From: Methanotrichaceae archaeon
GTDB taxonomy: Archaea > Halobacteriota > Methanosarcinia > Methanotrichales > Methanotrichaceae
Assembly (NCBI GenBank): GCA_016927055.1
Contig: JAFGNK010000171.1
Location: 1-40,212 of the forward strand
DNA length: 40,212 nt
Direction of reading: 5' to 3'
The notes below the pieces were generated by a model that worked only from the letters and a program-made list of their open reading frames with translations, was not told the DNA's origin and did no database searches. Both the position numbers and the translations under genes were made by a program. How positions within the stretch are numbered: position 1 is the stretch's first letter; each line of letters begins with the position of its first letter. Below, piece after piece: positions 1-40,212 of this stretch.

Positions 1-84
1 GAGGCTTTGACCTGCATCAAGAGGGCGGGCGCGGATATGATCATCACCTATTGGGCCAAGGAGTATGCCAAATTATATCGATAA
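1..84 (+). CDS. hemB: Porphobilinogen synthase, C-terminal end (partial)
   Basis: The window opens inside this gene; only 27 codons and a TAA stop are present, in the frame beginning at base 1. The tail reads EALTCIKRAGADMIITYWAK, which matches the conserved C-terminal block of delta-aminolevulinate dehydratase (the IKRAGAD segment followed by a tyrosine and a short basic end). The enzyme condenses two 5-aminolevulinate molecules to porphobilinogen in cytoplasmic tetrapyrrole synthesis, which feeds cobamide, coenzyme F430 and heme-like cofactors. It converges with the next gene 10 bases downstream. The assignment rests on a short segment but the motif is distinctive. Confidence 0.8.
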   Translation, partial: EALTCIKRAGADMIITYWAKEYAKLYR

Positions 85-94
85 AGCCAGCATT

Positions 95-1441
95 TCAGGA
101 AATCCTGCCTAAAAACCAATAAATCAGGAGGATGGCTGATAGGGCCCACAGGTGCAAGTGGGCATTTTGGGGCAGAGAATCGGCATTCTTAAGCCCCTTA
201 GTGTGGCCTGCGTCAAATGCCGACCGGTTTTCAGGTTGGCTTTCTTCATTGGACAGTTTCTTCTGAGCAGATGAACTGTTCGATGAACTATTCGATAAAT
301 TGTTTGCCTTCCTTACCTGTCCCCACTGGGGGTCAATCACATCCACGGAATTGCTCTCGGAGGTCACCTTGTAGGCCTTGCCGCCGATGCTGTATTCTGC
401 AGTGGCACCTGGCAGGATGAGGCTTTCCCTTGCTTTTGTGGCGTTCTTTGGCACGAGGGTATAGTTTTTAAAGATCGTATTCCCAGGCGTGACTGCGATT
501 GAGGACCAGTTTAGATTTGAACCCAATTTCGAGCAATTGCACCCAGTACAATCAAAGCACCTGCTGCGATTGACTTCGAAAAACTCCGCACAAACCTCAT
601 CCGTGAGGTTCACCATCAGGGTTTTCTCTCCTAAATTTCTTATAGAAAGAATGATCTGATAGCTCTTATTGATCTCCATCAAGTCGTTCATGTATTTATG
701 CAGATGAAGCTGGCCGGCAACATCAAAGGTGCAATCGCTTGAGTAATTGCGGACTGTGCCTCTAGTATCCGAAAAATTCACTCTGGCTATTATGTTATAT
801 CTTTTAGGATAAGGCAGGCAAGGTGCTCTAAGCGTTATCTTCTTTGGTTTACGATCGTCGGTCTTGCCCATAATATGAGTCTCGCCTGCACCGATCTGCG
901 AAGTACTGTATTTGAAAACACCATTTTTAAAGCCGCTCATCAACGAAGGGTCTTGGGAACTAACCTCAACATCGATGTCCTCTGCGTCCTCTGTTCCAAC
1001 GTTCTCCATATCAAGCCTGAGAACTATCTCTTCTCCTGGATTGTAAACGTCTTTATCTGAGAATATGTGATGGATCAGATCCGGCCCAGCAGGTAGCCAG
1101 AGGCTGACCTCGGCATGAGGGCCAAGATACACCTCCCCCAGTGGATCGGATACTACGACGCGTCCCACGGTCACATTGACCAGGTCGTCGTCTAGGCAGA
1201 AGCTGTCGTTCTCCCCGAGAATCAGGCTCCGTTCATGGCTTTCATTGGCCAGATTGAGGAGTACCTTCGGACTGGAGGAGTTTTCGCTCGAGAAGGCTTT
1301 CACTGTGACCGTATAATTCTCCAGGATCAGGCTATCGTTCCAGTGGAGATCGCCGCGGGCATAGTCTTGCCATTGCACGGTGGCTGTGCAAGTCGATAAG
1401 AGAAATAGAAGTGGCAAGAGGCGAATTGCGCACATGTTCAT
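95..1441 (-). CDS. Secreted, C-terminally membrane-anchored, sequon-rich CARDB-like protein
   Basis: This 448-residue protein has an N-terminal signal peptide (LLPLLFLLSTCTA) and a hydrophobic C-terminal helix (LHLWALSAILLIYWFLG), so most of it should lie outside the cell, anchored at its C-terminus. The middle contains segments typical of adhesion-like beta-sandwich (CARDB-like) domains, for example YNPGEEIVLRLDMENVG near residue 135. By eye I count about 19 N-x-S/T sequons, with a dense Asn/Ser stalk (NLSNSSSNSSS) just before the anchor, and a cysteine-rich loop (CFDCTGCNC). The ATG overlaps the stop of the upstream gene as ATGA, so the two are probably co-translated. I do not recognise a specific function; an S-layer-associated or surface adhesion role is inference. 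AglB, encoded nearby, is the expected glycosylating enzyme. Confidence 0.75.
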   Translation of the reverse strand: MNMCAIRLLPLLFLLSTCTATVQWQDYARGDLHWNDSLILENYTVTVKAFSSENSSSPKVLLNLANESHERSLILGENDSFCLDDDLVNVTVGRVVVSDPLGEVYLGPHAEVSLWLPAGPDLIHHIFSDKDVYNPGEEIVLRLDMENVGTEDAEDIDVEVSSQDPSLMSGFKNGVFKYSTSQIGAGETHIMGKTDDRKPKKITLRAPCLPYPKRYNIIARVNFSDTRGTVRNYSSDCTFDVAGQLHLHKYMNDLMEINKSYQIILSIRNLGEKTLMVNLTDEVCAEFFEVNRSRCFDCTGCNCSKLGSNLNWSSIAVTPGNTIFKNYTLVPKNATKARESLILPGATAEYSIGGKAYKVTSESNSVDVIDPQWGQVRKANNLSNSSSNSSSAQKKLSNEESQPENRSAFDAGHTKGLKNADSLPQNAHLHLWALSAILLIYWFLGRIS

Positions 1442-2412
1442 CGCCTGAAAGCAAAGTAGATGGTGATCAGGAGCATGAGCAGGTAGATCAATAAGACACT
1501 GCTGTCGTCTCCTTGCGCTTCGCGCATGCCCTCTTCCTGCAGTATATCTTCTTGCAGAGACGGATCTTTAAATTGCAGGGCTGTGATGGAGAGGGGGTCG
1601 TTGGCATCTTCCTTCTGGATAACCTGGATTGCCTCTCCTTTCTGGATCACCTGGATTGGCTCGGGCTCGTTTTGAATCTCAGAGAGGTTCTTGGCTGTTT
1701 CATTGTCTTGGGGCTCTACAGATCTCATTCCTTTTGTAGCAACGAAAGAAAGAGATTCATCGCCGTCGAGGTAGACTCTCTTTGTCTTCTTGTACTCCTG
1801 GTTTGTGATGGGATCAATCCATTTTATCGATACTTCATGATCGCCCTGTTCAAGCTCAACAATAAAGGGATCTTTTTTTCCAGGAATTACATTTCCAACC
1901 TCAATTTTGTCTCGGAAATTCCCGTCAACATATAAGAAAACCTGGGTTTCTTTTTCGGCTTCGTTCTTCACGTAGACTGTTAGCTTATATTTCGGAACTC
2001 TGTATATATAGAATTTAATCCAATCGTTCGTGGAAATATTTTTTTCTTTTATGAGTTGTTTACTTTGTTTAGTTTCAGTATCATACCAATCAATCTTAAA
2101 CTTATGAGTCCCGGCTATTAGATTGTACGAGTATGGTCCAATCTCTGAATTGGGGCTACAAGAATATTGCTCCTTAAAATCTGAATCAACTGATAGATTC
2201 ACATCAAGGTTTGTATCTTGCATATTTTTAAAATAAAAATTTATTTTATATATATCATTATCGCTACTATTTTCGCTAATATTCTCGCTGGCATTTTGGG
2301 CACTGATTGACATTGTGAAAACGATTATTAAGCAAACTAGAACGATTGATAGATGTGTGATTTTCTTTGGGTACTTCTTCTTCCTTTCTGATATCTTTCC
2401 ACCCCCAAGCAA
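1438..2412 (-). CDS. Secreted membrane-anchored hypothetical protein
   Basis: This 324-residue protein has a basic N-terminus followed by a signal/anchor helix (HLSIVLVCLIIVFTMSISAQ), then an extracellular region with about seven N-x-S/T sequons, and a C-terminal membrane helix (VLLIYLLMLLITIYFAF) ending in RR. Two similar beta-rich segments can be seen, each with a pattern like Y..N..VK N.....V.L.VDG.F, which suggests a duplicated Ig-like fold. The ORF start is a TTG and is uncertain; no ATG lies close upstream in frame. It overlaps the following gene by four bases and has the same N- and C-terminal architecture, so the pair probably works together at the cell surface. The upstream half is clearly AT-richer than the rest of the window. 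Function unknown. Confidence 0.7.
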   Translation of the reverse strand: MLGGGKISERKKKYPKKITHLSIVLVCLIIVFTMSISAQNASENISENSSDNDIYKINFYFKNMQDTNLDVNLSVDSDFKEQYSCSPNSEIGPYSYNLIAGTHKFKIDWYDTETKQSKQLIKEKNISTNDWIKFYIYRVPKYKLTVYVKNEAEKETQVFLYVDGNFRDKIEVGNVIPGKKDPFIVELEQGDHEVSIKWIDPITNQEYKKTKRVYLDGDESLSFVATKGMRSVEPQDNETAKNLSEIQNEPEPIQVIQKGEAIQVIQKEDANDPLSITALQFKDPSLQEDILQEEGMREAQGDDSSVLLIYLLMLLITIYFAFRR

Positions 2413-2562
2413 TCTATGGTCTTGGATTGGAGCTACTTTGAAATAATGAATGCACCAAATATCTGGCTTTGTATATCTTCCTTTTTCCGTAAATAACTTT
2501 CCCAGTTCTCGATTACATTATGCAATTGTTTTACCAAAAGAATTTTAAGCTAATACATGACA

Positions 2563-2574
2563 TGTTTATATTAA
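2563..2574 (+). promoter_or_regulatory. TATA box for the 2601 gene
   Basis: The stretch tgtttatatta lies about 30 bases upstream of the ATG at 2601, in the A+T-rich divergent gap between two surface-protein genes. Spacing fits an archaeal TATA element with a very short leader that still contains the AGGAGA ribosome-binding site at 2591-2596. Confidence 0.45.
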
Positions 2575-2600
2575 CTGTATAGTTATCTGAAGGAGAATTT

Positions 2601-3035
2601 ATGCACTTCAATTTATTAGGCATGGTCGTTTTGTTTGGCATCCTTACATTTGTCTGCATACCATGCAATGGTGCCGAAATTGTTATCAACCGGCTGGACA
2701 ATTGTAAGGGCGAAATTAAAGAAGAAATAGACGGAAAAATTCCTTCATCTCCTGCGAATCATTTCTTTATTGCGAGCATAGAAATAATAAACTATGGCTA
2801 TGACAGCTTCTACGTGGACCCCATGTTCTTTTCCGTAACAAGAGCTAATAAATTATACCCCAGCACTCACGCAACCAGTTATCGGAGGCAGCCACTTAGA
2901 TCAACCCTGCTCAGGAATGGGGAGCGCGTCCAGGGGGAATTAGCTTTTGAAATCCCTAAATCCAATCTTGACAGTAATAATAATATTCAATATACAGGGA
3001 CGGAAAGCGCTAGGATTGTATATTACTGTGCATAG
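2601..3035 (+). CDS. Secreted hypothetical protein, DUF4352-like fold
   Basis: This 144-residue protein has a signal peptide (LLGMVVLFGILTFVCIPCNGA) and a single beta-sandwich-like domain. The pattern of a strand with paired asparagine/tyrosine (IEIINYGYDSFYVDPMFFSV), a variable loop, then LLRNGERVQGELAFEIP resembles DUF4352-type extracellular immunoglobulin-like proteins, where the last segment is the conserved 'G..G.l.F.vP' strand. The start is well supported by AGGAGA four bases before the ATG. The gene is followed 26 bases later by a small membrane protein on the same strand, and is transcribed divergently from the sequon-rich pair. No catalytic residues are visible. The family comparison is by pattern memory only. 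Confidence 0.65.
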   Translation: MHFNLLGMVVLFGILTFVCIPCNGAEIVINRLDNCKGEIKEEIDGKIPSSPANHFFIASIEIINYGYDSFYVDPMFFSVTRANKLYPSTHATSYRRQPLRSTLLRNGERVQGELAFEIPKSNLDSNNNIQYTGTESARIVYYCA

Positions 3036-3061
3036 ATTCGGATTTCATGATGTGATAGAGT

Positions 3062-3430
3062 ATGAGTGATGCAGCGGTTTATGTAGCATTAGTAATGGGT
3101 TTGCCCCTTCTGGGGTTCATCTATTACTTAGAGCATAAGAAAAGAATGTACCTTCTGGAAAGGTATGGGCTAAGAGAAGAACCTAATGAAATCGTCGGAG
3201 AGAAGAAGCTAATAAAAGGGCTCTTTCTTTCGCTATCCGGGCTGTCTCTGACCTTTGTTCCCAACATTGCCAGTATTATGAACATAGAGGCAACGCTCAC
3301 CTTAGAGATGCTGCTCATTGGAGCTATTGTAACCTGTGCTGGTTTGGCGATTCTCATTAGTGGCAGCATATTGAGGGAAAAGAGTCCCTCTTCCCCATCC
3401 CAGAGTTCTTTTGAGCTTGATGAAAATTAA
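3062..3430 (+). CDS. Small three-helix membrane protein
   Basis: This 122-residue protein has three predicted membrane helices at about residues 5-22, 53-72 and 80-105. After the first helix comes a basic segment (EHKKRMYLLERYGL) like the cytoplasmic arm of DUF6249-type small membrane proteins, which typically read 'R...lieKG'. The C-terminus is polar and serine-rich. It follows the secreted 144-residue protein by 26 bases and probably shares its transcript. No function can be assigned. Confidence 0.6.
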   Translation: MSDAAVYVALVMGLPLLGFIYYLEHKKRMYLLERYGLREEPNEIVGEKKLIKGLFLSLSGLSLTFVPNIASIMNIEATLTLEMLLIGAIVTCAGLAILISGSILREKSPSSPSQSSFELDEN

Positions 3431-3610
3431 TTCCATTAGCCAATGCAGCGTGTTTCGTGAGAATAATCGATTAGAGTGGTGCGAATTGTCCTCACCCACT
3501 GGTCCAAAAGTTAGCGAAGCTTGGGGCCTTTAGCATCAAAACATCGGTTGGAAGAGACATGACCTCCCCCTGCCGAGAGGGGGTGAGTCTCTTCCCCTTA
3601 CGTCTTTTTG

Positions 3611-5839
3611 TTAAATGGTCAGCTCAATGGTTCTGCCGTTGATTACGTCTTCCTCGCTCACATTAAGATTTTTCATCTTCACGGCATCTTTGTTTCCGGA
3701 GAATACCAAATACGGGTCGACAGCATGGCATCCATATCGGCTCTCTGTAGAGTAAGGAACTCTTATCTCAAATGAGTCACCGTTTGCTTTCGCCTCGTTG
3801 ACGTAAATAAAAGGCCTCCCTTGATTGGATGTCATATTGAGCAGGGCCCCTACCTTCTGGTCAGGCCCGGCCCGAATCCTAATCAGTGCTCCGGGAACAT
3901 ACTCAAAGATCTTAACCTCGCTCTTGGCCGGGCTTTCTCCCAAAAATGTCTTCGATTCATGAATCAGCCGGAAGTGGCCCGTGTCCGCGCCATCGAAGAA
4001 ATAGAGCCTTCCTAATGTCGTATTGAAGAGCCTCTTCTGTGGTATGACCGCGTATTGCGAGCCATAGTCTTCTGCTCTCATATAGCTGCCGAGATCCTCA
4101 TTGATCCAGGTAGTTAGAGACGCAAACTTCTGGTAAATCAGCTTATAATCAGCAAAAATGTATCTGGATCCCCTCGCATCCAGCAGGGCCGTGGCCTCCT
4201 CTTCGCTTTCCGATAGATAGAATTCGGCAGAATCCATCACACCTGCCTGGAAATTGTTGGCTACGACCGGCCGTTCGGCCAGATAGAGGATCCAATTGCC
4301 GTAGTCCCACCAGCTCATAACGCTGTACTCGGCGTTTTCTTGTGGGGACGCAAAGTTGCTGGTTGTTTCGCTGTTTTCTTTCAGCCAGGCAAGCGACTCC
4401 TCCCAGTCTCCAGCCACTGCAGGGGGGGTGCTCTGGGCAAAAGAGATAGCATCCCAGGCGGTAGGCAGCACAAGAAGCAATAATAAAATTGCAGCCAATA
4501 ATGTCGGAGATCCAGTCGGAGATCTTTCTTGTGTAGCTTGTCCCTCCTCTTTGTGCCTCTGGCCGGCATAGTCCAGCAAAAAGAAGAAGAGGATGCTTAT
4601 CAACAGTCCCATGGAGATCGTGGAGACGTAAAGGAACCTGGCCTGTCCTAAGGTGAGAATGAGTGTGGCCGTTGTCCATAGCAAGAGCAGGACCCGGCCC
4701 TGTCTTTTTGCACCACTACTGCGACGGATGTAATTTAAGAAAGCGGCCATTCCTACCAGGGAGAAGAGAATATTCAATCCCAGTTTAGAGAAGATCACCT
4801 GTGAAAAGGTCTCTGAATCATAGATGAGAGGCTCGGCCTCGCCGATCTTTCCAATCATTTCTCCGCCCCATATGTACTGCAATCCGGACTGAATCATGGT
4901 GCCTACACCGAAAAGTCCGCCGGCAAACTGAGTGAGCAGCGCAAATAAGGCGAATATTATCAGGATGCTCAGTGGAAATGCCTTCCAGGATATCTTCGTC
5001 TTCGCCTGGATGAGGGTAAGCGCAAACATGATAGAAAGGGCAATGATCATTGCTCCTATCCCCTGGAAGGATGCAGAGAGCCAGGAAGTGCCAGCAAACG
5101 GCAGAACAAGGATAAAAGCGATAGCAAAGGCGGTCAGGAGTATTGTCGCAATCTCTTTGCATGATTTGCCATCCTTTATGTCCAGTGTCATCTGTATGGC
5201 CGCATAAAGCAGAAATATTGCCAGGTAGATATCCGCCCCCTGCCAGGTATATGCCAGGGCTGCCATGGCAACACCAGCCGCGCTGGCAAAGAGGTACCTC
5301 TTTTCTCTCCGGCTGATGGCCATGACTATGAACAGGAGTGTTATGAGAGAAAGCAGCACCTCCAGGCAGTGGTGATCCAGGGCGGCAAACATCGTATAGA
5401 GGAGATAATATGGTGCCAGGGCGGCCATGAAAGCGGCCAAAAGAGCAATTTTATGGTCGAAGAGCTCTCTGACTATATAATAGACAACTACTATCGCTAT
5501 GATGCCGACGATAATAGGTACAAAGCAGGCCGCATTCTCCACTCCTGCTTTGCTATGCTGGCCCAAAGCCACACAGAGGGCCGCAGATATCTGATCGAAG
5601 AGAGGGGGCCAGGTTATGTCGAATCCATGAGGATAATTCAGGTAAGAGTCGAACCAGAGCGTATGGGGAAAATGGTTTGCAGTAAACAAGATTCTGCGCA
5701 TATGGTAATATTCATCATAACCTGGCAGCAGCACGCCGTTTTCGGTTAATGAGTTTCTCCCTGCAAACAACCTCAACAAGAGGCCAAGGATTAAAACTGC
5801 AAAAAGCTCTGCTGGCTCGCTCCTCTTCCCTTGATCCAT
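3611..5839 (-). CDS. aglB: Dolichyl-phosphooligosaccharide-protein glycotransferase (AglB/STT3)
   Basis: This 742-residue protein is an archaeal oligosaccharyltransferase, which transfers a lipid-linked glycan to Asn in N-x-S/T sequons on the outer face of the membrane. The N-terminal half has about 11-13 membrane helices. The first external loop carries the acidic metal site (GYDEYYHMRR, D42/E43), a second acidic motif is DHHCLE (155-160), and a glutamate-containing loop (IGEAEPLIY, 332-340) is the likely counterpart of the SVSE/TIXE motif. The soluble C-terminal domain has the diagnostic WWDYG (510-514) and a lysine-containing segment ADYKLIYQKF resembling the DK motif. The length is a little short of the larger AglB proteins. 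The gene is monocistronic with its own TATA box. Several sequon-rich secreted proteins in this window are plausible substrates. Confidence 0.93.
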   Translation of the reverse strand: MDQGKRSEPAELFAVLILGLLLRLFAGRNSLTENGVLLPGYDEYYHMRRILFTANHFPHTLWFDSYLNYPHGFDITWPPLFDQISAALCVALGQHSKAGVENAACFVPIIVGIIAIVVVYYIVRELFDHKIALLAAFMAALAPYYLLYTMFAALDHHCLEVLLSLITLLFIVMAISRREKRYLFASAAGVAMAALAYTWQGADIYLAIFLLYAAIQMTLDIKDGKSCKEIATILLTAFAIAFILVLPFAGTSWLSASFQGIGAMIIALSIMFALTLIQAKTKISWKAFPLSILIIFALFALLTQFAGGLFGVGTMIQSGLQYIWGGEMIGKIGEAEPLIYDSETFSQVIFSKLGLNILFSLVGMAAFLNYIRRSSGAKRQGRVLLLLWTTATLILTLGQARFLYVSTISMGLLISILFFFLLDYAGQRHKEEGQATQERSPTGSPTLLAAILLLLLVLPTAWDAISFAQSTPPAVAGDWEESLAWLKENSETTSNFASPQENAEYSVMSWWDYGNWILYLAERPVVANNFQAGVMDSAEFYLSESEEEATALLDARGSRYIFADYKLIYQKFASLTTWINEDLGSYMRAEDYGSQYAVIPQKRLFNTTLGRLYFFDGADTGHFRLIHESKTFLGESPAKSEVKIFEYVPGALIRIRAGPDQKVGALLNMTSNQGRPFIYVNEAKANGDSFEIRVPYSTESRYGCHAVDPYLVFSGNKDAVKMKNLNVSEEDVINGRTIELTI

Positions 5840-5860
5840 GGTTCCCGATAGATAGATGGA

Positions 5861-5877
5861 ATATATAAAAGTTTTTT
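5861..5877 (-). promoter_or_regulatory. BRE/TATA promoter of aglB
   Basis: On the minus strand the sequence reads AAAAAACTTTTATATAT, a purine-rich BRE followed by a strong TATA box. It lies about 22-30 bases before the aglB ATG, which implies a leaderless or nearly leaderless transcript. Confidence 0.6.
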
Positions 5878-5961
5878 GCAGCAGCAGTCATCGATCGGCG
5901 GCGATCGTTAATTTCTCGGTCGCATCCTGACGCAATCTTGAATCAAAATTTCAAGAGAATT

Positions 5962-6462
5962 TCAATTTTCAATATCTTCCTGCCAGACCAGATCGCTGTA
6001 CTTGCTATTATCGATATCCTGGCTGTCAAAGATCACTAGCTCATAGATGACTTCGTTCTCTCTTACTTCCGCCCGAATGCTGTAGCTATCCTCTATCTCT
6101 ACGAGTATTTCTTCCTGCATATCAAGGCCGTGTTCAAGCTCAAAGCCCTCAATCTCTTCCAGAGAAAAGCCATGGTCTGATGCAACATTTGCCTTGATCT
6201 GCTCTAAGATATCCAGCTGCTCTATAGCGGCCAGGTAGATTATGAATCCGCCGATATCATCCTCGATCGGGTCGATCATGAGCTGAAATTCCCAGGTATC
6301 ATTTGCGATCTTCAATTCTCTTTTTTCCTTCAGATCATCAATCAGAGCGAGGGAGAGCTGGAGCTCTTCCGCCGCCTGATGCATAGCGGCAAAGAGTGAA
6401 TCGTGGGCTAGGGCAATTTCCTCAATGATCTCTTTCCAGAGATCGTAGGTAAGGCCAAACAA
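5962..6462 (-). CDS. Acidic hypothetical protein
   Basis: This 166-residue soluble protein is strongly acidic, with many Glu/Asp (for example EEIEGFELEHGLDMQEEILVEIED) and no signal peptide or membrane helix. The N-terminal third is probably helical (KEIIEEIALAHDSLFAAMHQAAEEL) and the rest alternates strands and helices. Its start is a simple ATG; I see no strong ribosome-binding site. It sits alone on the minus strand between aglB and the uracil-DNA glycosylase gene. I do not recognise the family. Confidence 0.6.
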   Translation of the reverse strand: MFGLTYDLWKEIIEEIALAHDSLFAAMHQAAEELQLSLALIDDLKEKRELKIANDTWEFQLMIDPIEDDIGGFIIYLAAIEQLDILEQIKANVASDHGFSLEEIEGFELEHGLDMQEEILVEIEDSYSIRAEVRENEVIYELVIFDSQDIDNSKYSDLVWQEDIEN

Positions 6463-6546
6463 GTCGAAAGCTCCTATGGATGTTGGTTACATTGGTGTTA
6501 GATATCGGCTCTGATATTGCATGACATATTTTGTCATCAAAGGTAT

Positions 6547-7173
6547 TCAACCTTTTCGAGATAGCTCTGAATGCAGATGTCTTTGCATCAATCCCGCTTT
6601 CTTGAGATCGGAGACGAATTCTTCCATGAGATTTCTATTTCTCAAGACCGCGGCAGGATGATAGGTGACAAGAAAGCGATCCTGCAAGATCTGGCCGCGC
6701 AAGGATGTGACGCCCTGCTTGCCCAAGATGGCCATTGCGGCCGTGTTTCCCATCAGGCATATGATTTTAGGGTGAAGAATGTCTATTTGAGCCTGCAAAT
6801 AAGGGCGGCATTGATCGATCTCTGCTTTTTTCGGCTTTCTATTTTGCGGGGGCCGACATTTGATGACGCTGGTTATAAAGACCTTCGATCTCTCCAGGCC
6901 AGCCTGCCCTAAAGCCCCATCCAGCAGCTTTCCTGCCCGGCCTATGAATGGCAATCCTTTGAGGTCCTCTTCCCGGCCGGGGGCTTCACCCACCAGCATG
7001 ATCTCGGCAGGAGCAGGGCCGCTGCCTGGTACTGCAAAATTTCTGCCCTCGCATAGAGGACAAAGTTGGCAGGCACGGATTTGCTGGTGAAGGCGGCTGA
7101 GATCAGCTTGATTCATGCGGATGGCTTTTTCATTTTCATCATGATAATCTTTCTCTATACCGGGTTTCTGCAT
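6547..7173 (-). CDS. udg: Type-4 uracil-DNA glycosylase
   Basis: The protein (208 residues in this ORF) is a family-4 iron-sulfur uracil-DNA glycosylase, which excises uracil from DNA to start base-excision repair after cytosine deamination. Visible signatures are the cluster cysteines C35 and C38 (with C41 nearby), C106 (in IKCRPPQNR) and C122 (in QCRPY), the motif GEAPG (62-66) with following GRAGKLLD, and the C-terminal YHPAAVL (171-177). The family normally begins close to the first cysteine pair, so the N-terminal 20 or so residues may be extra and M20 is an alternative start. It is divergent from the 78-residue gene at 7290. Confidence 0.92.
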   Translation of the reverse strand: MQKPGIEKDYHDENEKAIRMNQADLSRLHQQIRACQLCPLCEGRNFAVPGSGPAPAEIMLVGEAPGREEDLKGLPFIGRAGKLLDGALGQAGLERSKVFITSVIKCRPPQNRKPKKAEIDQCRPYLQAQIDILHPKIICLMGNTAAMAILGKQGVTSLRGQILQDRFLVTYHPAAVLRNRNLMEEFVSDLKKAGLMQRHLHSELSRKG

Positions 7174-7289
7174 GGCGCATGTTTCTTTATGACATTTTAT
7201 CTTTTCCTGCTATTATAGGTATTATTCTTCACGGAAAACGAAAGGTTCTTATTTCCTCAAAACCTGTAGCCAAAGGAGGAGGGCACTAG

Positions 7290-7526
7290 ATGCAGTTTGC
7301 TGAGTGGACTTATCCCTTGAGGAAGTTTGACGACATTTATTACACCATTGAGAGAATCGTTTACAGTAAGGGTGAGCTGAAGGGTTTCACCACGCAAGAT
7401 ATCTATAATAACCTGAGGGATAAACGCTTTTTCCAGGATGTTCAGGACCTGAACCGATACTTGCTGGATAATGGGACAAAATATAAAATTAGAAAGATCG
7501 AAGAGGCCTGGGAGCGCTACTACTAG
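7290..7526 (+). CDS. Small conserved-looking hypothetical protein
   Basis: This 78-residue protein has a very strong Shine-Dalgarno sequence (AAAGGAGGAGGG, 8-9 bases before the ATG), much better than most genes here, so it is almost certainly translated. It looks like a compact helical or winged-helix fold: KFDDIYYTIERIVYSKGELKGFTTQDIYNNLRDKRFFQDVQDLNRYLLDNG has the helix-turn-helix rhythm and ends in a basic/aromatic tail. A DNA- or RNA-binding role is a guess. It stands alone, divergent from udg and convergent with the nucleotidyltransferase gene. Confidence 0.7.
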   Translation: MQFAEWTYPLRKFDDIYYTIERIVYSKGELKGFTTQDIYNNLRDKRFFQDVQDLNRYLLDNGTKYKIRKIEEAWERYY

Positions 7527-7542
7527 TTATTATAATTAGCAA

Positions 7543-8820
7543 CTAGCGCTTTATTGAACCTTTTTCTGCAAAGTAGATATTTCTTTCATCAATTCCCAGC
7601 TCCACGAATCTGCCGGTGGCCAGTATGCGGTGGCTGTGCTTGAGTGGAGCTACCCTTACGCCTGCGGATACCACCGATTCGGGCGGAAGAATGGCATTCT
7701 CGCCGATAACGGTGATGTGGTCCTCTCCCGCACCGTTTTCCCCTCCTAAAACGCTATGCTCCTCAATGGTGGAATGGCGGCCGACGATGGCGCGGCGGAT
7801 GCTTGCCATGTGCTGGATATGGGCAAAGCTCATGATCATGCACTCTTTGATCTCTACATTGCGTTCGATGAGGCTGGTATGGCCGATATGAGAGTTCTCT
7901 ATCATCACGCCCCTTTCGATGTGGCAGTTTCTGCCGATGGAGACGTTTCCTACAAGCTGAATATCGCCAGAGGCGAGGAAGGGCTCGATTCGGGCCAATG
8001 TACTGGGATGAACCCACTGATTGGGCTTGTAGTGATACTTGCGGTCGAAGTGGCGGACGGCGCCGGAGAGGCAGTCCATGGACGCCTGGTGCAGTCGCTC
8101 CGGGGTGCCGATATCTATCCAGTAGCCTGTGATGGGGTAGCCATAAACGGGATAGCCGTTCTCAGTCAAATAAGGGATCAAGTCGCCGCCGATGTCGCGG
8201 GCCCTGTCCCCCATCTCGGCCAGAACCTCGCGAATCTGGGGTGAGAAGAGGTAGAATGCGGTGTTTATCATGCGGCTGGGCTCGCTGCCAGCTTTTGGCT
8301 TTTCCACGAAGCCGGCGATGCGCATATCAGCGTCCACACGGGCCACGCCGTAATGGGAGACGTTCTCCTCCGGTCCCAGCTCTTTGAGGGCCACCGTGAG
8401 CAGAGGCTTGTGCTTTTGATGAAACTCGACAAAGCTTGCGAGGTCGATGTCGATGAGGTTGTCGCCCGAGACCACCAGCAGATCGTCTTTGATGTCATAA
8501 TAATTCATGCAATAGCGCAGGGAATCTGCGCTTCCCTTGTCATCGTAGAGGGGCTGGTAACTGAAGTCCTGGTGGTCGGTGATGCCCAGGCGTTTGAAGA
8601 AGCCCTCTCCGGCTTTGAAGTAATTGCTCAGGTTGAGGGTGTTGCTGGCGCCTTTGCTGCCCAGGATGAACCTTCTGCAGCCCTGACTGGCCAAAACCCG
8701 GAAGAGATTGGCGATGATTGCGGTGTCGCATAATTCTACCAGGGGCTTGGGCTGCTCTAGCGTAAGCGGGTACAAACGGGTTCCTGAGCCGCCAACCGTG
8801 GCTAAGACCTGGGGAAACAT
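7543..8820 (-). CDS. Sugar-phosphate nucleotidyltransferase with left-handed beta-helix domain
   Basis: This 425-residue protein has an N-terminal nucleotidyltransferase domain with the signature GGSGTRLYPLT and EQPKPLVEL (residues 10-29), a metal-binding region VVSGDNLIDID near 118, and FVEKPK near 172. The C-terminal part (about 270-420) has hexapeptide-type repeats (IGRNCHIERGVMIENSHIG), forming a left-handed beta-helix. This GlmU-like two-domain layout makes sugar nucleotides such as UDP-GlcNAc, GDP-mannose or dTDP-glucose; the exact sugar cannot be read from sequence. Acetyltransferase activity of the C-terminal domain is uncertain. It may supply donors for the AglB glycan. An AT-rich stretch upstream (8830-8850) could hold its promoter. 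Confidence 0.85.
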   Translation of the reverse strand: MFPQVLATVGGSGTRLYPLTLEQPKPLVELCDTAIIANLFRVLASQGCRRFILGSKGASNTLNLSNYFKAGEGFFKRLGITDHQDFSYQPLYDDKGSADSLRYCMNYYDIKDDLLVVSGDNLIDIDLASFVEFHQKHKPLLTVALKELGPEENVSHYGVARVDADMRIAGFVEKPKAGSEPSRMINTAFYLFSPQIREVLAEMGDRARDIGGDLIPYLTENGYPVYGYPITGYWIDIGTPERLHQASMDCLSGAVRHFDRKYHYKPNQWVHPSTLARIEPFLASGDIQLVGNVSIGRNCHIERGVMIENSHIGHTSLIERNVEIKECMIMSFAHIQHMASIRRAIVGRHSTIEEHSVLGGENGAGEDHITVIGENAILPPESVVSAGVRVAPLKHSHRILATGRFVELGIDERNIYFAEKGSIKR

Positions 8821-9264
8821 GCCTGCCGGTTATATTTCAACAAATATTAAGCCTGTCGCTTAGCCCTTTGCTGTGGAGTCCTTCGCCCGTCCTGCTGCAC
8901 CGCCCTAGTAGCCGCGCATGATCTTCATAATGATACGGGCGATCATGAAGGCGAGGGCGAATAAGACGACGTAGAAGGCAATGCTCATTATGTCCATGAG
9001 GGCATGCTAGTCATTTCTGGTTTATAGATTTGACTGAAAGCCGATTGGGCCGGATATCTCTCATTCTGCGGTAAGACCAATTTTAAAAACAAGTCACTAC
9101 GCTTGTGGGCAGGGGGGTGGTCCCGTGGTCGGCGTTCTCGTCGATTTTTGCCCTTCACGGTATTGATCGCTGGCAAGCCAAACCACCGAAATAGCCCAAA
9201 ATCCGATTCTGCAAAAGGTTGATCTTCCAGAACCGCACCTACCCTTGAAGAACAGGTGCGAGAT
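8821..9264. other. Intergenic region between nucleotidyltransferase and icd
   Basis: This 444-base stretch has the divergent promoters of the two flanking genes at its ends and one short minus-strand ORF (30 codons, listed separately). The ORF-track entries 8988-9176 and 9097-9474 do not look like proteins: they have poor amino-acid composition and the latter runs antisense into icd. I see no RNA gene or repeat here. Confidence 0.5.
8905..8997 (-). CDS. 30-residue membrane microprotein
   Basis: This short ORF is below the ORF-track cutoff. It translates as a single hydrophobic helix, starting MDIMSIAFYVVLFALAFMIA, followed by a basic tail (RIIMKIMRGY) and a TAG stop. The hydrophobic core with positive charges confined to one end is what a genuine one-helix membrane protein would show, and chance ORFs of this size rarely have it. 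There is no obvious ribosome-binding site, and a second ATG lies four codons in. It could be cotranscribed with the nucleotidyltransferase gene downstream on the same strand. Function unknown. Confidence 0.42.
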   Translation of the reverse strand: MDIMSIAFYVVLFALAFMIARIIMKIMRGY

Positions 9265-10464
9265 ATGATTCATACTGAGGCCATAGAAAAGGCGAAGGAG
9301 CACTTCGCCAAGCTGCTGGAAGAGCAGCTTTTGCGCGTTGATCAGATAAAGGCGGGAGAGGACTGGGCTGACTACAGCAAGCTTCAGCCCATCATCATCG
9401 GCGTGGTGGGCGGCGACGGCATAGGCCCCTACATCACCAAAGAGGCGGTGCGCGTTCTTGAATATGTTCTGCAAAAAGAGATTGCTGAAGGGAAAGTCGA
9501 GCTGCGGGACATACCGGGCCTGGATATTGAGTCAAGGGTAAAGATCATGAAGGCTCTGCCCGAGGATGTCCTGGCGGCTCTAAAAGAGTGTCACGTTATC
9601 CTCAAGGGCCCTCTCACCACTCCCAAGAAGGGCGACAAATGGCCCAACCTGGAGAGCGCCAATGTCTCCATGCGCCGCGAGCTGGACCTCTTTGCCAACG
9701 TCCGCCCCGTCAAGGTGCCCGAGAAGGGCATTGACTGGATCTTTTACAGGGAGAACACCGAGGGGGAGTACGTTTTAGGCAGCAAGGGTTACAATGTCAC
9801 TGACGACCTGGCCGTGGACTTCAAGGTCATAACCACACCCGGTGCAGAGAGGATTGTGCGCCTGGCCTTTGAGTATGCCAAGAAGAACGGCATCAAGAGG
9901 GTCTCGGCTGTCACCAAGGCCAACGTCATCAAGGCTACGGACGGCAAATTCCTGGAGACGGCCAGGCGCGTGGCCAGGGAATACCCGGACATTGAGTTTG
10001 ATGACTGGTTCGTGGACATCATGGCCGCCAAGCTGGTGGACGAGAAGCGCAGGAAGGACTTCAAGGTCATAGTGCTGCCCAACCTCTACGGAGACATCCT
10101 GACCGACGAGGCGGCTGAATTTCAGGGCGGAGTGGGAACGGCCGGAAGCGCCAACATCGGCAAGCGTTATGCCATGTTCGAGGCCATCCACGGCTCGGCT
10201 CCCCGCATGGTAGAGGAAGGCAGAGCAATCTATGCCGACCCGGCCAGTATGATGCGAGCCTGCGTCATGCTGTTGCGCCACATCGGCTTTGTGGATCAGG
10301 CAGGCAAAATGGAGATGGCTCTGGATATCTGCGGCCAGCTCGAGAAGAAAGTTGTTCTCACCGGACGGTCCGATGGGGCAACGGGTGCTCAGTTTGCTGA
10401 TTATGTGATGCAGACCCTCCAGGACCCCGAGCTGGAGAGCCGCGCTAAGGGCTATAAGAAGTAA
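9265..10464 (+). CDS. icd: Isocitrate dehydrogenase
   Basis: The protein is about 399 residues long and belongs to the isocitrate/isopropylmalate dehydrogenase family, matching isocitrate dehydrogenase best. It oxidatively decarboxylates isocitrate to 2-oxoglutarate, the carbon skeleton for ammonium assimilation and a ligand of the GlnK proteins encoded nearby. Visible signatures are GVVGGDGIGP, LKGPLTTP, the substrate loop ESANVSMRRELDLFANVRP, YRENTEGEY, and the Mg-binding signature NLYGDILTDEAAEFQGGVGTAGSANIG. The ORF track starts at a GTG three codons earlier, but AGGTG lies about 6 bases before the ATG at 9265, so I prefer that start. Cofactor preference (NADP or NAD) is not certain from sequence. 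Confidence 0.92.
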   Translation: MIHTEAIEKAKEHFAKLLEEQLLRVDQIKAGEDWADYSKLQPIIIGVVGGDGIGPYITKEAVRVLEYVLQKEIAEGKVELRDIPGLDIESRVKIMKALPEDVLAALKECHVILKGPLTTPKKGDKWPNLESANVSMRRELDLFANVRPVKVPEKGIDWIFYRENTEGEYVLGSKGYNVTDDLAVDFKVITTPGAERIVRLAFEYAKKNGIKRVSAVTKANVIKATDGKFLETARRVAREYPDIEFDDWFVDIMAAKLVDEKRRKDFKVIVLPNLYGDILTDEAAEFQGGVGTAGSANIGKRYAMFEAIHGSAPRMVEEGRAIYADPASMMRACVMLLRHIGFVDQAGKMEMALDICGQLEKKVVLTGRSDGATGAQFADYVMQTLQDPELESRAKGYKK

Positions 10465-10511
10465 TGAAAAGAAGGCAAAGCTTTAGCTAAAATAATTGCA
10501 TAGTAGTATCT

Positions 10512-11381
10512 GTGGAAAATCTGGCTGAAGCATTATTGGGCCTGAGCAAGGAGGACCGCTCCCTGCTCAGTGCTATTGAGACCGGGATGAAGACTCACGA
10601 GTGGGTCCCATCCTTCGTGATCTCAGAGTTATCCGGCCTGCCGGTCCGCAAGGTGGATTTTCGGCTGGGCCTACTTTTTGAAAAGAAGCTGGTAGAGCGG
10701 GAGAGCATGCACTACCTCGGCTACCGCATAGATTTTGATGCCTACGATCTTCTGGCGCTGTCCGATTTTGTGAAACGAGGCACAATAAAAGCCTTTGGAG
10801 AGAGAATCGGGGTGGGTAAAGAGTCGGTAGTATACGAAGCCCTGGGAGAAATGCCTCTGGCCGTCAAGTTCCACCGCCAGGGAAGGACCAGCTTCAAGCA
10901 TGTGCGCCGCCTGCGCGATCATCTCACCGATAAGCCCAAGGTGCCCTGGCTTTATGCCGCCGCTCTTGCCGCAAGACATGAGTTTCAGGTAATGAAGAAG
11001 CTCTACGGAAAGGTCTCAATTCCCAGGCCGATCGCAACAAGCCGACATGCTCTGGCCATGGAATTTGTGAGCGGCCCTGCTCTACACCGCATCACGCTCT
11101 CCGATCCCGAGGACGGACTTCGCATGATCCTGGGCGAGGTGGGAAAGGCCCGGAGGCTGGGCATTATTCATGCCGACCTGAGCGAGTTTAACATAATGGT
11201 CGACGAGGCCGGTCCCAAGATAATCGACTGGCCTCAGGCGGTAGAGGTCACCCATCCTCATGCCCAGGAGCTCTTGGAGAGGGACCTAGGTAACGTCTTG
11301 CGCTTCTTCGAGCGAAAATACGGGATCGAAATGCCACTGGAAAGGGCGCTCGTGCTTATTGGGGGGGCAGAGAGCAGTTGA
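10512..11381 (+). CDS. rio2: RIO2-type serine/threonine protein kinase
   Basis: This 289-residue protein has the RIO2 layout: an N-terminal winged helix (residues 1-85) and an atypical kinase domain. The nucleotide loop is IGVGKESVVYEA (99-110), the ATP lysine is in AVKFH (K119), the catalytic loop is HADLSEFNIMV (220-230), and the metal-binding motif is IIDWPQ in place of DFG. RIO2 acts as an ATPase/kinase in maturation of the small ribosomal subunit. The start is a GTG, with the ORF following icd by 47 bases. It overlaps the DUF460 gene by four bases (TTGA), so these two are translationally coupled, an arrangement that hints at an RNA-related role for the neighbour. Confidence 0.93.
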   Translation: MENLAEALLGLSKEDRSLLSAIETGMKTHEWVPSFVISELSGLPVRKVDFRLGLLFEKKLVERESMHYLGYRIDFDAYDLLALSDFVKRGTIKAFGERIGVGKESVVYEALGEMPLAVKFHRQGRTSFKHVRRLRDHLTDKPKVPWLYAAALAARHEFQVMKKLYGKVSIPRPIATSRHALAMEFVSGPALHRITLSDPEDGLRMILGEVGKARRLGIIHADLSEFNIMVDEAGPKIIDWPQAVEVTHPHAQELLERDLGNVLRFFERKYGIEMPLERALVLIGGAESS

Positions 11382-13417
11382 GCATATTTGGGGTGGACAT
11401 CGCCAGCGGATCACCATCCGGCAGAAGGCCGCCAAGCTACTCTCTGGTGATCCTGGATGGGGGGGACATCACCAGCTTTCACATGATAAGCCGGCATAGG
11501 CTGATCCGGTTTATCAGGGATCGCCAGCCGGAGATTGTGGCCATGGACAACATCCATGAGCTGGCCTCTGATCGAAGAGAGCTGGTCAATATTCTGCGGC
11601 GTATGCCGCCAGCTACCAAGGTGGTGCAGGTGACGGGCGGAGAGCGGCCCGAGTCCCTGATCAAGCTGGCCCGCTACCACGGCATCACCTTCGACCGCAC
11701 CAAGTCCTTGCAAGAGGCGGGGGCCTGTGCCCGGCTGGCGGCCAGGGGCGTCGGAGCTGTTCTCTCTGCTTTCCAGGAGAGGACATGGATTAAGGTGAGC
11801 CGGCGCCGTTCGCTGGGCCGGGGCGGCTGGAGCCAGAACCGCTACACTCGCAAGATCCATGGCGCAGTGATGGGTCTGGCGCGCGAGGTAGAAAAGCAGC
11901 TACGCGAGGCCGGTTTGCAGTACACCTCCCGGGCTGTTGAGGGCCTGGGCGGCTATACCCGGGCCGAGTTCGTGGTGGAAGCGCCCCGGGAAAAGGTGCA
12001 TATCAATCCCGGCTACTACAGCGATGCGCAGCTTTTGGTGCAGAGCATGGAGCTGCCACAGCTGCAGTACAAACCACTTCTGCAAAGGCGCGGTTATATC
12101 ATCGCGGGCCTGGATCCGGGAACGACGACCGGCATCGCCGCTCTGAACCTTAGCGGCGAGCTGGTGGACCTGATCAGCTCCCGATCCATGTCCTCCTCGG
12201 ATGTGATTGAATGGATCGCCGCCCGGGGAAGGCCGCTTGTAGTCGCGACCGATGTTTCGCCTACCCCTGGGGCAGTGGAGAAGGTCAAGCGGGCCTTTAA
12301 TGCCGTTCTCTTCTCTCCGGGCGGGGATATTCCTGCAGAAGAGAAGATCGCTCTGGGAAAGGAGTTCGGCTACAAGAACGATCATGAGCGGGATGCTCTA
12401 GCGGCTGCCATAAGCGCTTTTAAAAAATACCGGAACAAGTTTTTGCAGGTGGAAAAGAAGGTTCCTGCCGAGATCGATCCTGATGAGGTGAAGGCCCTGG
12501 TGGTGCGGGGCTATTCCATAGAAAATGCCATCGCGGAATTCATGCCTTCTTCCGCTTCCCGGGCCAGGCTGGCGGCTGCACAGCCGGATGGGGGGCAAGC
12601 TTCTCTTGATACCCCTCTCGGAGCCTCTCCCGGAGCCTCAGCCGAAGCCTCTGCCGATGTCTCTGTTCTGCGCCAGCAAAATCAGCAGCTCGCCGAGCAG
12701 GTCAGGACGCTGCGCTCTTATGTGGATGAGCTGAAGGCCGGTCTCGCGGAAAAAGAGACCGCTTTGAGGGTAGTGAACGGCAAGCTCGACCGCCTGAGGG
12801 ATAAGACAGCCCGTGAGATCAAGCGGCAGCATGAGATCAAGATCCGGGACAAAGAGATAGCGCGACTGCGCTCGGTGCTGCGCTCGGAGAGAAAGCACAT
12901 CAAAAAACTGAAGAAGACCTTAACGCGCCAGAAGAAGGCAGAGATGATTGAGGAGACGCGGGGTCTGCTAAAGCTCAAGCCGCTGGAGGCATTTAGCCGT
13001 GAGGCCGTGCAGCTTGCCGCAGAGCAATATGGCCTGGAAAAAGGTGATCTGATTTTTCTGGAGGATGCCAGCGGCGGGGGCAGGAGCACGGTTGAGCTTC
13101 TTATGGAAGAGAAAATTTCAGGATTGGTGGCGAAAGGCGAGATGGCCCCTGCCATGCGTGAGCACTTCCTGGATCTGGGCATCCCCGTCTTCTCCTGCAA
13201 AGATCTGCCTGTGCAGATAATTAATAACATGCCCTTCGTGCGGCCGGAGGATGTATTGGCTGCACAGGCGGCCTGGGAGGTGGAGATGAAAGAGCGCCGG
13301 GCCAGGCTGGAGGCGGAAAAGCTGGAGAGCCTTTTCCAGGAGTACCGGGTGGAGAGAAAGAAGGAGGAGAAGAGAAAGCAAAAGCTTGCTAAGGATGCGG
13401 CAGGCTCTGCGAATTGA
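11378..13417 (+). CDS. DUF460 protein, RNase H/RuvC-like fold with coiled coil
   Basis: This 679-residue protein matches the archaeal DUF460 family. The N-terminal part begins FGVDIASGSPSG, and a second ribonuclease-H-like domain begins near residue 243 with AGLDPGTTTGIAALNL and ends with NDHERDALAAAISAFKKYRNK, where the aspartates fit RuvC-type metal ligands. A long charged coiled coil follows at about residues 430-530, then an alpha/beta C-terminal domain and a Lys/Glu-rich tail. The start is TTG overlapping the rio2 stop; a G-rich stretch about ten bases upstream could serve as ribosome-binding site. The family has no established function to my knowledge; a nuclease acting on structured RNA or DNA is inference. 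Residues about 400-425 are a low-complexity Ala/Ser/Pro linker. Confidence 0.85.
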   Translation: MSIFGVDIASGSPSGRRPPSYSLVILDGGDITSFHMISRHRLIRFIRDRQPEIVAMDNIHELASDRRELVNILRRMPPATKVVQVTGGERPESLIKLARYHGITFDRTKSLQEAGACARLAARGVGAVLSAFQERTWIKVSRRRSLGRGGWSQNRYTRKIHGAVMGLAREVEKQLREAGLQYTSRAVEGLGGYTRAEFVVEAPREKVHINPGYYSDAQLLVQSMELPQLQYKPLLQRRGYIIAGLDPGTTTGIAALNLSGELVDLISSRSMSSSDVIEWIAARGRPLVVATDVSPTPGAVEKVKRAFNAVLFSPGGDIPAEEKIALGKEFGYKNDHERDALAAAISAFKKYRNKFLQVEKKVPAEIDPDEVKALVVRGYSIENAIAEFMPSSASRARLAAAQPDGGQASLDTPLGASPGASAEASADVSVLRQQNQQLAEQVRTLRSYVDELKAGLAEKETALRVVNGKLDRLRDKTAREIKRQHEIKIRDKEIARLRSVLRSERKHIKKLKKTLTRQKKAEMIEETRGLLKLKPLEAFSREAVQLAAEQYGLEKGDLIFLEDASGGGRSTVELLMEEKISGLVAKGEMAPAMREHFLDLGIPVFSCKDLPVQIINNMPFVRPEDVLAAQAAWEVEMKERRARLEAEKLESLFQEYRVERKKEEKRKQKLAKDAAGSAN

Positions 13418-13561
13418 GGTTGCCGCAAGAAAGAGCTGCAACACCGTTAAGCGGTTTTCATAAATTGTATGAAACCTGGGCTTAGGATCTTTTCACATTC
13501 TGTATGAATAAAACATACTTATTCCCAAATATGCTTATTAAATAGGTTTATGTCTTAATCA

Positions 13562-14851
13562 TTGGTGGTAACATTGCTTTCAGTCCGATCACTACTATTA
13601 TGCTCTTTAATATTATCCGCTCTGCTGGCAGGCACGGCCTTTGCAGATGAGGCCGCCATAAATGCGGCAGACAATGCCTGGGTGCTCATCAGCGCCGCCC
13701 TCGTCTTGATCATGATTCCCGGCGTGGGCCTCTTTTATGGCGGCATGGTCAGAAAGAAGAACGCCATCTCCACGATCATCTTCAGCTTTGCCGTGATGGG
13801 CGTGATAAGCTTGCAATGGATCTTATACGGCTACACTCTGGCCTTCGGACATGACGTCTCCGGACTCATCGGCGGCCTGGACTTCCTGGGCCTGGCCGGG
13901 GTGGGCATGGGTGTCAGAGAGGGCCTGACCATTCCTTCGCTCACCTTCATGATCTTTCAGGCGATGTTCGCTATAATTACGGTCTCCCTGATCACGGGAT
14001 CTTACGTGGAGCGAATCAAGTTCAGCTCTTTTCTCGTTTTCTCCTTAGCCTGGGCCACTTTAGTCTACGATCCGGTGGCCCACTGGGTCTGGGGCGGGGG
14101 CTGGTTGCAGCAGATGGGCGCTCTGGACTTTGCGGGTGGAATAGTGGTGCACATCACCGCCGGGGTCTCGGCTCTGGCCGTGGCCATGGTGATAGGCGCT
14201 CGCAAGGGCTTTGGCACCGACCCCATGGAGCCGCACAATATTCCCACCACGGTCATGGGGGCGGCCCTGCTCTGGTTCGGATGGTTCGGCTTTAACGCCG
14301 GCTCCGCTCTGGCGGCGGACGGCATTGCCGCCAACGCTTTCGTCACCACCAACACCTCAGCCGCGGCTGCCGCTACCACCTGGATGTTCCTCTCCTGGCG
14401 GCAGAGGGCGCCCTCCGCTCTGGGCATTGTGACGGGCGCCGTGGCCGGCCTGGCTGCCATAACGCCTGCTGCCGGATTCGTGACCCCATTGGCCGCCATT
14501 CCCATCGGCATCGTGGCTGCCATCGCGGGCTATTATGCCATCATCATCATCCGGGGCAGCGGCATGGTGGACGACTCACTGGACGTTTTGGCCTGTCACG
14601 GCATCGGCAGCACCTGGGGCGTCCTGGCCACCGGCATCTTTGCCACCATCGGGGCCACGGGCCTGCTCTCCGGAAATGCTCATCAAGTGCTGGTGCAGCT
14701 CATGGCCATAGCCGTCACCTGGGGCTACTCCTTTGCCGTCACCTACGGCCTGGCCAAGGTCATTGACGCGGTCATGGGCCTGCGGGTGCGGGATGAAGAA
14801 GAATCGGTGGGCCTGGATCTCAGCCAGCACGGTGAAGGCGCTTACATGTGA
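13562..14851 (+). CDS. amt: Ammonium transporter Amt (first copy)
   Basis: This 429-residue protein is an Amt/Mep/Rh channel that admits ammonium across the membrane. It has a cleavable-looking N-terminal signal (LLLCSLILSALLAGTAFADE), about 11 membrane helices, and family signatures such as [42 protein letters not shown] with the first pore histidine, and LACHGIGSTWG with the second. The start is ambiguous: TTG 13562, GTG 13565 and TTG 13574 are in frame, and GGTGG about 5 bases before 13574 favours the last. glnK follows after 10 bases, the usual arrangement in which GlnK blocks the pore when nitrogen is sufficient. Unlike the second copy, it carries a signal peptide. Confidence 0.95.
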   Translation: MVVTLLSVRSLLLCSLILSALLAGTAFADEAAINAADNAWVLISAALVLIMIPGVGLFYGGMVRKKNAISTIIFSFAVMGVISLQWILYGYTLAFGHDVSGLIGGLDFLGLAGVGMGVREGLTIPSLTFMIFQAMFAIITVSLITGSYVERIKFSSFLVFSLAWATLVYDPVAHWVWGGGWLQQMGALDFAGGIVVHITAGVSALAVAMVIGARKGFGTDPMEPHNIPTTVMGAALLWFGWFGFNAGSALAADGIAANAFVTTNTSAAAAATTWMFLSWRQRAPSALGIVTGAVAGLAAITPAAGFVTPLAAIPIGIVAAIAGYYAIIIIRGSGMVDDSLDVLACHGIGSTWGVLATGIFATIGATGLLSGNAHQVLVQLMAIAVTWGYSFAVTYGLAKVIDAVMGLRVRDEEESVGLDLSQHGEGAYM

Positions 14852-14861
14852 GGTGGAGAAG

Positions 14862-15200
14862 ATGAAGAAGATTGAAGCCATAATCAGGCCTGAGAAGCTG
14901 TACATTCTGAGAGACAAACTCGACCTGAAGGGCTATTCGGGAATGACCGTCACCGAGGTCAAGGGCCGGGGCCGGCAGAAGGGCATCTCCCTGCAGTGGC
15001 GGGCGGGAGGCTACCGGGTGGAGTTCCTCCCCAAGATAAAGCTGGAAATGGTGATCGATGACAAGGACGTGGAGCCAATCATCGACATCATCTGCGAGTA
15101 CGGTCAAACGGGCGAAGCGGGGGACGGCAAGATCTTCATCTACCCGGTGGAGGACGTCATAAGGGTGAGGACCAAGGAGAGAGGGGGCGGGGCGGTTTAG
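14862..15200 (+). CDS. glnK: Nitrogen regulatory protein GlnK (first copy)
   Basis: This 112-residue protein is a PII signal protein that binds ATP/ADP and 2-oxoglutarate and plugs Amt. The ORF track extends it upstream into amt, but the ATG at 14862, preceded by AGGTGGAG, gives the family N-terminus MKKIEAIIRPEKL. Ligand residues are present: GRQKG with Q39, LPKIK with K58, and the B-loop TGEAGDGKIFI. The T-loop retains tyrosine at position 51 (RAGGY), the residue uridylylated or adenylylated in many bacteria. It ends in a glycine-rich tail. It pairs with amt 10 bases upstream. Confidence 0.95.
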   Translation: MKKIEAIIRPEKLYILRDKLDLKGYSGMTVTEVKGRGRQKGISLQWRAGGYRVEFLPKIKLEMVIDDKDVEPIIDIICEYGQTGEAGDGKIFIYPVEDVIRVRTKERGGGAV

Positions 15201-15238
15201 AGGGGTGCCTTCTCAAAAGCTCCCCTTGACACCTTTTT
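15201..15238 (+). terminator. Possible terminator after amt-glnK (first pair)
   Basis: AGGGG directly after the glnK stop can pair with CCCCT at 15222-15226, followed by the T-run in cacctttttat. The loop is large (16 bases), so the T-run itself may be the main archaeal termination signal. Confidence 0.3.
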
Positions 15239-15285
15239 ATATTTTGCATCTTTTGTCTTCCCTGATCTTTCCCCATTTTCATAGT

Positions 15286-15297
15286 AATATTTATACG
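15286..15297 (+). promoter_or_regulatory. TATA box of the ATPase-TPR operon
   Basis: The stretch taatatttatac lies about 25-30 bases before the ATG at 15318, with no ribosome-binding site in between. This fits leaderless transcription and indicates that the ATPase/TPR pair has its own promoter separate from the amt-glnK pair upstream. Confidence 0.45.
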
Positions 15298-15317
15298 AAA
15301 TTGAATAACAACTACTC

Positions 15318-16670
15318 ATGATGAATCGTACCCCTCCTGCCACCAATCTGAAAGACGCCTACAATGCTGTATTGCTGGACCCTCTGCAAAGCGGAGATCC
15401 CCGTTGGGTTGACTGCAGCCAGGTGAGGGGTGGAACGGATGTTGTGGGACTCTTGGCTCTGCGAATTGAAGGCTCAAGTCACTCAACGGCCCAATTGATC
15501 AGTGGACACAGAGGCTGCGGAAAGTCCACAGAGCTTTTGCGCCTGGCCAATCGACTGGAGAGGGAGAAATTCCTGGTGGTCTACTTTGCCGCCGATGAGG
15601 ACATTGATATGGGCGATTTGGTCTATACTGATCTTCTCCTCTCTATAATCAAACGCCTGGAGCGTACACTATCTGAGAATGGTATCAAGATAGATGAGCG
15701 TCTCTCTAAAGGCATTCTGATGTGGTTTGCTGAAGTGGTTTATGGATGGAAGGACGAAACAGTCATGGAGGCGGCGCTCAAGACTGAATTTGAATTGGGA
15801 TTGAATGTGCCTGCTCCTCTTCCAATAATTGCCAAATTGCTGGCTCGCATTACCGGCCAAATTCGGACAGGCCATGAGATCCGAAAGGATATTCGTCTCA
15901 AATTGGACCCCCAGATCTATCCACTAATCGAGCGGATCAATGAGTTCATCCGGGCCGCTCTTCCCGAGATACAAAAGAAGGGCTATCAAGACCTGGTGCT
16001 CATCATCGATAACCTTGATCGCATCGTCCTTCGGGTGTTGGATGAAAAGACGGGAAGAACGACCCATGACGCTCTTTATCTGGAGCACGCTGAACAGCTC
16101 AAAGCTCTGGATGCGCATGTGGTCTACACTGTGCCTATCTCCATGTTTTATTCCCTCAAAGCCACCCAACTGGCGGGGGCCTTCCCCAATTATGAAATAC
16201 TTCCCATGATAAAAGTCGCGGAGCAGGACGGCTCGCCTTGCCAGGAGGGAATCGATAATCTCTCTGATGTGGCTGAGAAAAGGATCAATGTTCAATCGCT
16301 TTTAGAGAAGGGCGTTGTGGATTATCTGGCCGAAAAGAGCGGCGGGATGCTAAGGGATTTCATACGGCTGCTTGGCTACACCGTTGAGCTGGCCCAGGCC
16401 GAAGGCGGAAAAATTCCGATCTCTAAAAAGACGGCGGAAAACGCATTTCGGCGTTTAATCAATGAGTACGGTCGCATGGTCCCCGATGAGCATTTTAAGC
16501 TTTTGGCTAATGTTGCCAAGAATAAGCAGGTGCGAAATGATACCAAGCACCAGGCCATGCTTTACAACCTGAGCGTGCTGGAGTATATGAATCGAGATCG
16601 CTGGTGCGATGTTCATCCCGCGGTGAGAGAGCTGGCGGAGTTCAAGAATGCCTACAGACAAATTGAGTAA
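15318..16670 (+). CDS. P-loop ATPase of an uncharacterised ATPase/TPR module
   Basis: This 450-residue soluble protein is an AAA/STAND-like ATPase. Walker A is GHRGCGKST (63-71) and Walker B is LVLIIDNLDRI (225-235), with Asp-Asn at the metal site instead of Asp-Glu. Other distinctive blocks are GDPRWVDCSQVRGG (26-39) and YFAADEDIDMGDLVYTDLL (89-107); I recall the same blocks in ATPases of cyanobacteria and Chloroflexi that are encoded next to TPR or STAND-like proteins. The C-terminal region (about 310-450) is helical and may be a winged-helix or lid region. It overlaps the downstream TPR gene by 23 bases. It sits between two amt-glnK pairs. A regulatory or conflict-type switch function is inference. 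Confidence 0.72.
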   Translation: MMNRTPPATNLKDAYNAVLLDPLQSGDPRWVDCSQVRGGTDVVGLLALRIEGSSHSTAQLISGHRGCGKSTELLRLANRLEREKFLVVYFAADEDIDMGDLVYTDLLLSIIKRLERTLSENGIKIDERLSKGILMWFAEVVYGWKDETVMEAALKTEFELGLNVPAPLPIIAKLLARITGQIRTGHEIRKDIRLKLDPQIYPLIERINEFIRAALPEIQKKGYQDLVLIIDNLDRIVLRVLDEKTGRTTHDALYLEHAEQLKALDAHVVYTVPISMFYSLKATQLAGAFPNYEILPMIKVAEQDGSPCQEGIDNLSDVAEKRINVQSLLEKGVVDYLAEKSGGMLRDFIRLLGYTVELAQAEGGKIPISKKTAENAFRRLINEYGRMVPDEHFKLLANVAKNKQVRNDTKHQAMLYNLSVLEYMNRDRWCDVHPAVRELAEFKNAYRQIE

Positions 16671-18246
16671 GTTAGCGGTCGAGGCGAAACCAGGCCGCAC
16701 GAACTTTACTCCGCAGCAACCTCTTTTGGGCGAAACGGAGATATCTCCACAAAACCGGGATGTTTTGCTTCAAATCGCCAGCCTCATTCGTCTGGCAGAG
16801 AGCTTTCGCCTGGGTTTTGTCAAGTGCAACCAGCCGGTACAGTGCCGCCAGATGGCCGCCCGGCTGAAGGAAATGCTGGCCGGTGAAGCGAATATTATCT
16901 CCGTGGAGCTGAATGAACCGGTTTCAAGCTTAAGGAGAGCCATCCTGCAAGCACTGGAGTCGGATGAATCAGACTATGTGGGAAAAAGAGCCATCATGGT
17001 CTTAGGCTTTGAGCAATCCGTGCCCTCGGAGGGTCCAGCACCAGCTCTGGATGAGCTGAATCAATCCCGCGATAATTTCCCTAAATCCTTCTCGGGTCCC
17101 GTTCTTATCTGGCTGCCTGATTATGCGCTGACCCGTTTGGCCAGAGAAGCCCCGGATCTTTGGGGATGGCGTAGCGGAGTTTTTGAATTAGCACCTGAAT
17201 TGAGATTGATGGCATCTCTTGTGAATGTAATCATGCAAGATGTTGATACAGATAACTTGAGCTTGCCTTTAAAGAGAGAGCGCGCAGCTGCCCTGGAGGG
17301 GCTGATCAGTGATTACCAGGAAGTAAAGATAGGCGAAAGGAATGGTCAAGCATTAGCTGGAGTTCTTAATCAATTGGGAAATCTTCGGTACCTGCTTGGT
17401 GAATATGCCGAAGCAAAGAGACTCTACGAAAATAGCCTGAAAATATCACAGGAACTTAGAGATAAGAAAGAAACTTTAAAAGCTTTGGGTCAGCTCGGAA
17501 TGCTTGCAGAAGACATGGGTGACCTTGTTGAAGCTCGCAGACTTTTTCAAAATGGCCTAAAGATCTCCCAAAAGCATGGGGACAAGAAAGGAATTTCAAA
17601 GGCGCTACACCATCTTGGGAATTTGGCGTACCTTGCGGGTGATTTGGTAGAGGCTCGCCATCTCTACAATATTCGCTTGAAGATCTCCGAAGAGCTAGGG
17701 GACAAGAGAGGTAGTTCGACGGCTCTTCACCAGCTTGGCATTCTGGCTCAGGACGCTGGTGATTTATTCGAAGCTCATCGTCTCTACCAGGAAAGCTTGA
17801 ATATCTCCCAAGGGCTGGGGGACAAGCGAGGGATTTCAAAATCATTTCACCAGCTTGGTAATCTGGCATATCTCGCGGGTGATCTGGTCAAAGCCCGTCT
17901 TCTCTACCATAAAAGCTTGGAGATTTTTCAAGAGTTGGGAGATAAGAATGGAATTTCCGATTCGCTAGGACAGCTTGGCATCCAGGCTTATGCCACAGGC
18001 GATTTGGAAGGGGCCAGGCGGCTCATCCAGAAGAGCATGAGAATTTCTAAAGAGCTTGGAAACAAGAGCGGAATTGCTATTGCATTGAAAAATTTATCTT
18101 TTTTGGAAGAGAAAGAAGGAAACATTGGTGGAGCACTTGAATTTGTAAAGCAAGCAGAGGCTCTTTTTATTGAATTAAGAAGTCCAATTGCGGAACAGGC
18201 AGGGAAAGACCGTGAACGGCTGGAGAAGTTGCGAGATAGTTCTTGA
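16648..18246 (+). CDS. TPR protein with degenerate NTPase-like N-terminal domain
   Basis: This 532-residue protein has two parts. Residues 35-185 resemble the NTPase-like domain that precedes repeats in STAND-type proteins: a strand (RLGFVKCNQP) where a P-loop would be, but with no GxxxxGK[ST], then AIMVLGFEQSVPS in the Walker-B position, and PVLIWLPDYALTRLAREAPDLWGWRSGVFEL, a block I associate with these proteins. Residues 231-510 contain seven TPR-like repeats with an exact 40-residue period (LGD K.GIS.ALHQLGNLAYLAGDLVEAR.LY). It overlaps the ATPase gene by 23 bases, so the two are coupled. The N-domain is probably inactive and may partner the active ATPase. Substrate or partner unknown. 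Confidence 0.75.
   Translation: MPTDKLSKLAVEAKPGRTNFTPQQPLLGETEISPQNRDVLLQIASLIRLAESFRLGFVKCNQPVQCRQMAARLKEMLAGEANIISVELNEPVSSLRRAILQALESDESDYVGKRAIMVLGFEQSVPSEGPAPALDELNQSRDNFPKSFSGPVLIWLPDYALTRLAREAPDLWGWRSGVFELAPELRLMASLVNVIMQDVDTDNLSLPLKRERAAALEGLISDYQEVKIGERNGQALAGVLNQLGNLRYLLGEYAEAKRLYENSLKISQELRDKKETLKALGQLGMLAEDMGDLVEARRLFQNGLKISQKHGDKKGISKALHHLGNLAYLAGDLVEARHLYNIRLKISEELGDKRGSSTALHQLGILAQDAGDLFEAHRLYQESLNISQGLGDKRGISKSFHQLGNLAYLAGDLVKARLLYHKSLEIFQELGDKNGISDSLGQLGIQAYATGDLEGARRLIQKSMRISKELGNKSGIAIALKNLSFLEEKEGNIGGALEFVKQAEALFIELRSPIAEQAGKDRERLEKLRDSS
17341..18177 (+). repeat. Seven tandem 120-base TPR-coding repeats
   Basis: The coding sequence repeats with a 120-base period, seen as recurring cttggnaatctggc, gctgggga(c/t)aag and gatttggtngaagctcg blocks. 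Each unit encodes one 40-residue helix pair. The fixed period and the recognisable DNA similarity between neighbouring units suggest fairly recent expansion by unequal exchange. Confidence 0.75.
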
Positions 18247-18469
18247 AACAACTTGTCGATTTCGTTGAATTTGCCTCTATTAATCCGATGCTATGAACTG
18301 TTATGATCCTTTCATATCCCTTCCCAATTTATATCAAATACTCTTTTAAATAACCAGAGACAGGTTTTATTCAGCAAATCTTGCAGCCTGATCTGCTGTT
18401 TAGATCTGGTGGCTGAAACAAAAAATTGAATATCTTTCGCGTTTATATTAAATATATAGGTGATGTAGT

Positions 18470-19678
18470 TTGCCAATAAACAGTGGAGACACAGCTTGGG
18501 TTCTGGTGTCAACGGCCATGGTCATGCTCATGACACCGGGCGTTGGTTTGTTCTACGGCGGTCTGGTGCGCAGCAAGACCGTCGTCTCGATGATAGGCCT
18601 CTCTTTCCTGGCCTTTGCTCTGGCCAGCATCCAGTGGGTGCTGTTCGGATACAGCCTGTCCTTCGGCTCGGACATATCCGGATTTATCGGCGGCCTTGAC
18701 TTCCTGGCCCTCTCCGGAGTAGGCCTGGGCGAGGCTCCCCTGGCCAGCAACATACCGCATCTGATCTATGTGGCCTTCCAGCTCGTCTTTGCTGCTGTGA
18801 CATTGGCCATCCTCACCTCTGCGGTGGCGGAAAGGGTCAAGCTCAGCTCTTTTATCGTGCTGGCTCTCCTCTGGACCACACTGGTCTATGATCCCCTGGC
18901 CCACTGGGTCTGGGCGGGCGGCTGGCTGGCCCAGATGGGAGCTCTTGACTTTGCCGGCGGAACGGTGGTGCATATCAGCTCCGGCTTCTCTGCTCTGGCC
19001 ATAGCTCTGGTCATTGGCAAGAGGATGGGCTACGGATCATACGTCATGGAGCCGCACAACATCCCCATGGCCATGATCGGTGCGGGACTGCTCTGGTTCG
19101 GATGGTTCGGCTTTAACGCGGGCTCGGCTCTGGCCGCCAACGGTCTGGCCGCTTCAGCCCTGCTGGTCACCAACACCTCTGCAGCCGCGGGAGCGCTCAC
19201 CTGGCTTGCGGCCAGCTGGCTGAAAGGAAAGCCCAGTGCTCTGGGAATGGTGAGCGGCGGCATAGCCGGCCTGGTGGCCATAACCCCGGCTGCGGGATAC
19301 GTTGACGTGACGGGAGCCATCGTCATCGGAGCTGTTGCCGGTGTGCTCTGCTACATGGCCCTGCTATTTCGCGTCGGCCACGGCCTGGACGAAAGCTGCG
19401 ATGCCTGGGCGGTGCACGGCATGGGTGGCCTGTGGGGCGCCATTGCCACGGGCATATTTGCCACAGCATCCGTGAGCAGCTACACCGGCCTGATCTACGG
19501 CAACTTTAATCAATTTGCGGTACAGATAATGGCTGCTGGTGCATCTGTGGTCTATGCCTTCGTGATGACGCTGATTCTGGCCAAGATCGTGGACTCCGTC
19601 ATGGGCCTGAGGGTCACAGAGGAAGAAGAGTATGTTGGCCTGGATATCGCCCAGCACGGCGAGAAGGCTTACGCCTGA
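18470..19678 (+). CDS. amt: Ammonium transporter Amt (second copy)
   Basis: This 402-residue Amt protein is closely similar to the first copy: [42 protein letters not shown] and [11 protein letters not shown] with both pore histidines, and the shared C-terminus ([26 protein letters not shown]) that contacts GlnK. It lacks the cleavable signal peptide of copy one. The start is TTG, supported by AGGTGATG a few bases upstream. Its glnK follows 57 bases later. The two transporters probably arose by duplication of an amt-glnK unit and then diverged. Expression under nitrogen limitation is expected from the family, but I could not identify an operator. Confidence 0.95.
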
Positions 19679-19714
19679 ATGTGCCTGAACCTGTTTGTGC
19701 CAGAATATGCTTAA

Positions 19715-20065
<351 letters not shown>

Positions 20066-20080
20066 AAATATTTTTTAAAA

Positions 20081-21205
20081 TCATATAGTTCGCAGCAAGC
20101 TTATGGGAAGTCGGGGCACCAGCCAGCGCATAAAATCCTTGTAAGATCTCTCGTCTGCAGCAATCTCGATATACCTGTCCAAAACCTCTTCTCGGCAGGC
20201 CAGGATGCGCAGGAATGTTTCCGGATAGCTGTGCATCATTTTTGCGAAGAATAAGGCATATTTCAGCTCCTCGCCGAATTCCTTTTTGCATCTTTTTTGA
20301 TAGGCATTGGCCACTTCTGTAGCAGGCACTTCTCCTATCACCCGGCCGGCTATCTGTCCGGAGGTGAGGGCATAGCAGATACCTTCTCCGGTGAAAGCAT
20401 CCACGAATCCTGCGGCATCTCCGGCTAGGAGCACTCTACCGGAAGCAGTCCTCCTCTTGTTGCCGCCTTGTGGTATGAGGTGGCCTGAAAGCCTCTGTTC
20501 CCCCGAAAAGCCGTTTTTCTTCAGGAACTGCTGCATGGCCTGGCGGGGGTGACGCAGGTGAGATAACAGGCCGCCTATGCCCACTGAATAGTATCCCCGA
20601 TGAGGAAAGATCCATCCGTAGCCGCCCTCTGCCACACCGAAGTGAATGTCCAGAGTGCTGGCCAGGCGTTCCTTGATCTTGTCGTCCTCTTCCTCTATCT
20701 CGGCAACCAGGCATATTCCCATGCCATCTTTCCTGTCCGGCCCCTGTATTCTGTTTTTGAGCGAATCCTGGCATCCGGAGGAGATCACCAGGAACCTGCA
20801 TTGGTAGGTCCTGTCCTTTGTTTTCACCGACACATGCCCGTCCTTTTCCTGGAAGTCCAGTACCTTTTGCGTCTTTAAGCCAGCCCCAGACTCTCGGGCC
20901 TTCTGCAAGAGAAGATGATCGAATCTGCTTCTGGTTATTAATGTGGTTAGATTGTAGCCCTTGTGCCTCTCAAGAATCCTGCCCTGGAAATGCACACGAG
21001 CTCCAGTTATGTTCCTCTCGCAAATGTCGTTTTGCAGAGGAAAGTCCAGCAGCGAGACTGCTCTACTGGAGAGAGCACCGCCGCAGGGTTTGTACCTGGG
21101 AAATGTCTCCTTTTCCAGGATCAGAGTATCTAATCCCTGCAGGGCTGCCGTTCGGGCCGCCGCAGATCCGGCTGGCCCCGCACCCACTACAATCAGGTCG
21201 TACAT
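20081..21205 (-). CDS. Geranylgeranyl reductase family FAD-dependent oxidoreductase
   Basis: This 374-residue flavoprotein has the N-terminal dinucleotide-binding motif VVGAGPAGSAAARTAALQG, the family signature RYKPCGGALS (38-47), the GD-type FAD motif RVLLAGDAAGFVDAFTGEGICYAL near residue 277, and a substrate-cavity segment GGYGWIFPH. Members reduce isoprenoid double bonds: archaeal membrane lipid digeranylgeranylglycerophospholipid, or quinone-like side chains such as methanophenazine. Which substrate applies here cannot be decided from sequence. The gene converges with glnK 15 bases away and is divergent from thiC. It is monocistronic. Confidence 0.88.
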   Translation of the reverse strand: MYDLIVVGAGPAGSAAARTAALQGLDTLILEKETFPRYKPCGGALSSRAVSLLDFPLQNDICERNITGARVHFQGRILERHKGYNLTTLITRSRFDHLLLQKARESGAGLKTQKVLDFQEKDGHVSVKTKDRTYQCRFLVISSGCQDSLKNRIQGPDRKDGMGICLVAEIEEEDDKIKERLASTLDIHFGVAEGGYGWIFPHRGYYSVGIGGLLSHLRHPRQAMQQFLKKNGFSGEQRLSGHLIPQGGNKRRTASGRVLLAGDAAGFVDAFTGEGICYALTSGQIAGRVIGEVPATEVANAYQKRCKKEFGEELKYALFFAKMMHSYPETFLRILACREEVLDRYIEIAADERSYKDFMRWLVPRLPISLLRTI

Positions 21206-21341
21206 TGCAAATAGGGTTATGCACAGGATTACTTTAAATAATTTTCTAAAGTCTAAATCAAATAAAATTGCTTATAGTTAAACTGGGCAGATCAGGCAAT
21301 CTTAAATAATTGGTCCCCCTCCCCTCACCCTGGTGTTTTGA

Positions 21342-22625
21342 TTGGGACTCTTAGACGACGCATGTGCGGGCAGACTGACTGATGAGATGAAAATTGTAGC
21401 CGAAGCTGAAGGCAAGACCCCTGAGTTCATACTCAGAGGAATCGCTGCTGGTCGGATCGTGATCCCTCGGAGCCCTTACCGGTATACCAAACCGGTGGGC
21501 ATAGGCAAGGGTCTCGCCACCAAGGTCAATGCCTCCATAGGCACCAGCAGCGACATCGTGGATGTGGAGATGGAGGTGGCCAAAGCCCGCATGGCTGAGG
21601 CGAGCGGTGCCGATACGCTCATGGAGCTTTCCACAGGCGGAGACTTTATGGAGATCAGAAGGCGCGTGGTGGAGGCCACCACCTTGAGTGTTGGCAGCGT
21701 TCCCCTCTATCAGGCCTTCATCGAGGCCATAAGAAAGTATGGTGCAGGCGTGGATATGCCCGAGGATGACCTCTTTCGCGCCACGGAAGAGCAGGCGCGC
21801 GCGGGCACGAACTTTATGGCCATCCATACCGGCATAAACAGCATCTGCGTAGAGCGGCTGCGGCGCCAGGGCGGGCGCTTTGGAGGCGTCTGCAGCCGGG
21901 GTGGTGCTTTCATGATCGGCTGGATGCTTCATAACGGCAAAGAAAATCCCCTTTACAAGGACTTCGACTATCTTCTGGAGATTCTAAAAGAGCATGAAGT
22001 AACGTTAAGCCTGGGAAATGGCCTGCGCGCCGGAGCTGTGCATGATGCCACCGATCGGGCTCAGATCCAGGAGCTGATCATAAATGCTGAGCTAGCCGAC
22101 AAAGCCCAGGCCGCGGGCGTGCAGACTATTGTCGAAGGGCCCGGCCATATTCCCATCGATGAGATTGAGGCCAATGTTAAAATTATGAAGCGCATGACCA
22201 ATGAGCGGCCTTTCTACATGCTGGGGCCTTTAGTCACAGATATCGCTCCTGGCTATGATCATATCGTGGCAGCTGTGGGTGCCAGTCTCTCCAGCGCCTA
22301 CGGGGCGGATTTCATATGCTACGTCACTCCGGCAGAACATCTGGCTCTTCCCAATGTGGAGGATGTAAGGCAGGGTGCAATCACTGCCCGGATCGCTGCT
22401 CACATTGGAGACATGATCAAAAACCAGGATCGTAAGCAGGATTTGGCCATGGGGCGAGCTCGAAGGGATATGCAATGGGAAACACAATTCCAGCTAGCCG
22501 TCGACCCGGAGACGGCCAGGCAGGTGCGGGCAAGCAGATCACCAATTGATGCACATGTCTGCACCATGTGCGGAGACTCTTGTGCCATGAAGATAATAAA
22601 AGAAAATATCGACCTAGCTCGCTAG
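21342..22625 (+). CDS. thiC: Phosphomethylpyrimidine synthase
   Basis: This 427-residue protein is ThiC, the radical-SAM enzyme that rearranges aminoimidazole ribotide to the hydroxymethylpyrimidine phosphate of thiamine. Signatures include NASIGTSSD, MELSTGGD, RGGAF, SLGNGLRAGAVHDATDRAQ, EGPGHIP, LGPLVTDIAPGYDHI and the C-terminal iron-sulfur motif CTMCGDSC. It lacks the long N-terminal extension of the bacterial/plant forms, as usual for the short archaeal type. The start is TTG; a stop lies directly upstream in frame, and the family N-terminus (a short helix before DEMK) requires this start. A GGTG about 7 bases upstream may serve for ribosome binding. No TPP riboswitch is evident upstream. 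Confidence 0.95.
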   Translation: MGLLDDACAGRLTDEMKIVAEAEGKTPEFILRGIAAGRIVIPRSPYRYTKPVGIGKGLATKVNASIGTSSDIVDVEMEVAKARMAEASGADTLMELSTGGDFMEIRRRVVEATTLSVGSVPLYQAFIEAIRKYGAGVDMPEDDLFRATEEQARAGTNFMAIHTGINSICVERLRRQGGRFGGVCSRGGAFMIGWMLHNGKENPLYKDFDYLLEILKEHEVTLSLGNGLRAGAVHDATDRAQIQELIINAELADKAQAAGVQTIVEGPGHIPIDEIEANVKIMKRMTNERPFYMLGPLVTDIAPGYDHIVAAVGASLSSAYGADFICYVTPAEHLALPNVEDVRQGAITARIAAHIGDMIKNQDRKQDLAMGRARRDMQWETQFQLAVDPETARQVRASRSPIDAHVCTMCGDSCAMKIIKENIDLAR

Positions 22626-23104
22626 CTGAAGAAGAGGCTATAACCGAACCGAAGAACGCTGGTGCTGGATAAGGCGGCCTTTAGCTTGGCCTCTGCCAAC
22701 CAGCTTTTTGCCTCGAAACGGATCTGGCCTTCATTCGTCAGATTTTGGAAGGCAGCGATTCGATCCTCTGATCTTACAACTTCATTCATTGCGCCCTCTG
22801 TGGTGGTTATTAAGATGGTAGAATTGTTGTAACCTCCTTCAACTGTTCTCTCTATCCTTGCGCTCACCACGTCCATACCCACGCGAAATACGCTTCCGTT
22901 ATCCCTGGTTATGATCAGGTTGATCTTCTCGCTGCCAAGCAAGTTTTTCAGGATCGAAGGCGCATTGTCGATCTTGCTGTTGTAGTTGGTAACATCGTTT
23001 TGTATGCCTGGCATATCCAGGGAAAATGCATCAGCAAAGGATATTAAGAGCATCAGCAAGATCGCAGCGGAGAGTAGGGAAGGTCTTATAAAACGGGTTA
23101 GCAT
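22622..23104 (-). CDS. Secreted hypothetical protein
   Basis: I trim the ORF-track protein to the ATG at 23104, because residues after it form a clear signal peptide (MLTRFIRPSLLSAAILLMLLISFADAFS) and the upstream 52 codons look non-coding. The mature part (about 132 residues) has two sequons (NNSTI, QNLTN), a beta-rich middle (INLIITRDNGSVFRVGMDVVSARIERTVEGG) and a helical segment near the C-terminus (IRFEAKSWLAEAKLKAAL). It overlaps the thiC stop tail-to-tail by four bases. I do not recognise the family. Confidence 0.65.
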   Translation of the reverse strand: MLTRFIRPSLLSAAILLMLLISFADAFSLDMPGIQNDVTNYNSKIDNAPSILKNLLGSEKINLIITRDNGSVFRVGMDVVSARIERTVEGGYNNSTILITTTEGAMNEVVRSEDRIAAFQNLTNEGQIRFEAKSWLAEAKLKAALSSTSVLRFGYSLFFS

Positions 23105-23305
23105 ACCAGATGCTAAGTCATAATAAGATAAATAACTTTGGATATTTCTTTGGATGATGATTGCAGCAAAAAGCCATTTATGAATCCGTAGACATCTTGA
23201 TGATAATGACATTTGCTGCGATGGATTGTCGCAGGGTGAATAAAGGATGCAATTTCCCAAATGGCTACAGAATCCTTTAAGTACAATCTTTTCAAATAGT
23301 AGGCT

Positions 23306-24397
23306 ATGGATGTCCTGGTGCTCTGCATTGACCGCGACAATGACTTAGGCCGCAAGGGTGGGGTCGAAAGTCCTGTTGTGGGCAGGCAGGCCAATATCGA
23401 TGCTGCCCTTAAGCTGGGCATGGCCGATCCGGAGGACTCGGATGTCAATACTATATTCGGAGGTATAAAAGTCCTGGATGATCTCGTCGCCTCTGGCAAA
23501 ACGGCTGAGATTGCATCCATTGCAGGTGACTTAAAGGTCGGCTTGATATCAGACAGCAAGCTTGCTTCACAGTTAGAAGAACTTGTGGCGCACCTGCATC
23601 CCGACGGAGTAATCGTAGTATCAGATGGTGCTGAGGATGAGGCCATACTGCCTATTATCCAATCTCGCATCAGAGTTAACGGTGTGCGCCGCGTATTGGT
23701 TAAACAAAGTCCCAATCTGGAGAGCACCTACTACCTTCTCAAGCAGGTCTTCACCGATCCCAAGATCAGCCATACTGTCTTCATACCACCCGCTTTAGCT
23801 CTTCTCATGTTTGCCATCTTCAGCCTCCTGGGCTATCCCAGTGGTGCTGTGGTGGCTATCACCGGTGCGGTGGGCCTTTATCTCTTATTTCGGGGCCTGG
23901 GATTGGACGACTCTATGGAGGAGGCTAAGCAGACATTAAGAAAATCCCTTTATGCCGGCAAGATCGCTTTCATAACCTACATTTTGGCGGCCATGCTGGT
24001 GATCATCGCCACCGTGAGAGGATTTGCCTATTCCTGGCAGTACTATCATGAACCCATATCGCCCGGATTCTTCATTCTGGTGATGATCTACCTTCATGAG
24101 AGCATCTGGTGGTATGTTGTCGCGGCTTTATGTGTGGATCTGGGCAAGATCATGGATATGTATCTGGAGGGAATAAGAGATGCTCGCACCATTTCCTATC
24201 TATTTTTCTTGCTGGCAACGGGCCTTATCATCTGGTCTGCAACTGGATTTATCCTGGCCAGCAATGCCGATCTGAAGTTTGGTATCGGCATGGTGGAATC
24301 GGTCCAGTATCTAGCCATATCGGCGATAGTCGCTATCCTGATCACAGTGGTTGGCGTCAACGTCTCCAAGCGCATAGCCGGAGAGGGGCCGCTCTAA
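23306..24397 (+). CDS. DUF373 family membrane protein
   Basis: This 363-residue protein has an N-terminal soluble domain of about 150 residues (starting VLVLCIDRDNDLGRKGGVESPVVGR) and a C-terminal half with six or so membrane helices. The opening with CIDRDNDLG and a later GVIVVSDGAEDEAILPIIQSR is typical of the archaeal DUF373 family, whose function is unknown as far as I know; the acidic DRDND and DGAEDE motifs could bind metal or a phosphorylated ligand. A TATA-like stretch (ctttaagta) lies about 25 bases before the ATG and suggests leaderless transcription. The GXGXG gene follows closely. Confidence 0.85.
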   Translation: MDVLVLCIDRDNDLGRKGGVESPVVGRQANIDAALKLGMADPEDSDVNTIFGGIKVLDDLVASGKTAEIASIAGDLKVGLISDSKLASQLEELVAHLHPDGVIVVSDGAEDEAILPIIQSRIRVNGVRRVLVKQSPNLESTYYLLKQVFTDPKISHTVFIPPALALLMFAIFSLLGYPSGAVVAITGAVGLYLLFRGLGLDDSMEEAKQTLRKSLYAGKIAFITYILAAMLVIIATVRGFAYSWQYYHEPISPGFFILVMIYLHESIWWYVVAALCVDLGKIMDMYLEGIRDARTISYLFFLLATGLIIWSATGFILASNADLKFGIGMVESVQYLAISAIVAILITVVGVNVSKRIAGEGPL

Positions 24398-24431
24398 GCC
24401 TGCCAAGTGATTGAAGTACGGTGATTGGCAA

Positions 24432-25319
24432 ATGCTGCATATTCATGCCTCGGGCGAAAGATGTCTTTGCGACTTTACCTTTGATTTTTACTGGCAGCAT
24501 CAGGGCTCAAGACTTGACATGGATCAAACCGTAAGTGGCATAAGCTATCGAAAGCTGGTGCAGGCCCTCTCTCAAGGCGAGACGGTTAAGATCTTGGGGG
24601 ACGTGGGCAGTCGCCTGGGTTCCAGTCTGGGAGTTGATCTGCAGCGGTTGGGGGGAAAGGGTGGGCCCATCGAGGCGGCCGGTAAGATAATTGTGGATGG
24701 CAATGTGGGCAGCCACATGGGAATCTCCATGCTACGTGGAGCTATCTACGTATCGGGGGAGATAAAACCGCCTTTGGGAAACGTTGTGCCGGTACAGAGC
24801 GATCTGACTGGCTACAGAAAGTTCGTCTCGGCCACAGAGGTATTGGAAAAAAGCATGACTGTACTGGGACCGAACAACGCAGATAAAAACGGCCTGACCA
24901 TCTTTGACCGCGTTTTGAGGGATACCCTGGGAGCCAGAAATTCCACCGACAAGAAAATTTGCCTGCAAGGCGATGCGGGAATGAGTACCGGCATCCTTTT
25001 GCGCTCCGGCTTGATTGAGGTTTTGGGCAATGCCGGCCCTAACACAGGCGTGCTCATGCGGGGTGGCAGAATTGTGGTACGGGGCAAGGCCGGCGACTTT
25101 ACAGGTGCGGAGATGAGGGGCGGCGAGATCTTGATTGAGGGTGATGCAGGAAGTTTCGCCTGCGCTTGCATGAAAGGTGGGGCCGTCTATGCCAAAGAGG
25201 GCAAGAGCGTGCCTCCCGTCGGCGTGCAAATGCCCAGCTCCTCCGAGCAGGCAGCTATTGCCCGGGCTCTGAAAATTCCATTACTGCATGCTATGATGTA
25301 CCGCAAATTTTGCCTTTAA
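24432..25319 (+). CDS. FwdC-like GXGXG-domain protein
   Basis: The protein is about 295 residues long and built from the parallel beta-helix repeats of the GXGXG (glutamate synthase alpha C-terminal / formylmethanofuran dehydrogenase subunit C) family. Typical units are GDVGSRLGSSLG, GNVGSHMGISMLRGAIYVSG, GNAGPNTGVLMRGGRIVVRGKAG and GDAGSFACACMKGGAVYAKEG. Stand-alone archaeal members are often mis-annotated as tributyrin esterase; there is no esterase motif here. It is not next to other fwd/fmd genes, so a role in CO2 reduction is not indicated. The ORF track starts at TTG 24411; I prefer ATG 24432 because GGTGA lies about 7 bases upstream, but ATG 24519 is also possible. Confidence 0.8.
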   Translation: MLHIHASGERCLCDFTFDFYWQHQGSRLDMDQTVSGISYRKLVQALSQGETVKILGDVGSRLGSSLGVDLQRLGGKGGPIEAAGKIIVDGNVGSHMGISMLRGAIYVSGEIKPPLGNVVPVQSDLTGYRKFVSATEVLEKSMTVLGPNNADKNGLTIFDRVLRDTLGARNSTDKKICLQGDAGMSTGILLRSGLIEVLGNAGPNTGVLMRGGRIVVRGKAGDFTGAEMRGGEILIEGDAGSFACACMKGGAVYAKEGKSVPPVGVQMPSSSEQAAIARALKIPLLHAMMYRKFCL

Positions 25320-25368
25320 ATGGCAGCTAATTGTATTAAAAAATATAAACAAAGAGCCTAAGCTCTTG

Positions 25369-25740
25369 CTATTTTAGCGGGCTGATCTTCTCTATAGCCA
25401 CTTCGCCCTCGACGCCCATCACAATGGAGAAGATCCACTCACTGAGCTTAGCACAATGCTCAGGAATGCATTCCTCTATGCAGCCTGCGCAGGGCTCGAA
25501 TGCATCAAGCGCCAGCAGTGAATCAAAACGCCTGCTGCGAGACTTTTCCGCGCAATGGAGCCGATAGGTTCTGATGCCATTTACCGACTCCTCTTCTCTG
25601 GTGATGAGATTATCTTTGAGGAGCTTGGCCACAATGCGAGAGCATTTCCGAGAATCGATCTTCAAAACCTTCCATAGATCACTTTGCAAGGCTCCTTCAG
25701 GATGCGACTCTATATACTCCAGCGCCTCCTCAGCAGACAT
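25369..25740 (-). CDS. Winged-helix protein with C-terminal Cys4 motif
   Basis: This 123-residue protein has an N-terminal winged-helix domain (residues 1-65: EALEYIESHPEGALQSDLWKVLKIDSRKCSRIVAKLLKDNLITREE) of the MarR/Lrp-like type and a C-terminal cysteine cluster, C84, C87, C91 and C96 (CAGCIEECIPEHC), which could hold an iron-sulfur cluster or zinc. This suggests a transcription regulator that senses redox or metal. AGAGGT precedes the ATG at a suitable distance. It follows the LSm gene by 20 bases, so the two are probably cotranscribed. Its target is unknown. Confidence 0.75.
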   Translation of the reverse strand: MSAEEALEYIESHPEGALQSDLWKVLKIDSRKCSRIVAKLLKDNLITREEESVNGIRTYRLHCAEKSRSRRFDSLLALDAFEPCAGCIEECIPEHCAKLSEWIFSIVMGVEGEVAIEKISPLK

Positions 25741-25760
25741 TTCCGACCTCTTTAGTTATT

Positions 25761-25985
25761 TTATTCAATTGGGCTTATGAGGATAATATTGTTGCCGCGC
25801 AGGATAACCGATCCTAAAGAGCGAGTCTTCTCGCCGCCTATAAGTTCCACTGTCTCCAGGAGGTGAAGGTTCAAGTATTCATCGACACTGTTGAGAATTC
25901 CTTCCAGGACATAGCGCGGTGAGCCCTTCATCTCCACCTGAATCTTGCTGCCTACCAGACTCTGTACCTTTTTAGTTGGGAACAT
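25761..25985 (-). CDS. LSm (Sm-like) RNA-binding protein
   Basis: This 74-residue protein is a single Sm fold. The Sm1 part is seen as VGSKIQVEMKGSPRYVLEGILNSVDEYLNLHLLETVEL and the Sm2 part as LGSVILRGNNIILISP, the hallmark 'G.v.iRG.nI..i.p'. Archaeal Sm proteins form heptameric rings that bind U-rich RNA and tRNA-like species. It lies in a minus-strand row with PII-like, NifU-like and HTH genes, but 87 bases separate it from the NifU-like gene, so it may have its own promoter. Confidence 0.88.
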   Translation of the reverse strand: MFPTKKVQSLVGSKIQVEMKGSPRYVLEGILNSVDEYLNLHLLETVELIGGEKTRSLGSVILRGNNIILISPIE

Positions 25986-26072
25986 AAACCAGACTCCTTG
26001 GAAATTTGCATGAGCAATATTGCATAGCTGAATGATTGATCAATTTGCGTGAATAAAATTTGGGCGCAATTC

Positions 26073-26300
26073 TCAGGCGGATACCACGCCTTTTACGCCC
26101 TTTACACTCTTCACGAGTTCTTTCTCGATGAAATTTTTAAGCGTCATCTGTGAGAAGGGACAGCCTGCGCAGTGCCCTTGCAGCTTTACCTTGACAATTC
26201 CATCCACTATATCGACGAGCTCGACATCTCCACCATCTACGCGAAGGCCTGCCCTGATCTTTTCCAGAGCGAGCTCGACGTCATCTTTAAGGTTTTCCAT
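26073..26300 (-). CDS. NifU-like iron-sulfur scaffold domain protein
   Basis: This 75-residue protein equals the C-terminal domain of NifU: VELALEKIRAGLRVDGGDVELVDIVDG followed by VKLQGHCAGCPFSQMTLKNFIEKEL, with the CxxC pair (C44, C47) that holds a transient iron-sulfur cluster. Stand-alone forms deliver clusters to target proteins, which are abundant in methanogens. It starts 7 bases after the PII-like gene, so the two are cotranscribed. Confidence 0.9.
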   Translation of the reverse strand: MENLKDDVELALEKIRAGLRVDGGDVELVDIVDGIVKVKLQGHCAGCPFSQMTLKNFIEKELVKSVKGVKGVVSA

Positions 26301-26307
26301 GAATATT

Positions 26308-26634
26308 TCAGTCCCCTTTCACCTTTATAGATGCAACTTTGTGCCCAATGATCGTGTACCTTATCCCTTTTAAAGCTTCCTCGAGCTGCTTGATGAGCTT
26401 TTCGCACTTATCGGAGCCTACGACGGTATTAACCATGACTCCTGGTTCCGAGTGGTCTCTGATCGCTTTTAAAGCCAGATCAGGGTCTTCGCTCAGCTGG
26501 AATGTCTTCCAGGTATTCGGTGCCATTCCCTGATACTCCATAAGATAAAAGCCGGTAATGCCCAGTTCTGTTAAGGTATTTATAACTCTAACCAGGTGCT
26601 CGTGATCCACAAAAATCTTGACCATCGTCTTCAT
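26308..26634 (-). CDS. PII-like (MJ1244-type) protein
   Basis: The ORF track starts at 26661, but AAAGGGG lies just before the ATG at 26634, giving a 108-residue protein beginning MKTMVKIFVDHEHL. The ferredoxin-like layout (VKIFVDHEHLVRVINTLTELGITGFYLMEYQG, then VMVNTVVGSDKCEKLIKQLEEAL and a last strand) resembles PII superfamily proteins, but the canonical T-loop and B-loop ligand residues are absent. I associate it with the small methanogen family typified by MJ1244. It is cotranscribed with the NifU-like gene, so a link to iron-sulfur or metal status is possible. Ligand unknown. Confidence 0.65.
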   Translation of the reverse strand: MKTMVKIFVDHEHLVRVINTLTELGITGFYLMEYQGMAPNTWKTFQLSEDPDLALKAIRDHSEPGVMVNTVVGSDKCEKLIKQLEEALKGIRYTIIGHKVASIKVKGD

Positions 26635-26729
26635 AGATTTCCCCTTTGTTATATCGAACATCGAACCTTAAATAACTTCGCGATTATCCAGATATTTTTT
26701 TATCCTACCCCGGCTAAGCAGGCCTTACT

Positions 26730-27212
26730 ATGGCCATGAGAGATATCAGAGATGTGTTAAAGAGCAAGGGAATCGGTGAGGACGAGGTCGTCTCCGCGGC
26801 AATGCAACTTTACTTCCCCCATCCGGGAGTGGAAACGCGCGAGAAGGCGGAGGCTGTTTTTCGGCAGGAAATGGCTCTCGCGCTTTCTGATCCCAATCTG
26901 GCGCTTCTCATTTACGCGGGAGTCCTGCTGGAGTTGGAGGGTGAAAGATGCAATCTTCCTAATTTGCAGCCAGCTGACTATGAGAACGATCTGACCTGTC
27001 TGATCGCGGATGAGGTCCTGGGTCTTGCCATTGCCAAGTATGTGGGCGGCTACAAAGGGCTTTTCGATTACGTTCGCTACGACAAGGCCAAGCCGGGGAT
27101 CCTCTCCCGCCTGGGCCCCTTCATGGACGATGTGGTGGCCGGGCTCATCGGTGGAGTATCTGCTAATATGTATACCCGGGCGGCGCAGTTCGCTGAAGGG
27201 AGCTGCCATTGA
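26730..27212 (+). CDS. cobZ: Alpha-ribazole phosphatase, PgpA-like
   Basis: This 160-residue protein belongs to the phosphatidylglycerophosphatase A-like family in the form used as CobZ in methanogens, which dephosphorylates alpha-ribazole-5'-phosphate or the cobamide phosphate in nucleotide-loop assembly. The signature region is CLIADEVLGLAIAKYVGGYKGLFDYVRYDKAKPGILSRLGPFMDDVVAGLIGG, with the acidic DE and DD residues expected to bind metal. The role is supported strongly by context: the stop codon overlaps the cobS start (TTGA), and cobY follows. The first membrane-like helices of bacterial PgpA are reduced. It heads the operon. Confidence 0.85.
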   Translation: MAMRDIRDVLKSKGIGEDEVVSAAMQLYFPHPGVETREKAEAVFRQEMALALSDPNLALLIYAGVLLELEGERCNLPNLQPADYENDLTCLIADEVLGLAIAKYVGGYKGLFDYVRYDKAKPGILSRLGPFMDDVVAGLIGGVSANMYTRAAQFAEGSCH

Positions 27213-27982
27213 AAGACCTGCTTTTTGCTCTCAAGTCAGGATTCGGCTGGCTGTCTACCATACCGGTAGGCATCTCCATGGAGGGCATCGAGGCCCTGAT
27301 GAAGCATGTTTATGTCTTTCCTCTGGTGGGCCTGGTATTGGGTGCGATTTTGGGAGCAGTGGCCTATATCGCGGGGCAGGTTCTGCCTGCCAATCTGGTG
27401 GCTGTAGTGGCGATAGTTGCCATCTACAAGCTCTGCGGCATAAACCATATCGACGGCCTAGCCGACTTCGGGGATGGGGTGATAGCTCATGGCACTAGTG
27501 AGAAAAAGGTACAGGCTATGAAGGATGTCTCTCTGGGCACGGGCGGAGGAGTTTTCATCGCCGTAATCCTGCTGGCAGCCTTCGCGGTTATTTCAGACAT
27601 CCCCCAAAAGGTACTGCCCCTGGCCCTTCTGGTGGCAGAGGTCTCGGCCAAAGAGGCCATGATCTGCTTTGCTGCTTTTTCCACCTCGCTGCAGAAGGGT
27701 TTCGGCCAGATCATGATTGAGCGGACGGGGGCAAAGCAGTTTGCTATCGGCCTGGTAATATCGGCCATTGTGTGCGTGGCGGCCTTGGGCCCCCTGGGCC
27801 TGGCCGCTCTGGTCGCGGCTCAGGCGGCCGCCCTTTACATGATTCTTGTGGCGAATAGGAACTTTGGTGGGGCCACGGGCGACGGTATTGGGGCTACCAA
27901 TGAGGTGGCAAGAGTGGTGGCTCTGGTAGTGGTTCTGACTTTAGTGACCTTTGGAGGTGTTCTTCCCTGGATGCTCTGCTGA
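27209..27982 (+). CDS. cobS: Adenosylcobinamide-GDP ribazoletransferase
   Basis: This 257-residue integral membrane enzyme joins adenosylcobinamide-GDP and alpha-ribazole (or its phosphate) to form the cobamide. The diagnostic motif GINHIDGLADFGDG is at about residues 75-88, followed by LGTGGGVF and several hydrophobic helices; the acidic residues in the motif bind Mg. The start is a TTG overlapping the cobZ stop. Its last 16 bases are overlapped by the proposed true start of cobY, so the three genes are translationally coupled. Methanogens need cobamide for methyl transfer in the Mtr complex. Confidence 0.95.
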   Translation: MKDLLFALKSGFGWLSTIPVGISMEGIEALMKHVYVFPLVGLVLGAILGAVAYIAGQVLPANLVAVVAIVAIYKLCGINHIDGLADFGDGVIAHGTSEKKVQAMKDVSLGTGGGVFIAVILLAAFAVISDIPQKVLPLALLVAEVSAKEAMICFAAFSTSLQKGFGQIMIERTGAKQFAIGLVISAIVCVAALGPLGLAALVAAQAAALYMILVANRNFGGATGDGIGATNEVARVVALVVVLTLVTFGGVLPWMLC

Positions 27983-28569
27983 TGGCTGGGGGGCGCGGCT
28001 CGCGACTGAAGATGGGGGAAAAGCCGATGGTGACTCTCTTTGGCAGGCCGCTCATCGATTATGTAGCCCTGGCTTTGGAGGACAGCTCTGTGGGTAGGAT
28101 CTTTGTGGCCACCACTGAGAATGTGCCTCAGACCCGAGAGTGGGCCATGGAGAGGGGGCTATGTGTAGTAGAGACGGGCAGCTATGGCTATGTGGCGGAC
28201 ATGATTGAGGCCGTGAAGAAGGCAGAGGTCAAAGATCCCATAATGATTATCATGGCTGACCTGCCCCTGATCACATCCGATCTGATTGATGAGGTAATAG
28301 AGGTTTATGAGGAGCGGCCCGAGCCGGCTTTATCCACTCACACTCCCCTGGATCTGCACAGCCGCCTGGGACGAAGGCCCGATTCCCTCTTCAACTATCA
28401 GGGTCGGCTCATTGTTCCGGCAGGCATAAATGTACTGGATGGCTGCGAGATAGAAAAGGAGCAAGAGGACTTTCACCTGATACTGGAGAGAATTGAGCTG
28501 GCGGTGAATGTGAATGTGGTCGGGGACCTCAAGCTCTGCGAGAAGATAATGCAAGGTGATTTCCTTTGA
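27967..28569 (+). CDS. cobY: Adenosylcobinamide-phosphate guanylyltransferase, likely CTG start
   Basis: CobY is the archaeal GTP:adenosylcobinamide-phosphate guanylyltransferase, making adenosylcobinamide-GDP for CobS. The nucleotide-binding MAGGRGSRLKMGEKPMVTLFGRPLIDYV and later IIMADLPLIT and LIVPAGINVL match the family. The ORF track starts at ATG 27982, but the preceding in-frame codons encode LDALL, and CobY proteins I know begin MDAL(I/V)MAGG. GGAGGTG at 27953-27959 lies 7 bases before CTG 27967, whereas it is 22 bases before the ATG. I therefore place the start at CTG, giving 200 residues. No ATG, GTG or TTG is available in frame nearby. The gene overlaps the end of cobS. Confidence 0.88.
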   Translation: MDALLMAGGRGSRLKMGEKPMVTLFGRPLIDYVALALEDSSVGRIFVATTENVPQTREWAMERGLCVVETGSYGYVADMIEAVKKAEVKDPIMIIMADLPLITSDLIDEVIEVYEERPEPALSTHTPLDLHSRLGRRPDSLFNYQGRLIVPAGINVLDGCEIEKEQEDFHLILERIELAVNVNVVGDLKLCEKIMQGDFL

Positions 28570-28937
28570 ACAACTCCATAACCGCAAACGGCGAGAAATT
28601 CTCGACCGATGACCTGCTGCTGCTTACCGGAGAGGATGAGATCAAACAGCCCGATCAGATCAAGGGCTACATCCTGCTCATGGCTCGGGCTCTAAGAAAT
28701 CCCATGAGGCTGCCCTGGCTGATCAAGGACATCTTCAATCTCTGCATTCAAGAGGAGGACCAAAGGGACATGAGGCTCTGCCTGATCCGGGTGCAGGTGG
28801 AAGCGGAGCTGAAGATGAACCAGGATATCCAAAGGTATCAGCAGAGGCGCTACGTGGCCCAGGTAATCGAGATTCTGCTCTTCAATGAGCTCTTGCTCGC
28901 GCCGCGCGAGCCGGTGGAAGAGGGGGATATTGAGTAG
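28566..28937 (+). CDS. Hypothetical protein at the end of the cob operon
   Basis: This 123-residue soluble, mostly helical protein begins at a TTG that overlaps the cobY stop (TTGA), so it is part of the cobZ-cobS-cobY operon. Segments such as DQIKGYILLMARALRNPMRLPWLIKDIFNLCIQEEDQRDMRLCLIRVQVEAELKMNQDIQRY suggest a helical bundle with two cysteines and no membrane helix. I do not recognise the family. Overlap with the cobamide genes makes a role in cobamide assembly or its control plausible, but this is inference from position only. Confidence 0.65.
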   Translation: MNNSITANGEKFSTDDLLLLTGEDEIKQPDQIKGYILLMARALRNPMRLPWLIKDIFNLCIQEEDQRDMRLCLIRVQVEAELKMNQDIQRYQQRRYVAQVIEILLFNELLLAPREPVEEGDIE

Positions 28938-28940
28938 AGC

Positions 28941-29313
28941 TCAAACCTCTTTTTTCCCATTTGATCGCTCGCGGTTGAGTATGGCCTCGATTTCTGAGCG
29001 GATCTCTGGCGCGAACTTCTTGGAGGTCTTCCACACAATCTCATCGTCAATCCCAAAATAACCATGGATAAGCCGATCTCTCATTCCGGCCATATCCTTC
29101 CAGGGTACCTGAGGATTCCGTTGCCTGACGGCGGTAGGCACTTTCTTGACAGCCTCTCCTACGATCTCAAGCGCGCAGATCACGGAATAGCGTGTCTTTT
29201 CATCAGCCAGAAAATCCTCAAGGTCCATTCCCTCCACGAAGTTTTCTGCCTTCTCCAGATTATATATTCACGATATCCTGCAGAAAGTCGATGTACCTTC
29301 GCCCGGGCTTCAC
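28941..29313 (-). pseudogene. hepT: HepT-type HEPN toxin, frameshifted
   Basis: The toxin ribonuclease of an MNT/HEPN system is broken. The first part starts at GTG 29313, overlapping the mntA stop, and reads KPGRRYIDFLQDIVNI before TAA at 29260-29262. The rest continues in another frame as NLEKAENFVEGMDLEDFLADEKTRYSV, and carries the complete catalytic RX4HXY motif as RDRLIHGY. The two frames together give a normal HepT of about 120 residues. Removing one A in the AATATATAAT run restores it (NIYLEKAENF). The ORF-track entry 28941-29237 is the downstream fragment starting at an internal GTG. It could be a sequencing indel, but the nearby nuclease gene is broken too. Confidence 0.8.
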
Positions 29314-29654
29314 AATGCTACCTTCTCTCGAAGAATACGCTCTCCTATCTCGCCTTTTAAGGCGCGAATTGATACGAGATCAACTTTGATACCGGTGATC
29401 TCGCGAAGCTTCCGCTCAAGGGAGATGAACTTGGGAAGGGTGGGCACTTCCTCGAATTCCACTAGAATATCAAGATCGCTATGCTTGTGCTGCTCGCCCC
29501 GGACGTAGGATCCGAAGAGCCAAAGGGTACTGACGCGATATTCCTTACGCAAGTCCGCCAAGTTATTGCGAAGCAACTGCTTTAGATCCTCTAGAGCAGG
29601 CTTTGGCTTATATTTCAATGGCTTTGAGACGGCTTGAGACTTCTTGCTTTGCAT
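29310..29654 (-). CDS. mntA: MNT-type minimal nucleotidyltransferase antitoxin
   Basis: This 114-residue protein has the minimal nucleotidyltransferase signature GSYVRGEQHKHSDLDILVEF, with GS at 48-49 and metal-binding aspartates D60 and D62. In characterised MntA/HepT pairs the antitoxin adenylylates a tyrosine next to the toxin's RX4HXY motif and so silences it. The first 20 residues are basic and may be an extension. The gene overlaps the start of the frameshifted hepT. It is intact, so the antitoxin outlives its partner here. Confidence 0.85.
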   Translation of the reverse strand: MQSKKSQAVSKPLKYKPKPALEDLKQLLRNNLADLRKEYRVSTLWLFGSYVRGEQHKHSDLDILVEFEEVPTLPKFISLERKLREITGIKVDLVSIRALKGEIGERILREKVAL

Positions 29655-29857
29655 CGAATACTATCCGGGTTTTAAGGGATAAATACATACGGATTCTTTT
29701 CACGATGGGTGAGATTTGACAGTTGACCTAACAAATCCACACATGCAGGATATTGGTGTTGGTCTTCTTAAGAAGATCTTGTAGCAGTCGGAGATTTTGC
29801 AGTGACTTGAATAAGGTGAGGCACCTCTACTTAGGGGTAAAGCACCAATTTGCTAGC

Positions 29858-31062
29858 TCAATTGGATTCTTGATCCTTTTTGGGATACTCATCTACGATT
29901 ACATTAGTCTTTATGGGCTCTGCAAAATAGCCTAATTCGTTTTTTAGAAAGTTAAGATCATCTTGGTCTTTTTCCGTCCAATTATTTTTGAAATAATAAA
30001 TTGCATCCATTGAATAGCCCTTTCCTTTTTCATATATTTCTGTTGCTATTCCAACTACTGTTTGATTTTCAGGATATAAACCTCTAATAACAAAGCAACG
30101 AGCACCCAACTCAGCTATTCTATATTTGCGATCAAAGTCTGGAGAACAAGTTAAAAAGACATAACTCACACCAGAAGGAGAAAGTACGCATCTTGATCTT
30201 ATCTTACTTTTTTGTGTTAAGAATTCAAAAAACGCCTTGCTTAAGATCCTTCTATTAAACCTATTTTCTTTTGCCATTGTTCGCATGGATCTTTCAACAT
30301 CTGTTAAGGACGAACTAAATTCTAAATTATTTTCATAAAAATCGTTGCAAAATATTTCGATGATATTATCCTATACATAACTGATCCGATCTTCTTCCTT
30401 ATTAGTAATAAATTCTGGTTTCTCCGTAACCTTTGACCACAATCCGTCGCTAACTAGGAAGCAATCAAAATTTATTGGAAGCATTCTATTGTTATAAATG
30501 TATAATGCAAGCAAATCTTCTTCATATCCCAGAAACATAGTCTGTATGCCGGCTATCGATAAGAATTCCTTATCATTTAAATACTTAATAAAATCCGTTA
30601 TTGTATCAAGCATGTTTATTATAATATTTAGTGAATATTCATCAAAAACATGAACAAAGCCCTTTCCAAGTTCCCCAAAATAAATTGGAACTTCTCTTTT
30701 TCCACCAAGAGCTACTGCAATACGATGTATTTTGCGACGATCGCTTTGCGGAAATGAGAGACTCTTTCGTCCTTCCTTTGTGATTACATGTGTCGCTCTC
30801 TTGATCCATTTTTCAGCTCCATAAATTTGCCCACAAGATTCTTCGATTGCTTTTTTTTTTTGCCATCGACTCCAATCAACCGAAATATCGCCACTATTTG
30901 TTAATTCTATCTCTTTAACAGATAAGATAATAATGTCAGGATCGCATACTATTAGCACGTCACACAGTTCTTTACCGTTCTTGCCTTTTGGATTAGATAG
31001 CTCCACATAGATAAAAATGAATTCCTGCATATTTTATAAACTAGTTCTTCAGACTTGTTCAT
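29858..31062 (-). pseudogene. Nuclease-like gene broken by a frameshift and an in-frame TAG
   Basis: Two ORF-track proteins (30371-31030 and 29858-30286) are pieces of one gene. They are in the same frame, separated by a TAG at 30371-30373 followed by 28 sense codons, so ISYV*DNIIEIF is interrupted, probably where tryptophan (TGG) stood. At the 5' end, an ATG at 31062 begins KSEELVYKICRNSFLSMWSY in a different frame; inserting one base near 30995 gives WSYPNPKGKNGKELCDVLIV and joins the ORFs. The repaired protein would have about 401 residues. ELCDVLIVCDPDIIILSVKEIE looks like a PD-(D/E)XK nuclease core. The region is clearly AT-rich against its neighbours. The start overlaps the mfnD stop as ATGA. 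Confidence 0.75.
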
Positions 31063-32009
31063 GTTCTCAAGACATTGTTATCTCTTTTACACAGACTATT
31101 TAAATCCATCTTTCTGAACACGTACTCCCCTTCCACCGTCACCTTCTCCGCCATCCCCCCAAACCGTGCCCCTAAGATCAGCTCCCCGATCTCCTCCTTC
31201 ATCACCCTGGATATGCCGATGATGGACGTGGTGGGCCGTGCATTGACATCCACCGCCCAGGGCCGCTCCCCCAGCACGAAGTCGATTCCTGCATATCCGC
31301 GCAGGCCCAGGGCCGCTGCCGCCTTTCTTGCCTCAGCCCAGATCTCATCGGCGCGAGGCGTATTATAGGGAACCTGGCTTCCCTGATAGCTCATGCCTTC
31401 GCCGGAGAAGTCGATGAGCTGGCGGTTGATGGTCAGCGGCAAGAAAAAGCCCTCCCGGCTTACCATGAAGCTGGCGGAGAGGTGCAGCCCCTCATGGTAG
31501 CGGGTGACGATCTCCTCCGGGCCCGCTTTGGTCAAGGAGGTGATTCGAACACCCTCCGAGCCGCAGCCCGTGCGCGGCTTTACCACGTAGCGGTGGCAGC
31601 CTTTCTCAACAGGATCGGGCCTGTCCACGATCTCAGCCACGGGGACGCCTGCCAGCGCCAGAGCCCGGGTGCAGAGCAGCTTGTCAGCGGCCAGGCGCGC
31701 CGCAGCTGGGCTGCAGCCCAGGTTCACCGTATGCCTCTCCAGGATCTCCAGTAGGTGGGGCTGCATGCCGTCTGGGGCAATTAAGAGCCCGGCGTCTGCA
31801 TCGCTGTCCAGGACGCTTTCAAAATCCTCTTCACTCTTCATGAGAATGGGTCGGCCTGCTGCAATGGTGAGCCCGAATGTGGGGTAGAGCACCTCATGCC
31901 CGCACCTCGCAAAGCTCTTCGCCAGGGTGGCCAGCATGGCCCGCCCCTCCAGCTCGCACGTCCCGCCCAGGCCAAGAGCGGAGGCGTATTCGGCAATAAG
32001 AATCTTCAT
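31059..32009 (-). CDS. mfnD: ATP-grasp ligase, probable tyramine-glutamate ligase
   Basis: This 316-residue protein is an ATP-grasp enzyme: RYVVKPRTGCGSEGVRI (lysine and loop for ATP), LSASFMVSREG, and the metal/ATP-binding end GYAGIDFVLGERPWAVDVNARPTTSIIG. The N-terminus MKILIAEYASA...EGRAMLATLAKSF matches the methanogen ligase that joins tyramine to glutamate in methanofuran synthesis (MfnD), as far as I can recall the family; another ATP-grasp substrate is possible. The C-terminal tail (DLNSLCKRDNNVLRT) seems unrelated to the fold and lies where the decayed nuclease gene begins. The next upstream gene on this strand is a prenyltransferase 104 bases away. Confidence 0.72.
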   Translation of the reverse strand: MKILIAEYASALGLGGTCELEGRAMLATLAKSFARCGHEVLYPTFGLTIAAGRPILMKSEEDFESVLDSDADAGLLIAPDGMQPHLLEILERHTVNLGCSPAAARLAADKLLCTRALALAGVPVAEIVDRPDPVEKGCHRYVVKPRTGCGSEGVRITSLTKAGPEEIVTRYHEGLHLSASFMVSREGFFLPLTINRQLIDFSGEGMSYQGSQVPYNTPRADEIWAEARKAAAALGLRGYAGIDFVLGERPWAVDVNARPTTSIIGISRVMKEEIGELILGARFGGMAEKVTVEGEYVFRKMDLNSLCKRDNNVLRT

Positions 32010-32113
32010 GGAAAGTCAGGTCGGATTAGCGGCGCAAATGTACTTAATTGCATCCGATCTCGTACTTGCCTTGGGCATAGAGATCAAAGCCTTTATTGGG
32101 CCAATCATCTCCA

Positions 32114-33037
32114 TCACAGCGCCGCTCCCTGAGACAGTTCCGCCCGCAGCAGCACATCGACAATTATGGCGGCAAAGAGCACGGCCCGGTAGTTGGCTGA
32201 CTGGTAGAAGAGCTGCTCCCCCCTCACCGATGTTGGGTGGCGCACGAAGTCCAGGTTTTGCAGCAGCAGCCAGCCGCCTGCGCCGCCTGCTACGGCCAGG
32301 TAGAGCCATCCCAGATTGGCGGAAAGGCCCAGGGCGATGGATAAAACGACGCCGATGACCCAGAAGCCTGCCACCATTTTGGCGGTGGCAGAAATTCCGA
32401 AGGTAGCCGGTGTGGTGGGAATTCCTTTTTCTTTATCGCCGACCACGTCTCGTGAGGCATCGCAGTTGGTAAAGCCCCAATCTGTGATACCAATCATGGC
32501 CGCCAAAATCAGGGCGGCGGGATGCAGACCGGGGCCCGCTTTGAGAAGTCCGGCCGGTTCCATGGCCAGCCAGACGCCCAGAGGCACCAGTCCGAAGGAC
32601 AGCCCCACAAAGATCCAGGAGAAGGGCGTATTTCTCTTGGCCCAGGCGGAGTAGATGGTGATGAGCAGCGTGGCGGCAATCAGGATGGCAAAGCTCTCCG
32701 GGTTGAGGTATAGGGCCACTGCCCCGGCCACGAGAAAAAGAAATAGCGACCAGAGCTGGGCCTCGCGCTTGCTCAGCATGGCCGAAGGCAGAGGGCGGTC
32801 GGGCATAGCAATGCTGTCCACATCGATATCGCAGCAGTCGTTGTAGACATATGAGCTGGTGATGGCACAGTAGGCTCCTATAGCGGCTATGATAAAAGGC
32901 AGCAGCGGCGGCAGGGCCCCTTCCACGGCGTAAACCGCCAAAAGCGCCGCCGCGGCGGGCATGGCCAGATCCATTGCCGCGAGGGGTGGACGCAGGAGCT
33001 CGATGTGTGCCCTAAATCGGGAAAGGCTTTGATGCAT
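32114..33037 (-). CDS. UbiA family prenyltransferase
   Basis: This 307-residue membrane enzyme has about nine helices and both aspartate-rich motifs of the UbiA superfamily: YNDCCDIDVDSI with DRPLPS after it, and DASRDVVGDKEKG for the second prenyl-diphosphate/Mg site. Members attach prenyl chains to aromatic or polyol acceptors. In a methanogen the candidates are digeranylgeranylglyceryl phosphate synthase for membrane lipids, or a step of methanophenazine synthesis; the sequence alone does not decide. It follows the pgi gene by 20 bases, so the two are cotranscribed, an association with no clear biochemical logic. Confidence 0.88.
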   Translation of the reverse strand: MHQSLSRFRAHIELLRPPLAAMDLAMPAAAALLAVYAVEGALPPLLPFIIAAIGAYCAITSSYVYNDCCDIDVDSIAMPDRPLPSAMLSKREAQLWSLFLFLVAGAVALYLNPESFAILIAATLLITIYSAWAKRNTPFSWIFVGLSFGLVPLGVWLAMEPAGLLKAGPGLHPAALILAAMIGITDWGFTNCDASRDVVGDKEKGIPTTPATFGISATAKMVAGFWVIGVVLSIALGLSANLGWLYLAVAGGAGGWLLLQNLDFVRHPTSVRGEQLFYQSANYRAVLFAAIIVDVLLRAELSQGAAL

Positions 33038-33057
33038 GGCGATTTATCCTGAAATCT

Positions 33058-33777
33058 TCAGATGAGCCCCGCGAAGAGCTCAAGATGCTCCTCGGGCTTT
33101 GTCAGGTAATCCAGAAGACCCGGCTCTCTTAGCAGCGGATACATCTCCCTGTTCTTGGCCAGGCCGAGTTTGCGTAGGCTTGAGCTGTCAGGTGCTTCTA
33201 TCCGGCGAAGCTGTCCTGCCTCTGGGCATCGATCGTTCTTTATCCAACCATCTCTGGTGAAAAAGTAGGCCCCCCCAGCTTTTTCCCGGAAGGGATCGTA
33301 AAGCGATGAGAAGTTCCTGGCCACGAAGTTAGCCATCTTAAGAGTCTTATTGGAGCGATTTATGGTGATGTGGCCGTAATCGGGCGGCACAAGGACCTTA
33401 TCTCCGGCTGAGGCGTAAACTGCCACCACATCGCTGAGATCCAGGTTTTGCAGAAGGTAGAGTGCCTCTCCTTCTATTACCTCGTAAAGCTCCGGGTAGG
33501 TGATGGTCCCGTTGGGCACAAGCGGATGGTAATGGCCGGCTGTCTTGATATATTCGCGACCGAGCATATTTGGTGGAATAATAGTGATATCATAGCGTAG
33601 ATCCTGCTGCAGTAGCTTCTCTTTATCCGCCCGGCTTAAGAAAAGGTCGCGATACATGTAATAAAGCTCAAAGTCCTCTGCCCCGGCAAGCCAACTCTGA
33701 TCGAAGATCACTTCCTTCATATCGAAAAGCTGACGAACGTCGGGCTCCTGTCTCTTGCCGCCAAATTCAATTTGCAT
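33058..33777 (-). CDS. pgiA: Cupin-type glucose-6-phosphate isomerase
   Basis: This 239-residue protein is the archaeal cupin phosphoglucose isomerase, interconverting glucose-6-phosphate and fructose-6-phosphate for gluconeogenesis and sugar synthesis. Metal-binding and catalytic motifs are TAGHYHPLVPNGTITYPELYEV (H82, H84 and a glutamate near 96) and VPPDYGHITIN (H136). The length and motif order match the euryarchaeal type. It heads a minus-strand unit with the UbiA gene; an A+T-rich stretch at 33811-33822 may be its promoter. Confidence 0.9.
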   Translation of the reverse strand: MQIEFGGKRQEPDVRQLFDMKEVIFDQSWLAGAEDFELYYMYRDLFLSRADKEKLLQQDLRYDITIIPPNMLGREYIKTAGHYHPLVPNGTITYPELYEVIEGEALYLLQNLDLSDVVAVYASAGDKVLVPPDYGHITINRSNKTLKMANFVARNFSSLYDPFREKAGGAYFFTRDGWIKNDRCPEAGQLRRIEAPDSSSLRKLGLAKNREMYPLLREPGLLDYLTKPEEHLELFAGLI

Positions 33778-33944
33778 CTTTCAGCCACCAAATGACATTG
33801 AGCTTTTTCAGGATTAAATATGATCGCATTATCTTCCTTTTCCTGCAAAGGTCATGAGCACAGCTAAGGTCGGGCAATTCCAAGGGCAATTTTCTTTTTT
33901 TCTTTTGCCAGATTGTACCGGATTTCTTTCAGTTGCTGCCGTCT

Positions 33945-34394
33945 TTAGCAGGCCTGCGGGCTGGTGATGGTGAAGTACTCCGTGAGCACCTTTCTGTAGT
34001 CCACAATCACGTCCACCTTCCAGGTTCCAGGCAGGCGGGCGACGTCGGTTCCCTTGATCTTAAGGCAGCTCCAGACAGGTGCGGCCCACATTCCCGTGAA
34101 TCCATCGATAGGAGGAATGGTGCTGAAAGACCGGGCATACGTTCTACCCTCCGGCCAGTACCATCTCCACTCCACGCTGTGCACCCTCGCGTCCCGCCAG
34201 ATAAGCAGCCAGGAGGCGACCTGCTCGTCATCGGATGTAAATGTATACGTCCTGTAGAGCGGCATGCCATTCGGGCTAATCTCTTTGGCTATCGTATGCT
34301 CGGAAAGCGGAAAGAAGGTAGGATGGGATGCCTGACAGATCCCGCCCATGAGCAAGACTGCCAGAACAACTAAAGCTAGAACTCTTTCTCTCAT
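33945..34394 (-). CDS. Secreted hypothetical beta-sandwich protein
   Basis: This 149-residue protein has a signal peptide (RVLALVVLAVLLMGGICQA). The mature part is rich in strands and tryptophan (SWLLIWRDARVHSVEWRWYWPEG) and ends with PGTWKVDVIVDYRKVLTEYFTI, a pattern like the last strands of immunoglobulin-like extracellular domains ('pG.w.v.v..dg'). There are no membrane helices beyond the signal and few sequons. GGGTGAG precedes the ATG at a suitable distance, supporting the start. Function not known. Confidence 0.7.
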   Translation of the reverse strand: MRERVLALVVLAVLLMGGICQASHPTFFPLSEHTIAKEISPNGMPLYRTYTFTSDDEQVASWLLIWRDARVHSVEWRWYWPEGRTYARSFSTIPPIDGFTGMWAAPVWSCLKIKGTDVARLPGTWKVDVIVDYRKVLTEYFTITSPQAC

Positions 34395-34685
34395 TGCTAC
34401 TCACCCATTACTGCATAAGTTTATTGCGACCCCAATAGTATAATAATTAACTGTACCATAAAAAGATGACGATTGATCGGACCGCTGAACAGAAGTTTTA
34501 AGTCTCTCTTAACCTCTGCGGCTTTGCGTCTTGAAATAATGGCAATTGGGTTCCAGGTGATGCGCGCAAAGATCATTCCCTCTTCGCGAATGCAAGCTCC
34601 TGCAACATGCAACCTTCAACCCTGAATATGCAACTCGGAATATGTAACCCGCAAATATGCAGCCAGGAAATTTTATGCAGAAAAG

Positions 34686-35324
34686 TTAAATGCGAAGCGG
34701 AGTTATGCTCAGCCTTCTGGCAATTTCTGCCGGAAGATCTATTACGCTGGATGCAGCATCGATCACATTTCCATCGCTGGTGGCGACTATGGCCCCAACA
34801 CTGCAGATTTTGAGCTGATGGTCTGCATCCCTAGCGGTCCTGGCCTCTCCTGGTAAGCCCAGATCCGCCATATGTATTCTTATCTGCCCGGCCAGCTCGC
34901 CGCTGCCGCTCATTTGCTGGTCCAACAGAATAGCTACTTTTGCAGGGCCCGCTTCGGCAAGAAGATTCAGTATTTCCTGGAGGGCTGAAGAAGTATCCTG
35001 GGACGGCCTATAGCTTCTGAAAATCCCCCGTACGTCTCGCAAAAAGCCGTCGTCGCATAGATATACGGGAAATCCTGCCCGCAGGCTTTCTGTGGTGATG
35101 AGTACGTTGTAGCCGTCCACGAACACCGCTTTGCTGCGCAGGGCCGGCAGGACGACCGTCTTTGCCATTCTGCTCTGGGCGATCTCTTTTGCAATGACAG
35201 TTCTTCGCAGCACAAACCTCTGCTCATCCGGTAGGCGGTGGTGGTCAGATACGTAGCGAACGGCAGAGTCACCGGGATAGCCTTGATCTACTAAGTATCT
35301 GGCCTCCTGGGCGGCTCGTTTCAG
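34686..35324 (-). CDS. DUF434 family protein, likely CTG start
   Basis: The ORF track begins at GTG 35213, but the frame stays open upstream to the fumB stop and encodes LKRAAQEARYLVDQGYPGDSAVRYVSDHHRL, which matches the N-terminal domain of DUF434 proteins (a pattern like A..D.RYLLdRGYpk.sAl..V...y.L). The C-terminal domain (VFVDGYNVLITTESL, then AKVAILLDQQMSGSGELAGQI and TARDADHQLK) is also typical. The only near-cognate start at the right place is CTG 35324, which overlaps the fumB stop (CTGA) and has AGGAG 5 bases upstream; no ATG, GTG or TTG is nearby in frame. This gives 212 residues. Function unknown; the acidic DGYN and DAD residues could bind metal. Confidence 0.83.
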   Translation of the reverse strand: MKRAAQEARYLVDQGYPGDSAVRYVSDHHRLPDEQRFVLRRTVIAKEIAQSRMAKTVVLPALRSKAVFVDGYNVLITTESLRAGFPVYLCDDGFLRDVRGIFRSYRPSQDTSSALQEILNLLAEAGPAKVAILLDQQMSGSGELAGQIRIHMADLGLPGEARTARDADHQLKICSVGAIVATSDGNVIDAASSVIDLPAEIARRLSITPLRI

Positions 35325-35854
35325 TCCGGCTCCTGCCTTTGCACCGACCCTCTCACCTCCTGGTAGAGATCTCTGCCGTGGGCGTCTACGGCCACGATCA
35401 TGGGGCCAAGCTCTCTTGCCTCAAACTCCCAGAGGGATTCGGCCATACCCAGTTCCTGCAGATGCACGCGGAGCACGCTCAACTGCTGGGCAGCGGCAGC
35501 GCCACAGCCTCCCGGATAGGCCAGGTAAACGGCTCTGTTCCGGAAAGGCTCGCCGGGCAGGCCGCCCTTGCCAATGATGGCCTTCACCCCCAGCTTCAGG
35601 ATCTCCTCTGTGTAGCGGGCCATGCGGCCGCTGGTGGTCGGCCCGGCGGATAGAACCCGTTCATTCTGGATGATCGGACCACAGTGATAGAGGGCTGCCC
35701 CCTGCAGGGAGACGGGGCTTCCCGCCTGGCGTATCAGGGCATGAGCTTTGTCGCGGGCGGTGAAGATTGGTCCGCTCAGAAATACCACATCGCCGGCCAC
35801 GAGCTTCTTAACGTCCTCATCGGAGAGGGGCGATCTTAGATGGTGCTCGGTCAT
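35321..35854 (-). CDS. fumB: Fumarate hydratase, beta subunit
   Basis: This is the C-terminal-domain subunit of two-part class I fumarase, 177 residues from the ATG at 35854. The ORF-track start 12 codons earlier is unlikely, because GAGGTGAT lies just before the chosen ATG and the ATG overlaps the fumA stop as ATGA. Motifs are LVAGDVVFLSGPIFTARDKAH, YHCGPI, GPTTSGRM, IGKGG and AYPGGCGAAAA. With the alpha subunit it hydrates fumarate to malate in the partial citric acid cycle used for biosynthesis. Confidence 0.94.
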   Translation of the reverse strand: MTEHHLRSPLSDEDVKKLVAGDVVFLSGPIFTARDKAHALIRQAGSPVSLQGAALYHCGPIIQNERVLSAGPTTSGRMARYTEEILKLGVKAIIGKGGLPGEPFRNRAVYLAYPGGCGAAAAQQLSVLRVHLQELGMAESLWEFEARELGPMIVAVDAHGRDLYQEVRGSVQRQEPD

Positions 35855-36657
35855 TGGATCACCTCTGTTGCGCTGCGGTTGGCCCAGCACTGAAAGTTTA
35901 TGGCGACGGGCAGGGAGGCGGTGTGGCAGAAGGCCTTCTCGATTTTTATGCCAAGAGCTGTGGTATCCCCGCCCAGGCCCATGGGACCGATACCTAGCCT
36001 GTTGATCCTCTCCAGGAGCTGCAACTCCTCCTCGGATGAGCCGGGCATATTGAGCAGAGCTCGCTTGGCCAGGCGGGCTGCCAGGTCGAAGCTGCCGCCG
36101 AGGCCAATGCCCAGGAACAGGGGTGGGCAGGCATTGGCGGCGCGCTTCGCCACACTCTCCAGTATGAAGTCAAAGGGATCGTCTGCGGGATTGAGCATGC
36201 CTACCAGGCTCATGTTCTCCGAGCCTGCTCCTTTGGGAAAGGCGGTGAGCTGCAGGCCCTTGCCATCCACATAATCCAAAATTACATCCGGCATACCGGG
36301 ACCGGTGTTATCTCCGCTGTTCTTGCGGGTCTGGGGATGGACGGCATTGGGGCGCAGAGGGACCTCTTTTGTGGCGATTCTTACTCCCTGTGCTATGGCC
36401 TCGAAGAGGCTGAAGTCCAGACTTAGATCGCGCCCCATCTGCACGTGAAAGATAGTAAGGCCCGTGTCCTGGCAGAGGGGCAGTCCTTTGCTCTTTGCGA
36501 TCGATACATTTTCCAGCATGAACTGCAGGTGGTGCCTGGCGACGGGATTACTCTCCCGGGCCATTGCCTCTTCGATTCTCTGCAAAACCCAGTCGGGCAG
36601 AGATGTCTCCGCTCTCTGCAAGGCCCGGACCGTGGCCTCTACCGTTTTCTCTCTCAT
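35851..36657 (-). CDS. fumA: Fumarate hydratase, alpha subunit
   Basis: This 268-residue subunit carries the iron-sulfur cluster of class I fumarase. Cluster cysteines are visible at C62 (PLCQDTG), C177 (ANACPPLF) and, near the end, C257 (INFQCWAN); other signatures are RKNSGDNTGPGMPD, FPKGAGSENMS and GIGPMGLGGDTTALG. It starts with ATG overlapping the stop of the DUF166 gene and ends overlapping fumB, so DUF166-fumA-fumB-DUF434 form a tightly coupled set. Tartrate dehydratase is a related possibility, but fumarase is more usual in methanogens. Confidence 0.94.
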   Translation of the reverse strand: MREKTVEATVRALQRAETSLPDWVLQRIEEAMARESNPVARHHLQFMLENVSIAKSKGLPLCQDTGLTIFHVQMGRDLSLDFSLFEAIAQGVRIATKEVPLRPNAVHPQTRKNSGDNTGPGMPDVILDYVDGKGLQLTAFPKGAGSENMSLVGMLNPADDPFDFILESVAKRAANACPPLFLGIGLGGSFDLAARLAKRALLNMPGSSEEELQLLERINRLGIGPMGLGGDTTALGIKIEKAFCHTASLPVAINFQCWANRSATEVIQ

Positions 36658-37388
36658 GCCCTCTTCCCCTTCTTGCCCGGCTCGATCTTGATGGGCTTGG
36701 ACTGCTCGGGGAGCTTGAGATTGGTGAGCTTGCCCAGAGCTCTTTCCATGGCATCTTTGTGCAGGTCTCCTGAGGTATGGATGCCGCCCGGCGTTCCCCG
36801 CACGGCGCGACAGGGATACTGCTGGCAGAAGAGGCCGGTAAAGGCCGGCGCCTCATTCACTGTCCTCCCTACTATGCCCTCTGCGGCATGCCAGGTGGCT
36901 CCGCAGGGCGAGCCGCGCACAACTGTCACCTTGCTGATGCGCCCGTCCTTTGTCTCCACCTCCAGCTCGGGCTTGCCCAGCTTTTGTGCGAACTCATCGA
37001 TAACCGGAACGCCGCACTCTTCCAGGGTGCAGCAGATCTCATCCACCTCGATGTGAATGCCGGTCTCCTCTGCGATCTTCTCCAGCTCGCTGATGGAGCC
37101 GGCCCTTCCCATGCCCCCGGGAATTATGGCCGCTTTGACTCCGTGCTCGCCTGCCAGGCGCACGATCTCTGGAGTCAGGTCAGGGTGAAAGGTATAGAGA
37201 ATGAGCAGATCTGCCTGGAAGATCCTGGGATCAAGGTTTAGTTCTTTAATAAACTCTTCCGGGTCTTCGATGAAGCCCGGCAGCACCTGAGGAACATCCA
37301 CGGAGACGACTGCGAAGTCTGTCCTGGTCTTGATGACCTCTAAAAGGCGCTCGCCGTACTTACCACGTTTAACTACGCCAACCAGCAT
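36654..37388 (-). CDS. DUF166 family protein
   Basis: This 244-residue soluble protein matches the archaeal DUF166 family (sometimes annotated as thymidylate synthase-like without proof). It has an alpha/beta N-terminal part (VGVVKRGKYGERLLEVIKTRTDFAVVSVDVPQVLP), a middle IIPGGMGRAG, and conserved cysteines CCTLEECGVP, SPCGATWHAAEG and FCQQYPCRA that could hold an iron-sulfur cluster. It is the first gene of the coupled operon with fumA and fumB, whose apo-enzyme needs an iron-sulfur cluster; a link to cluster handling is inference from position and cysteines. The C-terminus is basic (PGKKGKRA). Confidence 0.82.
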   Translation of the reverse strand: MLVGVVKRGKYGERLLEVIKTRTDFAVVSVDVPQVLPGFIEDPEEFIKELNLDPRIFQADLLILYTFHPDLTPEIVRLAGEHGVKAAIIPGGMGRAGSISELEKIAEETGIHIEVDEICCTLEECGVPVIDEFAQKLGKPELEVETKDGRISKVTVVRGSPCGATWHAAEGIVGRTVNEAPAFTGLFCQQYPCRAVRGTPGGIHTSGDLHKDAMERALGKLTNLKLPEQSKPIKIEPGKKGKRA

Positions 37389-37439
37389 GCTAAGACATCT
37401 GCCTGGCGTGTTAATATCCTTGCCGGATAAAGGATATTT

Positions 37440-38783
37440 ATGAGCCCGTCAGATACGAAACCCATGATTCCAGCCGTCCTCATCGCAGGCACCCACAGCG
37501 GCGTGGGCAAGACCACAGTCACTTTGGGCCTCATGGCTGCGCTTCGCGCTCGCGGCCTGGTGGTTCAGCCCTTCAAGGTGGGCCCGGACTTCATCGACCC
37601 GTCTCATCATACTGCTGTCTGCGGCCGCCCCTCCCGCAATCTCGATCCCTTTATGATGGGCGAGGATGGCGTGCGCCGCTCTTTCTGCTCGGCTCTTGCC
37701 GGGGCGGACGTGGCCGTGGTGGAAGGTGTCATGGGCCTTTTCGACGGGATGGACGGAACTGACGTGAGCAGCTCCGCTCAGGTGGCCAAGATCCTGAATA
37801 TCCCGGTTCTTCTGGTCATAAATGTGCACGGCATGTCGCGCAGTGCGGCAGCCATGGAGAAGGGCTTTGCGGAATTTGACCCCTGCATGCGTCTGGCCGG
37901 CACCATTCTCAATCAGGTGGGAAGCGAGCGTCACCTATCCATGCTGAAAAGCTGCATGGACAGGCCCATATTCGCCGCTCTGCCCCGGGAGAGGGAGATG
38001 GAGATGAAGAGCCGCCACCTTGGATTGGTGATGGGCTTTGAGAAGGAGCATGATGTGCAAGCGTTGGCCTCCTGGCTGGAAGGCCATGCCGCCATCGACG
38101 AGATCCTGAAGCTTGCTTCTCCCCCCTGTCCGGCGCGGGAAGAGGTGTCTCCCGTCGAGAAGTCAGTGCGCATAGGCATTGCCCAGGATGATGCCTTTTG
38201 CTTTTATTACTACGAGAATTTGCGCGAATTGGAGAGGCGGGGCGCAGAGCTGGTCTTCTTCAGCCCGTTGCAGGACGATCTGCCCGATGTGGACGGCCTT
38301 TACATTGGGGGTGGCTATCCGGAGCTGCATGCCGCCCGGCTGGAAGCAGCTCCTGCCCGAAGACAGGTTAAGCGGGCCTCAGAAGAGGGCATGCCTATCT
38401 ACGGAGAGTGCGGCGGGCTGATGTACCTGGGCCGCGCCATCGAGCTGGAGACTGGCACTTTTAGAATGGTAGGGGCTCTACCTGGCTCTACTATTATGAC
38501 TAAACGGCTGGCTGCTCTGGGGTATGCCAAGGCGCAGGCAATAAGAGACAATCCCGTGGCAGGGCTGGGCGAGACTCTTCGCGGGCATGAGTTTCATTAC
38601 TCTCGATTTGAGTGTGAAGAGGACGCTCGCTTCGCTTACCGGCTATGCAGAGGCAAAGGCATCAAGGATGGCTGGGATGGCCTGGTGGAGTACAATACCC
38701 TGGGTGGGTACCTGCATGCTCATTTCTATTCCTTTTCCGTGGATCGGTTCATTGAGAGCTGCAAGCGCTATCGGAAAACATAA
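37440..38783 (+). CDS. Cobyrinate a,c-diamide synthase-type amidotransferase (CbiA/CfbB)
   Basis: This 447-residue enzyme amidates the a and c side chains of a tetrapyrrole using glutamine and ATP. The N-terminal P-loop is GTHSGVGKTTVT (17-28), with KVGPDFIDPSHH and EGVMGLFDG as further synthetase motifs. The C-terminal class I-like amidotransferase domain has GGGYPELH, the nucleophile C324 in YGECGGLMYLG, and the histidine region YLHAHFYS (about 424-431). Methanogens have two paralogues: CbiA, acting on cobyrinate, and CfbB, acting on Ni-sirohydrochlorin for F430; I cannot tell which this is. AAAGGAT just before the ATG supports the start. It is divergent from the DUF166-fum operon. Confidence 0.9.
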   Translation: MSPSDTKPMIPAVLIAGTHSGVGKTTVTLGLMAALRARGLVVQPFKVGPDFIDPSHHTAVCGRPSRNLDPFMMGEDGVRRSFCSALAGADVAVVEGVMGLFDGMDGTDVSSSAQVAKILNIPVLLVINVHGMSRSAAAMEKGFAEFDPCMRLAGTILNQVGSERHLSMLKSCMDRPIFAALPREREMEMKSRHLGLVMGFEKEHDVQALASWLEGHAAIDEILKLASPPCPAREEVSPVEKSVRIGIAQDDAFCFYYYENLRELERRGAELVFFSPLQDDLPDVDGLYIGGGYPELHAARLEAAPARRQVKRASEEGMPIYGECGGLMYLGRAIELETGTFRMVGALPGSTIMTKRLAALGYAKAQAIRDNPVAGLGETLRGHEFHYSRFECEEDARFAYRLCRGKGIKDGWDGLVEYNTLGGYLHAHFYSFSVDRFIESCKRYRKT

Positions 38784-39133
38784 CCTGAGAGGCAAGGGGC
38801 TATGGAGCTGAACTGTTAGGTGAATTCTCAAAGGATATATGTGGTTTCTCTATCACCATGAATGAATAATATGTTCGCGATCAGCTCATTGAAATTCATT
38901 TTCTGATAAAAAGGCATGAGTTCTCTCTGGGGTGCAATTTTATTTCATATTTATTTCTAAATGATGAGGGATTGAATGTGATGTACTGTATATTATCGTT
39001 TTCTATTCGGCAAAAATACATAGAATATTGACAAAAGCCTGTCGCATTGTAAAATATATAGATTCGTTATGGAGAAAAGCTTAAATGCAGATTGGTGTCC
39101 ATATAGCTCCATAACGCAAATGGAGTGTAAACT
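38784..39133 (+). other. A+T-rich intergenic region upstream of the sequon-repeat gene
   Basis: This 350-base stretch has no convincing ORF; the antisense ORF 38993-39490 owes its length to the repetitive NxT coding sequence downstream. It contains the promoter of the 39134 gene near its right end. I see no RNA gene or inverted repeat of note in the rest. Confidence 0.5.
39073..39087 (+). promoter_or_regulatory. BRE/TATA promoter of the sequon-repeat gene
   Basis: The sequence agaaaagcttaaatg has a purine-rich BRE and a TATA-like core about 50 bases before the ATG at 39134, leaving room for a short leader with GGAGTG before the start. A second AT-rich candidate (aaaatatatag) lies about 25 bases further upstream. 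Confidence 0.42.
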
Positions 39134-39373
39134 ATGAGCAAAATAACAAGCGGAATTGTGCTCTTCTCTCTCCTGATGGCCCTCTCTTTGGGAGTTGCCT
39201 TCGCTGAGTCCGAAGTTGCCGAAGTTGTTGAAGTAACCGAGAACGCCACCAACCTTACAAACCTCACTAATGCTACCAACCTCACCAACGTCACCATCGA
39301 CATCAACCAGACAAACGAGACCATTGAGGTAGTCGAAGAGGCAACCGAAGAGCCAGTCGCCGAGGCAGAGTAA
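39134..39373 (+). CDS. Small secreted protein with contiguous N-glycosylation sequons
   Basis: This 79-residue protein has a clear signal peptide (ITSGIVLFSLLMALSLGVAFA, cleavage near residue 24) and a mature part of only about 55 residues. Residues 37-54 are six back-to-back NxT tripeptides (NATNLTNLTNATNLTNVT), and two more sequons (NQT, NET) follow, so eight sequons occupy 27 residues. The flanks are very acidic (SEVAEVVEVTE and EVVEEATEEPVAEAE). GGAGTG precedes the ATG, there is a promoter upstream and a terminator downstream, so it is a real single gene. A heavily glycosylated, mucin-like surface or matrix protein is inference. The next gene has a similar acidic stretch. Confidence 0.72.
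   Translation: MSKITSGIVLFSLLMALSLGVAFAESEVAEVVEVTENATNLTNLTNATNLTNVTIDINQTNETIEVVEEATEEPVAEAE
39242..39295 (+). repeat. Six tandem NxT codon triplets
   Basis: A 9-base unit (Asn-x-Thr codons, such as aacctcacc and aatgctacc) is repeated six times without interruption. Codons vary between units, so selection on the peptide, rather than very recent slippage, has probably kept the pattern. Confidence 0.75.
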
Positions 39374-39406
39374 GCTATTATTGTGATCTGTCCTATTGGC
39401 AGGAAA

Positions 39407-39437
39407 GCCGGGCAGGATCTTCCTGCCGGCAATTTTT
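39407..39437 (+). terminator. Stem-loop with T-run after the sequon-repeat gene
   Basis: The arms gccgg-g-cagga and tcctg-ccggc form a ten-pair stem with one bulged G and a TCT loop, followed by aattttt. It lies 34 bases after the stop and resembles an intrinsic terminator. Confidence 0.6.
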
Positions 39438-39500
39438 CTCTTGCTTTGATTCCTATTAATAACTCCTATAAGTATAATTAAAGAATACAAAGAAATTTTT

Positions 39501-39516
39501 AGAAAGGCTTATATTT
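39501..39516 (+). promoter_or_regulatory. BRE/TATA promoter of the lamin-tail-domain gene
   Basis: The sequence agaaaggcttatattt has a good BRE and TATA box about 30 bases before the ATG at 39542. The leader would be only a few bases to about ten, but GAGGT still sits directly before the start. Confidence 0.55.
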
Positions 39517-39541
39517 TTCAGAGAATAGCATTGTTTGAGGT

Positions 39542-40212
39542 ATGAATATGAGAAGCTCAATTGCGTTGATACTATTAGCAGTATTGGTGACCTTTTCAGC
39601 GGGGTCGGTCCAGGCACAGGATGCCCCGAATGGGACTGAAGCCGTGAATATTACAAATGAAACAATCGTCGAAGAAGTTGCGCCGATAGAAGAAGCTGCC
39701 GCTCCTGCGATCGAAACCGTGGAAGCCGTGGAAGTAGTGGAAGCAGTCGAAGAGGCTCCCCAAGCGGCTGCCTCGAGATATCAGCAGCTCTCTACATACG
39801 TCGAAGGAGCCGCAACTGTTCTGGGAAAGGATGTGGCACATGAATATCAGGATGTGTCCCAAACCGTTAACACTGGCACGGTATTCACCCGTGATGCAGG
39901 CGTTTCCTCTCCTGCCGTGAAGGTTGGCATCACCAGGGTAGGCACTGCAGAAGACAAGTACGTCCAGGTAACCAATCAGGCGGTCGGCTCCTGGGACATA
40001 ACGGGATGGACTCTGGCCTCGGCCGAGAATACCACCTTCACCTTCCCGGCCATGACCCTGGAAGAGGAAGCTTCCGTGCGCGTTCATGAGGGCGAGGGTG
40101 TGGGCAGTGCGACCGAGATCTACACCAACAGCTCTGCACCTCTATGGATTGATAACCTGGTCTCTTTGCAGGATGCGGAGGGAAATATCATATCCACTTA
40201 TGATGTCTCCAC
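39542..40212 (+). CDS. Secreted lamin-tail-domain protein (partial, cut by window end)
   Basis: The ORF track misses this gene because it runs off the window; 223 codons are present. It begins MNMRSSIALILLAVLVTFSAGSVQAQ, a signal peptide, then an acidic low-complexity linker with sequons (NGT, NIT, NET) and repeats of the type VEAVEVVEAVEE. From about residue 138 it reads EDKYVQVTNQAVGSWDITGWTLAS, then FTFPAMTLEEEASVRVHEGEG and LWIDNLVSLQDAEGNII, which is the lamin tail domain (LTD) pattern, an immunoglobulin-like fold found on many archaeal and bacterial secreted proteins. A surface-attachment or sheath-related role is inference. The antisense ORF 39596-40087 is a shadow of it. Confidence 0.82.
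   Translation, partial: MNMRSSIALILLAVLVTFSAGSVQAQDAPNGTEAVNITNETIVEEVAPIEEAAAPAIETVEAVEVVEAVEEAPQAAASRYQQLSTYVEGAATVLGKDVAHEYQDVSQTVNTGTVFTRDAGVSSPAVKVGITRVGTAEDKYVQVTNQAVGSWDITGWTLASAENTTFTFPAMTLEEEASVRVHEGEGVGSATEIYTNSSAPLWIDNLVSLQDAEGNIISTYDVS

Follow-up and report, generated by a model that had tools for sequence, protein, structure and literature searches.

The open reading frame at 39134-39373(+) of the analysed window, a stretch of 40,212 nucleotides that constitutes contig C202 of a 2.37 Mb genome of the Methanotrichaceae, is a real gene, and the secreted sequon-array mini-proteins to which its product of 79 amino acids belongs are a real gene family that is apparently undescribed. 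We read the product as a small, secreted and disordered peptide that bears several N-glycans in the cell envelope or matrix of Methanotrichaceae, with a probability of roughly 0.6, glycosylation, expression and location all being deduced from genomic evidence. Methanothrix ranks among the main producers of methane from acetate and forms the filaments of anaerobic granules, and to our knowledge the filling of its envelope and matrix is poorly known.

Gene and predicted product

The gene (39134..39373, +) translates as MSKITSGIVLFSLLMALSLGVAFAESEVAEVVEVTENATNLTNLTNATNLTNVTIDINQTNETIEVVEEATEEPVAEAE, followed by a stop codon. Ortholog alignment and structure model agree on a signal peptide in residues 1-24 (39134..39205, +) with predicted cleavage between AFA and ES. 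A hydrophobic helix is modelled at residues 3-27, Ala stands at -3 in 22/22 orthologs and the residue at -1 is always Ala, Gly or Ser, which together are the marks of a Sec signal peptide. The mature peptide (39206..39370, +), beginning with the Glu after AFA, comprises 55 residues with a mass of 5.95 kDa and a pI of ~4.05; it is acidic and devoid of Cys, aromatic residues, Lys and Arg, and the structure model (pLDDT <50 over residues 34-74) predicts disorder. None of the 20 orthologs examined has a Cys in its mature part, and hence none has the lipobox Cys of an archaeal lipoprotein.

Eight NxT sequons occupy residues 37-63 (39242..39322, +). The first six are contiguous, with Asn at N37, N40, N43, N46, N49 and N52 (NAT-NLT-NLT-NAT-NLT-NVT), and are followed by N58 (NQT) and N61 (NET); Pro occurs at X in none of them, and 8/8 Asn of the mini-protein lie in sequons. 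When its residues were shuffled 10,000 times, a mean of 1.5 sequons was obtained and eight were never reached. The translation thus bears out the sequence-only reading, which had counted eight sequons within 27 residues, six of them adjoining, in a mature part of about 55 residues. Since the six contiguous units are spelled with unlike codons (AACGCCACC AACCTTACA AACCTCACT AATGCTACC AACCTCACC AACGTCACC), the array is not a fresh DNA repeat.

Searches of Pfam and NCBIfam gave no match to the mini-protein above the curated cut-offs, and PF00932 did not match it either. With 55 residues and predicted disorder it does not fall among the structural proteins of the sheath (SH), which have an amyloid-like beta core and comprise 150-350 residues without Ig domains (size range: PMC11576556).

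Locus structure and distribution

In an upstream alignment of 22 loci the gene is preceded by a BRE/TATA-like conserved archaeal promoter element, GAGAAAAGCTTAAATGCA (39072..39089, +), and by a conserved leader with a Shine-Dalgarno sequence, AAATGGAGTGTAAACT (39118..39133, +); the element (GAGAAAAGYTTAAATGCA) and the leader with AAATGGAGTGT are nearly invariant across the aligned loci. Downstream lies a terminator-like hairpin, GGCAGGATCTTCCTGCC, with a T-rich tail (39411..39437, +), recognisable in most orthologous loci as GGCAGG...CCTGCC followed by T-rich sequence. The order of genes in the aligned loci is cfbB, mini-protein, secreted lamin-tail-domain (LTD) protein. The upstream neighbour in the window is a cfbB-type a,c-diamide synthase of F430 biosynthesis (37440..38783, +), recovered automatically in 21/22 loci and seen upstream in the remaining one; the downstream neighbour, present in 22/22, is a secreted protein with a PF00932 domain (2.3e-11) and a sequon-rich N-terminal linker, which runs off the contig (39542..40212, +). 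As the mini-gene has its own promoter, leader and terminator, and the LTD gene a separate TATA-like element upstream, these conserved elements suggest that it is transcribed as a unit of its own, possibly at a high level.

A profile built from 16 orthologs found strong matches (E <1e-10) in 22/26 genomes of the genus Methanothrix; the named genomes with the closest relatives are MAGs of Methanothrix/Methanosaeta. Of the four genomes without a strong match, G022 and G010 are also without a cfbB ortholog, so that an assembly gap is the likely reason for the apparent absence, and G005 and G008 are both <60% complete. Five other genera of the family have diverged members (in G035, G026, G032, G027 and G030, the last a weak match with E 9.7e-4), and in G035, G027, G032 and G030 they lie 3' of cfbB. 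Several members outside the genus are much longer and carry other repeats, such as NETAK in G032, NNTTK types in G027 and AENATEVVE in G030; the syntenic relatives L051/L152 (G032) and L053/L151 (G027) are expanded, with 18-19 sequons, and their repeat units are quite different. In genera g5, g9, g4 and g10 cfbB is present and no such ORF was found downstream of it, and in g7 an LTD-like protein occupies the site 3' of cfbB in place of the mini-protein. As several genera lack the gene, its function is not essential to the family. In one ortholog, L052 (G009), the aligned frame is interrupted by a stop and the start is altered, which may mean that the copy is decaying or that the assembly is in error.

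The sequence-only reading had suggested a check for conservation in relatives and had made its case depend on conservation and expression; as regards conservation, the orthologs in the genus and in other genera uphold it. A chance ORF or a pseudogene was considered as well and was ruled out by orthologs, synteny and promoter. Our literature search found neither a description of the family nor expression data for it; transcriptomes of Mx. thermoacetophila exist.

Selection on sequons and conservation of the signal peptide

Across the 22 orthologs the mature part measures 43-55 residues and holds 6-10 sequons, one per 5.9 residues. Asn is placed in a sequon in 176/178 cases, where shuffled sequences give 42.7 (maximum 62); for comparison, the corresponding numbers in the neighbouring protein are 50/159 for the LTD domain and 97/112 for the linker. 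The mature part otherwise diverges freely in length, in X residues and in repeat period (3, 4, 5, 8); the window and G004 have period 3, most others have period 4, and the rest are mixed. In gapless close pairs, whose counts of changes are not independent because pairs share sequences, the sequon Asn changed in 2/58 cases and Thr/Ser in 2/58, against 13/52 at X and 34/158 at other positions, so that Asn and Thr/Ser change ~7 times less than X. Gapped pairs gave the same order (N 11%, T/S 10%, X 47%, other 33%). As Asn and Thr/Ser stay stable while period and X vary, it is the number of sequons that is preserved and not a particular sequence, and this pattern is as expected from selection for sequon number. 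The sequence-only reading had taken codon variation between the units as a sign of selection; that argument is weak alone, and its conclusion now stands on the resistance of Asn and Thr/Ser to change relative to X and spacer.

The signal peptide is conserved in another manner. For the same pairs of genomes, its median pS was 0.28, compared with 0.59 in the signal peptide of the LTD neighbour and 0.66 in cfbB, and the respective pN values were 0.11, 0.30 and 0.18. Synonymous sites are strongly conserved over codons 2-25 of the mini-gene, where some positions show a single codon in 21-22/22 genomes (GGA at Gly20 in 22/22, GCC at Ala22 in 21/22). Very high expression or a constraint on translation start would fit as the cause of this low pS, and the glycopeptide model accounts for it solely via high expression.

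Sequon runs elsewhere and the expected enzyme

Four-fold adjacent NxT runs, of which the sequence-only reading had proposed a search, occur with period 3 in 21/394 and with period 4 in 60/394 genomes of the phylum, which rules out that adjacent sequons are unique to the mini-protein. Part of these runs lies in non-coding or wrong-frame DNA, and the coding ones belong for the most part to larger surface proteins or lipoprotein-like sequences, as their linkers or tails. The earlier statement that no described family resembles the mini-protein therefore has to be divided: it agrees with the lack of a Pfam or NCBIfam match, whereas the runs in other archaeal surface proteins mean that the chemistry is not unique. 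What is new is the stand-alone, syntenic, genus-wide peptide.

Other small secreted Methanothrix proteins with sequon clusters were also seen (L104, L105 and L175), the last, at ~30000 on contig C76 of the window's genome (G000), having 121 aa and 11 sequons (NNVTMNNTTLLNNTTLNATLNETFNAT) and no Pfam match. In the same genome L178 (C113, ~2200) contains an imperfect NVTQNETLNATA repeat with period-4 sequons. Short lipoprotein-like proteins of other families of the phylum (L134, L130 and L133, with 94, 102 and 192 aa) end in tails of NxT/S runs and are a possible anchored counterpart.

The enzyme expected to modify the sequons is an AglB oligosaccharyltransferase encoded in the window itself (3611..5839, -) by an intact gene with STT3, AglB core and L1 domains and the WWDYG motif, which is not linked with the mini-gene in an operon; contig C121 of the same genome (G000:C121) encodes another STT3, also with WWDYG. 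With a predicted Sec signal peptide, NxS/T sequons free of Pro at X and AglB in the genome, the mini-protein is a candidate AglB-type N-glycoprotein. Near the AglB gene two adjacent sequon-rich proteins without a Pfam match are encoded at 95-1441(-), with 19 sequons or 4.2 per 100 residues, and at 1438-2313(-), with seven or 2.4 per 100 residues.

As to whether so dense an array may be filled, a precedent is the thread subunit of Sulfolobus, in which full N-glycans sit on both N80 and N83, at a spacing of three residues (PMC9715654); at least one archaeon thus has an AglB-type enzyme able to glycosylate adjacent sequons. Human STT3A often skips closely spaced sites, NxS above all, NxT being the better sequon (PMC4750078). 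The sheath of a Methanosaeta (Methanothrix) has been reported as an N-glycoprotein with a rhamnosyl link, at a non-canonical Asn-Glu-Gly-Ser (PMC2952790).

Alternative explanations

The low-complexity array could be suspected of being a slippage product, i.e. a drifting tandem repeat that spells NxT by chance, and the differences in unit period between species are indeed what repeat turnover predicts. However, NxT/S is kept at every period (3, 4, 5, 8), the units differ in codons and change is concentrated at X, a substitution pattern by which slippage is for practical purposes already refuted. That the mini-protein is instead an N-terminal piece left over or split off from an LTD surface protein, a sequon linker without its domain and with little function of its own, is suggested by the same lay-out of signal peptide and sequon linker in the neighbouring protein, by a weak match of the mini-protein profile to LTD N-termini, and by one other genus in which a single LTD-like protein (L163) with a mini-protein-like signal peptide comes after cfbB. 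The likeness of low-complexity tails is no proof of descent, though, and a gene with its own promoter, Shine-Dalgarno sequence, terminator and conserved start, strongly conserved in 22/26 genus genomes and with purifying selection on its sequons, makes a remnant improbable; from sequence comparison, an LTD-protein fragment may be the origin of the mini-protein, though not its present state.

Two further readings start from the signal peptide. If it were left uncut, it would be an N-terminal membrane anchor, and the protein would be a glycan brush fixed to the membrane instead of a free glycopeptide. This hydrophobic segment varies far less than the mature part and than the signal peptide of the neighbour (pN 0.11 vs 0.30), an unusual trait in a segment that is merely cut off; yet the small residues at -3 and -1, kept in 22/22 orthologs, are typical of a signal peptidase I site, and a role at the protein level does not need the conservation of synonymous sites that is also observed, so that we regard an anchor as unlikely while granting it some weight. 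The strong synonymous-site conservation in codons 2-25 would in turn be accounted for if the RNA of the 5' leader and signal peptide, as a regulatory element or small RNA, were the conserved part and the sequon tail a by-product. No Rfam family was matched (best E 0.16, below cut-off), covariation was slight, with compensatory change in 2/18 pairs, the folding z-score was -1.4, and the resistance of sequon Asn and Thr to change would be left unexplained; such an RNA element is thus very improbable as the whole explanation.

Proposed role

The glycopeptide reading, which we prefer, would have a short single-gene message made from the gene's own conserved promoter, as the conserved elements suggest, and the product exported by Sec through a standard signal peptide cut after AFA, to which the invariant -3/-1 pattern points. 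The disordered tail of 43-55 residues would be a mere scaffold for 6-10 N-glycans from AglB and, if most sites were filled, there would be roughly as much sugar as protein; the glycan of Methanococcus voltae has 779 Da (PMC2952790), and with one such glycan at each of eight sites the sugar mass would equal the peptide mass. The product may be sited between membrane, S-layer and sheath, or in the extracellular matrix, and could contribute hydration, negative charge, filler or shielding; in short, sugars carried by the mini-protein probably coat or fill the cell envelope. As no anchor is visible, retention at the surface would fall to the sheath or to binding partners, possibly including the neighbouring LTD protein, which is a guess.

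Tentatively, and with the odds somewhat against it, we would go further and propose a dedicated archaeal family of secreted mini-proteoglycans, in which the peptide is the carrier for exceptionally dense AglB N-glycans and forms a matrix polymer of Methanothrix filaments that is either soluble or trapped in the sheath, the RNA of leader and signal peptide being separately selected for very high output. With one sequon for every six residues, a stand-alone peptide would offer a natural test of the density at which AglB can work, and a sequon-array peptide could serve as a ready-made scaffold for glycopeptides. Selection is seen here to act on how many glycosylation sites there are, and not on a folded structure.

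Comparison with known systems

Among known systems, the S-layer glycoproteins of Sulfolobus and Haloferax share secretion and NxS/T sequons with the mini-protein, theirs being multiply N-glycosylated by AglB where glycosylation of the mini-protein is predicted, but they are large folded lattice proteins. The thread subunit Saci_0406 is Sec-exported and cut by signal peptidase I, as is predicted for the mini-protein, and has two sequons three residues apart that are both occupied (PMC9715654); it differs in being a folded filament subunit of ~206 residues with five glycans. Adjacent NxT at period 3 or 4, as in the mini-protein, is also found in other Halobacteriota, in the lipoprotein-like L130, L133 and L134 with their AGC motif and in L093, L102 and L138, yet these runs are mostly parts of larger or apparently lipid-anchored proteins, whereas the mini-protein is a conserved stand-alone peptide. 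The LTD neighbour in Methanothrix shares the succession of a signal peptide and a sequon-rich acidic linker and differs by its folded PF00932 domain. Small secreted peptides whose repeats are glycosylation sites are otherwise represented by the antifreeze glycoproteins, with their Ala-Ala-Thr repeats, and by the arabinogalactan peptides of plants; both are eukaryotic and O-glycosylated, and hence resemble the mini-protein by analogy only.
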